A DNA stretch of 64,000 nucleotides from Gemmata palustris (GTDB taxonomy: Bacteria > Planctomycetota > Planctomycetia > Gemmatales > Gemmataceae), in contig NZ_JAGKQQ010000001.1 of assembly GCF_017939745.1 (NCBI RefSeq), forward strand, positions 4,402,001 to 4,466,000, given 5' to 3'. Position 1 is the stretch's first letter, and each line of letters opens with the position of its first letter. The notes under the pieces are model-generated. The model was not told where the DNA came from. It did no database searches and saw nothing but the letters and a program-made list of their open reading frames with translations. The position numbers were made by a program, and so were the translations under genes. Shown here in pieces: positions 1 through 64,000 of this stretch.

Positions 1-1
1 C

Positions 2-103
2 TGCGAGTCCGAGATCCGCGTGAAGCGCGACGGCTCGACCGAGCCGGTGACTCCGGCCACCGAGAAGAAGGCCCCTAAAGCAAAGGGGCGCACGAAGAAG
101 TAG
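2..103 (+). CDS. C-terminal end of an unidentified protein (5' truncated)
   Basis: An open frame enters from the left edge and stops at TAG 101-103. The 33 visible residues begin Cys-Glu-Ser-Glu and end in a lysine-rich tail (KKAPKAKGRTKK type), which looks like a basic, nucleic-acid-binding or disordered C-terminus. No domain can be recognised. It converges on the next minus-strand gene and overlaps its 3' end by about 29 bases. It may mark either the flank or the interior of the integrative element. Confidence 0.5.
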   Translation, partial: CESEIRVKRDGSTEPVTPATEKKAPKAKGRTKK

Positions 104-368
104 GGGCTACCCGGCCCGACCGCGCCCCGCGGAACAGGGCCAGCGCCGCACGCTTGTTCTCGTCCGGCATCTGCCCCAGGTCCACCGACGCGCGCCCGCA
201 CGCGCACTTGCTCACCGCGCACCCGATCAGCCGAGCGAGTTCCTTCACCTCGGGCACGGTAAGCGCGAGCACCCGGTCCTCGGTGCGGTCCACGAGCGGG
301 CGCCCGCAGTGCCGGCACCGCACGCGCGCTGCGAACCGTTCCAGCTTCGCGATCCGGGCCGCGTTCAC
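75..368 (-). CDS. small Cys-rich (Zn-ribbon-like) protein of the integrative element
   Basis: 97 residues with a GTG start at 366-368 that overlaps the stop of the upstream HTH gene (GTGA overlap), so the two are probably translationally coupled. It has a CxxC pair at residues 18/21 (RCRHCGRP) and a second Cys cluster at 50, 55 and 57 (CAVSKCAC), spaced like a four-Cys zinc ribbon, followed by a short helical tail. No specific family is recognised. Its place in the int/DUF1580/primase cluster suggests a DNA-binding accessory or regulator of the element, which is inference. Confidence 0.6.
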   Translation of the reverse strand: MNAARIAKLERFAARVRCRHCGRPLVDRTEDRVLALTVPEVKELARLIGCAVSKCACGRASVDLGQMPDENKRAALALFRGARSGRVAPTSSCAPLL

Positions 369-784
369 AGCGCTCCTCCGCTCGCGGCGCCCGCGAGCAG
401 GCGCTCCAGGTCCGCGACGCGCCGGTCCAGTTCGAGTACCTCGCTGATCCTCAGCCCGAGTTCGATCAGCTTCACAGCGGCCTTGTGGCGCACGTGCTCG
501 TCCTCGCTCGTGAGCAGCCCGCGCAGCACGTCCGCCGCCGCGGTGCTCCCGTCAGTCAGCCGGCCCGCTGCGGCCACCAGCGCCGCGGACCGGAGCGCGC
601 GTATTCGATCTGCGAACGCCGGATCATGGAGCCGCCGCGCCACGGTACGTTCGCTCACGCCCGCGAGAGCCGCCGACTCCCGCGCCGTGCGCCCCGCGGC
701 CAGCGCTGAAACGAGCGCATCATCAGCGCCCGCGCGCCCGCGGTGCGGCTTGGTCCCGTTCTTCGCGCTGCCACGGTCGGTCAT
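365..784 (-). CDS. helix-turn-helix protein of the integrative element
   Basis: 139 residues from ATG 782-784, which is preceded by a good Shine-Dalgarno (AGGAG on the minus strand at about 794-798). An open extension reaches 838 but has no better start. Residues about 25-60 form a helix-turn-helix (ALAAGRTARESAALAGVSE then RTVARRLHDP), of the kind seen in terminase-small-subunit-like and Hin-like DNA-binding domains. The rest is predicted helical, and the C-terminus (ISEVLELDRRVADLERLL) looks like a short coiled coil. It overlaps the downstream Zn-ribbon gene by 4 bases. It is probably a DNA-binding protein of the mobile element; its exact role is unknown. Confidence 0.65.
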   Translation of the reverse strand: MTDRGSAKNGTKPHRGRAGADDALVSALAAGRTARESAALAGVSERTVARRLHDPAFADRIRALRSAALVAAAGRLTDGSTAAADVLRGLLTSEDEHVRHKAAVKLIELGLRISEVLELDRRVADLERLLAGAASGGAL

Positions 785-818
785 GGTAAGACACTCCTGA
801 GCTAATCTTGAGCCACAG

Positions 819-1106
819 CTACGCGCGCCGGGTTCCACTCAGATCGTTCACACGGTCCCGAATCGCACGGCACGCGGCCCGGACCGCGGCCAAATCCCGC
901 CGGCGCTGTGCCCCGACGCACCGTTCCGCCGCGCTCCAGATGATCGGGTCCGTGCCGGGTACCCCGCTCGCGGCAACCGTGCCGTCGGTTTCGTCCATCA
1001 GCCGTTGCGCCGCGCCCGCGTCCCATACCACGTGATCCGGTGCGGTCGCGCCCCCGTCGAGGAACGATAGGTCATCGAGAACCAAGACCGGTGCGTGAGT
1101 GCGCAT
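819..1106 (-). CDS. small hypothetical protein of the integrative element
   Basis: 95 residues from ATG 1104-1106. It forms the last third of a much longer open frame, but the composition changes at this Met from arginine-rich antisense-like sequence to a normal protein (MRTHAPVLVLDDLSFL...). No domain is recognised. It contains two conserved-looking Trp segments (HVVWDAG and DPIIWSAAERC) and an Arg-rich C-terminal helix. It lies 34 bases upstream of the HTH gene start and in the same direction, so the two may share a transcript. Confidence 0.5.
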   Translation of the reverse strand: MRTHAPVLVLDDLSFLDGGATAPDHVVWDAGAAQRLMDETDGTVAASGVPGTDPIIWSAAERCVGAQRRRDLAAVRAACRAIRDRVNDLSGTRRA

Positions 1107-1291
1107 GGTGTGAACCTCGTGAACGCTCGGACGCAACGCACCAACTCCTTGCCCCGCTAGCGAATCGAGTGTCCGAACCGGACTATGTCCACTCGTGGAC
1201 GGTAGACGCTCTTTCGGGCGCGGAATGCGTCCACTGTCCGAAAGCGGCCAACGAGCACCCGGACAGTTCAAAGCCAGCAAAAAGCCGCGAA

Positions 1292-2830
1292 TTACTCGCT
1301 GTGTCCGCGCGTCCGGGCCAGGAACCGCGTCATCACTTCTTGCACCGGGGGCAGGTACGCCGCGGCCGTGGTCGGTTCGTCCCCGGTCAGGCGCCAGCGC
1401 GCCGGGTTCGGTCCCTTGTTCGGTTCCGTTTGTTCGAGGAACCCGCACTTGGTCAGCGCCGAGAGCCACGCGCGCACCGACGAGCGCGACTTCGCCACCG
1501 CGCGCTCGGCCTCGTTGGAATCGAACCCGGTGGTGCCGAACTTCTCGCACAGGGTCGCGAAGCACCGGCGCGCCGGGTCGCTCAGCCCGTTCCGCGCGGC
1601 GCTCAGCGCCTGGGCCACGAGCCGCAGCGCGAGCTGGTAGTCGGCCAGCTCCGCGACCACCCGGCCCGCGCCGTCGCGCTCCCGGTGGCGGTAGCGCAGC
1701 AGGGCCGCGGCCTGGACGAACCGGATCAGCTTGGGCAGGTCGCGCCGCTCCTCGACGCGGGTCGCCGGGAGCAGCGCGGACAGGTCGGGCGCGAACGGCA
1801 CCACCACCTCGGCGCGCGGGAGCATGCGCTGGAGGGCGTGGTGGACCGCCCGGAGCCGGGCCGGATCGCGCCGGGGGTGCCCCGCCGCGCGTGCGGCCGT
1901 CGCGTCGAGGATGCGCCGGGTCTGCTCGTCGCGCTCGTCGGTGCTGAAGACCAGACACCGGTTCGCGTCCTCGGCGAAGATGTCTTCGAGCGTCGTGGTT
2001 TCGGTGAACGCGATCGGCCCCTCCTGAACGATCACGCGCGAACAGATCCCGTCGCCCTCCTTCATCGCGACCGCTTTGGAGAGCCGGCCCGCGGAGATCA
2101 TCTCGCGCAGCGCGCGGGTGGCCTCCGCGCGCTCGTCGTCCTCGATCCGCGAGCGCTCGCCCGCCACCACCCAGCGGTGGCGCAGTTCGCCCGGCTTGAA
2201 GTAGTACAGCGCGTTGGGACTCAGGTCGGTGGCCCGGAGCGTGACCTCGGGCGGGAACAGCGACGCGACCGCTTCGACGAGGAACGACTTGCCCGACGAA
2301 CTCGGCCCGCGCACGACGGCCGCGAGCGGCTCGGTGAGTTGGGCGCTGGTGCCGACCAAGTACAGCGCGAGCGCCGTTTCGCACTCGCCGACCACCCCGA
2401 CGCCCCGGATATCGGCACTGACGATCTCGATGAGGTTCGGGTCTTCGAGCAGGTCGTAGGCCTCGATCTGAACGTCCTCCGGCACCCGGGAAAGCGCCTC
2501 CGCGCGCGGGTCGGCGTCCGGGTCCGCGCTCGCGGGCGGGCGGTTCGCGGGCGCGGGCGGGACCACCGCCCAGGCCGTGAACTGCTTCTCCAGTCGGGCC
2601 ACGACGGGCGCCGGCCACTCGGGTTCCTTCAGGTCCGGGTACGCCTTCCGCATGGTTTCCCGGATGAACTTCGTGACCCGCGAGGCGATCGACGGGCGGA
2701 AGTCGTCCGAGTGGATCGGCTCCCCGTTGCGGCTGACGAACGTGAACACGCCCGGCTTCCCCGGCACCGGGCGCGGGGGATCGAGCGAGATTTCGGGCGG
2801 ACCGTCCACAGCGCGCGCAGTCGGGTTCAT
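1292..2830 (-). CDS. primase/helicase-type P-loop ATPase of an integrative element
   Basis: 512 residues. The N-terminal about 110 residues contain an Ala/Pro-rich linker. A Walker A motif, GPSSSGKS, sits at residues 175-182 in a RecA/SF3-like context (LAAVVRGPSSSGKSFLVEAV). It is followed by an acidic segment (ERSRIEDDERAEATRALREMI) and a C-terminal winged-helix-like part around residues 425-475 (DSNEAERAVAKSRSSVRAWLSAL). Proteins with this plan act as replication or primase helicase factors of phage- or plasmid-like elements. No CHC2 zinc finger or TOPRIM domain is visible here, so a primase activity is not shown. It lies downstream of the DUF1580 gene on the same strand with a 33-base gap. 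Confidence 0.65.
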   Translation of the reverse strand: MNPTARAVDGPPEISLDPPRPVPGKPGVFTFVSRNGEPIHSDDFRPSIASRVTKFIRETMRKAYPDLKEPEWPAPVVARLEKQFTAWAVVPPAPANRPPASADPDADPRAEALSRVPEDVQIEAYDLLEDPNLIEIVSADIRGVGVVGECETALALYLVGTSAQLTEPLAAVVRGPSSSGKSFLVEAVASLFPPEVTLRATDLSPNALYYFKPGELRHRWVVAGERSRIEDDERAEATRALREMISAGRLSKAVAMKEGDGICSRVIVQEGPIAFTETTTLEDIFAEDANRCLVFSTDERDEQTRRILDATAARAAGHPRRDPARLRAVHHALQRMLPRAEVVVPFAPDLSALLPATRVEERRDLPKLIRFVQAAALLRYRHRERDGAGRVVAELADYQLALRLVAQALSAARNGLSDPARRCFATLCEKFGTTGFDSNEAERAVAKSRSSVRAWLSALTKCGFLEQTEPNKGPNPARWRLTGDEPTTAAAYLPPVQEVMTRFLARTRGHSE

Positions 2831-2863
2831 GGCTCCTCCGGCCGTATCGGAATGGGTGTGGGT

Positions 2864-3241
2864 TCACGCGCCGCGCTTGACGAGTTCACGGCCGGCGCGC
2901 TCGCTCGCCTTCTGCCGCGCGGACGTGGTTCGGGGAGCGGGGACGGGAGCCGCGGGGGTGGCCGCATCGGTGAGCGCGCGGACGAACCGGGCGACGGCCC
3001 CGCGCGACGTGAGCCAGCGCCCGCCCACGCGGACCGCTTCGAGCCTCACGAGGTGCCCGCCGTTCGCCTTCGCGCCTTTGGTGAGCCAGCGGAAGACCGT
3101 GGACGGCCCGACGGTGCCGGTCCCGCGGTGGGCCGGGAACAGGCGCCCGGCCGCGGAGAGGGCTAGCCCGTCGCCGGTCTGGATCTCGGCCAGCACTTGC
3201 GCGACGGGTTCGACGTCGGGGGTGAGAACGGAATCGGCCAT
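2864..3241 (-). CDS. DUF1580-type excisionase/AlpA-like DNA-binding protein
   Basis: 125 residues. It matches the planctomycete DUF1580 pattern: an N-terminal helix (QTGDGLALSAAGRLFP), then a recognition segment (TVGPSTVFRWLTKGAKA), then the LEAVRVGGRWLTSRGAVARF wing that closes a MerR/excisionase-like winged helix. The tail is Ala/Pro-rich with a basic end. Family members usually sit beside tyrosine recombinases. Here it is 124 bases from the integrase, so a recombination directionality factor or element regulator is the likely role, which is inference from family and position. Confidence 0.75.
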   Translation of the reverse strand: MADSVLTPDVEPVAQVLAEIQTGDGLALSAAGRLFPAHRGTGTVGPSTVFRWLTKGAKANGGHLVRLEAVRVGGRWLTSRGAVARFVRALTDAATPAAPVPAPRTTSARQKASERAGRELVKRGA

Positions 3242-3364
3242 TCAAGGCGCCCTCGCATGGTGTGAGTAACCACGCGCGGCCAATGGCAGGTCGCAGGGAA
3301 CGGCGCTCTGTGAACCGGGAGTTTCAAACGACCGTCACTCCAGCGCCGCTACGAACGGCCAAAG

Positions 3365-4666
3365 TCAACCGATTTTGGCCGCAACGGTCGCGGCCAGGGC
3401 CTCGTTTCGTTCGGCGTAGACTTGAGTCACATCAGCGCGGGAGTGCCCGAGCAGCACCTGGGCGGCTTCCAGCCCGTGCCCCTTCCGAACTTCGGTAGCG
3501 AACAGGTGCCTGAGTTGGTTCGGGTGCCACCGGTGCGCCTTCTGCCACGCCTTCACCGTGGCTCGTTCGTCGGCCGTCAGGCGCACCCACCACGCTTTGG
3601 TGAACTCGCCGGGGCGCGGGGCGAGTGGTTCCGCAGGCGGGAACGCTTTGTCGCACGCGCGGTCGATGGCGACGCCGTAACTCCCTCGGGTGTAGCGGTG
3701 CGCCGGGGCGCGCTTCGGACGGGCCTTGCGCTTGGCCGCGTTGCGGGCCATGTGCGACGGGTAGCGCGGGGTTTTCCGGTTCGCGCCGCGCGCGGCCCGC
3801 AGCTCCTCGACGGCGCGGGCGGGCGAGAACAGGTAGTCGGCGGCGTCGGGCGTGAAGAACTGTTGGAGAAGCTCCTGAGCCTTGGGACCGATGGCGATGG
3901 TACGGTCGTTTCCGCGCCACGCGGTTTTGTGCTGCGGGGGCTTGTAGAACCAGATCGGGCCGGTGGTGTCGATCTCGCTGCGGCGGATCGCGCACGCTTC
4001 GCCCGGCCGACACCCGGTGAGGCGCTGGCACTCGATCAGCCCGCGGACGTGGCGGTTGAGGAACGGGAGCGTGGCATCGACCACGGCCCCGGCCACGGGA
4101 CCGACCGGTTCCGACTCGCGCGCCGCGGAACGTCCGCGCTGGAGCCCGGCGACGGTGGCGAGGGCGTGGTAGACGGTGGCGGGAACCAGTTCCTCGGACG
4201 CGGCCCATTTGAAGACGCGCCGCACGCGCCCGACGCGCTGGTTAATGAACCCGCGTGCCCAACCCGCGCCGATGAACCGCTGGCGCAGGGCCTTGAGCGC
4301 GAGCGGGCCGAACTCGGCGGCGGGTCGGTCGCCGTAGAGTTCGCGGACGTGTCGGGAGACGAGCTTGTACTCGTCGAGTTCGTTGGTGGTGGTGCCGTCG
4401 GCGCGGCGGTAGTGGGTTTCGGCGAAGGTGATGAACGCGAGGAGCACTTCGTTGACGGTCGCGCCGTCGGGGTTGGTGCGCGCGTGGGGTGCGACTTCGA
4501 GTTCGAGGAGCAGTCGGGCGAACGCGGACCGAGATTCGGGTGAATCGAACAGTCCGGGAAGAAGTTTTTGCTGCCGGGTGCCGGTGGAATCGGTCCAAAC
4601 GGCTCTCGCGCGCTCGGACTGCTTGTGAAGGAGGTAGGAAGGGGTGGGTTTGCGGCGGGCGCTCAT
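3365..4666 (-). CDS. tyrosine recombinase (site-specific integrase)
   Basis: 433 residues from ATG 4664-4666, preceded by GAGGAA at 4673-4678. The frame is open further upstream, but that part overlaps a 27-bp palindrome. A SAM-like core-binding domain (about residues 65-160) precedes the catalytic domain. Catalytic residues seen are Arg220 (TGCRPGEAC), Arg386 in PNQLRH, His408 in LLGHS and the nucleophile Tyr417 (VTQVYAE). The usual HxxR histidine is Asn383 here. It lies 128 bases from the 3' end of tRNA-His and points away from it, the classic arrangement of a tRNA-targeting genomic island. The proteins to its left are presumably its cargo. Confidence 0.9.
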   Translation of the reverse strand: MSARRKPTPSYLLHKQSERARAVWTDSTGTRQQKLLPGLFDSPESRSAFARLLLELEVAPHARTNPDGATVNEVLLAFITFAETHYRRADGTTTNELDEYKLVSRHVRELYGDRPAAEFGPLALKALRQRFIGAGWARGFINQRVGRVRRVFKWAASEELVPATVYHALATVAGLQRGRSAARESEPVGPVAGAVVDATLPFLNRHVRGLIECQRLTGCRPGEACAIRRSEIDTTGPIWFYKPPQHKTAWRGNDRTIAIGPKAQELLQQFFTPDAADYLFSPARAVEELRAARGANRKTPRYPSHMARNAAKRKARPKRAPAHRYTRGSYGVAIDRACDKAFPPAEPLAPRPGEFTKAWWVRLTADERATVKAWQKAHRWHPNQLRHLFATEVRKGHGLEAAQVLLGHSRADVTQVYAERNEALAATVAAKIG

Positions 4667-4684
4667 ACTGTGGGTTCCTCGCGG

Positions 4685-4711
4685 CGAAGTGTGGAATGAT
4701 TCCACACTTCG
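4685..4711. promoter_or_regulatory. 27-bp perfect palindrome upstream of the integrase start
   Basis: Two 13-base arms (CGAAGTGTGGAAT and its complement) around a single central base, located about 18 bases upstream of the integrase start codon and just ahead of its ribosome-binding site. It is either an operator for integrase expression, a recombinase arm site, or a hairpin that stops transcripts coming from tRNA-His. There is no T-run, so intrinsic termination is the weakest option. Two smaller inverted repeats follow, at 4731-4744 and 4749-4761. Confidence 0.6.
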
Positions 4712-4794
4712 CACCGTTCGGAAGCCGCAGCCGGAGAACTCCGGTGTAAGCGTAAGACGCTTCGGCTAAAGGGTTTGTGCCGCTATCGTGCTAG

Positions 4795-4869
4795 GGTGAC
4801 TGACGGGGCTTGAACCCGCGACCTCCAGATCCACAATCTGGCGCTCTAACCAACTGAGCTACAGCCACC
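4795..4869 (-). tRNA. tRNA-His (anticodon GTG)
   Basis: Minus-strand cloverleaf. The acceptor GTGGCTG pairs with CAGTCAC with one G-U, the D-arm is AGCTCAGTTGGTTAGAGC, and the anticodon stem CCAGA/TCTGG encloses TTGTGGA, giving the His anticodon GTG. The T-arm is GCGGGTTCAAGCCCCGT. The base before the 7-bp acceptor stem is G and pairs with the C discriminator, so the hallmark G-1:C73 pair of tRNA-His is encoded in the gene. CCA is not encoded. It lies 37 bases downstream of the thg1-like gene on the same strand, and its 3' end faces the integrase. Confidence 0.95.
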
Positions 4870-4906
4870 GTGAGCGGTTGGCGCTTCCACCAACCACAGT
4901 AGATTC

Positions 4907-5740
4907 TTACACCGCGCTGGGCCTGGCGTCAACGGGCTTCGGGCACGGCTTTTCACCGCGGAAAAGCGTTCCGGCCCGATTTCCCACCTGTGCCAGTGGC
5001 GGCAGGTCGAGCGGGACGCACTCCGTGCGCTCGACAGACAGCGCCGGATTACCACGAGCCGCGTGCTTTTCGGGAAGCGCCGACCGCTCGGTCGCGGTGA
5101 ACGCGCGGGAAACGGTCCGGCGCTGCAGGTACGTGCCGCGTTTGAAAAACGTCGGGTAGTCGGACCAGTTCACGCCCTTCTTCCAGAGCAGTTCCTGCAT
5201 CTCCGCGCCGCTCTTGTTGTGCAGGTCCGCGTGGCCGTAATACGCGCGGGCCGCCATCGCGATCGAGTTCTTGGTCGCGTCCCGTTCACGCCACAAGAAG
5301 GTGTTCGCGGCCTCTTCCCGTGTCGGCACGTTCCACACGCGGCAATCGAACACCGGCACCCGATCGGCGAACGCGCCCGGCAAATACGCGGGCAACCTCC
5401 GGTTGAAGTGCGCCGAGCACAGCGCCGCTAATGTGGACGTCATTTTCTGAATGCGCCCGTCGAAGAAAATCTGCGCGTCGTACTCCCCCGGCACCCACGC
5501 GAGCGTGATCTCGTCCGACTGCGTGTAGCCGATGACCGCGTTCGTTTCGCGCACGAGGAACGTCGCGGTGTCGATCATGAGGTCGGAGAGGCGCTTGTCG
5601 AACGGTCTATCCAGTCCGCGCACGAACGAGTGAAACGCGCGCCCGTCGAGCCGCGCGAGCGCGGGCAACAAGGGCATCAGGCGCCGACCGGCTTCCGCCC
5701 CCTCGTACTGCTTCATCCGGTCGCCCAAGCCGTCACTCAT
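4907..5740 (-). CDS. thg1: Thg1-like tRNA-His guanylyltransferase (3'-5' polymerase family)
   Basis: 277 residues from ATG 5738-5740. The upstream extension to 5869 has no support, and the family typically begins MSD-LGDRMK as here. The two-metal polymerase-like active site is visible: Asp32-Gly33 in LARLDGRAFH and Asp76-Glu77 in YTQSDEITL. The family motif DCRVWNVPT and the downstream NSIAMAARAYYG/HNKSGAEMQELLWKKG block are also present. Eukaryotic Thg1 adds G-1 to tRNA-His, whereas bacterial and archaeal Thg1-like proteins mostly repair 5'-truncated tRNAs. The next gene downstream is tRNA-His itself, on the same strand, with G-1 already encoded. A divergent gene starts 119 bases upstream. 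Confidence 0.92.
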   Translation of the reverse strand: MSDGLGDRMKQYEGAEAGRRLMPLLPALARLDGRAFHSFVRGLDRPFDKRLSDLMIDTATFLVRETNAVIGYTQSDEITLAWVPGEYDAQIFFDGRIQKMTSTLAALCSAHFNRRLPAYLPGAFADRVPVFDCRVWNVPTREEAANTFLWRERDATKNSIAMAARAYYGHADLHNKSGAEMQELLWKKGVNWSDYPTFFKRGTYLQRRTVSRAFTATERSALPEKHAARGNPALSVERTECVPLDLPPLAQVGNRAGTLFRGEKPCPKPVDARPSAV

Positions 5741-5859
5741 GGTCGTCTCGTATTCCCGCGCCGGTCCCGGTATCAAGGTATCAGGAAGCCGTGTGCCGGC
5801 GGGTCCGCGCCGCGCACCGCACACGCTACGACGCCGCACACATCGGGGAGGTTCACGCC

Positions 5860-7098
5860 ATGTCCGCACCGCACGTCGAACACGTCGAAATGACCGGCCA
5901 CATCGTCGATTCGCTCCTGTTGCCGAAGGTACTCGACGCGATCCTGTCGCGCGGCGGGCGGTACCACATCGAGACGCTGAAACTCGGCGAGCGCCAGGAC
6001 GACCCCAGCTTCGTGCGCATCGAGGTGCGCGCGGACTCGCCGGAGCAACTCGACGCGATTCTCGCGGAGGTCCACCCGCACGGCGCGGTCCCGGCGCAAC
6101 CCGGCGATTGCCGCACCGCGCCCGCCGACATGGACGGCGCGTTCCCCGACGGGTTCTACTGCTCCACTAACTTCCGCACGCAGGTAAAACTGAACGGCGA
6201 GTGGGTGGACGTGGAGGACCAGGAGATGGACTGCGGGATCGTCGTCGACCCCGAGGGCGGCGCGGCGCGCTGCATCCCGATGACGGCCGTGAAGACCGGC
6301 GACCGTGTGCTCGTCGGGCGCCAGGGGACGCGCGTGTTCCCGCCCGAAGCCGAGATGCGGCGGCACGAACTGTTCGAGTTCATGGCCAGCCCCGTTTCGA
6401 GCGAGCGCCCGAAGGCGGTCAGCGTGCGCGAGATCGCCGGCGCGATGCGCAAGACGCGCGCCGCGGGCGACAAGGTGCTCGCGGTCCTCGGCCCGGCGGT
6501 CGTTCACACCGGCGGGGCCGAGTTGGTGGCGAAGCTCGTGCGCGACGGGTTCATTAACGTGCTGTTCGCGGGCAACGCGCTCGCGACCCACGACATGGAA
6601 CAGGCGTTCTACGGCACGAGCCTCGGCGTCTCGCTCGATAAGGGCTTGCCGACCGACGAGGGGCACGAGCACCACCTGCGCACGATCAACACCATTCGCC
6701 GAATCGGGGGCATCAAGAAGGCGGTCGAAGCCGGGCGCCTGAAGAGCGGCATCATGTACGAGTGCGCCACCCGGAACGTGCCGTTCGTACTGGCGGGCAG
6801 CATCCGCGACGACGGCCCGCTGCCGGAAGTCGTCACCGACGCGCTCGCGGCCCAGGACGCGATGCGCCGACTCATCCCCGGCGTGGGCTTCTGCCTGATG
6901 GTCGCGACGACGCTGCACAGCATCGCAGTGGGCAACCTGTTGCCAGCGTGGGTCAAGGTCGCGTGCGTGGACATCAGCCCCGCGACGGTCACGAAGCTCA
7001 TGGACCGCGGGAGTACGCAGACCGTGGGCATCGTTTCCGACGCCGAACCGTTCATCCGCGCGCTCGTGACCGAACTCGATAAGGGTGGTGCGCAGTGA
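5860..7098 (+). CDS. archaeal-type ornithine cyclodeaminase (LOR/SDH conserved-region family, TIGR00300)
   Basis: 412 residues from ATG 5860, with a strong GGGGAGG ribosome-binding site. It matches the 'LOR/SDH bifunctional enzyme conserved region' family along its whole length. The N-terminal about 100 residues are the small alpha/beta domain (TGHIVDSLLLPKVLDAIL...). The C-terminal part is a Rossmann-like domain with VLAVLGPAVVHTGG and VLFAGNALATHDME. In cyanobacterial ArgZ/AgrE this domain is the ornithine cyclodeaminase half, converting ornithine to proline and ammonia. The matching arginine dihydrolase is encoded separately at 9073-9900. It overlaps the next gene by 4 bases. An older annotation as saccharopine dehydrogenase is less likely. 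Confidence 0.82.
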   Translation: MSAPHVEHVEMTGHIVDSLLLPKVLDAILSRGGRYHIETLKLGERQDDPSFVRIEVRADSPEQLDAILAEVHPHGAVPAQPGDCRTAPADMDGAFPDGFYCSTNFRTQVKLNGEWVDVEDQEMDCGIVVDPEGGAARCIPMTAVKTGDRVLVGRQGTRVFPPEAEMRRHELFEFMASPVSSERPKAVSVREIAGAMRKTRAAGDKVLAVLGPAVVHTGGAELVAKLVRDGFINVLFAGNALATHDMEQAFYGTSLGVSLDKGLPTDEGHEHHLRTINTIRRIGGIKKAVEAGRLKSGIMYECATRNVPFVLAGSIRDDGPLPEVVTDALAAQDAMRRLIPGVGFCLMVATTLHSIAVGNLLPAWVKVACVDISPATVTKLMDRGSTQTVGIVSDAEPFIRALVTELDKGGAQ

Positions 7099-8021
7099 GC
7101 ATGCCCTACGACGCAACGAGCAAGGATTTGATCGAAACGGACCCGGCGGGCTGGGTCACGTTCCTCGGGTGCGCGGTGCGGCCCTCGGCCGTCGGGATGA
7201 TCGACGCGGACCTGTCCACCGTCACGACCGATGCCGACAAGGTCATCCGTGTGGACGAGCCGTACCGCTGGCTCCTCCACCTCGATATCCAGACCGGCAC
7301 GAGTTCATCAATCGAACGGCGCCTGCTCCGCTACAACGCCCTGCTCCACGCCCGCCACGGGGTGCCGGTCGCGTCGGCCGTTGTGCTCCTCCGGCGCTCC
7401 GCTAACATAGCGTGGTTGAGCGGATGTCTGTCGACCGCCCCACCGGTCGGCCCACCCTGGGAGTTCCGCTACCAGGTTATTCGCGTGTGGGAACGACCGG
7501 CAACCGACTTCCTGAACGGCCCGCTAGGATTGGTCCCGTTCGCCCCACTCTCGGGCGTGAGTGAGGCCGAATTACCGACCGTTGTGGCCGGAATGCGCGG
7601 GCGAATCGATGCCCAGTCCGACCGCCCACTCGCTGCGAAGCTGTGGGCGGCCACATACGTGCTAATGGGCTTGCGGTTCGATGAGCAGGTAATCGATAAT
7701 ATCCTATCAGGGGTAATGCAAATGGAAGAATCTGTGACTTACCAAGCGATCCTGCGCCGCGGAATGCAGGACGGTATCGAACGCGGCCTCCAGCAAGGGC
7801 TACAACAAGGCCTCCAGCAAGGGCTCCAGCAAGGGCTCCAGCAAGGATCAGTTCAAGAAGCCGCCAAACTTCTGCTCCGTCAGGGCCGGAGGAAATTCGG
7901 GCCGCCGACTGCCGAGCAAGAAACCGCACTGAGCACCATCACGGAACTCCCGCGGCTCGAAGCGATCATCGAGAAGCTGCTCGATGTAAGCACCTGGGAC
8001 GAATTGCTTGCGGGCGCGTGA
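7095..8021 (+). CDS. Rpn/YhgA-like PD-(D/E)xK nuclease-family protein with GLQQ repeats
   Basis: 308 residues. GTG 7095 overlaps the preceding stop, and ATG 7101 is an equally good start. Residues about 50-110 (WLLHLDIQTGTSSSIERRLLRYN...GVPVASAVVLLR) carry the D-x-Q and alternating pattern of the PD-(D/E)xK nuclease core of recombination-promoting nuclease (Rpn)/DUF4351-type proteins. Residues 231-250 are five tandem GLQQ units. The C-terminal segment (LLRQGRRKFGPPTAEQETAL...LPRLEAIIEKLLDVSTWDELL) is typical of planctomycete and cyanobacterial members. Family members nick DNA and are often IS- or TA-associated; here the function is unproven. Confidence 0.75.
   Translation: MSMPYDATSKDLIETDPAGWVTFLGCAVRPSAVGMIDADLSTVTTDADKVIRVDEPYRWLLHLDIQTGTSSSIERRLLRYNALLHARHGVPVASAVVLLRRSANIAWLSGCLSTAPPVGPPWEFRYQVIRVWERPATDFLNGPLGLVPFAPLSGVSEAELPTVVAGMRGRIDAQSDRPLAAKLWAATYVLMGLRFDEQVIDNILSGVMQMEESVTYQAILRRGMQDGIERGLQQGLQQGLQQGLQQGLQQGSVQEAAKLLLRQGRRKFGPPTAEQETALSTITELPRLEAIIEKLLDVSTWDELLAGA
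7785..7844 (+). repeat. five-copy 12-bp coding minisatellite (GLQQ)
   Basis: Five tandem near-identical copies of GGCCTCCAGCAA inside the Rpn-like gene, encoding Gly-Leu-Gln-Gln each time. Synonymous variation (GGCCTC, GGGCTA, GGGCTC; CAG/CAA) shows some age, but the last copies are nearly identical, so slippage-driven length change that keeps the frame is likely. Confidence 0.9.
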
Positions 8022-8027
8022 GCGCGG

Positions 8028-8999
8028 TTACCCGTCCACGTCCCAAACGATGACCCGCCCGTTCTCACCCCCAGCGGCGCACGTGAGACCGTCCGGGGAA
8101 AACGTGATCGAATGAACGTGGCCGATTCCCCAATCAAATGTCCCACGAACGGCTCCCGCGTTGGGATCGTGTATGGTGCAACTCCCGCGTGTACTTCCCG
8201 TAACCAGAAATCGGCCGCACGCCGAGAACACCAAAACCGAAGCTTCTCCGTGGGGCACGTCCCATGTCAGCAAAGGCTCGACGGTCGTCGGGTGGGCGAT
8301 TGTTACCGATTTCTCATTTGCCCAGGCAAGCCGACCGTCCGGTGACCACGCGACCGAACCGGCATATCCTGTCCACCGCGCGATCGACTTCCGGCCGTAC
8401 CAGACCTGCACCTCTTGGCCCCCGGTCGCGAGCAATCGGCCGTCAAGTGAATACGCGAGACAGCTCAGATCGACTTGTATCGTGTCGAGTTCAGTCTTGT
8501 GCCACACGTCAAGTCGATGAACGTATTCACGATGGTCCCCGAAATGGTGATATCCACCGATGGCCAGGATGTGACCGTTCGGAGTAAACGAAAGGCACCG
8601 TGGGTAGGGGACATCCGCTTGGTAAAAAACGTTCTGTCGCCCGCTCTGCAGATCAAGCCGCCGGAGATCGAGTTCGCCTCCAGCAACTGCAACTGAGACC
8701 GAATGGTAAACCGAGCACAGGCCGGGCGCGAATATCGCAACTTCACTTCCGTCCAACTGCCACTCACCAACTACAGCGCCCGAAGAAACGTCAACACGGT
8801 ACGCATTTCGGTAGAGCCCGAGCCAGCTCTCATCGAACTGATCAGCTAGTTTTTCAGGTCCATCGAATTGACGCTTCGATAGGTGCGCCGATAATCGACG
8901 CCAATCACCTGAGTCTTTAGACAGCAAGTACAGGCTCCGACCGTCTGGGGCGAATCGGAGCGAGCGAACCTCGCCCGCCGGGGTGTTGAACTGGCGCAT
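8028..8999 (-). CDS. WD40-repeat protein
   Basis: 323 residues from ATG 8997-8999, preceded by GGAAGAGAG. A GTG at 9051-9053 is an alternative that adds 18 residues. WD40 blades are evident: VRSLRFAPDGRSLYLL, CLSFTPNGHILAIGG, CLAYSLDGRLLATGG.EVQVW, VAWSPDGRLAWA, LVFSACGRFLVTGS and the last, SITFSPDGLTCAAGGENGRVIVWDV. It is probably an incomplete or divergent propeller of about six to seven blades with no signal peptide, hence a cytoplasmic protein-interaction scaffold. Codon use is less GC-biased than the neighbours. It converges on the Rpn-like gene (6-base gap), and its start faces the arginine dihydrolase gene. No partner can be named. Confidence 0.85.
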   Translation of the reverse strand: MRQFNTPAGEVRSLRFAPDGRSLYLLSKDSGDWRRLSAHLSKRQFDGPEKLADQFDESWLGLYRNAYRVDVSSGAVVGEWQLDGSEVAIFAPGLCSVYHSVSVAVAGGELDLRRLDLQSGRQNVFYQADVPYPRCLSFTPNGHILAIGGYHHFGDHREYVHRLDVWHKTELDTIQVDLSCLAYSLDGRLLATGGQEVQVWYGRKSIARWTGYAGSVAWSPDGRLAWANEKSVTIAHPTTVEPLLTWDVPHGEASVLVFSACGRFLVTGSTRGSCTIHDPNAGAVRGTFDWGIGHVHSITFSPDGLTCAAGGENGRVIVWDVDG

Positions 9000-9072
9000 C
9001 CAAAAGCTCTCTTCCCGCGTTTGGTAAAATGGGAACACAGACGCCGCGTTCACGCAATCACGGAAGTTCGAT

Positions 9073-9900
9073 ATGTCGCCGCACGCGCGAATTCTGATGT
9101 GCCCGCCGGACCACTACGGGATCGAGTACGAAATCAACCCGTGGATGAACCGGTCCCTCGGCGCCGTGCGCGCGCTCGCGTTCCGACAGTGGCAGCAACT
9201 CCACGACACACTCGTGTCGCTCGGTGTTCGGGTCGAGACGATGACCCCGCAGCCGGGGCTACCGGACCTCGTGTTCACCGCCAACGCCGGGCTGGTGTTC
9301 CACAACACGTTCCTGAGTAGTCGGTTCCGGCACGAGGTGCGGGCCAAAGAGTCGCCGCACTTTGATGCGTGGTTCGCGGAACACGGTTTTACCGTAACGC
9401 ACTTGCCGGAGAACTCGTTCCACGAAGGCGCGGGCGACGCGCTGTTCTGCGGCGACACGCTGTTCGCGGGGTACCGCACGCGGTCGGACGCGAGCGCGCA
9501 CCAGTGGGTCGGCAAAACGTTCGAGGTGCGCGTGTTGCCGCTCGAACTGGTGAACCCGCGGTTCTACCACCTCGATACGTGTTTCTGCCCGATCGCGCCG
9601 GGCGAAGCCATCTACTTCCCGGATGCGTTCGACACTTACGGTAAGCGCGTGCTACACACACACGTGCCCAAACTCATTCCGGTCGCAGAAGAAGAGGCGT
9701 TTCGGTTCGGGTGCAACGCGGTGGTGGTCGGCAAAACGGTGGTTCACAATAGCCGGTGCCCGCGCCTGGCCGAAGACCTGACCCGCGCCGGGTACAGAGC
9801 AATTGAAGTGGAGCTGGACGAGTTCCTGAAGGCCGGCGGTAGCGCGAAGTGCCTCACCCTGCGGCTCGATGGCGAAGAAGCCGCCGGGTGGAAGTGGTAG
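9073..9900 (+). CDS. arginine dihydrolase/dimethylargininase-family protein (stand-alone ArgZ-type domain)
   Basis: 275 residues. It matches the guanidine-modifying N-terminal domain of ArgZ/AgrE along its whole length, which converts arginine to ornithine, CO2 and two ammonia. Residues expected for that activity are present: Asn22 (YEINPWM), Asn71 in FTANAG, Glu118/Asp122 in HEGAGDALF, His166 in FYHLDTCF and the nucleophile Cys260 in GGSAKCLTLRL. The Asn at position 71, rather than a simple arginine-deiminase pattern, favours a dihydrolase over a citrulline-forming deiminase. The partner ornithine cyclodeaminase is 2 kb upstream at 5860-7098. GGAAG precedes the start. Confidence 0.85.
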   Translation: MSPHARILMCPPDHYGIEYEINPWMNRSLGAVRALAFRQWQQLHDTLVSLGVRVETMTPQPGLPDLVFTANAGLVFHNTFLSSRFRHEVRAKESPHFDAWFAEHGFTVTHLPENSFHEGAGDALFCGDTLFAGYRTRSDASAHQWVGKTFEVRVLPLELVNPRFYHLDTCFCPIAPGEAIYFPDAFDTYGKRVLHTHVPKLIPVAEEEAFRFGCNAVVVGKTVVHNSRCPRLAEDLTRAGYRAIEVELDEFLKAGGSAKCLTLRLDGEEAAGWKW

Positions 9901-9902
9901 CT

Positions 9903-9984
9903 CCAGAGTTCCCAGTTCCAGAGTTCCAAGTTGAAGGCGAACCGTTCGGATCGATCTTTTCAACTGGGAACTCTGGAACTCTGG
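9903..9984. repeat. inverted word repeat, AGTTCC family (copy 1)
   Basis: The left side is a run of 7-8-base words (CCAGAGTT, CCCAGTT, CCAGAGTT, CCAAGTT, then GAA). After about 28 unrelated bases the right side carries the complementary run (TTCAACTGGGAACTCTGGAA...). It lies between the convergent ends of the arginine dihydrolase gene and the minus-strand Zn-ribbon membrane gene and could fold into a long hairpin that separates the transcripts. A second copy of this family is at 41040-41171. Confidence 0.7.
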
Positions 9985-9986
9985 GG

Positions 9987-10991
9987 TCAGTAGTGCAACA
10001 GAATCTTCGGCGCCGGCTTGTTGCCGCGTTTGTCGAGCACGATGCGCGTGACGGTAGCCCCAACCGCAAGTGCGTTGCACAGGAGCGCGAGATACAACCA
10101 CGACGTCCGCTCGACGTTGTAAGCGTTATACGCTTGCTCTTCCTTGTACTTCAGCGCATCCAACTTGGCCGGGCTGGTCTCTTTCTCACGGGCCGCAGCA
10201 AACTGTTCCGAAATTTGTTTCTGGATAGCGCGTTCCATACCAAAGCCGTTCGCAACTTGCCACAGCGCGAAGAGGAGCGCGAACGTAGCGCACGCCAAAA
10301 CAATCGCGTTGCGCCAGGGCCACAGTTTTGCGAGCGGGGGCACCTTTCGTGGGTCAAATGAGCTCAGCCCACGCTCGGCCCAGGCAAAAGACAACCCGGT
10401 CAAAAGAAACAAGAAGAACGGTAAGAGCAGTGGCCAGTCACCGTGCATCTTGTCGATCCAACTGCCAGGAATTGCTCCCGCTTCTTCGAGCTGGTAGTTC
10501 CGGCTCGGCGACCCACCAAACATCGCCCCCCACGGCCGCTGTGAATAAACCGCGGAGCCCCCCAGGTAACTCCCCACCCACGGGAAGAACGTGAGCACGA
10601 ACACTACTGTCAGCAGGGCGGCCGGGAGCCACGCGACCACCTTCGGCGAAATGGTGATCCCGCGTGCGTGCGTATATCCCGCGAGCGCGGGCGCAGCGGC
10701 GGACGACGGGAGGAACCCGTCGGGCGTCGGCGGCGCCGGCGGAACGAATCCCGGGGGCGGGGCCGAAGCCGATGCCGACGCGGGGATGGGCGGAGGCGCC
10801 GGCGGGGTCGATCCCGGAGGGGCCGAAGCCGCCGCACTCGCGATTGCTGCGGCCGCTTCGGGTACGACCGCGGCGGAGTACCGCGCGGGCGTGGGGAACG
10901 AACGACCGCAGTTCGGGCACGTCGCCTCTTTGCCGGCCGTATCGTCGGCCACGGTCACGCCGCTCATGCAGTGCGGGCAAATCAACCGCAT
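9987..10991 (-). CDS. zinc-ribbon membrane protein
   Basis: 334 residues. The N-terminus is an MJ0042-like zinc ribbon (LICPHCMSGVTV...ATCPNCGRSF, CxxC at residues 5/8 and 25/28). A long Ala/Pro-rich linker (about 45-100) follows, then hydrophobic segments at about 120-142, 187-205, 227-245 and 295-315. This domain order (zinc ribbon, low-complexity linker, membrane domain) is very common among uncharacterised planctomycete proteins. It lies 8 bases upstream of nnrD on the same strand. No function is assigned. Confidence 0.8.
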   Translation of the reverse strand: MRLICPHCMSGVTVADDTAGKEATCPNCGRSFPTPARYSAAVVPEAAAAIASAAASAPPGSTPPAPPPIPASASASAPPPGFVPPAPPTPDGFLPSSAAAPALAGYTHARGITISPKVVAWLPAALLTVVFVLTFFPWVGSYLGGSAVYSQRPWGAMFGGSPSRNYQLEEAGAIPGSWIDKMHGDWPLLLPFFLFLLTGLSFAWAERGLSSFDPRKVPPLAKLWPWRNAIVLACATFALLFALWQVANGFGMERAIQKQISEQFAAAREKETSPAKLDALKYKEEQAYNAYNVERTSWLYLALLCNALAVGATVTRIVLDKRGNKPAPKILLHY

Positions 10992-10999
10992 ATCCGCTC

Positions 11000-11872
11000 C
11001 TACCAGTGTGTTTCGAGCTCTTTGAACGCCGCCGGGAGATAATCGAGCAGGTCGGTCGCGTTGAGCGCGGTTTGTCCGAGCACGGCGGCGCCGAGGTCAC
11101 CGGCCCGGCCGTGAACCCACGCGCCCAGAACCGCCGCATCGAACGCGCCCAACCCCTGACCGATAAGTGCGGCAATGATTCCCGAGAGCACGTCGCCGCT
11201 CCCGCCGGTCGCCATGCCCGGGTTGCCCGTCGTATTGCGGTATACGTTCGTGCCGTCGGTCACGACCGTCCCGGCCCCCTTGAGCAGCATCACGCCGCCG
11301 AAACGCGACGCGAAGTCAACGGCTTCGTCTTCGCGCTCGCGGTCGGTCGCCGGCGCCGGTTTTCCCGTGAGCCGGGCGAACTCTCCCGAGTGCGGGGTCA
11401 TTACGAGAGTCGTGGTTCGGTTCGTGAAGTCGTCGCGAAACGGCGACACCGCGAACAGTCCGTCCGCGTCGAGCACCACGGTAGCGCTGGGTAGGTCCGC
11501 GAGTACCCGGCGCACGAAGGCAACAGTCGCGTCGCTGCGTCCCAACCCCGGCCCGATGGCAATTACGTCTGCCGCACGCGCCAGTTCGACCAGCTCCCCC
11601 GCCGCACCGTCGCCGAACGTGCCGTCCGCGTGCTGGCGAATGGGGAGCGTGGTGTACCCGGGGTACGCGGTCGCAACGACGGGTTGCACGTCGGCCGGGC
11701 ACGCGACCTGTACCACGCCCGCACCACTGCGAAGGGCGGCGCGCCCGCACAGAACCGCAGCGCCACTCATCCCGCGGCTCCCGGCGACCACCAGCACCTT
11801 GCCGTAAGTCCCCTTGTGCCCGTCGTGGGCGCGCCGCGGCAGTTGGGGAACGTTGCGCACCGTCTCGCTCAT
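11000..11872 (-). CDS. nnrD: ADP-dependent NAD(P)HX dehydratase
   Basis: 290 residues from ATG 11870-11872, placed by GGAGG six bases upstream. The two earlier in-frame Met codons lack room for a ribosome-binding site. Family landmarks are KGTYGKVLVVAGSRGMSGAAVL (nucleotide-binding start of the ribokinase-like fold), GPGLG, VLDADGL, TPHSGEF and the catalytic/ADP site NPGMATGGSGDVLSG. The enzyme restores NAD(P)H from its hydrated form, NAD(P)HX, using ADP. Only the dehydratase domain is present; the epimerase (NnrE) half that is fused in many bacteria is absent. The adjacent Zn-ribbon membrane gene is downstream. Confidence 0.93.
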   Translation of the reverse strand: MSETVRNVPQLPRRAHDGHKGTYGKVLVVAGSRGMSGAAVLCGRAALRSGAGVVQVACPADVQPVVATAYPGYTTLPIRQHADGTFGDGAAGELVELARAADVIAIGPGLGRSDATVAFVRRVLADLPSATVVLDADGLFAVSPFRDDFTNRTTTLVMTPHSGEFARLTGKPAPATDREREDEAVDFASRFGGVMLLKGAGTVVTDGTNVYRNTTGNPGMATGGSGDVLSGIIAALIGQGLGAFDAAVLGAWVHGRAGDLGAAVLGQTALNATDLLDYLPAAFKELETHW

Positions 11873-12010
11873 CGCCATCCTCCGCACCCACATAGGGTTA
11901 TACCGTTCCGACCGACCCGCGGACATTGGGCGCCGGCCCCTCACAGGAAAGGAACGCTATGCTATTCGGTATTCCCGTTCCACAGCGCGATTCACAACTC
12001 GGAGGTGCCG

Positions 12011-12499
12011 ATGTCACCCAACGACCTGCTCGCCAGTGGGTACCGGATGGGCCTACACATGGTCCATACGATGACGGACGACCTCACGGCCCCCGAGTTC
12101 GCGCACCAGCCGGTTCCCGGAACGAACTCGGCCGCGTGGATCGTCGGGCACCTCGCCGTCACCGCGCGCCGAACGGCGGAGCGGCTCGGCGCGACCGACT
12201 TACCGGCGCTGACGGAAGAATTCATCGGGCGGTTCAGCGTAACAAAGAAAGCCGCCGGAACGCAGACCGAACTGGGTACCAAAGGCGATCTGTTGAAACT
12301 GCTCGACGACTGCGTGGACAAGCTCATCGGAGCGGCGCGAACGCTTCCCGCGGAAGCGCTCACGAACCCGCCCGCGAACCCCAGCCGCTTCGCCACCAAT
12401 TACGGCGAGGCCGTGCTGTTCGGCGCGATGCACTTCACCATGCACTGCGGCCAACTCTCGACGATCCGCCGCAGTCTGGGCAAACCGCCCGCCGTATAA
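12011..12499 (+). CDS. DinB-superfamily protein
   Basis: 162 residues from ATG 12011, with GGAGGTG immediately upstream. The four-helix DinB/YfiT fold is suggested by the opening helix (LLASGYRMGLHMVHTMTDDL), the GTNSAAWIVGHLAVTARR motif bearing the first metal His, and the C-terminal VLFGAMHFTMHCGQLSTIRRSLG with the His pair (HxxxH). Such metal-binding proteins include thiol-dependent transferases (bacillithiol or mycothiol type), but most have no known reaction. It is followed 15 bases later by the Ser/Thr kinase gene. Confidence 0.85.
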   Translation: MSPNDLLASGYRMGLHMVHTMTDDLTAPEFAHQPVPGTNSAAWIVGHLAVTARRTAERLGATDLPALTEEFIGRFSVTKKAAGTQTELGTKGDLLKLLDDCVDKLIGAARTLPAEALTNPPANPSRFATNYGEAVLFGAMHFTMHCGQLSTIRRSLGKPPAV

Positions 12500-12513
12500 C
12501 TCCCCGCGCGCCC

Positions 12514-14016
12514 ATGACACCCACTCCCGATCCCCCGGCGCGCCCGACCGCCCCCGACGGCGACGCGACCATTGCGCAGGTCGCCGCACCCGCGATGCTC
12601 GCCGGCGCCGTGGACGTGCCCGGGTACGAGATCATTAGCGAACTCGGTCGGGGTGGGATGGGGGTGGTTTACAAGGTGCGCCAGATCAGTCTGAACCGGA
12701 TCGTTGCGCTGAAGATGCTGCCCGGCGGGGCCTACGCCGAGCAACACGAACTGGCCCGTTTCCTGGCCGAAGCCGAGGCCGTTGCCGCGGTACGCCACCC
12801 GCACGTCGTGCAAGTGTACGACTTCGGACAGTGTGCCGCGCGCCCGTACTTCGCGATGGAGTACCTCGGCGGCGGGTCGCTGGTGGACCTGATTCGGAAG
12901 AGTAGTCGGCTCGCCCCCGCGAGCGCGGCGACCCTCGTGGAGCAAGTCGCGCGGGGCGTTCAAGCGGCACACGATTTGGGTATCGTTCACCGCGACATCA
13001 AGCCCCAAAACGTGCTACTGGGCGACGACGAGTTACCAAAAGTGACCGACTTCGGGCTCGCCAAACGCGGCGGGCGCACCGACCTCACCCAAACCGGCGC
13101 GGTGATGGGTACGCCGCACTACATGGCCCCGGAACAGGCCGCGGGGCGAACCAAGTTCGTCGGCCCCGCGGCCGACATCTACGCCCTCGGCGCCATCCTC
13201 TACGAGTGCCTGACCGGGCGCACGCCGTTCACGGCCGATGACACGGTGAGCCTCCTCGTCAAAGTGGTCGAGAACGAGCCGCAACCGGTTCGCCAGTTCG
13301 TCCCGAGTGTCCCGCGCGATTTGGAAGCGATCTGCCTGAAGTGCCTCCGCAAGGAACCGCACGCGCGATACGCGACGGCCGAGGATCTCGCCGACGACCT
13401 GCGCCGGTTCCTGAACGGCGAACCGGTCGAGGCCCGCACCACGGGCGTGTTCGGCAAAATGGTCGGGGCACTGGACCGGACGGGCAAGGACGCAGAATTC
13501 ACCGGCTACGCATCGGTACTGTTCGGGTTCGCAATCGTCACGCTGCTGGTGGACGGCCTCCAAACCATTGTCACCCTGGACTATTTGCCGTCGTGGGTCG
13601 GGGCGATCACCCAGTACATTCGGTTGGCGCTGTACGTGGCAATCGTGTGGGTCGCCCGCCGGGGGCACGTGCTCCCGCGCACGGCGGCCGAGCGACAACT
13701 GTGGTCGATCACCTGCGGCTACGCGGTCGCGTGCTTCGGCGGCTCGCTGGCCCTGCGATTCAGTTCCGGGTGGGGCGTCAACAACGGCGTCGAGCCGATG
13801 ATGTACCAGCTCTTCGCGACGCTCGCCGCGCTCACGTTCTTCGCGCTGGGGAGCGTGTTCTGGGGCTGGTGCTACGGCTTCGGGGTGCTGTTCATACTCC
13901 TGTCGTTCCTCATGGCGGCCGCGCTCCCGTTCGCGCCACTCATGTTCGGCGTGACGTGGGCCGCGATCCTCGCGCTGTTCGGCTGGCGCCTCCGGCGATT
14001 GGCCCGCGCGACTTGA
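12514..14016 (+). CDS. membrane Ser/Thr protein kinase
   Basis: 500 residues from ATG 12514. The Hanks-type kinase domain spans about 38-300: Gly-rich loop GRGGMGVVYK (45-54), catalytic Lys67 (VALKML), HRD loop IVHRDIKPQN with Asp161, DFG at 179-181, and activation-segment GTPHYMAPEQ. The C-terminal about 170 residues form five or six hydrophobic segments (e.g. YASVLFGFAIVTLLVDGLQTIV, FATLAALTFFALGSVFWGWC, MFGVTWAAILALFGW), instead of the single helix plus PASTA or WD40 domain of many kinases. Input is therefore probably membrane-linked, which is inference. There is no obvious ribosome-binding site; the 15-base gap suggests coupling to the DinB gene. Confidence 0.93.
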   Translation: MTPTPDPPARPTAPDGDATIAQVAAPAMLAGAVDVPGYEIISELGRGGMGVVYKVRQISLNRIVALKMLPGGAYAEQHELARFLAEAEAVAAVRHPHVVQVYDFGQCAARPYFAMEYLGGGSLVDLIRKSSRLAPASAATLVEQVARGVQAAHDLGIVHRDIKPQNVLLGDDELPKVTDFGLAKRGGRTDLTQTGAVMGTPHYMAPEQAAGRTKFVGPAADIYALGAILYECLTGRTPFTADDTVSLLVKVVENEPQPVRQFVPSVPRDLEAICLKCLRKEPHARYATAEDLADDLRRFLNGEPVEARTTGVFGKMVGALDRTGKDAEFTGYASVLFGFAIVTLLVDGLQTIVTLDYLPSWVGAITQYIRLALYVAIVWVARRGHVLPRTAAERQLWSITCGYAVACFGGSLALRFSSGWGVNNGVEPMMYQLFATLAALTFFALGSVFWGWCYGFGVLFILLSFLMAAALPFAPLMFGVTWAAILALFGWRLRRLARAT

Positions 14017-14026
14017 ACCGAAGCCC

Positions 14027-15592
14027 TCACGTGTATTTCTGGAACTCGGACTTGAAGCGCGCGGCGAGTTCCTTCGCCTTCGCGTCGTAAGCGGCCTTGT
14101 CCGCCCACGCATCGCGGGGGCGCAGCACGGTGTCGGGCACGCCGGGGCACGCCGCGGGGATCGCCAGATTGAACACCGGGTCCGGGCTGAACGGCACGTC
14201 CTTCAGTTCCCCCGTGAGCGCGGCGCGCAAAAGGGCGCGCGTGTGCGGGAGGCTCATCCGCTTGCCGACGCCGAACGGCCCGCCGGTCCAACCGGTGTTC
14301 ACCAGCCACACCGGGGCGTTGTGGCGCTCCAGTTTCTCTTTAAGCATGCTCGCGTAGCGCTTCGGCGGGAGCGGCAGGAACGGCTTCGCGAAGCACGTGC
14401 TGAACTCCGGCGCCGGTTCCGTGACGCCGACCTCCGTGCCGGGGATCTTCGCGGTGTACCCGCACAGGAAGTATTCCACCGCCTGATCGGGCGTGAGGCG
14501 CGCGAGCGGCGGGAGCACCCCGAACGCATCGCACGTCAGGAAGAACACGTTCTTCGGGTGCCCGCCGGTACCGGACAGCTCGCACCCGGGGATGAAGTCC
14601 ACCGGGTACGCGGCCCGGGTGTTCTCGGTGTACTGCTTGCTGTCGAAATCCGGCACGCGCGACAGCGGGTCGATCGGCACGTTTTCCAGCACGCACCCGA
14701 ACCGCAGCGCGTTCCAGATTTGCGGCTCGCCCGCGGCCGAGAGCTTGATGGTCTTCGCGTAACAGCCGCCCTCGATGTTGAAGACACCGGTCCCGGACCA
14801 GCCGTGCTCGTCGTCCCCGATCAGCCGGCGCTCGGGGTCGGCGCTGAGCGTGGTCTTGCCCGTTCCGGACAGCCCGAAGAAGAGCGCGACGTCCCCGCCC
14901 CGCCCCACGTTGGCCGAGCAGTGCATCGAGAGCACCCCCTTCTGCGGCAGCAGGTAGTTCATCACGGTGAACACGGACTTCTTGATCTCGCCGGCGTAGT
15001 GCGTGCCGCACGCGATCACCAGTTTCTGCTCGAAGCTGATCGCGAGGCACGTCTCGGACTTGGAGCCGTCCCGGGCCGGGTCCGCGTGGAAATCACAGGC
15101 GTGCAGGATCGTCCATTCAGGCTCGAATCCTTGCAGTTGTTCGGGGGTCGGGCGCAAGAACAGGCAGCGCGCGAAGAGCGAGTGCCACGCCTTCTCGGTC
15201 ACGACGCGGATCGGCAACCGGTGCTCCGGATCGGCCCCGGCGAACCCGTCGAAGACGAACAGTTCGCGGTTCTGGAAGTACGCGCGAGTGAGGTCGCGGA
15301 GCCGCGCGAACGTCTCCGGCGCCATCGGCTGGTTCGCGGTCCAGTCGATCTGATCCGCGACGAGCGGCTCCCGGACGGTGAACTTGTCCTTCGGCGAGCG
15401 CCCCGTCCGCTTCCCCGTGTACGCGGCGACCGCGCCCAGGTCCGTGAGCAGCGCCTCTTCGCGCCGCACGGCGTGCTCGGTCAGGGCCGCGGCGGAAAGA
15501 TTCGCCCAGACGCGCCCGGGGTGCCCGATACCGAGGGGAGCCGGATCAAATGTGCGCGATTCGTCGAGAGCGGATTCGACAGGAGACGACAT
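14027..15592 (-). CDS. pckA: phosphoenolpyruvate carboxykinase (ATP)
   Basis: 521 residues from ATG 15590-15592, with GGAGGG upstream; the frame is open to 15874, but that part is unrelated. Full-length ATP-type PEPCK: RTGRSPKDKF near the N-terminus, oxaloacetate/metal site region SMHCSANVGRGGDVALFFGLSGTGKTTLSADPERRLIGDDEHGW carrying the P-loop GLSGTGKTT and metal-binding D-x-x-R/D-D motifs, then FNIEGGCYAKTI and the adenine-binding NTGWTGGPFGVGKR. It catalyses ATP-dependent interconversion of oxaloacetate and PEP in gluconeogenesis. The gene converges on the kinase gene with a 10-base gap. The upstream region holds palindromic repeats. Confidence 0.97.
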   Translation of the reverse strand: MSSPVESALDESRTFDPAPLGIGHPGRVWANLSAAALTEHAVRREEALLTDLGAVAAYTGKRTGRSPKDKFTVREPLVADQIDWTANQPMAPETFARLRDLTRAYFQNRELFVFDGFAGADPEHRLPIRVVTEKAWHSLFARCLFLRPTPEQLQGFEPEWTILHACDFHADPARDGSKSETCLAISFEQKLVIACGTHYAGEIKKSVFTVMNYLLPQKGVLSMHCSANVGRGGDVALFFGLSGTGKTTLSADPERRLIGDDEHGWSGTGVFNIEGGCYAKTIKLSAAGEPQIWNALRFGCVLENVPIDPLSRVPDFDSKQYTENTRAAYPVDFIPGCELSGTGGHPKNVFFLTCDAFGVLPPLARLTPDQAVEYFLCGYTAKIPGTEVGVTEPAPEFSTCFAKPFLPLPPKRYASMLKEKLERHNAPVWLVNTGWTGGPFGVGKRMSLPHTRALLRAALTGELKDVPFSPDPVFNLAIPAACPGVPDTVLRPRDAWADKAAYDAKAKELAARFKSEFQKYT

Positions 15593-15688
15593 GGCGACCC
15601 TCCGTGCCCCTACGATTCGCCGGGGCAGAACGGCATTATAGCCGAACGCCCGGCGGCGGGCACGTGACGCGCCGCGGTGTGCGCCGAT

Positions 15689-15799
15689 CCCATTTTTGAC
15701 CCGAAAGTTGGAGGGGTACTGGAAGTGCTGCCGGTTCGCAGTCAGCAGGAGCGCGTTGTTCGCGAGTGCGATGGACGCGATCTTTTTGTTTACTGCTGA
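15689..15799 (-). pseudogene. C-terminal remnant of a VapC-type PIN toxin
   Basis: A stretch upstream of pckA reads NKKIASIALANNALLLTAN then R-x-H-F-x-x-x-P-x-x-x-V-x-N in one minus-strand frame. This is the familiar C-terminal pattern of VapC PIN-domain toxins (D-x-x-IA-x-A-x-A ... LLTAN-x-x-x-F). The N-terminal acidic active-site half and the antitoxin are absent, and the frame runs on into unrelated sequence. It is read as a decayed toxin-antitoxin locus, which is inference from this short match. Its GC content is lower than that of the flanks. Confidence 0.5.
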
Positions 15800-15829
15800 C
15801 CTCAAGAGAACTCGGGAGCCGCGCCTTGT

Positions 15830-16000
15830 AACGAGCCGCGACCGCCAGGGAGCGGGAGACACCACCGCACTCAAGTGATCTCATGGTAACTCGGGGAGCC
15901 GCGCCCCGCTCCCTGGCGGTCGCGGCTCGTTTGCCCGCAACACTCATGGTGTACCGGGATCAGGCGTCCACGCGCGCCGCGCTCTTGCGGTCACGGCTCG
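15830..16000. repeat. inverted REP/MITE-like repeat, GAGCCGCGACCGC family (copy 1)
   Basis: Perfect 26-base arms at 15830-15855 and 15906-15931 (AACGAGCCGCGACCGCCAGG... and its complement) enclose about 50 bases. A partial third arm (GCTCTTGCGGTCACGGCTCG) is at 15981-16000. The same family recurs at 40956-41012. It lies in the pckA 5' region, so it would be transcribed with, or overlap the promoter of, pckA. Confidence 0.8.
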
Positions 16001-16058
16001 CCCAACCCGCTACGATCCTGGAACGCGACTAACGTGATTGACGTTGAGCAGTTTCTGC

Positions 16059-16112
16059 AACCGGCAGTGGGGCCGGGGCACCCTCAGTGGAGCCCCGGCC
16101 CCACTGCCGGTT
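16059..16112. terminator. GC-rich hairpin downstream of the secreted-protein gene
   Basis: 20-base perfect arms, AACCGGCAGTGGGGCCGGGG and complement, with a 14-base loop. It starts 27 bases past the stop of the minus-strand gene 16139-17260. No T-run follows, so it is either a factor-assisted terminator/3' stabiliser or another dispersed palindrome. Confidence 0.55.
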
Positions 16113-16138
16113 ACGAAAGGTGCCGGACCGCTCGCCCC

Positions 16139-17260
16139 TTACTTCTTCGGTTGCGTGAGGAAGAACAGGTAGCTCGCGAAGTTGCGGTGCAGCGTCAGGT
16201 ACGCTTCTTCGTTCCCGGTGGTCGCAGCGGCGAACTGCACTTTGAACCGCGTCATGTGCTTCACGAGGTCCGCGACGGTCGTGCCCTCGGAGGCCCACTT
16301 CGGGTCGATCAGGCCGGTCGCCGCTTCGGTCTTCATGACTTTCAGCGCCCCCGTCATTTGTCCCAGGAACCGGTTCGCAGCGGTCGCGTCGTCCGCGGGC
16401 AGAGTCTTCACGATCGAAGCGAGCGCGGCTTCCGCTTTCTGGAGCGTCACTTCAAACTGATCTCGCTTGGTCGGGTCCACGGCCTTGCCTGCTTGCAGTC
16501 GCTCGGTCACCGCTGCGAAGTCCCGGGTCAGAGCGATGCGGTCGTCTTTCAGAGCCGCGTTGTCGAACGCAGCCGGGAAATCCAAGCTGGTCGCACGCCG
16601 CGCGAGATTCAGCGTGTCGGCCGCGTCCGAACCGCCGAACCGCACATCATCGAGCAGCATGTTCGGCACGAACGCGGACGACCGCGCCCCGGCCTTCGCC
16701 TCAGCCTTCACGATCGCCGCGAGCAGTTCGTTAAGCGCCTCACCGGACAGCACCCGGGCTCGTTCGGCCGGGGTAAGGGCCGGGAACCCTTCGGGCATCG
16801 GTGAGCTGCTTTCGATCACAGCGGGCGCGACCGGCTTCTCGCCGACAACCGCCTTCGAGGTAGCTGGGGGCACCTGTGCCGACATCGCACGCTGGGCACG
16901 CATCAGGTCGCGTTGCGCTTCCAGTGCGACGTTCGGGCGCACGCCCATTGTGCTGTACGAGGAACCCACGGCCTGGGAGTAGATCGCCGGGTACGCGGGC
17001 GCCACCGACCAAACCGGGTTCACACCGTAATAGTAACGACTGGTGGATAGAGTCGTGGTTCCGAGTGGCCCCTGCAGGTTCAGGAACGTGTTGCTCTGAT
17101 AGCGGTACTGTGGCACGTAGAAGAACGGGTTGAACGACGGCACGATGACCGGCACCGGTCCGAAACCGGAGGGGCGCGGACCAAACTGCGCGGAGGCCGT
17201 TGCGGGGCTGAATGCTAAACCCGCACTGCCGAGGATGATAAGAGCCGTGAGCCGGATCAT
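16139..17260 (-). CDS. secreted protein of unknown function
   Basis: 373 residues with a clear signal peptide (MIRLTALIILGSAGLAFSP, cleavage near ATASAQF). Residues 25-105 are rich in Pro, Phe, Tyr and Ser (FGPVPVIVPSFNPFFYVPQ), as in many planctomycete surface proteins. The C-terminal two thirds are helical and contain a block repeated in style (LNELLAAIVKAEAKA, VTLQKAEAALASIVKTLP). No catalytic motif is seen. It is a monocistronic gene between a hairpin and a short intergenic region. Confidence 0.8.
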   Translation of the reverse strand: MIRLTALIILGSAGLAFSPATASAQFGPRPSGFGPVPVIVPSFNPFFYVPQYRYQSNTFLNLQGPLGTTTLSTSRYYYGVNPVWSVAPAYPAIYSQAVGSSYSTMGVRPNVALEAQRDLMRAQRAMSAQVPPATSKAVVGEKPVAPAVIESSSPMPEGFPALTPAERARVLSGEALNELLAAIVKAEAKAGARSSAFVPNMLLDDVRFGGSDAADTLNLARRATSLDFPAAFDNAALKDDRIALTRDFAAVTERLQAGKAVDPTKRDQFEVTLQKAEAALASIVKTLPADDATAANRFLGQMTGALKVMKTEAATGLIDPKWASEGTTVADLVKHMTRFKVQFAAATTGNEEAYLTLHRNFASYLFFLTQPKK

Positions 17261-17404
17261 AGTAGCACCGTTCGTTGACCCGAGGAGTGAAGGCGGCGGC
17301 TCCGTCGCACGCTAACGGTAATTCGTTTAAGTAGGGCCAATCTTACACAATTTTCGTGTCTTGGTTTTATTCTCGCAGCACCCGACCAACGATTCAATCT
17401 CGGG

Positions 17405-18403
17405 TCACGTTGGCGAAATCACGATTTTCCCCGAAAGCGTCCCCGCCTTACGGATCGTGTTGTCCTCCTGCAACTGGTGTGCCCGTGCCGTTTCCGCCAG
17501 TGGGAACCGCGCACCGACAAGTGCCTTCACCACGCCTTTGGCCATCCACCGAGCCATATCATCTGCACAGGTCTGCTGTTCCGTCGTGGTCATGTTGAAC
17601 ATCGCGAACCCGAGCAGCGACAATCCCTTCACGTAGAAGGGTCCGTTCGGGAACACCGGACGCGCAGCGCGCCCCGCCATGACAACAACGCGCCCGCGCG
17701 GGGCCATCGCCTCCACGGTCTTGTCGAGGTCCGAGGGCGGGAGCGTCTCGAACCACACATCAACGCCCGCACCGCCCGTAATCTCTTTCAGGCGCGCCCC
17801 AACGTCTTCGGCTTTATAATTGACGACCCAGTCGGCCCCGAGTTCACGCGCGATTTGTGCTTTCTCATCACTCCCGACGGTGCAAACGACCCGTGCCCCG
17901 ACCGCCTTCGCCATCTGAACGACCATTGATCCGACGCCACCGGTCCCGCCGTTGACGAACACGAACTCCTTGGCCTGCAGCTTCGCGCGGTGAAACAGCC
18001 CCAGGTGTGCGGTGATCCCGGTAAGGGCCGCGGCCGCGGCCTGTTCGTCCGAAACACCTTCCGCGATGGGGTACGCCCACTTCTCATCGGTACACACGAA
18101 CTCCGCGCAAGTCCCCTGTCGGCCGAGCACTCCCTGGTTGCTCCCCCACACGCGAGCGCCCGGTTTGAACCGCGTCACGCCCGACCCCACGGCCTCGACG
18201 ACGCCGGCGAAGTCGGTCCCGGTAATCGCGGGCTTGGGGAACGGCATGGGCGCGAGTCCGCCGCGAATGTACGTATCGAGTGGGTTGATGGCCGCGACCG
18301 TCACCCGCACCAGGATCTCGCCCTCTTTGGGTTCCGGGGCGGGCAGGTCACCGACGCGGATCACGTCGGGCGTTCCGGTCGTGTCGAAGAACGCGGCTTT
18401 CAT
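17405..18403 (-). CDS. zinc-independent quinone oxidoreductase-like protein (MDR superfamily)
   Basis: 332 residues from ATG 18401-18403; upstream in-frame sequence to 18826 lacks family similarity. It has a GroES-like N-terminal domain with INPLDTYIRGG and ITGTDFAGVVEAVG, and a Rossmann domain with NGGTGGVGSMVVQMAKAVGARVVCTV (NADPH-binding AxxGxxG-type). The zinc ligands of alcohol dehydrogenases are missing, so it belongs to the NADPH:quinone reductase (Qor) branch of the medium-chain dehydrogenases. The substrate is unknown. It is divergent from phhA, 154 bases apart. Confidence 0.9.
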   Translation of the reverse strand: MKAAFFDTTGTPDVIRVGDLPAPEPKEGEILVRVTVAAINPLDTYIRGGLAPMPFPKPAITGTDFAGVVEAVGSGVTRFKPGARVWGSNQGVLGRQGTCAEFVCTDEKWAYPIAEGVSDEQAAAAALTGITAHLGLFHRAKLQAKEFVFVNGGTGGVGSMVVQMAKAVGARVVCTVGSDEKAQIARELGADWVVNYKAEDVGARLKEITGGAGVDVWFETLPPSDLDKTVEAMAPRGRVVVMAGRAARPVFPNGPFYVKGLSLLGFAMFNMTTTEQQTCADDMARWMAKGVVKALVGARFPLAETARAHQLQEDNTIRKAGTLSGKIVISPT

Positions 18404-18557
18404 AGTTCGGCCCGTCTGTTTGGAAGAAGAAGCGTACCGACGTTGGCAGAAGCTGGGGGCGAAGAAATCCCCGCGCTCCGATAGCATAAAGACCGGGGGC
18501 ACTGCGGTCACGGGTGCCCCTTCGCACATCACGTCTGCCAGTTCGCGAGGTGCAGCC

Positions 18558-19457
18558 ATGAACGAACCACCGAACACGCTCGTCGAGTACGGCGCGGTCA
18601 TCGACGCGCACCAGATGGTCGAACCGCTCGACACGACCGAACTGGAGCTCGAACCCGGGCACCCCGGCGAACACGACGCGGAATACATCGCCCGGCGGAA
18701 AGAACTGTTCGCGCTCACCCGCAAGCACCGGCTCGAAAAGCTGGGGCCGCCGTTCGTGGCGTACACGCCCGAAGAAACGCGGATCTGGCGCGAGGTCTCA
18801 CCGAAGCTCGACGAACTGCACCGCAAGTACGCTTGCGAGATTTACTTGCGTGCGAAGGACGATCTCGCGATCACGCAGGCCGAGATCCCGCAACTGAAGA
18901 CCCTGAGCGAGCGCGTGCAGCGCGAGACGAACATGCACCTCGTCCCCGCGGAGGGGGCGCTCCCGTACCGCACGTTTTACGAATACATCGCCCGGCGCGG
19001 GTTCCCCGTCACGCAATTTATCCGGCACGGGTCGCACCCCGAGTTCACGCCGGAACCGGACATGATCCACGACTGTCTGGGACACGTCCCCCCGCTGATG
19101 AACCAGGACTACGCGGAGCTGCTCACGCTCATCGGGAAGGCCGCGGCCACCACGCCGCACGGCGAACAGGTGCTCGCGCTGAAGCGCTTTAGCTGGTTCA
19201 GCATCGAGTTCGGGCTGATCGAGGAGCGCGGTGAAACGAAGGTGTTCGGCGCGGGTATCCTTTCGAGTACGGGCGAGATCCCGCACGCGCTGTTTTCGCC
19301 GAACGCGGCCCGGCGACCGTTCGTCACGGAGACCGTAATCGCCACGGACTACGACCCGTCGCAGATGCAGAAAGACTTCTTCATTGCCCCGTCGCTACCA
19401 TTTCTGCGCCGGGAACTGGAGTCACTTGTGCGCCGGTTCGGTATCTCGGCGCTGTAA
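18558..19457 (+). CDS. phhA: phenylalanine-4-hydroxylase (aromatic amino acid hydroxylase)
   Basis: 299 residues from ATG 18558, preceded by GAGGTG. It is the catalytic domain of the pterin-dependent aromatic amino acid hydroxylases with no ACT domain. The iron ligands are the two His in MIHDCLGHVPPL and the Glu in WFSIEFGLIEE. It converts phenylalanine to tyrosine and so feeds the tyrosine-degradation genes that follow (hpd, FAH-type hydrolase, hmgA). No pterin-4a-carbinolamine dehydratase gene is in the window. A palindromic repeat separates it from hpd. Confidence 0.93.
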   Translation: MNEPPNTLVEYGAVIDAHQMVEPLDTTELELEPGHPGEHDAEYIARRKELFALTRKHRLEKLGPPFVAYTPEETRIWREVSPKLDELHRKYACEIYLRAKDDLAITQAEIPQLKTLSERVQRETNMHLVPAEGALPYRTFYEYIARRGFPVTQFIRHGSHPEFTPEPDMIHDCLGHVPPLMNQDYAELLTLIGKAAATTPHGEQVLALKRFSWFSIEFGLIEERGETKVFGAGILSSTGEIPHALFSPNAARRPFVTETVIATDYDPSQMQKDFFIAPSLPFLRRELESLVRRFGISAL

Positions 19458-19467
19458 ACAAAGCTAT

Positions 19468-19569
19468 TTCACCGCAGAGGGCGCTCGGGGGCGTAGAGAG
19501 AAGTACCGCGCGGTACTCTCGAACTCTGCTGATGTTCTCTCCGCGCCCTCTCGTGCCCCCTGCGGTGAA
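19468..19569. repeat. inverted repeat between phhA and hpd
   Basis: Imperfect 35-base arms, TTCACCGCAGAGGGCGC... at 19468-19502 and its complement at 19535-19569. In the middle (19504-19517) is a perfect 14-base palindrome, GTACCGCGCGGTAC. It belongs to the 'CACCGCAGAG' type of intergenic repeat. It could attenuate or process the phhA-hpd transcript. Confidence 0.75.
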
Positions 19570-19587
19570 CCCTCTTTGGATTAACTC

Positions 19588-20688
19588 ATGACAGACATTC
19601 CCCTTCGCAAGATCGACCACGTGCGGTTCTTCGTCGGCAACGCGCGCCAGAGCGCGTTCTTCTACCGCAACGCATTCGGGTTCGACGTCGTCGCCTACGC
19701 CGGCCTCGAAACGAAGGTGAAGCACGAAGCCGGGTACGTGCTGAAGCAGGGCGAAATCACGTTCGTGCTGACCTCGCCGCTCTCGGACAAGCACCCGGAG
19801 AGCCAGCGCCTCGTCACGCACGGCGACGGCGTGATGGACATCGCGCTCGACGTCCCCGACGTGCGGGCCGCCTACGACGAAGCCCTGAAGCGCGGCGCTA
19901 CCGGCGTGAGGGCGCCGGAGGCCCTCGAAGACGAGCACGGCGTGTTCGAGACCGCGAGCATCCAGGCGTATGGCGACACCACGCACACGTTCGTCAACCG
20001 CGACCGGTACCGCGGCGTGTTCGCGCCGGGCTTCCACCCGATCGCCCCGGAGCGCTACCACCCGAGCACCGCGCGCCCGGTCGGGTTCGCGGCCATCGAC
20101 CACATCGTCGCGAACGTCGAAGAGGGGAAGATGAACGAGTGGGTCGAGTTCTACCGCAAGGTGCTCGGCTTCAACCAGCTCGTGTCGTTCGACGACAAGG
20201 ACATCAGCACGGAATACTCGGCGCTCATGTCGAAGGTGGTGCAGAACGGCACGGGCCGTGTGAAGTTCCCGATCAACGAGCCGGCCCAGGCGAAGCGCCG
20301 CAGCCAGATCGACGAGTACCTCCAGTATTACGGCGGCCCCGGGGTGCAGCACATCGCGCTCATCACGGGCGACATCGTGAAGACGGTCCGCGCGATGCGG
20401 GCGAATGACGTGTCGTTCCTCCGCGTCCCGCGCACGTACTACGACGACCTCACCGCCCGCATCGGCAACATCAAAGAAGACCTGAACGAACTGGCGGAAC
20501 TCGGCATCCTCGTGGACAAGGACGACGAGGGCTACATGCTGCAGATCTTCACGAAGCCGGTCGCGGACCGCCCGACGCTGTTCTTCGAGGTGATCCAGCG
20601 CCGCGGATCGAAGAGCTTCGGCAAGGGCAACTTCAAGGCACTGTTCGCGGCGATCGAGCGCGAACAGGAGTTGCGTGGCACTCTGTGA
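19588..20688 (+). CDS. hpd: 4-hydroxyphenylpyruvate dioxygenase
   Basis: 366 residues, the normal bacterial length. Two glyoxalase/VOC-fold halves are visible. The iron-binding residues lie in the C-terminal half: His in AAIDHIVANV, His in PGVQHIALIT and Glu in TLFFEVIQRRG. The C-terminal gate helix is GSKSFGKGNFKALFAAIEREQ. It converts 4-hydroxyphenylpyruvate to homogentisate, the substrate of the hmgA product encoded 3 kb downstream. The following Uma2 gene begins 3 bases after the stop. Confidence 0.97.
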   Translation: MTDIPLRKIDHVRFFVGNARQSAFFYRNAFGFDVVAYAGLETKVKHEAGYVLKQGEITFVLTSPLSDKHPESQRLVTHGDGVMDIALDVPDVRAAYDEALKRGATGVRAPEALEDEHGVFETASIQAYGDTTHTFVNRDRYRGVFAPGFHPIAPERYHPSTARPVGFAAIDHIVANVEEGKMNEWVEFYRKVLGFNQLVSFDDKDISTEYSALMSKVVQNGTGRVKFPINEPAQAKRRSQIDEYLQYYGGPGVQHIALITGDIVKTVRAMRANDVSFLRVPRTYYDDLTARIGNIKEDLNELAELGILVDKDDEGYMLQIFTKPVADRPTLFFEVIQRRGSKSFGKGNFKALFAAIEREQELRGTL

Positions 20689-20691
20689 GGC

Positions 20692-21267
20692 ATGATCGTG
20701 AGCAACACAACAACCAAGCGCCTAACAAGCGCCGACTTGTTCGCACTACCGCCGAGCAAGAAGGTAGATCGCTGGCTGTTCCAGGGCGAACTTCGAGAAA
20801 GCAAAGTGACTAAACGCAACCCGAACCACGCCGCCGCGGTAATGACCATCGGCGTACTGCTTGGTATTTGGCTCGCCAAACAACCAAAGCCTCGCGGGAA
20901 GCTCTACGGCGGCGAGGCGTACTTCCGGATCCGTCAAGATCCGGAAACGAATGTCGGAATTGATGTCGCACTCGCGACCCCGGAACAAGCCGCGGCAGTA
21001 AAGAAGAAATCGACGTTCGTGGACGGCGCGCCGCTGCTCGCGGTCGAAGTATTGTCCCCCAACGACAAGCACCAAGACATCGTCAACTCCATTGAGGAGT
21101 ACCTCGACTGCGGTGTGAAACAAGTCTGGATTGTGGACACCACTACGGAGGCGGTGACCGTTCACCGAGCGAATGCCGAACCCGTTATGTACACACGCTC
21201 TCAGGAACTACCCGGCGGCGCCGACCTGCCCGGCTTCGTGTGCCAAGTCGCCGAAATCTTCGAGTAA
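20692..21267 (+). CDS. Uma2-family (DUF820) restriction endonuclease-like protein
   Basis: 191 residues. Uma2 landmarks are NPNHAAAVMTIGVLL (helix before the core), NVGIDVALATPEQ (the Asp of the PD-(D/E)xK core), LLAVEVLSPNDKHQDI (core Glu) and IEEYLDCGVKQVWIVDTTTEAVTV. The fold is nuclease-like, and the biological role is unknown even though the family is hugely expanded in planctomycetes and cyanobacteria. Codon use is more AT-rich than in hpd and the FAH-type gene, which suggests a later insertion between them. It ends 5 bases before the FAH-type start. Confidence 0.88.
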   Translation: MIVSNTTTKRLTSADLFALPPSKKVDRWLFQGELRESKVTKRNPNHAAAVMTIGVLLGIWLAKQPKPRGKLYGGEAYFRIRQDPETNVGIDVALATPEQAAAVKKKSTFVDGAPLLAVEVLSPNDKHQDIVNSIEEYLDCGVKQVWIVDTTTEAVTVHRANAEPVMYTRSQELPGGADLPGFVCQVAEIFE

Positions 21268-21272
21268 CGCTC

Positions 21273-21986
21273 ATGACCGCTCCCTTCCCCGTCGCGTCAC
21301 TGAGAGACTTCTACGCTTTCGAGCAGCACGTGAAGACGTGCCGCGGGCACCGCGGGCTGGACATGGTGCCGCAGTGGTATCAGGTGCCCGTCTTCTATTT
21401 CTCGAACCCGGTCGCGATCATCAGCAACGGCGACCCGGTCTGGGCACCCAAAGGGAGCGCAGCGCTCGATTACGAACTGGAACTCGCGTGCGTCGTCGGG
21501 AAACCGGCCCGCGACCTACCCGCTGATGACTCCGCGTTGGAGTGCCTCGCGGGGTTCACCATCATGAACGACTGGAGCGCGCGTGATATTCAGCGCGCGG
21601 AAATGGCCGTCGGCCTCGGCCCGTCCAAGAGCAAGGATTTCGCGACCTCGCTCGGACCACGGATTGTCCCGGTTTCCGAACTACGCGACGTCTACCGCGA
21701 CGGCCGACTCCACGTCGAGATGACCGCGACCGTTAATGGCAAAGAGTATTCGCGCGGCAACGGCGGTAGCATGTACTGGACGTGGCCGCAAATCCTCGCC
21801 CACGCGAGTCGCGACACCGAACTGAAGCCCGGCGACGTGATCGGCAGTGGCACCGTCGGCACCGGCTGCATTTTGGAACTGACACCCGAAGTCGTGGGCG
21901 GTTGGCTAAAGCCCGGCGATGTGGTCGAACTCACGATCGAGCGCCTCGGCATCTTGTGGAACCCCGTTGTGGAGCGCCCGACATGA
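21273..21986 (+). CDS. fumarylacetoacetate hydrolase-family protein
   Basis: 237 residues from ATG 21273. It is the FAH C-terminal catalytic fold: LDYELELACVVGK (metal Glu pair), GFTIMNDWSARDIQRAEMAVGLGPSKSKDFATSLGPRIV (metal Asp and Lys/Arg of the family core) and GDVIGSGTVGTGC. The short length fits the FAHD/HpcE-like branch, yet the position between hpd and hmgA makes fumarylacetoacetate cleavage to fumarate and acetoacetate the natural role, which is inference from context. The stop overlaps the start of the next, disrupted gene (ATGA). Confidence 0.85.
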   Translation: MTAPFPVASLRDFYAFEQHVKTCRGHRGLDMVPQWYQVPVFYFSNPVAIISNGDPVWAPKGSAALDYELELACVVGKPARDLPADDSALECLAGFTIMNDWSARDIQRAEMAVGLGPSKSKDFATSLGPRIVPVSELRDVYRDGRLHVEMTATVNGKEYSRGNGGSMYWTWPQILAHASRDTELKPGDVIGSGTVGTGCILELTPEVVGGWLKPGDVVELTIERLGILWNPVVERPT

Positions 21987-22158
21987 CGTACCCCGAACAC
22001 TTCGCCGCACTCGTGAGTCGCGATTCCGCACTCGGCGAACAGGTCGCGCCGCTCCGGAACCTCGAAGCGATTCTGAAGTGGGCGCCCGGCGCCGGCATCC
22101 CGTTCGCGGGCATCGACCTCGTGCAACAGGACGAGTACAGCTACGACCTGTACCTCCC

Positions 22159-23416
22159 CAGTAGTTTCAAGGCGTTGCGTTGGTTGTAAGTGTATTGTGT
22201 GGCAGGGTAATACATCGTGTGCGTGGGTATCGTGAGCGGATCCGTTGCGTGAGCCAGTCGAGCATCTCGGCCAACGGGAACTGGGCGACCCAGGCGGTCG
22301 GCGCGAGCCCGCGTGCCCGAGCGATCCGGAGCGTCAGGTACACCCACACCTGGCGCAACAGCAGGGCCACGCCCTCGAGCAGCAACCGGTACTCGGGGTT
22401 GGTGCTGGTGGTCCACCCGCGGGCCTGGTTCTTCTGCCGATAGCTGGTCTCGATCCCGAACCGCTCTCGGTACCGCCGGCGCCCCAACCGAGCCCGGTTC
22501 GCCTCCGACACGGCGGTCGCATCGCCCCACCCGCGGAACGCGTACACCCGGGCGTGCGATTCGCCCTTCCGTTGCCACACGAGCACCCGAGTCGATACCG
22601 CCTTGCGGCTCTTCTCGGTGACCCACTCCATGGTGGTGATGGTGCCGTGGGGTTGGGTGTAGCTGGCGTTGCGGCGGTTGGTACCGGTGCCCTTCTTGCG
22701 CATCGGGACCGTGTAGCTCAGGTTCCGTTCCTGCAACAGCAACAGGGTCTCCCCGCTGTCGAACCCGGCGTCCAGAACCACCCCGCGGACCGTGAGCCCG
22801 CGGGCCGCCACCTGGTCCAGAAGGGTCTGCACCTGCTGGTGCGGCTTGGTTCCTTTCGTCACGCTCATCAGCCCCACGGTGTACCGCCGGTGCTTGTGAA
22901 TCAGTACCCCGGTGGCGTACGCGTGAAAGAACGAGGTCCCGGCCTTCTTGGGTCCGCCGATGATCCCCGGGGTGCTGCGATCCCCATAAAAGGGGACGTA
23001 ATGCACATCGATGGCACACGTCCACCGGCGCCTCCGGTCCCGGCGCGTGAACCCCGCCACCTGGTGAAGGGCATCCACCAACCGGGCCGTGAGTTGGTCC
23101 CGGGAACCCCGGTTGGCGTGCATCGCCTGTCGCGCGGTCTCGTGGGAGAACCCGAAGTACCGGGTCACTACCGCGAACAACGTGCGGGTGGTGCCCGCGA
23201 TCAACAGCACCAGGTCGAGCAACTGGGTGCGCGTGACCGACCGCTTGTAGTCGGTCCAACCCAGGGCCCGTTCCAACGTTCGGCGCGTCAGTGCGTGGAC
23301 CACCGCCGGGGTGATCGTAGAGTAACCACGTCGCATGGGAGGCTCCCGTTCAAGTGCCTGAGAACCTTGAACTTAGGAACTCCCATGCGGCACTGCCAAA
23401 TCACTTGAAACTACTG
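22159..23416 (-). mobile_element. complete insertion sequence, 1258 bp (ISH3/IS4-like)
   Basis: Terminal inverted repeats CAGTAGTTTCAAG at 22159-22171 and its complement at 23404-23416, flanked by a 4-bp direct repeat TCCC (22155-22158 and 23417-23420). One transposase gene fills the element. Excising the element and one TCCC restores the reading frame of the host gene, which confirms both ends. The intact transposase and ends suggest recent arrival. A 4-5 bp target duplication fits the ISH3 family, though the family call is tentative. Confidence 0.9.
22167..23336 (-). CDS. DDE transposase of the insertion sequence
   Basis: 389 residues. A probable catalytic triad is the Asp of TCAIDVHYVPFYGD, the Asp of GVVLDAGFDSGE and the Glu of ERFGIETSYRQKNQ; the last has the Y/R-x-x-IE-x-x-YR signature of IS4-clan transposases. 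The long N-terminal helical part (VLLIAGTTRTLFAVVTRYFGFSHETARQAM) would bind the ends. The stop codon lies within the left terminal repeat. It is oriented against the tyrosine-catabolic genes, so readthrough transcription could be antisense to the disrupted gene. Confidence 0.9.
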   Translation of the reverse strand: MRRGYSTITPAVVHALTRRTLERALGWTDYKRSVTRTQLLDLVLLIAGTTRTLFAVVTRYFGFSHETARQAMHANRGSRDQLTARLVDALHQVAGFTRRDRRRRWTCAIDVHYVPFYGDRSTPGIIGGPKKAGTSFFHAYATGVLIHKHRRYTVGLMSVTKGTKPHQQVQTLLDQVAARGLTVRGVVLDAGFDSGETLLLLQERNLSYTVPMRKKGTGTNRRNASYTQPHGTITTMEWVTEKSRKAVSTRVLVWQRKGESHARVYAFRGWGDATAVSEANRARLGRRRYRERFGIETSYRQKNQARGWTTSTNPEYRLLLEGVALLLRQVWVYLTLRIARARGLAPTAWVAQFPLAEMLDWLTQRIRSRYPRTRCITLPHNTLTTNATP

Positions 23417-23614
23417 TCCCGCTCCCGGATTCGCGCTGGCTCGTCTTCGGCGTGTCGTGATTCGGTGAACTGGCGGCGGTCGCCGTCTGGGATCACCGCC
23501 CGAGTGCGGACGAACTGCTCGCCCGGCGGGTCGAACGGGGCTGGAAGCCGACGTGCTCGCTGCTCAAAGCGGGGCCGACGATTCTGGGCCACGCGGCCCT
23601 TCTCAGTCAAAAGC

Positions 23615-23694
23615 CGTAAGGTCGCAAGTCGTAAGATCCAAAGACCGAAACGGCAGATGCTTTGGACCTTACGACTTGCGACCTTACGACCTTA
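23615..23694. repeat. inverted word repeat, CGTAAGGT family (copy 1)
   Basis: 29-base arms at 23615-23643 and 23660-23688, built from 7-8-base words (CGTAAGGT, CGCAAGT, CGTAAG; right side CTTA-CGACTTG-CGACCTTA), with an extra CGACCTTA unit after the right arm. It overlaps the stop of the IS-disrupted gene and ends 19 bases before the hmgA start. A one-sided member of the family is at 34543-34570. Confidence 0.75.
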
Positions 23695-23712
23695 CGACGA
23701 GGGCAGACAGAC

Positions 23713-24882
23713 ATGCCACACTATCTCTCCCGCGGCAGCGTTCCCAAGAAGCGCCACACCGCGCACCGCACCTCGCCGGGCTTCAAGAGCGAGGGCATCT
23801 ACTACGAAGAGGTGATTACCACTCAGGGCTTTTCGCGCGCACACTCGATCGCGTACCACCTCAAGCCACCGACGCGCGTCAAGCACATCGAACCGGCCGG
23901 CACGATCGCCGTGGACGTCGCGGAGCAAGCGGTTCTGCGGCACCACCACCTGAAAAGCGGCACGATGCCCACGAAGGGCGATCCCGTGACGGGCCGCGTG
24001 CCGATGTTCACGAACGCAGACGTCACCATGTGGCGGTGCCGACCGGCGCAACCACAGGCAGAACTGTACCGCAACGCACTCGCGGACGAAGTGATTTTCG
24101 TTCACAAAGGGGCGGGCCGGTTACTCACTGCGTTCGGCGTGCTGCCGTTCAAACCCTTCGATTACGTCGTGATCCCGCGCTGCACGACGTACAAGTTCGA
24201 TTTCGACCCGGGCACGCAGCCCGATCTCCTCGTGGTCGAATCGGCGGGCCAGGTGAGCGTCCCCGCGAAGTACCTCAACCACGACGGCCAGCTCCGGCTC
24301 GGCGCCCCCTACTCGGAACGCGACCTCCACGGCCCCACAGACTTGTTCGTCCTCGACGAAGAGAAAGACACGCCCGTTGTCATCAAGGACGGCCCCCGGT
24401 TGTCGCGTTACGTGCTCGCGAGCCACCCGTTCGACGTGATCGGGTGGGACGGCCAAGTGTACCCGTTCACGTTCAACGCGGACGACTTCGAGCCGATTAC
24501 GGGCACGATTCACCAGCCGCCACCGATCCACCTCACGTTCGAGACGCCCGGGTTCGTCCTCTGCACGTTCGCGCCGCGGATGCTCGACACGCACCCGGAC
24601 GCGATCAAAGTTCCCTATGCGCATAGCAACGTGGAAAGCGACGAGGTGCTGTATTACGTGCGCGGGAAGTTCGGCAGTCGGCGCGGAGTGGAAGAGGCAT
24701 CCTTCACACTGCACCCGCACGGCATTCCGCACGGGCCGCACCCGGGTACCATCGTCGCCAGCCGCGACGTGAAGTGGACGGATGAACTCGCGGTGATGGT
24801 GGACACGTTCCGCCCGCTGTTCGTAACGAAACAGTCGCTGGAACTCGATGACCCGAAGTACCCGTACTCGTGGCTGGACTGA
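23713..24882 (+). CDS. hmgA: homogentisate 1,2-dioxygenase
   Basis: 389 residues from ATG 23713; the upstream in-frame extension is only the word repeat. It has the bicupin fold with the family start MPHYLSRGSVPKKRHT. The iron site is expected in the C-terminal part: DAIKVPYAHSNVESDEVLYYVRGKFGSRRGVEEASFTLHPHGIPHGPHPG, rich in His and with the E-x-x-Y-Y pattern. It converts homogentisate to maleylacetoacetate. An isomerase gene is not seen in the window. The IS sits about 300 bases upstream in the opposite direction, so expression may now depend on a new promoter. Confidence 0.93.
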   Translation: MPHYLSRGSVPKKRHTAHRTSPGFKSEGIYYEEVITTQGFSRAHSIAYHLKPPTRVKHIEPAGTIAVDVAEQAVLRHHHLKSGTMPTKGDPVTGRVPMFTNADVTMWRCRPAQPQAELYRNALADEVIFVHKGAGRLLTAFGVLPFKPFDYVVIPRCTTYKFDFDPGTQPDLLVVESAGQVSVPAKYLNHDGQLRLGAPYSERDLHGPTDLFVLDEEKDTPVVIKDGPRLSRYVLASHPFDVIGWDGQVYPFTFNADDFEPITGTIHQPPPIHLTFETPGFVLCTFAPRMLDTHPDAIKVPYAHSNVESDEVLYYVRGKFGSRRGVEEASFTLHPHGIPHGPHPGTIVASRDVKWTDELAVMVDTFRPLFVTKQSLELDDPKYPYSWLD

Positions 24883-24896
24883 ACGGAGACGCCTGT

Positions 24897-25412
24897 ATGC
24901 TCGGTTTCCTGGTGCGCTGGAAGATCCGCTCCGCCGAGAAGAAGCTCGGGGAACCGCTCGACTACCTGCGGCAGATGCTCGACCACTCGCCGGGCGCGTT
25001 CTGGAAGTTCGCGAAGGTCGCGCAAGCCTCCGCGTACCGCAGCAAGCTCCCGGCGGCCCCGTTCCACGTCGCGCGCGTGGTCGCGGTGCGCCACCAGGAT
25101 TGCGGCCCGTGCGTGCAAACGGTCATCAACCTCGCCAAAGCCGACGGTGTCGAACCCGCCATCCTGAAGGCCGCGTACCTCGGAAATGTGGACGCGCTGC
25201 CCGAATCGCTGCGCGACGTGTACCGGTTCACCGAAGCAGTCGCGGAGAACAGTGGAAATGAAGCCGAGTACCGCGACCGGCTCCAATCGGTGTTCGGCGA
25301 AGAAGCAATGGTAGAACTCGCGCTCGCGATCGCGCTGTGTCAGACGTTCCCCATCTTGAAGCGCGGGCTGGGCCACGCGAAGAGCTGCTCCCTGGTGAAA
25401 GTGGACGTCTAA
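24897..25412 (+). CDS. AhpD/carboxymuconolactone decarboxylase-like protein
   Basis: 171 residues from ATG 24897, with GGAG upstream; a GTG at 24870 inside hmgA is a weaker alternative. Residues about 60-130 have the AhpD helical fold with the redox pair CGPC (RHQDCGPCVQTVINLAKADG). Single-domain members are alkylhydroperoxidase-like thiol proteins. It follows hmgA by 14 bases and probably ends the tyrosine-catabolic transcript, as a 30-bp stem follows. A peroxide-protection role next to the dioxygenase is only a guess. Confidence 0.8.
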   Translation: MLGFLVRWKIRSAEKKLGEPLDYLRQMLDHSPGAFWKFAKVAQASAYRSKLPAAPFHVARVVAVRHQDCGPCVQTVINLAKADGVEPAILKAAYLGNVDALPESLRDVYRFTEAVAENSGNEAEYRDRLQSVFGEEAMVELALAIALCQTFPILKRGLGHAKSCSLVKVDV

Positions 25413-25424
25413 TCCGAAGAAACT

Positions 25425-25494
25425 CCACCCGCTCGTTGACACTCGCGGTTCGCCAGGAGGTTCGGGCGAACCGCGAGTGTCAACGAGCGGGTGG
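25425..25494. repeat. 30-bp perfect inverted repeat (strong hairpin)
   Basis: Arms 25425-25454 and 25465-25494 (CCACCCGCTCGTTGACACTC... and complement) with a 10-base loop. It starts 13 bases after the AhpD-like stop and 80 bases before the caspase-like start. It could act as a terminator for the hmgA transcript, but it lacks a T-run and looks like a dispersed palindrome. Confidence 0.8.
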
Positions 25495-25575
25495 CACCAA
25501 TCACCCACTCACCTCGTATCGCGGCCCCACTTCGCGGTAGAATCCCCCACTGGTTCACTTTCAAAGGGGGTTGAT

Positions 25576-27036
25576 GTGCCCGACCGTGCCGCGCTGCTGA
25601 TCGCAGTGGAAACGTTCTTCGAGGCCGGGCCGCTCGTGCAGTACGCGGCGGCCGATTGCGCCGAACTGCTCCGCGCGCTGCCCGCCGTCGGTTACGCACA
25701 GGAGCGCTGCACGCTACTCGCTGCGCACCGCACCACCAAAGCCGTGATCGAAGCCACGCTGAAGCGCCTGCCCAAAATCGTGGGCGACGCGGAATCGCTG
25801 CTCGTGCTGGTCGCGTCGCGCGGGTTCAACGTGAAGGGGCGCGGGTACATCGCGTGCGCGGACACGATCGTACCCGATCCGCTCGAAACGGCCCTCCCCG
25901 TCGCCGACCTCTTCGCGCAACTCAGCAAAGTGAAGGCGAAAGAAATCACGGTTCTTCTCGACATCGACCCGCTCACTATCGCGGAAAGCAAGTTGCTTCA
26001 CCCGGGCCTCGACGACGCGGAACTCGCGGCGCTGCTCGACAAGTCGCCGAAGTGCGTGGGGCTGCTCGCGTGCGCGGAGGGCGAGCGCTCGTTTGAATCA
26101 GCTCAACTCCGACACGGGATCTGGCGGCACCACCTCATCGAAGCGTTCACCGGCAAGACGCGGAGCGGCGTCGGCAAGGACGGCGCGCTGACCGCCGCGG
26201 CCCTCCACGACTTCCTCGCGGACGCGGTCCCGCGCACGCTCCGCCGCACCTACGAAACGGCCCAAGAACAAACGCCGACGCTTTACGGCGAAGCGAACGG
26301 CGCGGTGGTGGTCGCGGAACTGGAGAAGCTGCTCGGGCCGGGCGGCGACCTGCTCGACCCGACCCGCATGAAGCGCGTCGTGTTCCGCTCCGAGAGCCGC
26401 GGGGAGGTCAAAAACCTCACGGGGTACCGCAAGGGGCAGCCGATCCCGGACCGCGCGAACGAGTGGGCGCGGAAGTACGTCAACCGCATCGCAACGGCCG
26501 ACATCAAGGCCGATCTCGACAACACGTTCGACATGGTGCGCGAGACGTTCGGCTACAAGCGCAAAGACCTGGACGTCTCGGCCGAGCGCGACGGGCTCGG
26601 GTTCATCCGCACGCCGGACTTCGAGTACACGGTGTCGCTGAGCGTACACGAAGACGATCCGTCCGAGGTGCTCTGGCGGCGCGAAGTGAGCCGGCTGTCC
26701 GGTCCCGATTTCGTGCGCGGGGAGGGCTTCCGCAACGTGTTCGGCACGATGTTCGACAAACTCGTGTTCGAGTTCGCGGTACCAGTAGACGTGGCGGATT
26801 TCGTGGACCGTATCGAGGATTCGCCGCCGGAGGGCGTGAAGGTGAGCGTGGCGAGCGACTCGGGCGCGGCGGTGATCGCGCTGACCGGATTCGCGGGCAA
26901 GGTGAACGTCACCCGCAACGCAGTGACGATCGAGGGCCACGCCGGGAACCCGTCGAGCCTGATGGAGCAGTTCCTCGTGTTCCTGCGCAAGTTCGGCGGC
27001 TTGGGGGAACCTAAAGCGCTACCGAGCGGGGGTTGA
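25576..27036 (+). CDS. caspase-fold (peptidase C14-like) protein lacking the catalytic dyad
   Basis: 486 residues from GTG 25576, preceded by AAAGGGGG. Residues 5-250 follow the prokaryotic caspase/metacaspase pattern: AALLIAVETFF, AAADCAELLRAL, LKRLPKIVGDAESLLVLVAS, GYIACAD, VLLDIDP, LLACAEGERSFE, RHGIWRHHLIEAFTG and a QTP-like end (EQTPTLYGE). The SGHG histidine site reads ASRG (Arg82), and the DxC(H)SG cysteine site reads DIDPLT (Asp131). It is thus probably a non-catalytic pseudo-caspase. The C-terminal 230 residues form an unrecognised domain ending in a beta-rich segment. Confidence 0.8.
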   Translation: MPDRAALLIAVETFFEAGPLVQYAAADCAELLRALPAVGYAQERCTLLAAHRTTKAVIEATLKRLPKIVGDAESLLVLVASRGFNVKGRGYIACADTIVPDPLETALPVADLFAQLSKVKAKEITVLLDIDPLTIAESKLLHPGLDDAELAALLDKSPKCVGLLACAEGERSFESAQLRHGIWRHHLIEAFTGKTRSGVGKDGALTAAALHDFLADAVPRTLRRTYETAQEQTPTLYGEANGAVVVAELEKLLGPGGDLLDPTRMKRVVFRSESRGEVKNLTGYRKGQPIPDRANEWARKYVNRIATADIKADLDNTFDMVRETFGYKRKDLDVSAERDGLGFIRTPDFEYTVSLSVHEDDPSEVLWRREVSRLSGPDFVRGEGFRNVFGTMFDKLVFEFAVPVDVADFVDRIEDSPPEGVKVSVASDSGAAVIALTGFAGKVNVTRNAVTIEGHAGNPSSLMEQFLVFLRKFGGLGEPKALPSGG

Positions 27037-27068
27037 ATCAACACCGCGCTAACCGTCAAATCCCGGGT

Positions 27069-27554
27069 TCAATCCCGGGTGCCAAAGAACCACTCTGCTC
27101 GCTTCGTCTTCCGGCGGTAACTGATGACGGGACCGTCCTTTGCCTCGAACGTGATCGGGCGCACGCTCTCAACGAACTCGGGCTTCCCGTTCTTCAGCAC
27201 AATCGGCGGCGACCCGAGGCACACCCGCAACCGGTCCTCATCGACGATCTCGTAGATCGCACGAACCTTCAGGTGCCGGCCGCTCGAATCCGTGTAAGTG
27301 AGGTCGAGCTCCTTCGGCGATTTACTCGGATCGATCGCGTACTCGAAGTCCTCGAACGTGTCACCCTGAAACTGCTCCGACCACGTCCCTTCCGAGATGA
27401 TCGCGTGCTTCCGGCGCTGGCCGCGGTCCTCGGTCGCCTTGGGCGAGCGGAAGTCCACCACCACCCATTCGCCCAGAATGCACTGCGAATCGGGCGGCGT
27501 GCTGTCGGAACACCCGCAGAGCACAAAAAGCCCGAGAAAGAGGAGTCGGTTCAT
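27069..27554 (-). CDS. TIGR03067-type lipoprotein
   Basis: 161 residues. A lipoprotein signal (MNRLLFLGLFVLCGCSD, lipid Cys15) is followed by the single TIGR03067 domain: ILGEWVVVDFRSPK, AIDPSKSPKELDLTYTD, IYEIVDEDRLRVCLG and the closing R-P-x-x-F-E-A-K-D-G. The family is an all-beta planctomycete domain of unknown function, exported and often in many copies. Its 3' end converges on the caspase-like gene, with a short CCCGGG hairpin at 27062-27079 overlapping its stop. Confidence 0.85.
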   Translation of the reverse strand: MNRLLFLGLFVLCGCSDSTPPDSQCILGEWVVVDFRSPKATEDRGQRRKHAIISEGTWSEQFQGDTFEDFEYAIDPSKSPKELDLTYTDSSGRHLKVRAIYEIVDEDRLRVCLGSPPIVLKNGKPEFVESVRPITFEAKDGPVISYRRKTKRAEWFFGTRD

Positions 27555-27574
27555 GTCTCAAGCATAGGTGACGA

Positions 27575-28006
27575 TTATTCCAGCGGCGGCAAAATGTCCG
27601 GCTCCACCTGATATCCTTCCGCGATCGAGTTGGTGCTGTTGAACAGCCCCACAACGGCCATCACTTCTCCGAGTGCCTCGACGCCCAACCCGAGTTTGCG
27701 AACCGCCGCGGTGTGCGAGTTCACGCAGTAGGCGCAACCGTTGGTCGCGCTCACGGCCAGTGCGATGATTTCGCGCACCAGCGGGTCGAGTTTGGACGTT
27801 CGCCCGCACGCTTCCGGGTGCATGATCGCCTTCAACCGCGTCCACACGAGTTCGAGGTGGTCCGGGTTGGTGGCGAGCACGCGCCACAAGTTCGGTACGA
27901 AGGCGATGTTCTTCGTCGCTTTAATGTCTGCGAAGACCGCGGCGACCTTGCCGGTCGCGGCCTCTTCGGAAACGGGAGTTACGGTCGCGATGCGTCCGGC
28001 GGACAT
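27575..28006 (-). CDS. AhpD-like carboxymuconolactone decarboxylase-family protein
   Basis: 143 residues from ATG 28004-28006, with AAGGAA upstream. Full AhpD pattern: FVPNLWRVLATNPDHLELVW, LDPLVREIIALAVSATNGCAYCVNSHTAAVRKLG with the CxxC-x-x-H redox motif, then ALGEVMAVVGLFNSTNSIA. It is typically a peroxidase-type thiol protein or a decarboxylase-fold protein. It lies 20 bases upstream of the lipoprotein gene on the same strand and diverges from the DUF1080 gene. It is a different subfamily from the AhpD-like protein at 24897. Confidence 0.88.
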   Translation of the reverse strand: MSAGRIATVTPVSEEAATGKVAAVFADIKATKNIAFVPNLWRVLATNPDHLELVWTRLKAIMHPEACGRTSKLDPLVREIIALAVSATNGCAYCVNSHTAAVRKLGLGVEALGEVMAVVGLFNSTNSIAEGYQVEPDILPPLE

Positions 28007-28111
28007 GGCACGGTTCCTTCGGGTACGAGGAGAACGGGTAGGCATTTCCTACGAACCCGCGCCGTACACTGTCAGTGGCCCTCAACCCTCCGCCCGCACG
28101 AGCCAATTCCT

Positions 28112-28918
28112 ATGCGCTCTCTGACCTCTCGCATTGCCGTTTTTGCACTCACGGCGCTTTGCGCCGCGCCCCTATCGCTGCCGAACTCGGTCGCGGCCGA
28201 CGAACCCAAGAAAGACGAGTGGGTGCCGCTGTTCAACGGCAAGAACCTCGACGGCTGGACGCCCAAAATTACCGGGTATGAGTACGGCGACAACCACGCG
28301 GACACGTTCCGCGTGGAGGACGGCATAATCAAGGTGCGGTACGACAAGTACAAGGAGTTCGACGGCAAGTTCGGGCACCTGTTCTACAAGGACAAATTCT
28401 CCCACTACCGGCTGAAGGTGGAGTACCGGTTCGTCGGCGACCAGTGCAAGGGCGGCCCGGGCTGGGCGACTCGCAACAGCGGCGTGATGTTCCACTGCCA
28501 GAACCCGAAGACGATGCGAAAGGACCAGGAGTTCCCGGTGTCGATCGAGGCGCAGTTCCTCGGCGGGTTGGGCAAGGGCAACCGCACGACGAACAACATG
28601 TGCTCCCCCGGCACGAACATCGTGGTGGACGGCAAACTCTACACGCCGCACTGCAAGGACTCGAAGTCGAAGACCTACAACGGCGACGTGTGGGTGACGG
28701 CCGAGATCGAGGTACACGGCTCCGGCACCGTGAAGCACTTCGTCGAGGGGGAGTTGGTGATGCAGTACGAGAAGCCACAACTCGACCCGAAGGACGCGGA
28801 CGCGAAGAAGCTCATCAAGGACGACAAACTGCTGCTCGAAGAAGGCTACATCTCGCTGCAAGCCGAGAGCCACCCCGTCGAGTTCCGCAAGGTCGAGATC
28901 AAAGTGCTGAAGAAGTGA
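28112..28918 (+). CDS. secreted DUF1080 (3-keto-disaccharide hydrolase-like) protein
   Basis: 268 residues with a signal peptide ending near NSVAADEP. The DUF1080 concanavalin-like fold opens with EWVPLFNGKNLDGWTPK, followed by FRVEDGIIKV, YRLKVEYRF, NSGVMFHCQ, VSIEAQFLGG and EGYISLQAESHPVEFRKVEIKVL. Members are extracellular hydrolases that act on glucoside-type substrates, often very abundant in planctomycetes. No second domain is present. It is a single gene, divergent from the AhpD-like gene 106 bases away, and followed by a MITE-like element. Confidence 0.92.
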   Translation: MRSLTSRIAVFALTALCAAPLSLPNSVAADEPKKDEWVPLFNGKNLDGWTPKITGYEYGDNHADTFRVEDGIIKVRYDKYKEFDGKFGHLFYKDKFSHYRLKVEYRFVGDQCKGGPGWATRNSGVMFHCQNPKTMRKDQEFPVSIEAQFLGGLGKGNRTTNNMCSPGTNIVVDGKLYTPHCKDSKSKTYNGDVWVTAEIEVHGSGTVKHFVEGELVMQYEKPQLDPKDADAKKLIKDDKLLLEEGYISLQAESHPVEFRKVEIKVLKK

Positions 28919-28950
28919 TTGTGCCGCGAATCCGACGCGGAGTTCGTGGT

Positions 28951-29136
28951 AGTCCGCCAGGGGTTGCGCGTTGCTCCACCCCTGGCTACACTCCTACGCC
29001 CCATTCGGGGCTTAAAACCAACGCCCTCTTTAGCCCCGTAGGGGCGACAGATAGTAGCCAGGGGTGAAGCGCAGCGCAACCCCTGGCGGACTCCCGCGGA
29101 ACCCGGCGGGCCGCAACCCCTGGCGGACTCCCGCGC
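28951..29136. repeat. MITE-like palindromic element
   Basis: 39-base near-perfect arms at 28951-28989 (AGTCCGCCAGGGGTTGCGC...) and 29054-29092. The centre contains GCCCCATTCGGGGC and AGCCCCGTAGGGGCG hairpins. A partial third copy of the right end (CGCAACCCCTGGCGGACTCC) follows at 29112-29131. This fills most of the 400-base gap between the DUF1080 and VWA genes; the rest shows no gene. Confidence 0.85.
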
Positions 29137-29319
29137 AACAACTGGCGAACTCACAACACCGACGAATCGGAACAACGCCCAACGCCCCCTTCTCCGCCCT
29201 CCGCGCAGTTACCGAAGCGTTACACCTCCGCCAAGCGAATCCGCTTACAATTTCGTCGGATATGAGGAAGGGCCTCGTTGCCCGCGCCCGTATTCACGTT
29301 CGCTCCGGAGGTTCCGCGC

Positions 29320-30516
29320 ATGTCACGCTCCTTCCGCTTCGCCGCGCTCGCGGGGTTCGTCGCACTGGCACTCGGCGCTGCGCCCCCGCTCTCTGCGGCG
29401 GATGTGCCCAAGCCCGCGGACGCGGCCAAGCCCGCCGAGGGCAAACCCATCGACATCGTCATCTGCCTCGACGTGTCGGGCAGCATGAACGGGCTCATCG
29501 ACTCCGCGAAGATCCAGCTCTGGAACGTGGTGAACGAACTGGCGCGGATCAAGCCCACGCCGCAACTGCGGGTCGGCCTCTACGCCTACGGCGCGACCAA
29601 ATACGAAGCGAAAAAGGGGTGGGTCCACAAGGAAGTCGATCTGACGGAAGACCTCGACGAAGTGTACAAAGCGCTCAACGCGCTCACGACCGGCGGCGGG
29701 GACGAATACGTCGCCCGGGCCGCGAAGACGGCCATCGACGAACAGAAGTGGAGCACCGAAAAGGGCGCGCTTAAGATCGTCTTCGTGTGCGGCAACGAGC
29801 CCGCTAACCAGGACAAAGAGGTTCCGCTCGACGACGTCGCGGCGCTCGCGAAGAAGTCCGGGATCGTCGTCAACACGATCTACTGCAAATACGGCCACGA
29901 CCAGGAGATCCCCGCCTGGGCCGCGTTCTCCGAATCGTGCGGCGGGCGACACGTCAACATCGACCAGAACAAAGCCGCCCTGCAGGTCGTCGTAAAAACC
30001 GAGTTCGACGGGCAAATCATCAAACTCGGCGAAGACCTGAACAAGACCTACGTCGCCTACGGCAAAGAGGGTAAGGCGAAGGCCGAGAACCAAGTCGTGC
30101 AAGACAAGAACGCTGCGGCCGCGCCCGGCGTGGCAGGCGGCGCCCCGGCCGCGGCCATCGACCGCAGCGTGACTAAAGCCGGTGGGCTGTACCGCAACGC
30201 GACCTGGGATCTGGTCGACCGCATGAAGGAGAAGGACTTCGACATCACGAAGATCAAGGACGAAGACCTCTGCGACGAGTTGAAGAAGATCAAGCCCGAG
30301 GAGCGGCTCGCGTTCCTCAAGAAGAAGGCCGAAGAGCGGGCCGACCTCCAAAAGAAGATCGCGGACCTGTCCGCCCAGCGGCAAAAGAAGATCGACGAGG
30401 AACTCACCAAGAAACCGAAGAACGACGCCGAGAAAGCGCTCGACGAGGCGTTCAAGTCCGTCATCCGCGACCAGGCAAAGGCCAAGGGCTTCGAGGTCGC
30501 GCCGGAGAAGAAGTAA
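29320..30516 (+). CDS. secreted VWA-domain protein
   Basis: 398 residues from ATG 29320, with GGAGG upstream. After a signal peptide (cleavage near LSAADVP) comes a von Willebrand A domain with an intact MIDAS: DVSGSM (Asp51, Ser53, Ser55), a Thr in LTTGGGDEY and the Asp/Glu-containing VCGNEPANQD. The region after about 250 is charged and helical (KKKAEERADLQKKIADLSAQRQKK), a likely coiled coil. It is probably a periplasmic or surface metal-dependent adhesion/assembly protein. It is separate from the two VWA genes of the Bat-like locus further right. Confidence 0.88.
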   Translation: MSRSFRFAALAGFVALALGAAPPLSAADVPKPADAAKPAEGKPIDIVICLDVSGSMNGLIDSAKIQLWNVVNELARIKPTPQLRVGLYAYGATKYEAKKGWVHKEVDLTEDLDEVYKALNALTTGGGDEYVARAAKTAIDEQKWSTEKGALKIVFVCGNEPANQDKEVPLDDVAALAKKSGIVVNTIYCKYGHDQEIPAWAAFSESCGGRHVNIDQNKAALQVVVKTEFDGQIIKLGEDLNKTYVAYGKEGKAKAENQVVQDKNAAAAPGVAGGAPAAAIDRSVTKAGGLYRNATWDLVDRMKEKDFDITKIKDEDLCDELKKIKPEERLAFLKKKAEERADLQKKIADLSAQRQKKIDEELTKKPKNDAEKALDEAFKSVIRDQAKAKGFEVAPEKK

Positions 30517-30575
30517 TCCGAATCGCGTGAAAGAGTTGTTGTTTTGTAGCCGGCCTCTGTGTGGTCTGAGGTTTT

Positions 30576-30703
30576 GCCCTCTCCCCTTGCGGGAGAGGGT
30601 GGTGAGGCTTTGCGAACCGGGTGAGGGGTCGTCGCCACACCCAGGAAGTAACCCCTCACCCCGCCGCGAAACGCGACGGCCCTCTCCCGCAAGGGGAGAG
30701 GGC
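30576..30703. repeat. MITE-like element, CCCTCTCCC family
   Basis: Two oppositely oriented palindromes, 30576-30599 and 30680-30703 (CCCTCTCCCC-TTGC-GGGAGAGGG type), enclose a nested GTGAGGGGT/ACCCCTCAC pair, giving a 128-bp element that can fold on itself. It lies in the 476-base gap between the VWA gene and the next gene. No ORF is inside. Confidence 0.85.
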
Positions 30704-30823
30704 ACAAACCCAAAGCAGAATCGTTGCTCACGTTTGCAATCTGTTGTGTGAGGCCAAAACCTAAGTAGGCCGGGGAGCACCAGCCCTTGGAACCGGTGAC
30801 AGAAAAGCCGCCCGAGAACCCGG

Positions 30824-30927
30824 AAATGTTAGCGATTGTTAGCCCGAGGCGGTGGCAAACCTCGCATTCGCCCGGCGAAAACGCTCTCCCTGCTCCGCAG
30901 CGCCCAAATGTTAGCAATTGTTAGCCC
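30824..30927. repeat. two direct copies of a TGTTAGC-dyad motif
   Basis: AAATGTTAGC-R-ATTGTTAGCCC occurs at 30824-30845 and again at 30906-30927, differing at one base; each copy holds two TGTTAGC words 10 bases apart. The pair lies 67-170 bases upstream of the gene at 30994. It could be a pair of regulator-binding sites or one more word-type repeat. The remainder of this gap shows no gene. Confidence 0.6.
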
Positions 30928-30993
30928 CGCCGATATCCGACCCTCGAACCCACCCGCGATCCCCGATTCACCCTTCCCGTTCCGAGGCCCACC

Positions 30994-31665
30994 ATGACCC
31001 GCTTCGCGCTCGCACTGGTGCTCCCCCTCGCGCTCGTGAGCTCCGTTCGCGCGGTCGATCCGCCGACCGGGACGTGGGCCGCGAACGCGGACGGTACGAA
31101 GGGCGACTTCATCATCAAAGAGATCAAGGACGGCAAAGTGACCGGCTCGATGCTCGGCACCGATTTCACCGGCACCTGGAACGGGAAGGCACTCGTGTTC
31201 GCGGTCGGTGCCAGCACTTACGAAGCCCACCTCGTCACCGAACCGGGCGAGAAGGACCAAACCAAGTACACGCTCACCGGCACGCGGTTGCAAGGCGAGC
31301 GCATTCCGAGCCGCGTCGCCATTCACGCCGTCAAGACCGGCTGGTACGCCCAAATGACCGCCGCCACACCCGTGCCGCAGGGCGAGATCGCGGCCGAGAT
31401 CCGCGGCGTGCTGGTCCTCGACGGCACCAGCGCCTACGTCTCGGTGAAGCGCAAGACCGGCTCCGAGATCGAGGAGACGCGCGTCTGGGTGCATGCGAGC
31501 GAGGGCGAGTGGAAGACGCTCCCCAAGGTGCTCGCGCCGCTCAACGGCAAGGAAGTAACCGTCACCGCGAAGCTCGCGCAAATGACCAACAAGGGGGCAT
31601 CGCTCCCCGAAGGCGCGCTGTACTTCCTCGGCCGCTTTGAGCCGAAACTCGCCGGCGCGAAGTAA
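30994..31665 (+). CDS. secreted protein of unknown function
   Basis: 223 residues with a signal peptide (FALALVLPLALVSSVRAVD). The mature part begins PPTGTWAANADGTKGDFIIKEIKDGKVTGSMLGTDFTGTW, a beta-rich 'lipocalin-like/TIGR03067-like' opening, and ends with a beta-sandwich-like segment (KEVTVTAKLAQMTNKGASLPEGALYFLGRFEPKL). No catalytic residues can be proposed. It is followed after 79 bases by the MuiA-like gene on the same strand. Confidence 0.75.
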   Translation: MTRFALALVLPLALVSSVRAVDPPTGTWAANADGTKGDFIIKEIKDGKVTGSMLGTDFTGTWNGKALVFAVGASTYEAHLVTEPGEKDQTKYTLTGTRLQGERIPSRVAIHAVKTGWYAQMTAATPVPQGEIAAEIRGVLVLDGTSAYVSVKRKTGSEIEETRVWVHASEGEWKTLPKVLAPLNGKEVTVTAKLAQMTNKGASLPEGALYFLGRFEPKLAGAK

Positions 31666-31744
31666 ATCGGAACCTCTGATCCCGGGATCGCGTGTCGCCC
31701 CGCGGTCCCGGGATCGCCAAACAACCTCTCTGGAGTTCGTGCCC

Positions 31745-33628
31745 ATGTTCCTCCGGTTCTCGATCCTCGCCTTCGGGCTCGTCGCCTTCGCTTCGGCCGG
31801 GAAATCCGCCGACGAGAAGGGCGACCCCGTGAAGCCCGCGCCGAGCAAAGTAACAGCCGTCACGGTGTACGCGAACACGGCCCTCATCACGCGCGAAGTC
31901 ACGGTCCCGGAAGCCGCCGGGCTCGCGGAAGTGGTCGTCTCCCCGATGCCGCCGCAGACGATGCAAAGCTCGCTCTACGCAGAAGGCAACGACAACATCC
32001 GCGTGCTCAGCGTCCGCTACCGCACCCGGGCGATCGCCGAGGACACCCGCGAGGAGGTCCGCAAGATCGAGGGCGAAATCAAGGCGCTCCAGACGAAGGC
32101 CCAAACCTTCGAGTCCGATCTCAAGGCGATGGCCGACAACCTGAAGCTCCTCGACAAGCTCGAAGGGTTCACCGCGAAGTCGCTCGACAACCTCACCGAC
32201 AAGGGCCAGCTCGACCCGGAAAAGATCATCGCGCTGGCGAAGTTCGTGCAAGAGGACCGCGCGAAGCGCGTCAAAGAGCAACTCGGCGTCAAGCAACAGC
32301 TCGAAGACGTGCAGGTGAAAATCGCCTTCGCCCAGCGGCAACTCGCCGAGCGGTCCAACGGGTCGGTTCGCACCGAGCGCGACGCGGTCATCCTGCTGGA
32401 CAAGAAGCCCGGCGCCGGGGCGGTGAAGCTGAACTACCTCGTGGGCAGCGCGTCGTGGCGCCCGCAGTACAAGTTCCGGGCAACGGGTAAGGACAAAGAC
32501 CCGGTCGTGGCCGAGTACCAGGCCGCGATCGACCAGCGCACCGGTGAGGACTGGGTGAACGCGCTCGTCACGCTGTCCACCGCGCAGCCGCTCCTGAACG
32601 CGGCCCCGCCGGACCTCAAGGCCCTGTCGGTGAACATCAGCCCGATCGGAACCGTCGCGGCCGCCGCGGTCGACCCGGCCACGGGCATCCCGGTGCCCGC
32701 GAAGCCCGCATCCCCCGGTTTCTCCGGTGCCGGCGGACCGGGCGGGGTGGGCGGCGGAATGGGCGGGATGCCCAGCGCCACCGAGTACGCGAAGGATCTC
32801 GACAAGCTCTCGAAAGACCTGCGGGCACAAGTCGCTCAGAACTACCGCGAGAAGAAAGATCAGGCGGCCGGCGACCTCGCGAACAACGCCGCGGCGCTGG
32901 AGCAGTTCCGCGACCTGTTCTCCGGGAAGGAAGAGCTGACCGCGGCCGCGGCTGCCCCTCCGGGCGCCGCGGGCGAAGGGCCGAGCGTCACGTACAAGCT
33001 CGCCACCCGCCTCACCATCCCGAGCCGCAACGACGAGCAGGTGATCGAGATCGCCAAGATCGACCTGCCGCCGAAGTTCTACCACAAGGCCGTACCGGTT
33101 CTAACGGCCAACGTGTACCGGCTCGCGGACCTCACCAATAACAGCGAATACGTCCTGCTCCCGGGCGACGCGACCATGTACCTCAACGGCGATTTCGTGG
33201 GCCAAACGCGGCTCCCGCTGGTCGCCGCGGGCAAGCCGTTCACGGTCGGGTTCGGCGTCGACCCGCAACTGCAGGTGTCGCGCCTCCTGGTGGACAAGAC
33301 GCGCACCACACAGGGCGGCAACCAGGTGCTCACGTTCAAGTACCGCATCATGCTGTCGAGCTACAAGCCGTCGCCGACGCCGGTCCAGGTGTGGGACCGC
33401 ACCCCGCACGCGGAAACGGCCCAGACGATCGCGATCAATCTCACGAACCCGAAGCCGGAGCTGAGCGCGGACCCGCTCTACGTCCGCGACGAGAAGGGCC
33501 GCGGGCTGCTCCGCTGGGACGTGACCATCGACCCGAAGCAGAACGGCGAGAAGTCCCTGTTCATCGACTACGAGTTCAAAATGGAACTCGACAAGAACGT
33601 GAACATCGGCGGGTTCCTGGCGAAATAA
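31745..33628 (+). CDS. mucoidy inhibitor MuiA-like (DUF4139/DUF4140) protein
   Basis: 627 residues from ATG 31745, with a signal peptide. An N-terminal DUF4140 domain (VTAVTVYANTALITREVTVPEAAGLAEVVVSPMPPQ) is followed by a long coiled coil (about 95-220). DUF4139 then runs to the end: LNYLVGSASWRPQYKFRA, ALVTLSTAQP, IDLPPKFYHKAVPVLTANVYRLADLTN, LLPGDATMYLNGDFVGQTRLPLVAAGKPFTVGFGVDPQL and WDVTIDPKQNGEKSLFIDYEFKMEL. A Gly-rich insert (GGVGGGMGGMP) interrupts it near 340. Family members are envelope proteins; function is unknown. Confidence 0.88.
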   Translation: MFLRFSILAFGLVAFASAGKSADEKGDPVKPAPSKVTAVTVYANTALITREVTVPEAAGLAEVVVSPMPPQTMQSSLYAEGNDNIRVLSVRYRTRAIAEDTREEVRKIEGEIKALQTKAQTFESDLKAMADNLKLLDKLEGFTAKSLDNLTDKGQLDPEKIIALAKFVQEDRAKRVKEQLGVKQQLEDVQVKIAFAQRQLAERSNGSVRTERDAVILLDKKPGAGAVKLNYLVGSASWRPQYKFRATGKDKDPVVAEYQAAIDQRTGEDWVNALVTLSTAQPLLNAAPPDLKALSVNISPIGTVAAAAVDPATGIPVPAKPASPGFSGAGGPGGVGGGMGGMPSATEYAKDLDKLSKDLRAQVAQNYREKKDQAAGDLANNAAALEQFRDLFSGKEELTAAAAAPPGAAGEGPSVTYKLATRLTIPSRNDEQVIEIAKIDLPPKFYHKAVPVLTANVYRLADLTNNSEYVLLPGDATMYLNGDFVGQTRLPLVAAGKPFTVGFGVDPQLQVSRLLVDKTRTTQGGNQVLTFKYRIMLSSYKPSPTPVQVWDRTPHAETAQTIAINLTNPKPELSADPLYVRDEKGRGLLRWDVTIDPKQNGEKSLFIDYEFKMELDKNVNIGGFLAK

Positions 33629-33643
33629 GTAATTCGTGCGAGC

Positions 33644-33696
33644 GTGAGTGAAAGGCAGAAACCCCGAGTAGCTACAGGTTTCCGTCTTTTACTCAC
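33644..33696. terminator. hairpin after the MuiA-like gene
   Basis: 20-base imperfect arms, GTGAGTGAAAGGCAGAAACC and GGTTTCCGTCTTTTACTCAC, separated by 13 bases, starting 16 bases after the stop codon. The right arm contains TCTTTT. It is a plausible terminator between the MuiA-like gene and the response regulator. Confidence 0.6.
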
Positions 33697-33810
33697 ACTT
33701 ATGCCCACAGCGCACATTTACCCGCGCGCCAAACAAGATCTGTCAAACGAAATGCCCCCGTCCGTCGTCTTACTAGTGGCTCCCAACAGACGCCGCACAC
33801 GGGTGATTCC

Positions 33811-34551
33811 ATGCCGAAGGCACGCATCGTAGTGGTGGAAGACGAGCCGGCCATTCGCCGGGGCGTGTCCGACGCTCTCCGCTTGAGCGGGTACGAAGTC
33901 ACCGAAGCAATCGACGGCGCCATCGGGCTGCGCGAGGCCGCCTCCGCCGGCGTCGACCTGGTGCTGCTCGACATCATGCTCCCCAAGCGCGACGGGCTGG
34001 AGGTGCTGAGCGAACTGCGCCGCACCAACCCGACGCGCCCGGTCATCCTGCTCACCGCGCGGGGCAGCGAGGACGACCGCGTGCGCGGGCTCAAAATGGG
34101 CGCCGACGATTACGTCGTCAAACCGTTCTCCGCGAAGGAACTGATCGCCCGCGTCGAAGCGATCCTCCGGCGCACCATGCGGGCGGTGCCCGACGTGCGG
34201 CTCGTTGAGATGGGCGGGGGGATGATCGACCTCCTGCGCCGCGAGATCCGGTGGAGCGACAGCACCCGCGCCGACCTCTCCGAAACCGAGGCCGCGCTGC
34301 TCAAGTACCTGGTGTGCAACCGCGAGCGCGCGGTGTCCCGCGAGGAACTGCTCTCCCGCGTGTGGGGGATCGGGACCGCGGGCCTGGAAACGCGGGCGGT
34401 CGACATGCACATCGCCCGGCTGCGGGCCAAGCTCAAAGACCCGCACGGGGGCGAGGACCAGCCCGACGCCATCGTCACGGTGCGGGCACACGGGTACATG
34501 GCCGGTCCCGCCCTGGCGGTGCCGGAAGAGGCCACGAGCCTCAAGTCGTAA
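33811..34551 (+). CDS. OmpR/PhoB-family response regulator
   Basis: 246 residues. Receiver domain: acidic pocket VVVEDEP, phospho-acceptor Asp54 (LVLLDIMLP), Thr in LLTARG and Lys in VVKPFSA. DNA-binding winged helix from about 140: ADLSETEAALLKYLVCNRERAVSREELLSRVWG, AVDMHIARLRAKL and IVTVRAHGYM. The last four codons and the stop lie within a CGTAAGGT-type word repeat. The cognate histidine kinase follows after 69 bases. Confidence 0.95.
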   Translation: MPKARIVVVEDEPAIRRGVSDALRLSGYEVTEAIDGAIGLREAASAGVDLVLLDIMLPKRDGLEVLSELRRTNPTRPVILLTARGSEDDRVRGLKMGADDYVVKPFSAKELIARVEAILRRTMRAVPDVRLVEMGGGMIDLLRREIRWSDSTRADLSETEAALLKYLVCNRERAVSREELLSRVWGIGTAGLETRAVDMHIARLRAKLKDPHGGEDQPDAIVTVRAHGYMAGPALAVPEEATSLKS

Positions 34552-34570
34552 GGTCATCAAGTCGCAAGGT
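34543..34570. repeat. word repeat, CGTAAGGT family (one-sided copy)
   Basis: Two copies of AAGTCGYAAGGT (34543-34554 and 34559-34570) separated by CATC. They overlap the 3' end and stop codon of the response regulator gene and are the same word family as 23615-23694. Confidence 0.65.
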
Positions 34571-34620
34571 CGAAACCCTCGGGTCGTTCCCGGACCGCGC
34601 GACGTTCAGCGGAGTGCGCG

Positions 34621-37272
34621 ATGTCGCGGCGGCTACTCGGTCCGGTCGGCGGACCGGTTGTGTTCTTCCTCGTCGCCGCCCTGGTGTTCGCCGGGTTGGG
34701 CTGGGTCACGATCGTCGCGCTGCGCGTCGAGCGAGCCCAGCGCGAGGCCGCCGCACAAGCCGAACTCGGGAACAACCTGCGCGTCGCGCTCTGGCGCCTC
34801 GACGGGCGCATGCTCCCGGCCCTGGGCGTCGAGGACAGTAGGCCGTTCTACCACTACAGCCCGGCCGACCCGCTCTCGGGTTCCACCACCGGCCCCACAC
34901 CGCTCCTGGCCGCGCCGCTCCCGGACTGGATGAAGCTGCACGTCCAACTCGACCCCGCTACCGGCTGGGACTCGCCCCAAGTCCTCGCGCCCGACGCCCG
35001 GGAGCGCGTGCAGAGCGCCTGGCCCGATCTCCCGCTCCGCAACGACACCCCGGACCGCGCGGAGGCGCTGCGGGGCGTGCGCGCGAAGTACCCGGCGAGC
35101 ACCACCTGCGAACTGCTCGCGGCCCGCGACCGCGCCATCCCGGACGACTCCCCGCCGTTCGCGGCCGCACTGTTCACCAACAACGCGCTCCAGCAGTACG
35201 CGATCCCGAGCGCCCCGATCTCGCCGCCCAAGCCCCCACCCCCGCCGGAAATGGGGCCGATCAGCGGGCTCCCATCCACCCCCGCGCCGGCCGACCCGAG
35301 CCCGAACACGTTCCGCATGTTCGGGTGGGAGTTCAAACCCCGCGAAGCGCTCGCCGGCAACCAACTCGACAACAGTAAAGGCCCGAAGAAGGAATCCGTG
35401 CCCCCACCGGGGGGCGGTTCTCAAACCCCCGGACCGCGGGCGCCCGGTGCGGGCGGGAACGGTGGGCGCGGCGGGTTCACGCAGGCACTGGACAAAGACA
35501 ATGACCGCGGGCTGAACGATTTTCTAAACCGCGCGCAGACCAGCCAGCGCGCGATCCAGGATTCCAAGAACGCGGGCAGCGACCCCATGTACGGGAAGGG
35601 ATACACGCAGAACAACTCGGTGCTGAACCCCGACCCGAAGGCGCCCGCGAACCTCGTCACCCCGCTCGGCGGCGCGCCGGGCGGTCCCGGCGCGGGCGGT
35701 CCACCAGCACAACCGGGAGGCGCCGGCTCGGGTGGGCCGGGCGGGTTCCCGGGGGCACCTGGAGGCGGAAAAGCGGACGGCGACAAGGTCAAAGAGGGCA
35801 AGGCACTGACGCCAGCCGTGCCCGCAAAACCCGGTTCATCGTCTCCCCCCGACAAGTTGAGCGAGTCCAAAGACACGAGGCCCGCGAAAGATTCCGACCC
35901 GCTCAAGAAGAGTTCGGAAGACTCGATCTCCGAGAAGCTCGCAAAGCTGCGCGCGCAGCTCGATCGCCGGATCGCGCTCGACGAGATCCAGGAACTGCGC
36001 CGCAAGCAAGCGAGCCCGGACGCGCACCCGCTCGTCGCGGCCGCGTGGGGCGTCGCGGGGGCGGTGTACCTCACCGGGAGCCCGGCGCGGCCGGTCCCGC
36101 CCGCCGAAGAGCACCCGACGCCGACCAACCCCGGCAACGGGATTCCGAACACCCCGTCGCTGGGCAACACGCTCGCGGGTCCGCCGGCGATCAACATCCA
36201 CCTCGGATCGATGCGCCCGCAGTGGATCACCGCGACCGACGGGTCCGAGACGCTCGTCCTCGTGCGGGTCGCGAAGCTCGACGCCAAGACGATGTACCAG
36301 GGCGTGGTTCTCGACTGGCCGAAGCTGGAACTGGTCCTGAAGGACGAGGTAAGCGACCTGTTCCCGGACGCGAAACTGGTTCCGGTGAAGAACGCCGACG
36401 GCGTTTCGCCCGACCGCGCGATGACCGCCCTGCCCGTGCAACTCGACCCCGGCCCCGCGCCCGAACTGCCGCCCGCGGGGTGGACCACGCTGCGCCTCGG
36501 GCTGGTGCTGGCGTGGATCGCGGCGTTCATCGCGTTCGCGGCGGTGGGGCTGAGCGGGTGGTCGCTCATCGACCTCGCCGAGCGCCGCATCCGGTTCGTG
36601 TCGGCCGTCACGCACGAACTCCGAACGCCGCTCACGTCGCTGCGCCTGTACCTCGATCTGCTCACGAGCGGCATGATTCACGACGAAGCGAAGCGCCAGG
36701 AGTACCTGAACACACTCGCGACCGAGTCCGACCGGCTGCACCGGCTCGTCGACAACGTACTGGACTTCGCCAAGCTCGAGAAGCGCCGGAAGAACGGCGA
36801 CTTCAAGCCGATCCGGGCCGGCGAACTGCTCGACCAACTCGACCGGACGTGGACCGAGCGCGTGCGCGCGGACGGCAAAGAACTGGTGATTGTCTCCACG
36901 CTCCCGGCGGACCTGGAGGTCTGCACCGACGCGGCGATGGTTCAACAGATCATCGGGAACCTGATCGACAACGCGCGGAAGTACACGCGCGACGCGGGCG
37001 ACGGGCGCATCTGGCTCTGGGCGAAGCCGGACGGCCCCACCCGCGTGGTGTTCGAGGTCGAGGACCGCGGAATCGGCGTGCCGGCCGGTGAGCGCAAAAC
37101 GATCTTCAAGCCGTTCCGCCGCGGCGCAAGCGCGGATGCTGCGGCCGGCGGCGCGGGACTGGGCCTAGCGCTCGCCAAGCAGTGGGCCGAGGTGCTCGGC
37201 GGCACGGTCGCGTACCGCCCGGCCGACGGCGCCCCGGGCTCGTGCTTCCGACTGGAACTCCCCGCGAAGTGA
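34621..37272 (+). CDS. membrane sensor histidine kinase with a very long extracytoplasmic region
   Basis: 883 residues. The first membrane helix (VVFFLVAALVFAGLGWVTIVAL) is at about 14-35 and the second (LGLVLAWIAAFIAFAAVGLSGWSLI) at about 625-650. The roughly 590 residues between are sensory and unusually rich in Pro, Gly and Asn (e.g. SPPKPPPPPEMGP and GGPGAGGPPAQPGGAGSGGPG). The HisKA site is His665 in VTHELRTPLTSL. The HATPase domain shows NLIDNARKYT (N box), VEDRGIGVP (G1), FKPFRRG and GGAGLGLALAKQWAEVLGG (G2). No HAMP domain is evident. It partners the response regulator just upstream. Confidence 0.93.
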   Translation: MSRRLLGPVGGPVVFFLVAALVFAGLGWVTIVALRVERAQREAAAQAELGNNLRVALWRLDGRMLPALGVEDSRPFYHYSPADPLSGSTTGPTPLLAAPLPDWMKLHVQLDPATGWDSPQVLAPDARERVQSAWPDLPLRNDTPDRAEALRGVRAKYPASTTCELLAARDRAIPDDSPPFAAALFTNNALQQYAIPSAPISPPKPPPPPEMGPISGLPSTPAPADPSPNTFRMFGWEFKPREALAGNQLDNSKGPKKESVPPPGGGSQTPGPRAPGAGGNGGRGGFTQALDKDNDRGLNDFLNRAQTSQRAIQDSKNAGSDPMYGKGYTQNNSVLNPDPKAPANLVTPLGGAPGGPGAGGPPAQPGGAGSGGPGGFPGAPGGGKADGDKVKEGKALTPAVPAKPGSSSPPDKLSESKDTRPAKDSDPLKKSSEDSISEKLAKLRAQLDRRIALDEIQELRRKQASPDAHPLVAAAWGVAGAVYLTGSPARPVPPAEEHPTPTNPGNGIPNTPSLGNTLAGPPAINIHLGSMRPQWITATDGSETLVLVRVAKLDAKTMYQGVVLDWPKLELVLKDEVSDLFPDAKLVPVKNADGVSPDRAMTALPVQLDPGPAPELPPAGWTTLRLGLVLAWIAAFIAFAAVGLSGWSLIDLAERRIRFVSAVTHELRTPLTSLRLYLDLLTSGMIHDEAKRQEYLNTLATESDRLHRLVDNVLDFAKLEKRRKNGDFKPIRAGELLDQLDRTWTERVRADGKELVIVSTLPADLEVCTDAAMVQQIIGNLIDNARKYTRDAGDGRIWLWAKPDGPTRVVFEVEDRGIGVPAGERKTIFKPFRRGASADAAAGGAGLGLALAKQWAEVLGGTVAYRPADGAPGSCFRLELPAK

Positions 37273-37294
37273 TTAACCGCCCCGGAGAACGCAA

Positions 37295-37681
37295 ATGAAG
37301 CTCGGCCCCCTCGTGCTCGCGCTCCTCGCGGCTTTCTTCGCCTGTCCGTTTGGAACTGCGGCCGACGAACCGAAGCGGGAGCCGAAACCGCGGTTCAAGG
37401 GCGTCGAGGTTTACAGTTGGAAGGACGATAAGGGCACCTGGCAGTTCGCGATCATGGACGGCACGAACCGCAACAAGACTGAAAAAGAGGTGAAGACCGC
37501 GCCGACGGTTTACGCGGGCACGGACAAGTTCACCGCGGCCCTGAAGCTCCTCGCGGAAAACGAGATGGTGTTCTGGAGTCACCGAATCCAGGGATTCGAG
37601 TTCCCGCCGAAGGACGATTTGAAAAAGATCGACGGGGCCGCGAAAGCCGCGAAGATTCAACTCGAGCGCGCCGAGAAATGA
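37295..37681 (+). CDS. small secreted protein of unknown function
   Basis: 128 residues. The signal peptide (LVLALLAAFFACPFGTAADEP) has a possible lipobox-like AFFAC but lacks the Gly/Ala before Cys, so an ordinary cleavage at TAADE is preferred. The mature part (FKGVEVYSWKDDKGTWQFAIMDGTNRNKTEKEVK) resembles short beta-rich planctomycete proteins. It follows the histidine kinase by 22 bases and may be co-transcribed with it. Confidence 0.7.
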   Translation: MKLGPLVLALLAAFFACPFGTAADEPKREPKPRFKGVEVYSWKDDKGTWQFAIMDGTNRNKTEKEVKTAPTVYAGTDKFTAALKLLAENEMVFWSHRIQGFEFPPKDDLKKIDGAAKAAKIQLERAEK

Positions 37682-37682
37682 C

Positions 37683-37991
37683 ATGTTCAACGGTACTGTT
37701 TGGGAACTCGGACTCGGCACCGAAGTCATCTCCACAATTCGCGAAACGAGTTACGAGTCCCCTTGGACTTACGGCGAACTCAACAATCCAGCAAAGTTCG
37801 ATCGCTTTCGAGTCTATTTCGGGTCTGATGAAGATTGGCCCGAATCGGCCGAATTTGAGGCCCTACTTAATGAGATCCGAAGCAAGGGTGGCTTTTGGCT
37901 ACGCGACACTGCGAGCAATGAGCAATTAAACAACGTTTACCCAATCAACCACGACGGCGCATCGGGAGTGTGGTTCCGTACTCATCGCTAA
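37683..37991 (+). CDS. hypothetical protein, AT-richer than its neighbours
   Basis: 102 residues starting one base after the previous stop. Sequence of the type MFNGTVWELGLGTEVIST...FDRFRVYFGSDEDWPES, rich in acidic and aromatic residues and without a signal peptide. No family is recognised. Codon use is clearly less GC-rich than in the kinase gene upstream, so horizontal acquisition is possible. No ribosome-binding site is evident, and coupling to the preceding stop is the likely start mechanism. Confidence 0.55.
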   Translation: MFNGTVWELGLGTEVISTIRETSYESPWTYGELNNPAKFDRFRVYFGSDEDWPESAEFEALLNEIRSKGGFWLRDTASNEQLNNVYPINHDGASGVWFRTHR

Positions 37992-38179
37992 CCAACTTTT
38001 GCGTCGCTTTTCGCGATAGTTTGCCGCATACAAGGTTCTCCTCCGTAACTGATTCAAGAGTGCCCTCACCGCAAACACGCGAACTCCTTTCTCCCCCGGA
38101 ACGTACCGAATACCGGGCGCGGCCCCGGGCGCGCGCCCGCGCGCTGCCGTAAGGCGAGCCCGGCCGTAGAATCAGGTGC

Positions 38180-38503
38180 GTGACGCAACCACCGGCACCA
38201 ATGACCCTCCGCGACGTGCAGCAACGAATCCGCGCCCTGTTCGGAGCGAAGGACGGGAAGCGCGGCGTTGAAGGCACGTTCATGTGGTTCATGGAGGAGG
38301 TCGGCGAGCTGTCGGCCGCGCTCCGCGACCCGTCCGCGGACCCGGACAACCTCCGGTTGGAGTTCGCCGACGTGCTGGCATGGCTCGCCACCCTCGCGAA
38401 CATTGCGGGCGTGGACCTCGAAGACGCGATGCGGCGGAAGTACGGCGCCGGCTGCCCGAAGTGCAGCGCCACACCGTGTGTGTGCGGCGCCGCCAAACCG
38501 TGA
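38180..38503 (+). CDS. MazG-like nucleotide pyrophosphohydrolase with C-terminal Cys cluster
   Basis: 107 residues from GTG 38180; ATG 38201 is an alternative. The MazG/all-alpha NTP-PPase core is seen in GTFMWFMEEVGELSAALRD (the EExxE metal motif) and LRLEFADVLAWLATLANIAGVDLEDAMRRKYGAGCPKC (ExxD). The C-terminus adds CPKCSATPCVCG, a likely zinc-binding knuckle common in planctomycete and thermophile members. It would hydrolyse non-canonical or surplus NTPs to NMP and pyrophosphate. It is followed after 53 bases by the large membrane protein gene. Confidence 0.88.
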   Translation: MTQPPAPMTLRDVQQRIRALFGAKDGKRGVEGTFMWFMEEVGELSAALRDPSADPDNLRLEFADVLAWLATLANIAGVDLEDAMRRKYGAGCPKCSATPCVCGAAKP

Positions 38504-38556
38504 GTTCGGCCCTCCTCTCGCTCGCGGGGGGAGCAAGAAAGAAGTCGAGACGATTC

Positions 38557-40926
38557 ATGCCAACGGCGGCCACCATCGGGCGCACTCTCGCGGCCGCGTT
38601 CACGTTCCTGGTGTTCACCGCGCCCGCCGGCGCTAAAGATAGTGTGAAGATTACCGGCGTATCGGTCGGGTTCCCGACCGGACGCGACGACGCGCGCGCG
38701 GCGAAGTTCGGCGCGTGGGCACCGGTGTACGTTCAGTTCGAGGCGCTCGGCGAAGTCACCGAGCCGGCGGAACTCGTGATCGAGGCCCCGGACGCGGACG
38801 AAACCACGACCACCTTTACGGTCCCGCTGAACCTCGCGACCGACCGCGCGGCGATCGGCTACGTGCGCCCGGGCGGGTCCACGAGCGAGGTCACTGTCAC
38901 GGTGCGGACCGCGCGGGGCGGTGCAATCTCCGAGCCGTTCCGCGTGCGCGTGCGCCCGCACGAGGCGCTCCAGTACGTTGTGCTCGCGCTCGGCGGCGCA
39001 CCGGCCGGGTTCGAGCTCCCCAAGCCCGCGGGGGCGGGGGCCGAAACCGCTCCCCTTCGTGGGGGGCGGGTCGAACTCGCCCACATCGCGAGCGTCGCCC
39101 AATTGCCGGACCGGTGGTACGGCTACGACGGTGCGGACCTCGTCGTGCTGAACACGGGCACGGCGGCCGACTTCCTGAAGCAACTGTTCGGTGACGACGC
39201 CCCCGCCCCGAACAAGCAGAAGCGCGAAGCGCTCATCGAGTGGGTGCGCCGCGGCGGGCGCCTGGTCACGTCGGTCGGCTCGAACGCCGCGCTCGTGGCG
39301 CAACTTCCCGCGCTGAAGCCGCTGCTCCCGTTCGCAGTACGGGGGGACGAGCCCGCCCGACAGGTCGACATCGTCGGGCTCGTCTGGTCCGCCGGTTCGG
39401 GGCTGGCGAACACCGCGAGCGCGGCGCTGACCGGGCGCGGGGCGCGCTTCCCGCTGGCGAACTTGGTGCCGCACCCCGGGCGCGCGGCGCGGGTGCTGAT
39501 CCCGCCTCCCGGCCAATCCGGGTCCGAGCGCCAGGCGCTCGTGGTGCAATCGGCGCTCGGCCTCGGGCGCGTCACGGTGGTCGGCTTCGATCTGGACGGT
39601 TCCCCGTTCGCCGAGTTCTCCGCCCGCCCGGACTTCTGGGACTTCGTGCTGCGCGAGTGCGGCGCGAACCGGGCCTCCAGCGGCGGCGACGGCAAGGCCC
39701 GGCCGCCCGGCACCGTGACCGAAGACGAGGACTCGGCGGCGGTCGCGCTGCGCGTCCACAACGACACGTTCGACGGCGTCCCCGTGGTGTCGTTCGGGTG
39801 GGTCGCGCTGCTCATCGCGCTGTACATCCTGCTCATCGGCCCGGTCGAGTATTACGTCCTCAAGAGGTTCTTCGGGCGGCTCGAACTCACGTGGGTCACG
39901 TTCCCCGTCATCGTGCTAACGGTGTGCGTGTTGACCTACGTCTCCGCGTTCGCGGTGAAGGGGCGCGACCTGAAGGTGAACAAGATCGACGTGGTGGACG
40001 TGGACCCGTCGTCGGACCGGATCTACGGGACCACGTGGTTCACGGTCTTCAGCCCGCGGATCGATTCGTACTCGATCGGCGTCACCCCCGGTGCCGGGTG
40101 GGGGGCCGAGGACCGGCCCGAAAGTACCGCGATCACGTCGATCGGTGCGCCGCGCTCCGGGCGCGCCGGCGTCACCCGCCGCAAGTACGGGGTGGGGGCC
40201 AACGGGCTGGAGAACGTGCCCATTCAGGTGTGGTCCACGAAGGCGTTCTCCGCGAACTGGTCGGCCCAACTGGACCGCTCCGCGGCGCCGGGCCAACAGC
40301 CGCGCCGGTTCGAGTCGAACCTCTTCCACCCGCCCGGTGACCGCACGAAGGTGCTCGGCAGTTTCGGGCACAACCTGCCCCTGCCGGAGCTGACGGACTG
40401 CGTCGCGTTCTACGCGGGAAATGCGTACCCGCTCCCGGGCGACGTGATCGTTCGCGGCGGCACCGTGCGCCTGCTTCTCGATCAGGGCACCTCGGCGACG
40501 CAGTGGCTGCAAAAGAACGCGGGGCTCGATACCCTCCTGGTCCGCGACCCGGCCTACGCCCAGCGCCCGGGGCCGAAGACTGCGCCGCGCCAGCAACAGC
40601 AGCAAACGGCGCTCGCCGGTCCGCTCCCGCTGATGGGAATGCTGTTCCACGAGGGCGCGCTGAAGAACGACGAGGGCGTGATCGCCGGGAACGCCTCGCT
40701 GCGGCGCCTGGACCAGTCGTGGCGGCTCGCGGCCGACAACCGCGACGAGGTGATCGTCGTCGGCCGCGTCGCCCCGCCGCTCGGCCCGGCGGAAGAGGTC
40801 CTGACCGGCCCGAACGCGCCCGCGACGCTGTGGCTCAAGGGGCTGCCCGGGTCCGGCGAGCGCCGGCCGATCCCCGGCACCGCCCGACAAGAAACATGGG
40901 TCCGATTTTATCTTCCGGTTCGCTAG
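38557..40926 (+). CDS. large membrane protein of the Bat-like/ABC locus
   Basis: 789 residues from ATG 38557 with a signal peptide (LAAAFTFLVFTAPAGAKD). The first half is an extracytoplasmic beta-sandwich plus a GATase1-like segment (YDGADLVVLNTGTAADFLK, EWVRRGGRLVTSVGSNAALVA, GRVTVVGFDLDGSPF). Membrane helices are at about 410-430 (VVSFGWVALLIALYILLIGPVEYYVLKRF) and 447-467. The C-terminal 310 residues are predicted soluble. It resembles the uncharacterised auxiliary proteins encoded with ABC-2/Gld-type ATPases and VWA proteins in planctomycetes. The ABC ATPase gene follows after a repeat region. Confidence 0.75.
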   Translation: MPTAATIGRTLAAAFTFLVFTAPAGAKDSVKITGVSVGFPTGRDDARAAKFGAWAPVYVQFEALGEVTEPAELVIEAPDADETTTTFTVPLNLATDRAAIGYVRPGGSTSEVTVTVRTARGGAISEPFRVRVRPHEALQYVVLALGGAPAGFELPKPAGAGAETAPLRGGRVELAHIASVAQLPDRWYGYDGADLVVLNTGTAADFLKQLFGDDAPAPNKQKREALIEWVRRGGRLVTSVGSNAALVAQLPALKPLLPFAVRGDEPARQVDIVGLVWSAGSGLANTASAALTGRGARFPLANLVPHPGRAARVLIPPPGQSGSERQALVVQSALGLGRVTVVGFDLDGSPFAEFSARPDFWDFVLRECGANRASSGGDGKARPPGTVTEDEDSAAVALRVHNDTFDGVPVVSFGWVALLIALYILLIGPVEYYVLKRFFGRLELTWVTFPVIVLTVCVLTYVSAFAVKGRDLKVNKIDVVDVDPSSDRIYGTTWFTVFSPRIDSYSIGVTPGAGWGAEDRPESTAITSIGAPRSGRAGVTRRKYGVGANGLENVPIQVWSTKAFSANWSAQLDRSAAPGQQPRRFESNLFHPPGDRTKVLGSFGHNLPLPELTDCVAFYAGNAYPLPGDVIVRGGTVRLLLDQGTSATQWLQKNAGLDTLLVRDPAYAQRPGPKTAPRQQQQQTALAGPLPLMGMLFHEGALKNDEGVIAGNASLRRLDQSWRLAADNRDEVIVVGRVAPPLGPAEEVLTGPNAPATLWLKGLPGSGERRPIPGTARQETWVRFYLPVR

Positions 40927-40955
40927 ACCGACTTCGGGAAGAGTGCAACGGCCCG

Positions 40956-41012
40956 AACGAGCCGTGACCGCTAAGGGAGGCGCCTCCCGCTCCCTTGCGG
41001 TCGCGGCTCGTT
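40956..41012. repeat. inverted REP/MITE-like repeat, GAGCCGCGACCGC family (copy 2)
   Basis: Arms 40956-40980 (AACGAGCCGTGACCGCTAAG...) and 40987-41012 (complement of the copy-1 sequence, CGGTCGCGGCTCGTT at the end). It is the same family as 15830-15931 with a shorter centre. It starts 30 bases after the membrane-protein stop, where a terminator would be expected. Confidence 0.75.
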
Positions 41013-41039
41013 CAGGCAAAACGGAAACCGACTAACTCC

Positions 41040-41171
41040 AAGTTCCACGTTCCAATTCGCACGGAGCGCCCGGCCCCAAGGGGCAAACCAAAAAGGCGCG
41101 CGTTGGATCAGTTCTGGAACTCGAACGGGAAGCCGCCGAACAAAAACTTGGAACTCTGGAACTTGGAACTC
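41040..41171. repeat. inverted word repeat, AGTTCC family (copy 2)
   Basis: The left run is CCAAGTT-CCACGTT-CCAATT (41040-41059). The right run is GGAACTT-GGAACTCT style words at about 41144-41171, ending 6 bases before the ABC ATPase start codon. The intervening about 85 bases show no gene. Words and 7/8-base spacing match the copy at 9903-9984. Confidence 0.65.
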
Positions 41172-41176
41172 ACGCC

Positions 41177-42118
41177 ATGATCGAGTGCCGCGACCTGACG
41201 AAGAAGTACGGCGAGTTGTTCGCGGTGGACCGGCTCTCGCTGAAGCTGGCGCCGGGCGACGTGTACGGGTTCATCGGCCCGAACGGGTCCGGCAAGACCA
41301 CCACGATGCGGATGCTCGCCACGCTCCTGAACCCCAGTTGGGGCGAGGCGACCGTGTGCGGGCACTCGATCTACACCGGGTCGACGGAGATCCGCCGCGC
41401 GATCGGGTACATGCCGGATTTTTTCGGCGTGTACGACGACATGAAGGTGACCGAGTACCTGGAGTTCTTCGCCGCCGCGTACCGCATCCAGGGCGCGGAG
41501 CGCAAGAAGAAGGTCGAACAGGTGCTCGACTACGTCGACCTCGGGTACAAGCGCGACGCGCTCGTGACGAGCCTGAGCCGCGGGATGACGCAGCGCCTCG
41601 GCCTCGCGCGCGTGCTGCTCCACGACCCGCAGGTGCTCCTCCTCGACGAGCCCGCGAGCGGCCTCGACCCGCGCGCGCGCATCGAAATGCGCGAACTCAT
41701 CAAGCGCCTGCGCCAGGAGCAGAAGACGATCATGCTGTCGTCGCACATCCTCCCGGAACTGGCCGAGATCTGTAACACGCTCGGCATCATCGAGCGCGGG
41801 AAGCTGATCTTCAACGGCACCGTCGAGGAGGCCGAGAACGAGGTCCGCAAGCTCCGCGGCGGGCGGGCGTTCTTGGTTTCCGTCGGCGAGCGCAACGCCG
41901 AGGCCGCCAAAAAGCTGAGCAGCTACAAGGAGGTCGCGAGCGCGGACCTCGACCCGAAGGCGGGGGCCGTCCGCGTGGCGCTCCGCGGCGGGCAGGACGA
42001 CGGGAGCTTCATCCCCGAGCGGCTCATCGCCGACCGGTTCAAGCTCCACAGTTTCCGGGAAGAGGAGATCAACATCGAACACATCTTCCTCACCATCACG
42101 AAGGGGATCACGAGCTAG
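41177..42118 (+). CDS. ABC transporter ATP-binding protein (ABC-2/CcmA type)
   Basis: 313 residues. Walker A GPNGSGKTT (34-42), signature LSRGMTQR (133-140), Walker B VLLLDEPASGLD (about 153-164) and the H-loop in LSSHILPELAEICN. The C-terminal about 90 residues are the typical extension of gliding/export-type (GldA, CcmA, NatA) ATPases. It would power an ABC-2 permease, but none is encoded next to it; the large membrane protein upstream (38557-40926) is the only membrane candidate nearby. The ribosome-binding region is occupied by the AGTTCC word repeat. Confidence 0.93.
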   Translation: MIECRDLTKKYGELFAVDRLSLKLAPGDVYGFIGPNGSGKTTTMRMLATLLNPSWGEATVCGHSIYTGSTEIRRAIGYMPDFFGVYDDMKVTEYLEFFAAAYRIQGAERKKKVEQVLDYVDLGYKRDALVTSLSRGMTQRLGLARVLLHDPQVLLLDEPASGLDPRARIEMRELIKRLRQEQKTIMLSSHILPELAEICNTLGIIERGKLIFNGTVEEAENEVRKLRGGRAFLVSVGERNAEAAKKLSSYKEVASADLDPKAGAVRVALRGGQDDGSFIPERLIADRFKLHSFREEEINIEHIFLTITKGITS

Positions 42119-42193
42119 CGCGGTGCCCGACCGGGGGCGGACGAAGTGCTCTCGCGTCCGCATAACGACAGTGCCAGGGCGCCCCGTTTCTGG

Positions 42194-42223
42194 CTGACCA
42201 CTGAACACCGAATACTGAAAACC
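42194..42223. repeat. word repeat, CTGAA family
   Basis: CTGACCA-CTGAACAC-CGAATA-CTGAAAA words ending directly at the galE start codon. Only this side of the repeat is visible; no complementary run is found within 100 bases upstream. It replaces the space where a Shine-Dalgarno would be expected. Confidence 0.6.
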
Positions 42224-43207
42224 ATGCGCATTCTCGTCACTGGTGGGGCCGGGTACATCGGCTCGCACACGGTTCGGTACCTGCTCGCGGGCGGTCACGA
42301 GGTGACCGTGTTCGACAGCCTCGAGTACGGGCACCGGCAGGCGGTCCCGGCCGAAAATCTCGTCGTCGGCAACCTGCGCGACATCGACCACGTCGACCAA
42401 CTCATGGTCGTCAACCGGATCGAAGCGGTCGTCCACTTCGCGGCGTTCGCATACGTGGGCGAGTCCGTCACCAACCCGGCGAAGTATTACACGAACAACC
42501 TCATTTACTCGCTGCAGTTGCTCGACCGGTGCCGGCGCAACGGCATCCAGAAGTTCGTCTTCTCCAGCACGTGCGCGACCTACGGCGTACCGGACCGGGT
42601 GCCGATCACGGAAGACGAACCGCAACTCCCGGTGAACCCCTACGGCAACACGAAGCTCGCGTTCGAGCACGCCCTCTCGGACTACGCCTCGGCCCACCCG
42701 TTCGGGTTCTGCGCGCTGCGGTACTTTAACGCGGCCGGCGCCGCCGAGGACGGCGCCATCGGCGAGGACCACACCCCGGAGACGCACCTCATCCCGCTGG
42801 TGTTCGCGGCCGCAACGGGTAAGATCCCGCACGTCACCATTCTCGGGACCGACTACCCGACCCCCGACGGCACCTGCGTCCGCGACTACATCCACGTGAA
42901 CGACCTCGCCGCCGCGCACACGCTGGCACTGGACAAGATCGCCCCCGGGTCGAAGCTCGCGTACAACGTGGGTCTCGGGCGCGGGTACAGCGTGCGCGAG
43001 GTCATCGCCACCGCGGAAGACGTGACCGGTCTAAAAGTGCCGGTGAAAGAAGGGCCGCGGCGCGCCGGCGACCCACCGGTACTCGTCGCGAGCGCGGACA
43101 AGATCCGGCGCGAACTCGGGTGGTCGGCGAAGTACGACACCCTTCGCGCGATCCTCGAAACCGCGTGGCGCTGGCACAAGGCGCACCCGAACGGCTTCGG
43201 GGAGTAA
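42224..43207 (+). CDS. galE: UDP-glucose 4-epimerase
   Basis: 327 residues from ATG 42224. Extended short-chain dehydrogenase: NAD motif TGGAGYIG at residues 7-14, VHFAAFAYVGESV, catalytic Ser/Thr in VFSSTCATYG and Tyr-x-x-x-Lys in NPYGNTKLAFE, then RYFNAAGA and the GalE-specific DYPTPDGTCVRDYIHVNDLA. It interconverts UDP-glucose and UDP-galactose for surface polysaccharide. It separates the ABC ATPase from the MoxR gene within the envelope locus. The start is preceded by the CTGAA word repeat instead of a clear ribosome-binding site. Confidence 0.95.
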   Translation: MRILVTGGAGYIGSHTVRYLLAGGHEVTVFDSLEYGHRQAVPAENLVVGNLRDIDHVDQLMVVNRIEAVVHFAAFAYVGESVTNPAKYYTNNLIYSLQLLDRCRRNGIQKFVFSSTCATYGVPDRVPITEDEPQLPVNPYGNTKLAFEHALSDYASAHPFGFCALRYFNAAGAAEDGAIGEDHTPETHLIPLVFAAATGKIPHVTILGTDYPTPDGTCVRDYIHVNDLAAAHTLALDKIAPGSKLAYNVGLGRGYSVREVIATAEDVTGLKVPVKEGPRRAGDPPVLVASADKIRRELGWSAKYDTLRAILETAWRWHKAHPNGFGE

Positions 43208-43441
43208 GCTCCCGCGTCCCGGACCTCATCCGCCACAACACCGAAGCGCGCACCGCAAACGGCTGCGCGCGTTCCTTCGTCGCAACCCAAATCGAACCGC
43301 CCCGAGCGTTCCAATTTTCCGTCGCTACTTTCTGCCGCGGGCGGAGTTTAATCCCTTTGCGTCCGTTCGCCTTCTGTGGTTAGATAGTCCTAACCTGCCG
43401 GCCCCTCTCCCGCCCAATCACAACCAAACCGATCAGCAACC

Positions 43442-44455
43442 ATGAGCGCCGAACCCGTGGAAAACGACGTTGCGATGATCGAGAAACTTCGGGCCGCGCA
43501 CCAGAAGTTGAAGAAAGAAATCGGCAAGGTCATCGTTGGTCAGGAAAAGGTGGTCGACGAGCTGCTCATGGCGATCTTCTGCCGCAGTCACGCGCTGCTC
43601 ATGGGCGTGCCGGGGCTGGCGAAGACCCTCATGGTCTCCACGCTGGCCCAGGCGCTCGACCTCGGGTTCAAGCGCATCCAGTTCACCCCCGACCTGATGC
43701 CGTCGGACATCACCGGCTCCGAGGTGATCCAGGACGACCCGGTGACCCGGGAGCGCATGTTCAAGTTCATGGCCGGCCCGATCTTCTCGAACATCGTGCT
43801 GGCCGACGAGATCAACCGGACCCCGCCCAAAACACAGGCCGCGCTCCTCGAGGCGATGCAGGAGCGCAAGGTGTCCATCGGCGGCACCGACCACCCGATG
43901 CGCAGCCCGTTCTTCGTGCTCGCGACGCAGAACCCGATCGAACAAGAGGGCACCTACCCGCTCCCCGAGGCACAGTTGGACCGGTTCCTGTTCCTCATCA
44001 AGGTCGATTACCCGACCGACGCGGAAGAGGAGCAGATCATGCGCATGGGCACCTCGGACACGAAGGTGACCGTGAGCCCGGTGCTCAACGGCGAGGACAT
44101 CCTCGGGCTGCAGCACATCGTGCGCCGCGTGCCCGTGTCGGACAAGGTGTTCCACTTCGCGAAGCGGATCACCCGGCTGTCGCGCCCGGGCACCCCGGAG
44201 GCCGCGGAGTTCGTGCAGAAGTGGCTCACGTGGGGCGCCGGGCCGCGCGCGAGCATGAACCTGATCCTCGCGGCGAAGGCCCACGCGCTCCTGCGCGGCT
44301 CGAACCACGTGGCCGGCGACGACGTGGTCGCGGTGGCCACGCCGATCCTGCGCCACCGGCTCATTCTCAACTTCGCCGCGCAGAGCGAGGGCGTTACAAT
44401 CGACGAGGTGATCCGCCAACTGGTGAAGACCGCGGCGAAGGCCGTGGCCGCTTGA
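43442..44455 (+). CDS. MoxR-family AAA+ ATPase
   Basis: 337 residues. Walker A LLMGVPGLAKTLM, the TPDLMPSDITGSEVIQDD pore-loop region, Walker B NIVLADEINRTPPKTQAALLEAMQERKV, sensor 1 VLATQNPIEQEGTYPLPEAQLDRFLF and the C-terminal lid with HRLILNF. MoxR ATPases are chaperone-like partners of VWA proteins, and the following DUF58 and two VWA genes give exactly that set. A 234-base gene-free gap precedes it, which probably contains the promoter; I see no clear -35/-10 pair. Confidence 0.96.
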   Translation: MSAEPVENDVAMIEKLRAAHQKLKKEIGKVIVGQEKVVDELLMAIFCRSHALLMGVPGLAKTLMVSTLAQALDLGFKRIQFTPDLMPSDITGSEVIQDDPVTRERMFKFMAGPIFSNIVLADEINRTPPKTQAALLEAMQERKVSIGGTDHPMRSPFFVLATQNPIEQEGTYPLPEAQLDRFLFLIKVDYPTDAEEEQIMRMGTSDTKVTVSPVLNGEDILGLQHIVRRVPVSDKVFHFAKRITRLSRPGTPEAAEFVQKWLTWGAGPRASMNLILAAKAHALLRGSNHVAGDDVVAVATPILRHRLILNFAAQSEGVTIDEVIRQLVKTAAKAVAA

Positions 44456-44463
44456 CCTCGGTG

Positions 44464-44524
44464 CCCCCGGACGCGAGTCCGGGGGTAATGCTCCCAACCC
44501 ATACCCCCGGACTCGCGTCCGGGG
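44464..44524. repeat. pair of mutually inverted GGACGCGAGTCC hairpins
   Basis: CCCCCGGACGCGAGTCCGGGG at 44464-44485 is itself a hairpin, and its exact reverse complement lies at 44504-44524, so the unit can form two small stems or one long one. It fills the 86-base gap between moxR and DUF58, where it may tune their relative expression. Confidence 0.8.
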
Positions 44525-44541
44525 TTCGCCTGTGAGCCGCG

Positions 44542-45432
44542 ATGCCGAGCTACCTCGATCCCCAAATCCTGGCCCGCGCCGAAGCCCTGGGCATGAAAGC
44601 CCGGCAGGTGGTCGAGGGGCTGCGCGTCGGGGACCACAAGAGCCCTTTTAAGGGGTTCTCCGTCGAGTTCGTCCAGCACCGCGAGTACGTCCCCGGCGAC
44701 GACATCCGGCACATCGACTGGAAGGGTTACGGTCGGTCCGAGCGCTACACGATCAAGCAGTACGAGCAGGAAACCAACTTCCTGTGCCACCTGCTGCTCG
44801 ACGGCAGCAACTCGATGCGGTACGGGCGCGGGGGCACGAACAAGCTCGAGTACGCCAAGCTCCTGGCCGCGTCCGTCGCGTACATGACGATCCGCCAGCG
44901 CGACAGCGTGAGCCTGCGCGTCTTCAACACCGCGTGGGCCGCGGAGCTCCCGGCGAGCAGCTCCCTCGCGCACATCAACGCGATCGCGCACACGCTCGAG
45001 GATACGCAGCCGCGCGACCGCACGAGCATCGGCCCGCTGCTCGACGAAGTGGCCGACCGCATCGCCCGGCGCGGGATCGTGTGCCTGATCTCCGACTGCC
45101 TCGAGGACCTCGACCCGATCCTGGCCGCGCTGCGGCACCTGCGGTTCCGCGGGCACGAGGTGATCCTGTTCCACGTCCTCCACCCGGACGAGGTGCAGTT
45201 CCCGCTCGACGGCAACGTCCGCTTCATCGGGCTGGAGGGGTTCGAGGAGCGGATGACGCGCCCGCACCTGCTGCGCCCGGCGTACCTGCGCATCGTGAAG
45301 AAGTACCTCGCGGACATTCAGCGGGGCTGCGACGGCAGCGGGGTGGATTACGTGCGGATGATGACCGACCGACCGCTCGACGTGGCACTGTCCGAGTACC
45401 TCGTGCGCCGGCTGCAGATGGGGCGCCGATGA
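44542..45432 (+). CDS. DUF58 protein (VWA-like, MoxR partner)
   Basis: 296 residues. The DUF58 core DFSVEFVQHREYVPGDDIRHIDWKGYGRSERYTIKQYE-type region is at about 38-75. It is followed by a MIDAS-like LLDGSNSM (Asp87, Ser89, Ser91) and a VWA-like alpha/beta domain (GIVCLISDCLEDLDPILAAL). No membrane helix is present, unlike BatA. It works with the MoxR ATPase encoded just upstream in folding or assembly of envelope complexes (family knowledge). The stop overlaps the next start (ATGA). Confidence 0.93.
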   Translation: MPSYLDPQILARAEALGMKARQVVEGLRVGDHKSPFKGFSVEFVQHREYVPGDDIRHIDWKGYGRSERYTIKQYEQETNFLCHLLLDGSNSMRYGRGGTNKLEYAKLLAASVAYMTIRQRDSVSLRVFNTAWAAELPASSSLAHINAIAHTLEDTQPRDRTSIGPLLDEVADRIARRGIVCLISDCLEDLDPILAALRHLRFRGHEVILFHVLHPDEVQFPLDGNVRFIGLEGFEERMTRPHLLRPAYLRIVKKYLADIQRGCDGSGVDYVRMMTDRPLDVALSEYLVRRLQMGRR

Positions 45433-46085
45433 TGGAAGAACCTACCCCCCCGTCCCCACTCCCTGAAGGGAAGGGGGAGAAAGAACTGTCGGCCGACGTC
45501 GCCTCAAGCACGGCGATTTCGCGCGCCAGCTCCCCCTTCCCTGCCAGGAGGGGGTCGCAGGGGGAACCCGTGGGGGGTTCTCCCTCACAAGGGGCGAGGG
45601 GGGACGGGGGGGGAGGTTCCTCCCGTCGGCGCTTTGCGATCGTGGCCGCGGTCGCCGGTGTGGTCGCGGTCGCCGTGTGGTACTTCGCGATCCGCACGCC
45701 CGAGCCGCGTGACGACTTCGGCCGGTTCCAGGGCGAGTGGAAATTGACCGTGGCCGACCGCGCGAAGCAGGCCCCGATCACGGTCCGCGTGTCCGGCGAC
45801 AAGTGGACCTGGTTGGTCGGAGGTACGGACCAGAAGCGCTACGCGATGGCGCTCCGCCCGGACACGAGCCCGAAGGAAATCGACCTCACGCAACTGGCAC
45901 CGGACGACTCCCCGCAACAGGAACGGCGCGACGGAAAATTCGTGCCGGTGGTCCTCCGCGGGATTTACACGGTCGAGGGCGACAAAGTGAAAGTGGTGAC
46001 CGCGCCGAACCCGCACCCGCGCCCGACCGCCTTCGACGCGACCGACGGCCCCCCGGTCTGGGTGCTCGAGTTACAGGGTAGATAG
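45429..46085 (+). CDS. membrane-anchored TIGR03067-like protein with a MITE-derived N-terminus
   Basis: 218 residues from ATG 45429, overlapping the DUF58 stop. Residues 4-63 are Pro/Gly/Ser-rich (TPPSPLPEGKGEKE...GARGDGGGGSS) and are encoded by a 182-bp MITE-like element. A membrane helix (FAIVAAVAGVVAVAVWYFAI) spans about 69-88. A TIGR03067-like domain follows: FGRFQGEWKLTVADRA, ALRPDTSPKEIDLTQL and GIYTVEGDKVKVVTAPNPHPRPTAF. The N-terminal segment would be cytoplasmic and disordered. The protein may also be made from a later start if the MITE is not translated, but no good candidate exists before the helix. Confidence 0.75.
   Translation: MMEEPTPPSPLPEGKGEKELSADVASSTAISRASSPFPARRGSQGEPVGGSPSQGARGDGGGGSSRRRFAIVAAVAGVVAVAVWYFAIRTPEPRDDFGRFQGEWKLTVADRAKQAPITVRVSGDKWTWLVGGTDQKRYAMALRPDTSPKEIDLTQLAPDDSPQQERRDGKFVPVVLRGIYTVEGDKVKVVTAPNPHPRPTAFDATDGPPVWVLELQGR
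45438..45619. repeat. 182-bp MITE-like element inserted in frame in a coding sequence
   Basis: Terminal inverted repeats GAACCTACCCCCCCGTCCCC (45438-45457) and its complement with one mismatch (45600-45619). Internal GAAGGGAAGGGGGAG/CTCCCCCTTCCCTGCC palindromic pairs are present. It has no stop codon in the host frame. No clear target duplication is seen. Confidence 0.8.
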
Positions 46086-46089
46086 CGCC

Positions 46090-46252
46090 GTGCGTTGCGC
46101 CGTACTCGTGCCGTTCGTCGCAATGGTCGGAACGGCGTCCGCGGTGCGGGCACCCGGGCACCTCCGGCGATCAAGAAGAAGCGCTCAAAAACTTCAGCGG
46201 CGGGGACGGGGGAACGATCGCGTCGCTGACCTTTACCCGCGTCAAGAAGTGA
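46090..46252 (+). pseudogene. broken TIGR03067 gene (internal deletion/frameshift)
   Basis: A GTG start at 46090 gives a signal-peptide-like MRCAVLVPFVAMVGTASAV. After about 46160 the meaningful frame shifts to one reading GDQEEALKNFSGGDGGTIAS then LTFTRVKK and TGA 46250-46252, the typical end of a TIGR03067 protein. The central domain is missing. It therefore appears to be a head-and-tail remnant of a paralog of the genes on either side. Confidence 0.65.
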
Positions 46253-46263
46253 GGAACCCGGCC

Positions 46264-46950
46264 ATGCGCAAGCCCATCACGTTCGCGCTGCTCGTTTTCG
46301 GCGCCGCACTCGGCGGGGGGTGCGCGCGGCTGACCGAACCGAACGCGCGCTCGGCGGACGTCAGCGCCGACCACAAGAAGCTCCAGGGCGCGTGGCGCAT
46401 CGACACGTTCGACAACGGCCGGACCAACCGCCCGGAGGCCGAAAAAACGCGCGACCTCGAGGACCTGAAGTACGTCCGGTTCCAGTTCGAGGGGAACCGG
46501 ATGACGATCCTCGACAACGGGCGCGAGGAGTTCACAACGCGGTTCGCGCTCGACGAAAAGCAGGACCCGAAGGTCATGGCGCACCTCCGCGCCAGCGCGG
46601 ACGAACCGGCGCGGGGCACCGCACGCGGCACGACCCGCAGCACCTTCCGCGGTACGTCGCGATCGGGCGACGCCCCGGCATCGCAGGACCCGAACACGTG
46701 GAAGTGGATCTACAAGTTCGACGGGGACGCGCTCGTCGTCGCGTTCACCCGGGACGACAAGAAGGCGCCCCCGAAGGAGTTCAAGGCGCGCCCGGACGTG
46801 TCCGAGCCGGGCAAGCCCGACGTGTCCGGCGTCGTCCTCATGACGCTGAAAAAGGTGAACGGGGACGTGCCGGGATCGTTCAGCGGCACCGCGCGCTCGG
46901 GAACCTCGCGCGGCACCTACCGCAGCACGTCCCGGGGCACCACTAAGTGA
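46264..46950 (+). CDS. TIGR03067-type lipoprotein with Arg-Gly-Thr-rich insert and tail
   Basis: 228 residues from ATG 46264. Lipoprotein signal ending LGGGC (lipid Cys21). TIGR03067 features are DHKKLQGAWRIDTFDNGR, LKYVRFQFEGNRMTILDNG and WKWIYKFDGDALVVAFTRDDKKAPPKEFKA. Two low-complexity blocks of R-G-T/S-T units (about residues 119-137 and the last 20 residues) are unusual: positively charged, Thr/Ser-rich and similar to each other, as if duplicated. Paralogs lie directly upstream. The lipoprotein is probably exported to the outer envelope. Confidence 0.82.
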   Translation: MRKPITFALLVFGAALGGGCARLTEPNARSADVSADHKKLQGAWRIDTFDNGRTNRPEAEKTRDLEDLKYVRFQFEGNRMTILDNGREEFTTRFALDEKQDPKVMAHLRASADEPARGTARGTTRSTFRGTSRSGDAPASQDPNTWKWIYKFDGDALVVAFTRDDKKAPPKEFKARPDVSEPGKPDVSGVVLMTLKKVNGDVPGSFSGTARSGTSRGTYRSTSRGTTK

Positions 46951-47193
46951 TCCGAGGCGTGCCGTCGAAGCGCTGTGCTTAATTGGTGCGTTTGGTCTTT
47001 TGTTTGGTGGCACCGACCAGAGGCCGGTGTCACCAGCAGAATACGCGAGTTTTTGACGCAGCGCCATCGAAACGGACGGCGCAATCGTGTGACCCACAAA
47101 AACGGTCCTGAACCAGTTGCCCAACCCGTGAAGCCGACGCGACCGACGACCGGCCCGAAGTAGCCCTCCGACCGCCTTTCAGGTTCCCACGCG

Positions 47194-49413
47194 ATGCAGC
47201 TCCTGGCTCCCATGATGTTGCTCGGCGCGACCGCGGTGACCGTACCGATCGCGCTGCACTTCTTCTACCGCGCGCGGTACAAGCCGCTCCCGTGGGCGCC
47301 GATGAAGTTCCTTAAGGAGGCCATCGAACAGACCAGTCGGCGCCTCAAGTTCCAGGAATGGGTGCTCCTCGCGCTGCGGTGCCTCGCGCTGGTCCTGCTC
47401 GCCCTCGCCATCGCCCGCCCGGGGCGGGAGTCCGCGTCTCCGAGCGGGAACGAAACCATCGACGCGGTGTTCGTGTTCGATACGTCGTACAGCATGGCCG
47501 CGCGCGACGGCGAGCGGACCCGGATCGAGCGCGCGAAAGAGGCCGCGCTCGCCGTCCTCGAAACGCTGCCCAACAAGTCGTCGGTGCAGGTGTACTCGTG
47601 CGCCGACCGCGCCCACCTGCTCGGCCCGGTCTCGCGCTACAACCGCGACCAGGCCAAGCAGGTCATCCAGGGCGTCGAGGTCACGAGCCTCGCGACGGAC
47701 TTCCTGCCCGGGCTGACCGACGCCCTGACCGCGGCCGAGAGCGGTACCGCGCCCGCGAAGGAGATCTACGTCTTCTCCGACCTGCAGCAGACCGGGTTCA
47801 CGCGCCAGCAGGGGGCCGTGCGCGCCAAGTGCGAGGAAATTAAAGCGCGGGCCAACCTCGTCTTTATCCGGTGCGGCAACCCGGAGCGCAAGGTATCGAA
47901 CGTCTCCATCACCGACGTGAAGCTGATCGCCGCGATCCCGCACACCCGGACCCGCGTGCCGTTCGTGGTCACGGTCCGCAACACGGGGCGCGAGCCGATC
48001 CGCGGCGTGAAGGTGTCGCTCGAACTCGACGGCAAGGCGGTCGAACGCGACGTGGTGCAGATCGAGCACATCGACGCGGGCGCGAACGCGGAAGTGACCC
48101 TGACGGGGAGCCTCGACGAGGCCGGCGCGCGGCTCCTCGCGGTGTTCGTGGACGGCGACGGGCTCGAGGGCGACAACGTGCTGTACAAGATCGTCGGCGT
48201 GCGGGACAAGGTGCGCGTGCTGCTGGTCGCGCACCCGTTCGCGGGCCAGCCCGCCACCGACGCGGGCGACTGGTTCGCGCGGAAGGCCCTCGTCCCGTTC
48301 GACGCCGACCGCGACCGCGACAAGATCGAAAAATACTTCATCGAAACGGAATCGGTCCTTCCCCAAGAGGTCAGCCCGGACAAGCTCGCGGGGAAGGACA
48401 TCGTTTACCTCCTCAACGCCGCGGCCCGGACCGACGACCCGCTCTCCGGGCTGCCGCCCGCGTTCGTGACGAAGCTCGCCGAGTTCGTGCGGGCCGGGGG
48501 CGGGCTCGTGATCGGGTGCGGCGACCTGGTGCAAGCGGACGCCTACAACCGCGTGTTCGGCGGCGCCGGGCTGCTCCCGTTCCCGCTGGCCCGCGGGACG
48601 TGGGAAGCGACCGACTCGGCCCCGTTCGTGCCGGCCGCGGAGAGCATCGACGCGACCTCCGTGCTCGGGCAAGTCAAGCCGTACACGGACTGGCTCCGGC
48701 GCGCGACGCTGACGCGCGTGCTCAAACTGGACGAAGCGGCCCCGAACGGCGGGCGCGTCCTGATGCGCACCACCGACGGCAAGCCCCTGGTCGCGTCCCG
48801 CGTCGTCGGTGAGGGCGAGGTGATCTTCTTCGCCACGTCGCTCGACGAGACCTGGGGGCGCATGATGTCCGACGGGCAGCTCGCGGTCCCGATGACCACG
48901 TACCTCGTCGCGCACCTCACGGGCCGCAAGGTTCCGGGCGGCACCCGCACCGCCGGCGACACGCTGACCTGGGCGCCGCCCGTGACCGCGCCGGGGTTCG
49001 AGCTGGTGAAGCCGCGCCCGCGCGGGGCGAAACCGGGCGACAAGGTGCGCCCGCGCGTGAAGCTCCCCGAGCCGAAGGCCGAAGTGGGGCAGAAGCTCAC
49101 CGTGAGCACCGCCGACGCGCTCGTGGCCGGCGAGTACGCGATCGTGCCCGTCGGGGCGCCCGAGACGGACGGCATCACGTTCGCCGTGAACCCCGACCTG
49201 CGCGAAACCGAGAACCTCGACGCGATCACCGACAGCGAGTTGGAAAAATTGCTCGGGTTCCGCCCCGCGATCATCACGGCCGGGGCCGGCACCGAGACCG
49301 CCGTGCGCGAGCGCCGCACCCGCGGCGAGTGGACCCACTGGTTCCTGTTAGGGCTGCTCTTCCTGCTGATCGGTGAAGCGGCCTGGGCGTGGTCCTGCGG
49401 AAAAGCGTGGTGA
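47194..49413 (+). CDS. BatA-type VWA membrane protein
   Basis: 739 residues. The N-terminal BatA domain (MLLGATAVTVPIALHFFYRARYKPLPWAPMKFL) has two membrane helices at about 7-24 and 56-74. The VWA domain follows with an intact MIDAS DTSYSM (Asp96, Ser98, Ser100). A middle beta-sandwich (CARDB-like) is at about 245-330, then a GATase1-like segment (DKLAGKDIVYLLNA...EFVRAGGGLVIGCGDLV). The last helix (WFLLGLLFLLIGEAAWAWSCG) is at the C-terminus. Together with MoxR and DUF58 it forms the classical aerotolerance (Bat-like) set. A 243-base gap with a small hairpin precedes it. Confidence 0.93.
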   Translation: MQLLAPMMLLGATAVTVPIALHFFYRARYKPLPWAPMKFLKEAIEQTSRRLKFQEWVLLALRCLALVLLALAIARPGRESASPSGNETIDAVFVFDTSYSMAARDGERTRIERAKEAALAVLETLPNKSSVQVYSCADRAHLLGPVSRYNRDQAKQVIQGVEVTSLATDFLPGLTDALTAAESGTAPAKEIYVFSDLQQTGFTRQQGAVRAKCEEIKARANLVFIRCGNPERKVSNVSITDVKLIAAIPHTRTRVPFVVTVRNTGREPIRGVKVSLELDGKAVERDVVQIEHIDAGANAEVTLTGSLDEAGARLLAVFVDGDGLEGDNVLYKIVGVRDKVRVLLVAHPFAGQPATDAGDWFARKALVPFDADRDRDKIEKYFIETESVLPQEVSPDKLAGKDIVYLLNAAARTDDPLSGLPPAFVTKLAEFVRAGGGLVIGCGDLVQADAYNRVFGGAGLLPFPLARGTWEATDSAPFVPAAESIDATSVLGQVKPYTDWLRRATLTRVLKLDEAAPNGGRVLMRTTDGKPLVASRVVGEGEVIFFATSLDETWGRMMSDGQLAVPMTTYLVAHLTGRKVPGGTRTAGDTLTWAPPVTAPGFELVKPRPRGAKPGDKVRPRVKLPEPKAEVGQKLTVSTADALVAGEYAIVPVGAPETDGITFAVNPDLRETENLDAITDSELEKLLGFRPAIITAGAGTETAVRERRTRGEWTHWFLLGLLFLLIGEAAWAWSCGKAW

Positions 49414-49469
49414 ATGTTCCCCGGAGTGGCGCGCGCAACGACGGCCGGTACCGACGAGTGTAACGCTTT

Positions 49470-52067
49470 ATGAACGCGCTGTTCGCAATCGCCCCGCAGT
49501 TCGCCGACGCGCCGCTCCTGGGCCTGTTCTGGGGCCTGTTCACCGGCGAACCCCAGGTCCGGGGCGGCATCCGCCCCGAGGTCGCGATCCCGTTGGGGCT
49601 CGTCGCGGTCGCCGCGGTCGTCGTGCTCTACGCCAAAGAAGCCGGGCGGCTGACCGCGGCCCAGCGGCTGCTCCTCACGGGCGTGCGCGCGGCCATCGTG
49701 ACCGTCGTCGCGTTCCTCCTCACGCGGCCCGTGTGGGTCAGCGAGCGGGCCGGCGAGCGCCCCCGGCCCGTCGCCGTGCTCATCGACGTGTCGCAGAGCA
49801 TGGACCAAAAGGACCCGCGCCCGAACCCCGACGACCAGTGGCGCGCGGCGCTCGCGTTCGGCCTCATCGAGCCCGGCAAGCCCTTCCCGGCGCACTCGCC
49901 CGCGGACCGGGGGTCGGTGCCCGAGCGCCCCACGCGCCTGGAGGTCGCCCGCGCCGCGCTCACCAACCCGCGGCTCGACCTGCTCAACAAGCTCAAGAAG
50001 ACCGGGCCGCTCGAGGTCTCCACGTTCGGCTCGGGCCGCACCGGGCGGGACTCCGGCGACACCGCGTGGATCAAGAGCCTCACCGCGGACCAGCCGCGGA
50101 CCAAGCTCGTGAACGCGGCCCTCGAGCTGCTCAACCGCGACGAAAACGAACAGCCCGCGGCCGTCGTCGTCGTCACCGACGGGCGCGAGAACGCCAGCGA
50201 CAAGAGCCTCACCGAACTCGCGGAGCGGTACCGCGCGCGCCGGATCCCGCTCCACATCTACGGCGTCGGGAGTTCCTCGTTCGGCCAGCTCCGGCTGCGC
50301 GACGCGGGCGTGCCGGAATCGGTGTTCATCGACGACACCGTGGCCGTGCCGGTGCGCTACGCCGTCAAGGGCGTCGCCGGGGGCACGGTCGACATCGTGG
50401 TGAAGTTCGGCGACCGCGAGGTCGCCGCCAAGCGCGGCATCCCGGCGCGCGGGGGCGACGACCTGCGCGAGGTGCTGACTTTCGTGCCGAGCAAAGAGGA
50501 AGCGGGGTCCAAGAAGCAGGAAATCACCGTCACCGTAACGGTCACGCCCGGCGGACCGGCCGGCGTTGTCGCGGACGCGCTCACCGATTCGACCACCAAG
50601 CCCACGCAGGTCGTCACCAAGAAGCTCAAGGTGCTGGTGGTGGACGGGCTGCCGCGCAAGGACTTCCAGTTCCTCCAGCGGGCGCTCCTGCGCGACCGGC
50701 GCGTGGACGCGCGGTTCTTTCTCACCGAGGGCGACCGCGAGGCGATGAAGTCCGGGTACCCGTGGCTCCTCGAGTTCACGCGCCAGCTCAACGGCACGCT
50801 CAGCCTGGAGCGGGAAGAGTTCCGCAAGCTCGTCAACGAGTACGACCTGCTCATCCTGGGCGACGTACCGGGCAAGTTCTTCTCGCGCGAGCACCAGCAG
50901 GTCATCAAAGAGTTCGTGGCCGAGGGCGGCGGGATGGTTCACATCGCGGGGAAGTGGAACGGCCCGAGCGGGTGGCTCACCGCGGACGGCGGGCAAGCGT
51001 CCGTCGCCGACGTTTTGCCGGTCGAGTTGAAGCCGGTCAAGTTCGCGATCCAGCCGCCCCAGGGCCGGTACTACCAACCGTTCGTCCCGGCCCTCGCGCC
51101 GACCGCGACCCGGAACCCGCTCGTGGCCCTCGAGGACGACCCGCTCGACAACGCGGACCTGTGGGGGCGCACCGCCCCGACCGGCCCGAACGACACCCCG
51201 TCCGCGCCCGAGCCGAGCCGCGAGACGAAGAAGAAGCAGCTCCAACCGATCGAGTGGTACTACCCCGTCACCCGCCTCAAACCGGGCGCGGAAACGTTCC
51301 TCGTTCACCCGACCGCGCGCACCCCCGAGCCGGACAACCGGCCGATGCCGCTGCTCGCGGGCCACTACTACGGCAAGGGCTACGTCCTGTTCTGCGCGTT
51401 CGACGACACCTGGAAGTGGCGGTTCAACGAGGCCGACCGGTACTTCGGCCGGTTCTGGAGCCAGTGCGTGTACCTGGCCGGCGTCCCCCGGGCCATCGGG
51501 ACCAAGCTGACGCAGGTCTCGCTCGACACGCTCGAACCGGTCCAGGGCAAGAGCGGGCAGATTTACGCCCGCGTCCTCGACGAGAACTTCAAGCCCTACG
51601 CGGCCGACGAGATCGACGCGACGCTGGAGCAACTCGACGCGGACCCGAACGCCCGGGACCGCACCGCGCCGGTGAAGCTGCGGAAGCTCCACGGGCAGGA
51701 CGGCGAGTTCGTGGCGCCGCTCCCGTTCAACCGGTTCGGGCGCTTCAAGCTCACCGTGACGCCGAACAACAAGTCCCCGGCGCACCTGGAGTACCGCGTC
51801 AACCTGCCGCCCGATCACGAGCAAGCGCCCGGCGGGCTCGCGGAACTCGAAATGATGAAGCTCGCCGCCGACAGCGGCGCGGCCGAGCGCCCGGGCCAGT
51901 TCTACCACGAGGAAGACCTGTCCCGACTGCCGGACGACGTGAAACCGCAGTACACGAAGTTCACCCGGCGCGACGAAACCGTCTTGTGGAACAAGTGGTG
52001 GATGGCCCTGCTGATCGGCCTGCTGTCGCTCGAGTGGTTTTTGCGCAAGTTCTGCGGCCTGAGTTGA
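49470..52067 (+). CDS. second VWA membrane protein (BatB/glutamine-amidotransferase-like)
   Basis: 865 residues. Membrane helices are at about 37-55 (VAIPLGLVAVAAVVVLY) and 72-90, then a VWA domain with MIDAS DVSQSM (Asp106, Ser108, Ser110) and VVVVTDGREN. The middle part holds a GATase1-like region (LKVLVVDGLPRKDFQFLQRALL, LLILGDVPGKFFSREHQQVIKEFVAEGGGMVHIAG). A C-terminal helix (WMALLIGLLSLEWFLRKF) closes the protein. It is encoded 56 bases after the BatA-type gene and shares its plan, so the two are probably paralogs forming one complex with MoxR/DUF58. Confidence 0.9.
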   Translation: MNALFAIAPQFADAPLLGLFWGLFTGEPQVRGGIRPEVAIPLGLVAVAAVVVLYAKEAGRLTAAQRLLLTGVRAAIVTVVAFLLTRPVWVSERAGERPRPVAVLIDVSQSMDQKDPRPNPDDQWRAALAFGLIEPGKPFPAHSPADRGSVPERPTRLEVARAALTNPRLDLLNKLKKTGPLEVSTFGSGRTGRDSGDTAWIKSLTADQPRTKLVNAALELLNRDENEQPAAVVVVTDGRENASDKSLTELAERYRARRIPLHIYGVGSSSFGQLRLRDAGVPESVFIDDTVAVPVRYAVKGVAGGTVDIVVKFGDREVAAKRGIPARGGDDLREVLTFVPSKEEAGSKKQEITVTVTVTPGGPAGVVADALTDSTTKPTQVVTKKLKVLVVDGLPRKDFQFLQRALLRDRRVDARFFLTEGDREAMKSGYPWLLEFTRQLNGTLSLEREEFRKLVNEYDLLILGDVPGKFFSREHQQVIKEFVAEGGGMVHIAGKWNGPSGWLTADGGQASVADVLPVELKPVKFAIQPPQGRYYQPFVPALAPTATRNPLVALEDDPLDNADLWGRTAPTGPNDTPSAPEPSRETKKKQLQPIEWYYPVTRLKPGAETFLVHPTARTPEPDNRPMPLLAGHYYGKGYVLFCAFDDTWKWRFNEADRYFGRFWSQCVYLAGVPRAIGTKLTQVSLDTLEPVQGKSGQIYARVLDENFKPYAADEIDATLEQLDADPNARDRTAPVKLRKLHGQDGEFVAPLPFNRFGRFKLTVTPNNKSPAHLEYRVNLPPDHEQAPGGLAELEMMKLAADSGAAERPGQFYHEEDLSRLPDDVKPQYTKFTRRDETVLWNKWWMALLIGLLSLEWFLRKFCGLS

Positions 52068-52070
52068 GGC

Positions 52071-52140
52071 CAGGGGACAGAGGACAGAGGACAGAAGCCA
52101 GAAGCCAGAGGACAAGACCAGACCAGAGATCAGAAGACGA
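52071..52140. repeat. heptamer repeat, CAGAGGA family (left arm)
   Basis: Tandem heptamers CAGAGGA, CAGAGGA, CAGAAGC, CAGAAGC, CAGAGGA (52078-52112), then degenerate AGACC/AGATC words to about 52140. They start 4 bases after the stop of the VWA gene. They are the complement of the TCCTCTG run at 52600-52662, so the two runs form long inverted flanks around the four-helix-bundle gene. Confidence 0.85.
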
Positions 52141-52212
52141 GGAAGACAGAAAACAGCAAAAAACAGTAGCCAGTGAAGCGGGTAAAAAGTCAAAACGTCG
52201 GGGACTATCGCC

Positions 52213-52596
52213 GTGCGTATTAACTCCGCAAAAGACCTCACCGTTTATCAAAAAGCGTTTGAGCTTGGTAAATTGGCGTTCGAGCTGACGCTGCGTTTTC
52301 CGAGAGAGGAGATCTACGCCCTCACGAGCCAGTTGCGCCGGTCTTCACGTTCGATCTGCTTGAACTTGCGGGAAGCATGGGCCAAACGTCGGTACCGCGC
52401 TCACTTTGTCAGCAAACTTACAGACTGTGACGGAGAGAGTAACGAGACGGACACCGCGCTCGATTTTGCCCTGGTTCACGGTTACATCACCGAAGAAGAT
52501 CACCGCCGGGCCGCGGGCTTGTGCTGTGAGGTGGGCAAAATGCTGGGTGCAATGATTCAGAACCCGGAACCATTCCTTCTCGCGGACACAATGTGA
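52213..52596 (+). CDS. four-helix-bundle protein (S23/23S rRNA intervening-sequence family, TIGR02436)
   Basis: 127 residues from GTG 52213. It matches the family well: KDLTVYQKAFELGKLAFELTLRFPREEIYALTSQLRRSSRSICLNLREAW, followed by FVSKLTDCDGESNETDTALDFALVHGYITEEDH. These small basic four-helix bundles were first seen encoded in 23S rRNA intervening sequences and are related to Avd of diversity-generating retroelements; most are orphan genes of unknown role. GC content is well below that of the neighbours. It is inserted between two genes of the Bat-like locus and framed by inverted heptamer repeats. Confidence 0.9.
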   Translation: MRINSAKDLTVYQKAFELGKLAFELTLRFPREEIYALTSQLRRSSRSICLNLREAWAKRRYRAHFVSKLTDCDGESNETDTALDFALVHGYITEEDHRRAAGLCCEVGKMLGAMIQNPEPFLLADTM

Positions 52597-52599
52597 GGC

Positions 52600-52662
52600 T
52601 CCTCTGTCCTCTGTCCTCTGTCCTCTGTCCTCTGTCCTCTGTCCTCTGTCCTCTGACCTCTG
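52600..52662. repeat. heptamer repeat, TCCTCTG x8 (right arm)
   Basis: Eight perfect tandem TCCTCTG units (52600-52655) and one variant (ACCTCTG, 52656-52662). The run begins 4 bases after the four-helix-bundle stop and ends 5 bases before the next start codon. The exactness contrasts with the degenerate left arm and suggests recent slippage or active maintenance. Confidence 0.95.
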
Positions 52663-52667
52663 GCCCC

Positions 52668-54923
52668 ATGACCCATTTACTCGGACAACTCAAGCGCTGG
52701 CGGTTCACGGAACAACTGGTCCGGCTCGCGTGGGGCGGCGCGCGGTGGGGGGCCGTCGTCGGCGCCGTGCTCGCGGCCGCGTGCCTCACGGATTGGGCCG
52801 CCGACCGGTACCTCGGCTCCGAAACGTGGCGCCAGTTCCTCAAGGACACCTGGGTCTTCGCCCCCGCCCCGGCGCCCGCGGCCGAGGACCGCTGGTTCAC
52901 CGAGCACCTGCGGCTCCACTACGGGTTCCGGGCACCGGCCGCGGCCGTCATCGACGACTCCCCCAAGTGGCTCCGCGTCGCCATGACCGGCGGGCAAGCG
53001 GCCCTCGCGCTCGTTCTCGCGTACTACCTGCTCGTCCGCCCGTGGCGCCGAACGCCCTCGGTGGACGAACTCGCGGGCGCGGCCGAAGAAGCCATTCCCG
53101 AGTTCGGGCACCGGCTCGTAACCGCGCTCCAACTGAACCGCCCGACGGCCCGGACGCAGGGCATGTCCCAATCACTGATCGCGGACGTCACGCGCGAAGC
53201 GGGCGAGCTCTCCGCACGGCACAACCTCCTCAAATTGGTCGACTACCGGCGCCTCGCGCTCGCGGCGCTGGTCGCGGGGCCGGTGCTCGGCGGCTGGGCC
53301 GCTTACGCGCTCGCGAAGCCCGCGCTGGCCGCCGTCCTGCTCAAGCGCCAGTTGCTCCTGAGCGTGGAGATCCCGCGCACGATTCACCTGCAAAACGTGT
53401 CGCAAGACGTGTGGCCGACCGGGGCGGAAGTCGAAATCCGGTACAAGGTGACCGGCGACTACCCGCGCCCGTGGTTCACCGAGCGGCTCCGCGCGGAGCA
53501 CGGGTTCGCGCTCGCGCCGCCCGCGGACGGGTTCTCCGGGCGGCTGCGGGTCGAACCGGACGGCCAGCCGGAAGAGAGTTACGACCTCGTGTACGACAAG
53601 GAGGTCGAGGGCGAACCCGGAGCCGCGTACTTCGTCGCCAAGCTCCCCGCATCATCACTCGACTTCAGCTTCACCGCGCGCCTCGACAACGGCCGGACCC
53701 GCGCCCCGGGCCGCGTCCGGTTCGAGCCGCCGCCGCAATTGAGCGCGGACAGCGACGCGCTCACCGCCGAGCAGTGGCTCCCGAAGTTCCTGGGCACCCA
53801 GCCCAACGGCGCGCCGTATGTCCGCAAGAGCGACGGCGGGGTGCGCGGCGAGGTGACCGACGCCCTGCCTCAGTCCCAGATCCTCGTCGAAGCGAAGTTC
53901 AACAAGCCGGTGCAGAAGGCGCGCCTGATCCCCATCGTGCGCGACGGGGTGCGCGAAAAGGACTACCCGGACGGCCCCGCGGACTTCCACGCGCCGCGCG
54001 ACACCGGCGCCGACCGCAAATCCGCCGTGTGGCTGTTCCCCACCACCGAGAAGACCATCGGGTACCGGATCGAGCTGACCGACGACCGCGGGTTCGTGAA
54101 CTCGGTCCCGATCCGGCGCAACGTGCGCATGCTGGACGACCGCCCCCCGGTCGTCACGTTTTTGCCCGAATCCGACCGCCACCCGGACCCGACCGACTTC
54201 GGCGGCCAGGGCGACCCGAAAGTGTACGAGTGGGGCGACCGCATCCCGCTCGCCCAGGGGGGGCGCGTGATGGTGATCTACAACACCCGGTCCGAGCAGG
54301 GCATCGGCCGGGCGAACATCGCGTACCGCGTGATCCCGCGGGGCGTCGCGCCGGACGCTTACCCCAAAGAGGTCCAGGACATTCAGCACCCGCGGCAGGA
54401 CCCGGAGAACAAGGTGTTCAACCGCCTGCCGCTCAAACCGATCACCGCGGACCTGACCAAAGTGGGCAAGTTCGTGCCCGATCTGGGGCTGTTCGAGAAG
54501 TCCTGGGCGGGGCTGAGCGAGCCCGACCGCGACCGGGTGAACATCGAGTTCTACCTCTGGCCCTCGCCCGCGCCGGACGCGGTCCCGGGCGGGCTCGAAG
54601 CCGGCGGGCGCTACAACTTCGAGATCGACGGGCTGACCAAAAAAATCCCCGATAGCACCGGAAGTTTCGTTAACGCGAAACTCGAGGTCGGCGACACGGT
54701 TGAATTATTCGTGGAGGTGTTCGATAAGAACCCGACGCCCGGCCGCGCGCCCGGTTACACCAAGGAGGCGCGCCGGAAGATCGTGGTCACCCCCGAGGAC
54801 GCCCGGATCGCGACCCAAATGCGAAACGTGGAGTACGATCGCCTTCAGAACAAGCTCCGCGAGCTCGCCGCCGACCAGGGGAACGTCTTCAAGGAGCCGA
54901 AGAAGGAGCTGCCCAAGCAGTAA
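52668..54923 (+). CDS. large membrane protein, DUF4175-like
   Basis: 751 residues from ATG 52668; the frame is open through the heptamer repeat, but that part encodes only a repetitive LCPLSSV peptide. Membrane helices are at about 22-44 (WGAVVGAVLAAACLTDWAA), 106-123 (GQAALALVLAYYLLVRP) and 202-222 (LALAALVAGPVLGGWAAYAL). A long extracytoplasmic beta-rich region then ends in a coiled-coil tail (MRNVEYDRLQNKLRELAADQ). The N-terminal plan recalls the DUF4175/low-complexity proteins whose C-terminal half is coiled-coil; here that half may be the separate gene at 55108. No ribosome-binding site is present, as the repeat occupies that position. Confidence 0.75.
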   Translation: MTHLLGQLKRWRFTEQLVRLAWGGARWGAVVGAVLAAACLTDWAADRYLGSETWRQFLKDTWVFAPAPAPAAEDRWFTEHLRLHYGFRAPAAAVIDDSPKWLRVAMTGGQAALALVLAYYLLVRPWRRTPSVDELAGAAEEAIPEFGHRLVTALQLNRPTARTQGMSQSLIADVTREAGELSARHNLLKLVDYRRLALAALVAGPVLGGWAAYALAKPALAAVLLKRQLLLSVEIPRTIHLQNVSQDVWPTGAEVEIRYKVTGDYPRPWFTERLRAEHGFALAPPADGFSGRLRVEPDGQPEESYDLVYDKEVEGEPGAAYFVAKLPASSLDFSFTARLDNGRTRAPGRVRFEPPPQLSADSDALTAEQWLPKFLGTQPNGAPYVRKSDGGVRGEVTDALPQSQILVEAKFNKPVQKARLIPIVRDGVREKDYPDGPADFHAPRDTGADRKSAVWLFPTTEKTIGYRIELTDDRGFVNSVPIRRNVRMLDDRPPVVTFLPESDRHPDPTDFGGQGDPKVYEWGDRIPLAQGGRVMVIYNTRSEQGIGRANIAYRVIPRGVAPDAYPKEVQDIQHPRQDPENKVFNRLPLKPITADLTKVGKFVPDLGLFEKSWAGLSEPDRDRVNIEFYLWPSPAPDAVPGGLEAGGRYNFEIDGLTKKIPDSTGSFVNAKLEVGDTVELFVEVFDKNPTPGRAPGYTKEARRKIVVTPEDARIATQMRNVEYDRLQNKLRELAADQGNVFKEPKKELPKQ

Positions 54924-55107
54924 CCGCCCAAGCAGTAACCGCAACGGGCGGCACGGTACCTGCCAGTTTCTCGCGCCGCACCTGAAACGCTCGCGTAACA
55001 GGGCGAATGATTTCCGATTGCATTCCACGTGTGACGGTTGGATACTGAAAAGACTTCTCACCGGGGCGCCCCTCTCCGCGCACCACCCGCCTCAAGGAGG
55101 CCCGCCG

Positions 55108-58100
55108 ATGGTTGCTCGTCGTGGTTGGTTCGTGGCCGCACTGCTGCTGGCCGGGACAACCGTTCCGCTGGCCGTCTCCAAGGACATCGACCCGGCCAAG
55201 CAGCGGGACGAGCAGAAGAAGATCAAGGCCCGCGTGGACGAGGCGGCCCGCCGCGCCTACTCGACGCTCAACGTCATGCGGTACCAGCGCCTGCCCGCCG
55301 ACGCGGAACAGAAGACGCTCCGCGACGTCGCCGACGGGCTCCGCGGGCTGAGCCGGGACCAGATCACCGAGGTGCTCGGCCACCTGGAAAAAGCGGTGAA
55401 CGCGCCGAACCCGTTGAGCGCCACCCTGGAGCAGAAGGAAGCGTACACGAAGCACCTCAAGGTCGTGCAGCAGCTCAAGGTGATGCTCGGCCAGCTCGAC
55501 GTGATTAAGAACCTCGACGAGGCCGCCGAGCGCCTGGAACTCGCCGCCGAGAAGCAGATCAAACTCGTCACCGCGGCCCACACCAACAGCACGCTGCCCT
55601 CCCGGGCCGGCGCGCGCGCGGACGACCGCGAGGAGCTCGCCATCGAGCAGGCCGACCTCCGCACCGAGGTGCTCGCGGTGTTCAAACAGGTGAAGCGGCT
55701 CATCGACGAGAAGCAACTCACCCCGGAACAGCTCGCGCGCGTCGAGAAGGCCGAGGCCCTTCCGCGGGGCATCAAGCTCGCCGCCGATATGGGCAACACC
55801 GCGCCGGCCCTCCGCGCCGGTAACTTCATCGGCGAGGGCGGGGCGGTCGAGCGCCAGCGCCGCCACGCGAAGGAACTGAAGGACCTCGCCGCCGCGCTCC
55901 GCGCCCCGCCGGGTAGCCGCATGGACGCTCTGAAAGAGGCCCAGAAGCAGGTCGCGAAGGCCATCGACGCGCAGACGAAAGTGAACAAAGACACGGCCGA
56001 GCAGCCCGAGCGCGTCGAGACGGACCGGCCGCGCAGACCCGGAACCGACCCGAAGACCGTCCGCGCCAACGAGCTCGCGAACGCGCAGACCAAGGCCGAG
56101 TTCGCCGCCCGGGACGCGCGTAAGGCCGCCGAGAAAGCCGCCCCGGAAGTCGCCGACGCCCTCAAGCCGGCCGAAACGCAGCAGTGGAAGGCCGAAGACA
56201 AGCTCCGCGACCGGGACATCGCCGGCGCGCAAGAGCCGCAGGAAAAGGCCCTCGACGCGCTGAAGGCCGCGAAGGACGAACTCGACCGCCAGATCGCCGC
56301 CGCGGAACTCGCGAAGGTCGATCCGCTGGCCGCGACCAAGCAGGCCATCGAGCAGGTCGAACAGATCATCAAGGAACAAAAAGAAACGAACGCCAAGACC
56401 GACAAGGCCGCGGAGCAACCGAACCGCACCCCGGACGCGGCCACCGCCCAAAAGGACGTGGCCAAGAAGACCGACGACCTGCGGAACACCCCGCTCCCGC
56501 CGAACACCGACGCCAAGAAAGCGCTCGATAAGGCCGCGGACGCGCAAAAACAGGCCGGCGAGAAGCTCGACAACAAGAAGCCGGCCGATGCCAAGCCGAA
56601 CCAACAAGAGGCCCTCAAGGCGCTGCAAGACGCAAAGGACGAACTCGAAAAGCAGGCGAAAGCCATCGAAGAGCGCCGCGCCGAAATCGCCAAACTGGAA
56701 GACCTGAAGAACAAGCTCGAAGAACTCGCCAAGAAAGAAAAGGATCTGGCGAAGGCCGCGGACAAGGCCGCGGCGGACCCGAAGAAGCCCGAAACGGGCG
56801 ACCTCGCCAAGAAACAAGACGATCTCACGCCGCCGACGAAGGACGTGGGGATGCAGCTCAAGGAACTCGCCCCGGACGCGGCCAAGAAGGTTGATGAGGC
56901 CGGTACGAAGCAGGAGGGCGCGAAGAACGACCTCGCCATGAACATGCCGATGACGGGCAGCGAAAAGGCAATGGAAGCGGCCGACAAGCTCGCCGAGGCC
57001 GCGAAGGACGTTCAGAAAAAGGTCGATGAGAAGAAGGGCCAGGAGGCCGCGGACCAGGCCGCGCTCCAGCCGAACAAGGTGGACCCGCAGCAAGCCGCGC
57101 AGCAACTCGCCAAGGCCATCGAGCAGGCGAACATGGCGGCCGACAAAGCGAACATGGCGGACAAGGCGCTCCAAGAGCCGGTCGAGGGCAAGACCCCGCC
57201 CGACATCGTGCAGCTGCAAAAAGAGATCGCGAAGCGGGCCGACAACCAGAAGCTCCCCGACGCGATGAAGGCCGCGGAGAAAGCCGCTCAAGCGCTCGAA
57301 AAGGGCGACCTGCCGAAAGCCATCGAGAACCAGCAGAAGGCCCTCGACGAGTTGAAAAAGGCCGGTCAGCCGATGATGGGCGACATGGGGACGCCCATGA
57401 ACCCGATGGCCGGCGAGATCGCCAAGAACCAGCAGCAAGTCCTCGATGCGACGAAGGCGCTCCAGCAGTCGCAACAGGCCAACGCCGCGGCCCAGGCCGC
57501 GCTGCAGCAGGCCCAGGCGAACGCGCCGATGGCCGTGCAGGGACAGCTACAAAAGGCCGGCGAGCAGCTCGGAAAGGCCGGCGAGCAGCTCCAACAGGGG
57601 CAGCCCGGTCAGGCCGGGATGAACCAGCAGCAAGCCGCCCAGGGGCTTCAACAGGCACTCGAGGCACTCAACCAAGCGGCAATGGCCCAGGGCATGATGG
57701 GCGCCCAACCCGGAATGGGGATGATGGCCCAAGCCGGAATGGGTATGGGTATGGGAATGATGGGTATGCAGCCCGGCATGGGTATGGGGATGGGAATGCA
57801 ACCCGGCATGGGGATGCAACCTGGGATGGGAATGGGCATGCAGCCCGGGATGGGAATGGGGATGGGAATGGGTCAGCCGATGAACATGGGCATGAGCGAA
57901 GGCGACATGAACGGCAACGACAAACTGAAGAACGTCGGGTCGTCCGGGAACAACGCCAACGGCGACAGCAACTTCATCAAGCTCCGCAACAAGGACCGCG
58001 ACAAGGTCCAGCAAACCGCCGACACCCAGTTCCCGGCCGAGTTCCGCGAACTGATTAAGCAGTACAACATCAACATCAAGAACGGCAAGCCGGCCGCCGG

Positions 58101-58125
58101 CGCCCCGGCCCCGGGCGGCAAGTGA
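55108..58125 (+). CDS. secreted giant coiled-coil protein with Met-Gly repeat tail
   Basis: 1005 residues from ATG 55108, with AAGGAGG 8 bases upstream. The signal peptide (FVAALLLAGTTVPLAVSK) is followed by about 800 residues of Ala/Lys/Glu/Gln-rich, heptad-bearing helix (e.g. KLEDLKNKLEELAKKEKDLAKAADKAA), then a QQ-rich segment. Residues about 868-930 are a low-complexity Met/Gly/Gln/Pro region with repeated QPGMGMGM units. A conserved-looking end follows (FPAEFRELIKQYNINIKNGKPA). It is predicted to be a long extracytoplasmic rod, probably the partner of the membrane protein encoded upstream. Confidence 0.8.
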   Translation: MVARRGWFVAALLLAGTTVPLAVSKDIDPAKQRDEQKKIKARVDEAARRAYSTLNVMRYQRLPADAEQKTLRDVADGLRGLSRDQITEVLGHLEKAVNAPNPLSATLEQKEAYTKHLKVVQQLKVMLGQLDVIKNLDEAAERLELAAEKQIKLVTAAHTNSTLPSRAGARADDREELAIEQADLRTEVLAVFKQVKRLIDEKQLTPEQLARVEKAEALPRGIKLAADMGNTAPALRAGNFIGEGGAVERQRRHAKELKDLAAALRAPPGSRMDALKEAQKQVAKAIDAQTKVNKDTAEQPERVETDRPRRPGTDPKTVRANELANAQTKAEFAARDARKAAEKAAPEVADALKPAETQQWKAEDKLRDRDIAGAQEPQEKALDALKAAKDELDRQIAAAELAKVDPLAATKQAIEQVEQIIKEQKETNAKTDKAAEQPNRTPDAATAQKDVAKKTDDLRNTPLPPNTDAKKALDKAADAQKQAGEKLDNKKPADAKPNQQEALKALQDAKDELEKQAKAIEERRAEIAKLEDLKNKLEELAKKEKDLAKAADKAAADPKKPETGDLAKKQDDLTPPTKDVGMQLKELAPDAAKKVDEAGTKQEGAKNDLAMNMPMTGSEKAMEAADKLAEAAKDVQKKVDEKKGQEAADQAALQPNKVDPQQAAQQLAKAIEQANMAADKANMADKALQEPVEGKTPPDIVQLQKEIAKRADNQKLPDAMKAAEKAAQALEKGDLPKAIENQQKALDELKKAGQPMMGDMGTPMNPMAGEIAKNQQQVLDATKALQQSQQANAAAQAALQQAQANAPMAVQGQLQKAGEQLGKAGEQLQQGQPGQAGMNQQQAAQGLQQALEALNQAAMAQGMMGAQPGMGMMAQAGMGMGMGMMGMQPGMGMGMGMQPGMGMQPGMGMGMQPGMGMGMGMGQPMNMGMSEGDMNGNDKLKNVGSSGNNANGDSNFIKLRNKDRDKVQQTADTQFPAEFRELIKQYNINIKNGKPAAGAPAPGGK
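57709..57894 (+). repeat. coding Met-Gly tandem repeat
   Basis: About 180 bases of GGAATGGGTATG-type units interspersed with CAGCCCGGCATG, encoding M-G and Q-P-G-M-G-M blocks in the coiled-coil protein. The repeat is imperfect and in frame, so copy number could vary without frame loss. Met-rich stretches of this type can bind Cu(I), but nothing nearby points to copper. Confidence 0.9.
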
Positions 58126-58152
58126 CCCGCCGGCGCCTACGCTCGTAACCCC

Positions 58153-58190
58153 GAGGGCCGGGAACCGAACGTGTCGGTTCACCGGCCCTC
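58153..58190. terminator. hairpin after the coiled-coil gene
   Basis: GAGGGCCGGGAACCGA pairs with TCGGTTCACCGGCCCTC, with one bulge and a short loop, 27 bases after the stop codon. No T-run follows. It is a probable transcript end or 3' stabiliser before the prenyltransferase-like gene. Confidence 0.55.
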
Positions 58191-58264
58191 TGTCCGAATG
58201 AGCCCTTCTAAAGAACACACGCGCTGTGCCCGCCCCCACAGCCCTCGTCCGCGGGAGTAACTTC

Positions 58265-59305
58265 ATGCGCCGCACCGTCCTCGCTACCGTGCTCGCCACT
58301 GCCCTCGGGGGCGTGTTCGCGGCCCCGGCCGCCACCCAACCGCCGGCGGCCGACGAGCCGAAGCCGATGGGCGTTGTCCCCAAGGACAACGTGAAGATGG
58401 ACGACGACACCAAGAAGGCGGTGGACAAGGCGCTCAGGTACCTCGCCGACAAGCAAGAGTCCGACGGCTCGTGGGGGAACACCGCGATCACCGGTTTCGT
58501 GCTCCTCGCGTTTATGTCGAACGGCCACATGCCGACCCAGGGCGACCACGCCCGAGCGGTCGCGAAAGGCATCCGCAACTTGTGCTCCGTGGCCCGCGAG
58601 GACGGGTACCTGGTCGGCGCCCGCGGCGGCAACATGTACTGCCACGGCATGGCCACGCTCGCGCTCACGCAGGCCTACGGCATGACCGGCGACGAGGACG
58701 TGAAGAAGGTCACCAAGCGGGCCATCGACCTCATTATCAAGACGCAGAACAACGAGGGCGGCTGGCGCTACGACCCGGCCCCCACCGGCGCGGACATCTC
58801 GGTCACGATCATGCAGGTGATGGCGCTGCGCGGCGCGCAGGACGCGGGCGTCCACGTCCCGGACAAGGTGATGAAGGACGCCATCAAGTACGTGAACCGC
58901 TGTTACGACAAGCGCACCGGCGGGTACAAGTACCAGCCCTATTCGGCCGGCGCGGGCTACGCGCGCACGGCCGCGGGCGTGTGCGTGCTCCAACTGTGCG
59001 GCCAGTACGACGCGGACGAGATCAAGCAGGCGGTGGAGTACCTGGAAAAGATCAGCGACGACCGCGCCCACTACTGGTACGGCCACTACTACGCCTGCCA
59101 CGCGATGAACCAGATCGGCGGCGAGTTGTGGGAGAAGTATTACAAGCGGATGCGCGACAAGCTGCTCTCGCCGGGCTACCAGAAAAACACCGGCGAGTGG
59201 TACGACCCGCGCCTCGAAGCGGCCTACGGTTCCTCGTACCAAACGGCGATCGCGGTGCTGATCCTCAGCGTGCCGACGCACTACCTGCCGATCTACCAGA
59301 AGTGA
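58265..59305 (+). CDS. secreted prenyltransferase/squalene-cyclase-fold protein
   Basis: 346 residues from ATG 58265 with a signal peptide (cleavage near VFAAPAATQ). It shows the repeated alpha-alpha toroid pattern of terpene cyclase/prenyltransferase-like domains: ALRYLADKQESDGSWGNTAITGFVLLAF, GMATLALTQAYGMTGDEDVKK, LIIKTQNNEGGWRYDPAPTGADISVTIMQVMALRGA, AIKYVNRCYDKRTGGYKYQP and YGSSYQTAIAVLILSVP (QW-like motifs). The catalytic DxDD motif of squalene-hopene cyclase is absent, so it is probably a binding or scaffold fold. It is common at the end of planctomycete MoxR/VWA loci. Confidence 0.88.
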   Translation: MRRTVLATVLATALGGVFAAPAATQPPAADEPKPMGVVPKDNVKMDDDTKKAVDKALRYLADKQESDGSWGNTAITGFVLLAFMSNGHMPTQGDHARAVAKGIRNLCSVAREDGYLVGARGGNMYCHGMATLALTQAYGMTGDEDVKKVTKRAIDLIIKTQNNEGGWRYDPAPTGADISVTIMQVMALRGAQDAGVHVPDKVMKDAIKYVNRCYDKRTGGYKYQPYSAGAGYARTAAGVCVLQLCGQYDADEIKQAVEYLEKISDDRAHYWYGHYYACHAMNQIGGELWEKYYKRMRDKLLSPGYQKNTGEWYDPRLEAAYGSSYQTAIAVLILSVPTHYLPIYQK

Positions 59306-59334
59306 CGGTAGGGGTAGCGGTTCGCCCGGGTGCG

Positions 59335-59868
59335 ATGAAGTCAGAGGCCGGAACCGTGCTCTACCACTTCGTCGGTCCGCGCGCGATCGCGAACCGCTGC
59401 GGCCCGCCCCCACGCGGAACCCCGATCGCGTCGCCGGAAGACGTACTTCGCTGGGTCGCCTCGAACACCGAAGGGCCGCTCGTCGCAGTTGAAGTAACCG
59501 TTACTTTTGTCGTGAGCGAGGCGGGAACGCTCCTCATCGCCGACCGCCATTCGGAACACGTCGCCTGTGCCGGTACCCGACCGGTGCGCACGGCCGGCGA
59601 AATTTGCTTTGCGGTTCACGGCGACGCTGTAACCGTGACGCGAATCAGCAACCAGTCGACCGGCTATTGCCCGGAACCGGAGTCGTGGGCGGATGTGGTC
59701 GGCGCACTGCGCGGGGCGGGACTTGGGCCAACGGACGGCTTCGACCCGCGGTGCGAATTCCGGCGCTGTCCAAAGTGCGCAGCGCTCAATCTCGTGAAGC
59801 ACGCCGTGTTCGAGTGCGGTGTCTGCGAAGCCGAATTACCGCGCGAGTACAACTGCCAGTCGCGGTGA
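59335..59868 (+). CDS. hypothetical protein with C-terminal zinc ribbon
   Basis: 177 residues from ATG 59335; an upstream in-frame GTG near 59302 is possible. The N-terminal part (LYHFVGPRAIANRCG...SPEDVLRWV) is unrecognised. The last 50 residues carry FRRCPKCAALNLVKHAVFECGVCEAELP, a CxxC...CxxC zinc ribbon. The 29-base spacing from the prenyltransferase-like gene suggests co-transcription. It converges on nadE. Confidence 0.7.
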   Translation: MKSEAGTVLYHFVGPRAIANRCGPPPRGTPIASPEDVLRWVASNTEGPLVAVEVTVTFVVSEAGTLLIADRHSEHVACAGTRPVRTAGEICFAVHGDAVTVTRISNQSTGYCPEPESWADVVGALRGAGLGPTDGFDPRCEFRRCPKCAALNLVKHAVFECGVCEAELPREYNCQSR

Positions 59869-59922
59869 GCCGATTCGGGGCAAACGTTATCAATGACCAT
59901 TAGTTCAATTCCGCCCGGTCGT

Positions 59923-61935
59923 TCACTCGCCCCCCTCCACCGCGTCGAGCCACACGCGGACGGCCGCGTCGCTGGGCATGCGCCAGTCGCCGCGGGGCGA
60001 GACGCTCACCGAACCTACCTTCGGGCCGTCGGGCAAACAGCTCCGCTTGAACTGGTTCGCAAAGAACCGCTTGAGGAACACCCGGAGCCAGTGGCGCAAG
60101 GTGTCCGCGGTGTACTCGCGCGCGAACTTCGCGTGCCCCGCGAGGAAGAGGATCTTCTCGGGCTCCGCGCCGAACCGCAGGAAGTGGTAGAGGAAGAAGT
60201 CCACCAGTTCGTAGGGACCGACGGTCGATTCGGTCGATTGCGCGATTTCGCCGTTCGCGCCGGTGGGCAACAGTTCCGGCGAAATCGGAGTTTTCACGAT
60301 CTCGAGCAACGTGTCGCGCGCGGGGCCGTCGAACTCGTTGTGCGCCGCCCACTCCACCAGGAACTTCACCAGTGTCTTCGGGATGCTCACGTTCGGGTTG
60401 TACATGCTCATGTGGTCGGCGTTATAGGTACACCACCCGAGCGCGAGTTCCGAGAGGTCGCCCGTGCCGATCACGAACCCGGTGTTCATCAGGAGCGCGG
60501 TGCGGGCGCGGGCCTGCACGTTCTCGAACGTGAGGTCGGAGCGGTTGTCCTCCGGCAGCCGGCACAGCCGCTCCGAAAGCGAAGCGACGGTCTCGGTCTC
60601 GAGCCGGATGCCGAACGGGGCGTGGCCCAGTGCCCGCATTTGCTCCAAACACATCGCGCGGATGTCGATCTCGCGCAGCGTGATGTTCAGCGCGCGGGCG
60701 AGGTCGTGTGCGTTCGTCCGCGTGCCCGCGCTCGTGCCGAAGCCCGGCATCGTGAGCGCGTGAACGCCCTCGCGCGGCACCCCCAGTTCGTCCATCGTCT
60801 TGCACACGACGAGCAGCGCGAGCGTGGAGTCCAGCCCGCCCGACACGCCGATGGCGACCGGCGGGAGCCCGACGTGCGAGAGCCGGCGCCCGAGCGCCGC
60901 GACCTGCGTCTGGAAGATGTCGCGGCACCGCTCGTCGCACGTGGCCGGGTCGGAGGGCACAAAGGGGTTCGCGTCCACCGCGCGCACGAGCTTCGGCTCG
61001 CGCGCCGTGGGTTCCAGATCGAACGACAGGGTCCGGTACTTGCCCAGGCCCAGGTCCGCCACCCGGTTGGCGTCGTGGAACGTGTTCGTCTGGATGCGGT
61101 CGTGCAGGAGCCGGTCGAGGTCGAGGTCGGTCACGAGCAACTGCTGCCCGTGGCGGAACCGTTCGGACTCCGCGAGGATCACGCCGTTCTCGGCCACGAT
61201 GCAGTGCCCGCCGAACACGATGTCGGTCGTCGACTCGCCCTCCCCGCAGGACGCGTACACGTACCCCCCGATGCACCGCGCCGACTGCGAGCTCACCAAC
61301 TGGCGCCGGTACCCGGCCTTGCCGATCACCTCGTTGCTCGCGGACAGGTTCGCGAACACGGTCGCGCCCATCACCGCCTGGAGCGCGCTGGGGGCGACGG
61401 GCATCCACAGGTCTTCGCAAATTTCGACGCCGAGCGTGAACCCGTTCATCGTGCGGCAGTCGAACAGCAAGTTGGTGCCGAACGGCACGCTCTGGCCGGC
61501 GCACGACGCGGCGGAGAAGTTCGCGTTGTCGGCCGGGCAGAAGTACCGGGCGTCGTAGAACTCCTTGTAATTCGGCAGGTACGTTTTGGGGACGATGCCG
61601 AGCACCTTGCCCCCGTGAACGACCGCGGCGCAGTTGAAGAGCTGCCCCTCGATCGCGAGCGGCAGCCCCACCACCGCGACCCCGCGGAACACGGTCGCGC
61701 CCTTCTCCACCACCTTCGCGAGCGCTTCCTCGGCGGCGCGCTGCAGCGACGACAGGTGGAACAGGTCGTGACACGTGTAGCCGGTTAACCCGCACTCCGG
61801 GAACACGAGCAGGTTGACCCCCTGCCCCTCGGCCCGGGCCATGAGCGCGAGCGTGCGGTCCGCGTTGAACGGGCAATCTGCGACCCGCAGTTCCGGGCTG
61901 GCCGCCGCGACGCGAAGGAAGCCGTGTGTGTTCAT
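59923..61935 (-). CDS. nadE: glutamine-dependent NAD+ synthetase
   Basis: 670 residues. The N-terminal nitrilase/glutaminase domain has its triad in FPECGLTGYTCHDLF (Glu), PKTYLPNYKEFYD (Lys) and GVEICEDLWMP (Cys). The C-terminal ammonia-dependent synthetase domain carries the P-loop IGVSGGLDSTLALLV and GFGTSAGTRTNAHDLARAL. This is the two-domain type, as in Mycobacterium and eukaryotes. It amidates nicotinate adenine dinucleotide using glutamine and ATP. A nicotinate phosphoribosyltransferase-like gene lies upstream on the same strand. Confidence 0.96.
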   Translation of the reverse strand: MNTHGFLRVAAASPELRVADCPFNADRTLALMARAEGQGVNLLVFPECGLTGYTCHDLFHLSSLQRAAEEALAKVVEKGATVFRGVAVVGLPLAIEGQLFNCAAVVHGGKVLGIVPKTYLPNYKEFYDARYFCPADNANFSAASCAGQSVPFGTNLLFDCRTMNGFTLGVEICEDLWMPVAPSALQAVMGATVFANLSASNEVIGKAGYRRQLVSSQSARCIGGYVYASCGEGESTTDIVFGGHCIVAENGVILAESERFRHGQQLLVTDLDLDRLLHDRIQTNTFHDANRVADLGLGKYRTLSFDLEPTAREPKLVRAVDANPFVPSDPATCDERCRDIFQTQVAALGRRLSHVGLPPVAIGVSGGLDSTLALLVVCKTMDELGVPREGVHALTMPGFGTSAGTRTNAHDLARALNITLREIDIRAMCLEQMRALGHAPFGIRLETETVASLSERLCRLPEDNRSDLTFENVQARARTALLMNTGFVIGTGDLSELALGWCTYNADHMSMYNPNVSIPKTLVKFLVEWAAHNEFDGPARDTLLEIVKTPISPELLPTGANGEIAQSTESTVGPYELVDFFLYHFLRFGAEPEKILFLAGHAKFAREYTADTLRHWLRVFLKRFFANQFKRSCLPDGPKVGSVSVSPRGDWRMPSDAAVRVWLDAVEGGE

Positions 61936-62103
61936 GGCGAAGTTATATCACCTCGACGGCGATTCCGGTGAACGGCTTCAATTGCTGGTCGTGACCGTGG
62001 TTGCACCGGTCACAACATACGTGTTCGTTATCGTTCACGCCCTACCAACATTCTACCAACTGCGCCCCCGCGCGCAGCGATCTGCGATGCGGTGAACGGG
62101 CCA

Positions 62104-63597
62104 TTATCCCGTAGTTCCCGCGGACAGTCGGGCACGCGCCTCTGCGACTTCCGCGGTGCGCATCGCGTTGAATCGACTCAGGTGCTCGGCCACCAGCGGC
62201 GACGGTTCCCACCGCGTGTATCGCGCCCAGGTGCGTTCCGCGCGGGCCGCTTGTGATCGGAAGTCCTCCGAGTACACCACGCGGCCCTGCTCCACCAGTT
62301 TCACGAACAGCGGTTCGCCGTCGATGCTCTCGCTCTTGTCCGCGACGACGAGTGTGTCGCCGCGTGCGTACACGCGGACGTAGCCCGGAATCGTTTCTTT
62401 ACCCGGCGAATTGGAGAACTTCACGTTCGGCCGGTCCGCCGTTGCGGTGCGCTTGAACACTGCACTCACGGTGTCGCGGTGGACCAGTTTCCACCAGTAC
62501 CCGCCCGCCCCCGGGAACAGCATCGTCGGCTCGATGCCGGTCTGCGTGCGGAACACGTCGTAGACGCGGCGCACGCCGTCGGGGGTGACTTCGTCCTCGA
62601 AGACAATCACGCGCGGCGGGATACCGAGCGCCTTCATGCGCTGGAAGTACAGCACGCACTGCGCCGCGATGTCGCCGCTATCGACGCGCACCCCCACGCG
62701 ATCGGTTTCCGGGTGCGCGCGGATCACGCGCAGGGCGTTCTCCAGGCCGACAGTTTCCGCGTCCACGAGGTCGCAGAGCAGCGACGCGGTACCCATCTTC
62801 GACACGAACCGGTCCATCATCTCGTACTCGCTCGCCGCGAGCGTCTTCTCGAACGATTGCGCCGCGCACATCATTTCGTGACCGATGGTGCCGATCGACT
62901 TGAACAGCTCCGGCCACACGAACTCGGCCGTGTCGTTGGACGTGAGTTGCGCGGCCCCCGATGTCCCCGCCCCGCCAACGAACCGCGCGAGGAGCAGAAC
63001 GAGGTTGCACACCTCGACCGGCGCGGAGCGCAGCCCGAACTCGGCGTCGCGCGGGGTCGCTTCGCTCATGAGGCGGGCCTTGGTCGCCTGGATGATCGGC
63101 GCGAAGTAGCGGCACATCGCGGGCTCGAGATAGGAAATCAGCCCGCCCGCGCCTTCAAAGGTGATACTCGGCACGCCGGCGAGGAACGTCTGCCCGCCGG
63201 GGAGCCCCCAAATGTCGATGGGTAACGTGAGGTCTTCGCCCGGCTGTTCGAGCACCGCGTCCCACACTTCGGCGGGGAACGCCTTCGTCGCGGAGTGGGT
63301 CGCGTACCACGCGCGCGACAGTTCGATGTCGCGCCTCTTGAGGGGTCGGTGGAACCACTGCGCGAGCATGGCCTCGTGCCCGGCCATGACGAGCCGGTTG
63401 TTCGCCCCGACCTCGGGCAGGCCCTTGCGAAACGTGAGGGTGTACGCGGCGCGCTGGAGCGCGATTTCGGGTACCGCGGTCCACATGGTGCGCTTGTACG
63501 TATCGGTCCCGCCGAGCCACCCGCCGAGCAGGAACAATTTGGCGAAGAACTCGTCGCGCATCTCCTGGCGCTTCGCGGCGAACGGGTCGGTGGACAT
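62104..63597 (-). CDS. nicotinate phosphoribosyltransferase-family protein
   Basis: 497 residues from ATG 63595-63597; ATG 63607-63609 is an alternative. Type II phosphoribosyltransferase-barrel features: TDTYKRTMW near the N-terminus, EMMDRFVSKMGTASLLCDLVDAETVGLENALRVIR, GVRVDSGDIAAQCVLYFQRMKALG (the RxDSGD of NAPRT/NAMPT) and PGAGGYWWKLVHRD. The conserved Ser-Asp and Arg residues favour nicotinate or nicotinamide as substrate, giving the mononucleotide that feeds NAD synthesis. It is located 168 bases upstream of nadE on the same strand. It is divergent enough that the exact substrate is uncertain. Confidence 0.83.
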   Translation of the reverse strand: MSTDPFAAKRQEMRDEFFAKLFLLGGWLGGTDTYKRTMWTAVPEIALQRAAYTLTFRKGLPEVGANNRLVMAGHEAMLAQWFHRPLKRRDIELSRAWYATHSATKAFPAEVWDAVLEQPGEDLTLPIDIWGLPGGQTFLAGVPSITFEGAGGLISYLEPAMCRYFAPIIQATKARLMSEATPRDAEFGLRSAPVEVCNLVLLLARFVGGAGTSGAAQLTSNDTAEFVWPELFKSIGTIGHEMMCAAQSFEKTLAASEYEMMDRFVSKMGTASLLCDLVDAETVGLENALRVIRAHPETDRVGVRVDSGDIAAQCVLYFQRMKALGIPPRVIVFEDEVTPDGVRRVYDVFRTQTGIEPTMLFPGAGGYWWKLVHRDTVSAVFKRTATADRPNVKFSNSPGKETIPGYVRVYARGDTLVVADKSESIDGEPLFVKLVEQGRVVYSEDFRSQAARAERTWARYTRWEPSPLVAEHLSRFNAMRTAEVAEARARLSAGTTG

Positions 63598-63665
63598 GCG
63601 GGGTTCCATCGGGAGCGATCGGTGCCAACATCCTACCGACCGCGATCCCGGAACGCGACCCGCCG

Positions 63666-64000
63666 TCACTCGTTCGGCGCCACGTCGCCCGCAGCGCGGC
63701 TGTACAACGCGACGAACGTGGCCCCGGACATGCTCTGGCGGAAGAACCGCACGGCCCCGTCGCCCAGGAGGAAATTCGCCCCGCCGCCGTGGAACGAGTA
63801 GATCTCGTTCCCGTTGTGGCAGTTGATCGGGCTGGTCCCGTTGCACACCACCTCGATCGTGATCCGGTTCTCGGAATCGGCCCAGCGCTCGTTCCCGTTG
63901 ATGATGCCGCCGGAAATGCGCTTCCCGTTCGCCCACGATTCCGGGCGCCCGCCGTCCTCGAACACCATGAACGTGTTCGACAGCCCGTCACTGACTGCGC
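63666..64000 (-). CDS. DUF1559 pseudopilin-like protein (C-terminal part, continues beyond window)
   Basis: The open frame runs off the right edge (DGLSNTFMVFEDGG...). The visible 110 residues contain ITIEVVCNGTSPINCHNGNEIYSFHGGGANFLLGDGAVRFFRQSMS. The final H-G-G-G-A-N-F-L-L-G-DG is the H-X9-DG motif that defines the planctomycete-expanded DUF1559 proteins, which have type IV pilin-like N-termini and are exported. The N-terminal prepilin part lies outside the window. Confidence 0.92.
   Translation of the reverse strand, partial: AVSDGLSNTFMVFEDGGRPESWANGKRISGGIINGNERWADSENRITIEVVCNGTSPINCHNGNEIYSFHGGGANFLLGDGAVRFFRQSMSGATFVALYSRAAGDVAPNE

Follow-up and report, generated by a model that had tools for sequence, protein, structure and literature searches.

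The 23S rRNA intervening sequences (IVS) of Leptospira, Coxiella and other bacteria share two properties with the cassette described here, namely a PF05635 gene and inverted-repeat borders; they form a stem that is cut by RNase III, and are about 430 nt in length. In the Coxiella IVS, the heptamer array (GACAGAT)3 lies ahead of the S23 ORF and 28-bp inverted repeats bound the element; RNase III cuts at the first repeat, and the S23 protein is reported as probably not being produced in vivo (PMC4990558). The same paper recalls old proposals that intervening sequences are mobile.

Tandem heptamer families have been reported in other genomes, including GGGAATC in Xanthomonas, GGGGATT in Nostoc and heptanucleotides in Calothrix (PMC4692102), TAACTGA in Beggiatoaceae (PMC4679880), and GGGACCG in Geobacter (PMC2700814), with 70 convergent inverted heptamer pairs in X. 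campestris (PMC4692102). Similar to the arrays analysed here, these are tandem 7-nt words located between genes and near stop codons. They have previously been explained by slippage, G-quadruplexes or regulation (PMC4692102, PMC4679880), and the Beggiatoaceae study speculated on a mobile repeat-binding protein (PMC4679880); in the sections of these papers that bear on the repeats, no protein is assigned to them (PMC4692102, PMC4679880, PMC2700814). Within the open-licence literature, the only link we found between heptamers and S23 (here IVP) genes is the Coxiella paper, which describes heptamers in one rRNA IVS, and an earlier report elsewhere remains possible. What is new here is that heptamer families are linked to IVP genes and to mobility. 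Two further systems invite comparison: REP/REPIN sequences with their RAYT transposases, and MITEs, are likewise small inverted units scattered between genes, and both come in forms with and without a gene.

The window analysed here is a stretch of 64,000 nucleotides from the planctomycete Gemmata palustris, and the cassette lies between two protein-coding genes within it. Its features are as follows (window positions, strand).
49470..52067, plus strand: upstream host gene encoding a VWA-domain protein, with a TGA stop that reaches into the outer end of the left inverted arm
52066..52662, plus strand: whole cassette, consisting of left word array, linker, IVP/S23 gene and right word array
52066..52114, plus strand: left inverted arm, 7 degenerate CAGAGGA copies (GGACAGAGGACAGAGGACAGAAGCCAGAAG...)
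52213..52596, plus strand: IVP/S23 four-helix-bundle gene (PF05635, TIGR02436), 127 aa, GTG start
52600..52662, minus strand: right array, 8 perfect TCCTCTG copies (CAGAGGA on the minus strand) plus one ACCTCTG
52668..54923, plus strand: downstream host gene encoding a membrane protein

The arrays fit closely between the host genes, with which the IVP gene is co-oriented. On the left, the degenerate CAGAGGA run starts within a few bases of the VWA-gene TGA (52065-52067) and continues past the arm to approximately 52170; Tandem Repeats Finder reports 7.0 copies at 52066-52114 (83%). On the right, the perfect TCCTCTG copies occupy 52600-52655 and the ACCTCTG copy ends at 52662, for 9.0 copies over 52600-52662 (98%), and only 5 nt then separate the array from the ATG of the downstream gene at 52668. 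The latter gene, initially labelled DUF4175-like, had no Pfam or NCBIfam match. As inverted arms, 52066-52114 and 52612-52660 match best, with 42 of 49 bp identical, and the inverted repeat therefore starts inside the VWA-gene stop codon. When folded as RNA, the cassette was more stable than 20 shuffled sequences (z=-5.4), with the arms pairing as an outer stem. No Rfam match was found in 51900-52800, and a known RNA family was therefore rejected for the cassette. It has one feature of an IVS, an S23 ORF within inverted repeats that can form a stem, and it is not inside a 23S rRNA gene. Between the arrays the IVP gene is the only ORF, such that there is no transposase, which an autonomous IS would carry, and no Y1 transposase, which a REP/REPIN-RAYT system would combine with a conserved short palindrome.

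The 127-aa protein scored 95.2 bits against PF05635 (cut-off 33.8) and 86.2 bits against TIGR02436 (cut-off 24), and as both scores exceed the curated cut-offs it is a member of the S23/IVP family. Solved relatives are 2gsc and 2rld, and the former, an IVP homologue from Xanthomonas, is a homopentameric ring (structure cited in PMC4990558). The window protein is not basic (pI 6.8). Across the family, dN/dS values of 0.03-0.14 demonstrate strong purifying selection. Avd, the protein of diversity-generating retroelements (DGR), is a distant homologue and also a ring-forming four-helix bundle. Unlike in the Avd system, however, the window protein scored below the cut-offs of both the bAvd profile (39.6 bits; cut-off 40) and the DGR Avd profile (32.8 bits; cut-off 80), and the element contains no reverse transcriptase; DGR/Avd membership was rejected on these scores. 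Six PF00078 reverse transcriptase matches are present in the window's own genome, none of them inside the cassette. Among 60 IVP-positive genomes of the taxonomic family, 13 had no PF00078 match, including two (G031 and G053) with 5 IVP copies each, and a reverse transcriptase is therefore not required for carriage. On the same basis we rejected an obligate reverse transcriptase acting in trans.

We then asked how regularly IVP genes are bracketed by inverted arrays, by scoring the 200-nt upstream flank for local similarity to the reverse-complemented downstream flank. Within the same taxonomic family, 86 IVP genes had a mean inverted flank score of 23.5, versus 9.2 for 224 random size-matched windows, and 85% of these genes exceeded the 99th percentile of the control; no bracket was found for the remaining ~15%, and direct-orientation similarity was not enriched in these flanks. 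A scan of public sequences yielded 80 loci from Firmicutes, Bacteroidota, Acidobacteria, Proteobacteria, CPR bacteria, Chloroflexi, Cyanobacteria and an archaeon, and 77% of the 77 testable ones passed the inverted-flank test. In Xanthomonadaceae, where GGGAATC-type words like those of the Xanthomonas family bracket IVP genes, 93% of 29 loci passed; as judged from sequence, these lie mostly at carA/carB and accB/accC junctions. Overall, inverted tandem words flank 77-93% of IVP genes on both sides, compared with ~1% of random windows. ParE toxin genes, also small accessory genes of the same genomes, were bracketed in 0 of 30 cases (p=7e-18). Bracketing by words is thus a rule for the IVP gene family across phyla, and chance or slippage alone was rejected as the source of the arrays by the ParE and random-window controls.

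A second gene family shows the same arrangement. GxxExxY genes (PF13366), which encode a small protein family unrelated to IVP, had inverted arrays at 29 of 30 loci (L246-L275, of which L263 is the copy in the window's own genome; words include CGCAGAGAA, ACGCAGATG and CACAAAGGC). The period of the words differs sharply between the families: IVP flanks had a period of 7-8 in 105 flanks and 9-10 in 2, whereas GxxExxY flanks had a period of 9-10 in 21 and 7-8 in 3 (p=5e-19 for the contrast). The period thus depends on the cargo gene, and we consider GxxExxY genes to be a sister class of this arrangement.

IVP insertions follow the direction of the host gene in 70 of 82 cases, and the 5′ arm is the G-rich one (63 versus 9), which amounts to a fixed strand polarity. 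Both biases fit either selection at the level of the transcript or an RNA step; antisense insertions also exist (L325, L327). At six Xanthomonadaceae loci (L353, L355, L356, L357, L360 and L363) the frame around the IVP gene is open for 380-510 aa, such that the heptamer array may be translated through from carA into the IVP gene. On plasmids of Anabaena sp. 90 and Pseudanabaena, type I-D CRISPR loci also have IVP cassettes, in both cases at the cas6/cas4 junction; these cassettes (L307, L321) differ in word, being of the GGTGACAGGGAACA and AAAAGCT types.

Although the words vary freely between loci, they follow the IVP protein clade. Where two IVP genes lie at unrelated junctions and their proteins are at least 55% identical, the cosine similarity of the words was 0.099, seven times the permuted value of 0.014 +/- 0.005 (2000 permutations, maximum 0.034). 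For example, an IVP protein 83% identical to that of the window, found in another genome and at another junction (L130), is also accompanied by CAGAGGA, as is L104. Array counts also tracked gene presence: (TCCTCTG)3 was most abundant in the two genomes with a CAGAGGA-type gene, followed by a third, incomplete genome, and (GGTGTTT)3 was most abundant in G088 and G092, both of which carry GTGTTTG-type genes. In Xanthomonadaceae (n=247), (GGGAATC)3 was present in 58 of the 108 genomes with the gene and in 16 of the 139 without it (OR 8.9), an association that was still significant in three of four genome-size classes. The correspondence is not absolute, as IVP-positive genomes can be without a given word and one genome (G012) had 29 (GGTGTTT)3 matches despite having no IVP gene. 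These results should also be interpreted in light of the fact that neither the word-clade nor the array-count tests were corrected for phylogeny, and related genomes are not independent.

Within the window's own genome, the 21-mer (TCCTCTG)3 had 45+60 matches (<=1 mismatch) and its reversed control had 0, and the arrays are therefore not a product of chance. Approximately 14 further TCCTCTG/CAGAGGA loci were identified, all without the IVP gene; gene-less arrays of the same word are dispersed through the genomes, and we rejected the idea that the arrays are private to the window locus. Most of these loci are CAGAGGA...TCCTCTG inverted pairs 80-350 bp apart, always with CAGAGGA first, and they enclose either little sequence or a nested palindrome of ~300 bp, never the window IVP gene. 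This palindrome (TTTTGTAGCCCCGGATGGGGCGACCGATCGTAGCCAGGGGT...), the function of which is unknown, lies within CAGAGGA/TCCTCTG brackets at many genome sites (L062, L063, L064, L066, L070, L072 and L074). At L064, GxxExxY-like 9-nt words (CCGCAGATAACGCGGATCACGCC, CCACAAAAAGGCACAAAA; 2340-2440 and 2660-2800) lie outside the IVP-like CAGAGGA words, a composite structure that suggests nested insertions. Around the genome's second IVP gene, the bracketing words are different (AAGTCGTAAAGTCGAA...). Four further short-word arrays are present in the window, at 9900-9988, 23610-23700, 34540-34575 and 41038-41172 (words CCAGAGTT, GTAAGGTCG/GACCTTACG, TCAAGTCG and GAACTTGG); these are mostly intergenic inverted pairs that enclose no gene, and their words resemble those at IVP genes of the same genus.

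Comparison of orthologous sites revealed that the element inserts as a unit. The VWA-gene junction was recovered in 18 genomes of the genus, and in the nearest relative (G010) it consists of 66 bp of ordinary intergenic sequence without a cassette. The window cassette replaces this native sequence, with no target duplication. Different inverted elements occupy the junction in other relatives; among them are gene-less GTGTTTG arrays that begin right at the stop codon. In nearly all species of the genus the element ahead of the DUF4175-like gene, whether inverted or palindromic, is a different one (L138-L160), and we regard this intergenic site as a hot spot. Filled and empty sites on cyanobacterial plasmids, compared by global alignment, provided the cleanest case: around the site, Trichormus L306 and Microchaete L310 share 98% identity apart from 428 bp, which correspond to the cassette and a clean 5-bp duplication, GTAAT. 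At the same site, Nostoc L311 has an array with an IVP gene that is truncated, whereas the inverted arrays of Brasilonema L313 enclose no gene. A second target duplication, TTCTA, is probable in the comparison of Nostoc L323 with L333. These are the only two duplications, one clean and one probable; ~7-40 nt of native sequence were lost at other sites, and at J2-J5 and J7 no clean duplication was found, with native bases lost or the alignment ambiguous. Insertions can also reach into coding sequence, as in L324, where the 3′ end of a host ORF contains the element and takes its stop codon from the element's left end, and in L309, where the final codons of an integrase gene are affected. Genome G032 has two copies (L118 and L121) that share 88.5% identity across 470 bp and are unrelated beyond the arrays. 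Insertion from array to array, with both filled and empty orthologous sites, is thus shown for close relatives of the window element; for the window itself, the empty site is that of G010.

A preliminary description of the locus, made from the sequence alone, had proposed a mobile cassette with an S23/TIGR02436 gene between inverted CAGAGGA/TCCTCTG arrays and no transposase or reverse transcriptase. The arrangement was confirmed by the sequence, Tandem Repeats Finder and the profile scores, and the proposal of a mobile cassette is supported. None of the three outcomes that it named as refuting was observed. Heptamers flank IVP genes far above the rate of size-matched controls and of ParE genes; the insertion is traceable as a unit, by exact filled and empty sites and by paralogous copies that are alike only from array to array; and the gene was not found at the same locus without heptamers, as relatives are empty or have other inverted elements. 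The kinship to Avd that it suggested held only as distant homology, and it missed both the gene-less arrays across the genome and the span of the pattern over many phyla.

The most likely explanation of our results is that the window feature is one copy of a widespread, transposase-less mobile element of ~0.4-0.6 kb that has word arrays as its ends and consists of an S23/IVP four-helix-bundle gene inside inverted tandem arrays of a 7-8-nt word. Unlike rRNA IVS, such elements lie between protein genes, occur in many copies and across phyla, have clade-varying word arrays on both sides, and have gene-less derivatives. Unlike REP/REPIN-RAYT systems and MITEs, they have no Y1 or DDE enzyme, their word-array ends vary freely, and their period is tied to the cargo family. 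The reading as a mobile element must be made cautiously, as it is not supported by data from binding or mobility assays.

One may postulate alternative scenarios. In a passenger model, an ordinary host IS transposase moves the element as a MITE-like non-autonomous unit; the words derive from degenerate transposon ends that slippage has expanded, and the IVP gene is merely carried along and has a different function. The absence of a catalytic gene and the existence of gene-less derivatives are consistent with this model, as is the size of the GTAAT duplication; target duplications of 5 bp are normal for several IS and Tn families. True MITEs retain the fixed ends of their parent transposon, however, whereas here the end word changes freely between loci while following the IVP clade. 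The period moreover depends on the enclosed small gene, and strong purifying selection acts on the IVP gene; we consider the passenger model unlikely. Less plausible still is a retroelement model, in which IVP would be the Avd-like partner of a reverse transcriptase acting in trans and movement would proceed through an RNA copy. The distant Avd homology favours it, and the host-direction bias and the polarity of the 5′ arm point to an RNA step or to selection at the RNA level; the IVP-positive genomes without PF00078, G031 and G053 among them, and the antisense insertions L325 and L327 speak against it.

Similarly improbable is a host-feature model, according to which the arrays are intergenic simple repeats or mRNA-processing hairpins that arise by slippage and selection, a source already disfavoured above, and the association with IVP genes is secondary. 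In its favour, gene-less arrays are common, relatives carry different hairpins at the window junction, and earlier papers invoked slippage, G-quadruplexes or regulation (PMC4692102, PMC4679880). It is difficult to reconcile with the lack of arrays at ParE genes, the linkage of word to protein clade, the array counts that follow IVP presence, the exact insertion with target duplication, and the unit-wise duplication in G032.

Returning to the mobile-element reading, we infer a mechanism in which the IVP protein, a ring-shaped pentamer in the solved homologue, would read the 7-nt word, pair or protect both ends of the element, and also act in trans on gene-less arrays. For recognition of the arrays by the bundle protein, another claim of the preliminary description, the support is only indirect and no binding data exist: the words go with the protein clade, arrays are more numerous where the gene is present, and the period depends on the cargo. 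DNA breaking and joining would be performed by an enzyme encoded outside the element, which has not been shown. By analogy with rRNA IVS, the inverted arms would form a long stem around the gene in mRNA that RNase III could probably cleave; cutting of this stem from operon mRNA would make insertion within operons tolerable. The intervening sequences of 23S rRNA would then be special cases, copies that landed in rRNA.

A bolder reading, which we judge slightly more likely to fail than to hold, is that these elements represent a class of transposase-free mobile elements found across Bacteria and run by small non-catalytic proteins. In it, IVP would read words of 7-8 nt and GxxExxY words of 9-10 nt, the word would drift together with its protein, and word arrays with or without a gene would be the mobile substrates of that protein. 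If true, this would give the heptamer arrays of cyanobacteria, GGGAATC of Xanthomonas, TAACTGA of Beggiatoaceae and the rRNA IVS a common origin. Our findings tie a protein family whose function is unknown, and which has been seen chiefly in rRNA IVS, to heptamer families that were reported separately and left unexplained. They predict a protein that reads words with a specificity that can change, and DNA movement by an unknown route for which the element encodes no transposase, and they make both the role of the S23 protein and the origin of bacterial heptamer arrays directly testable.
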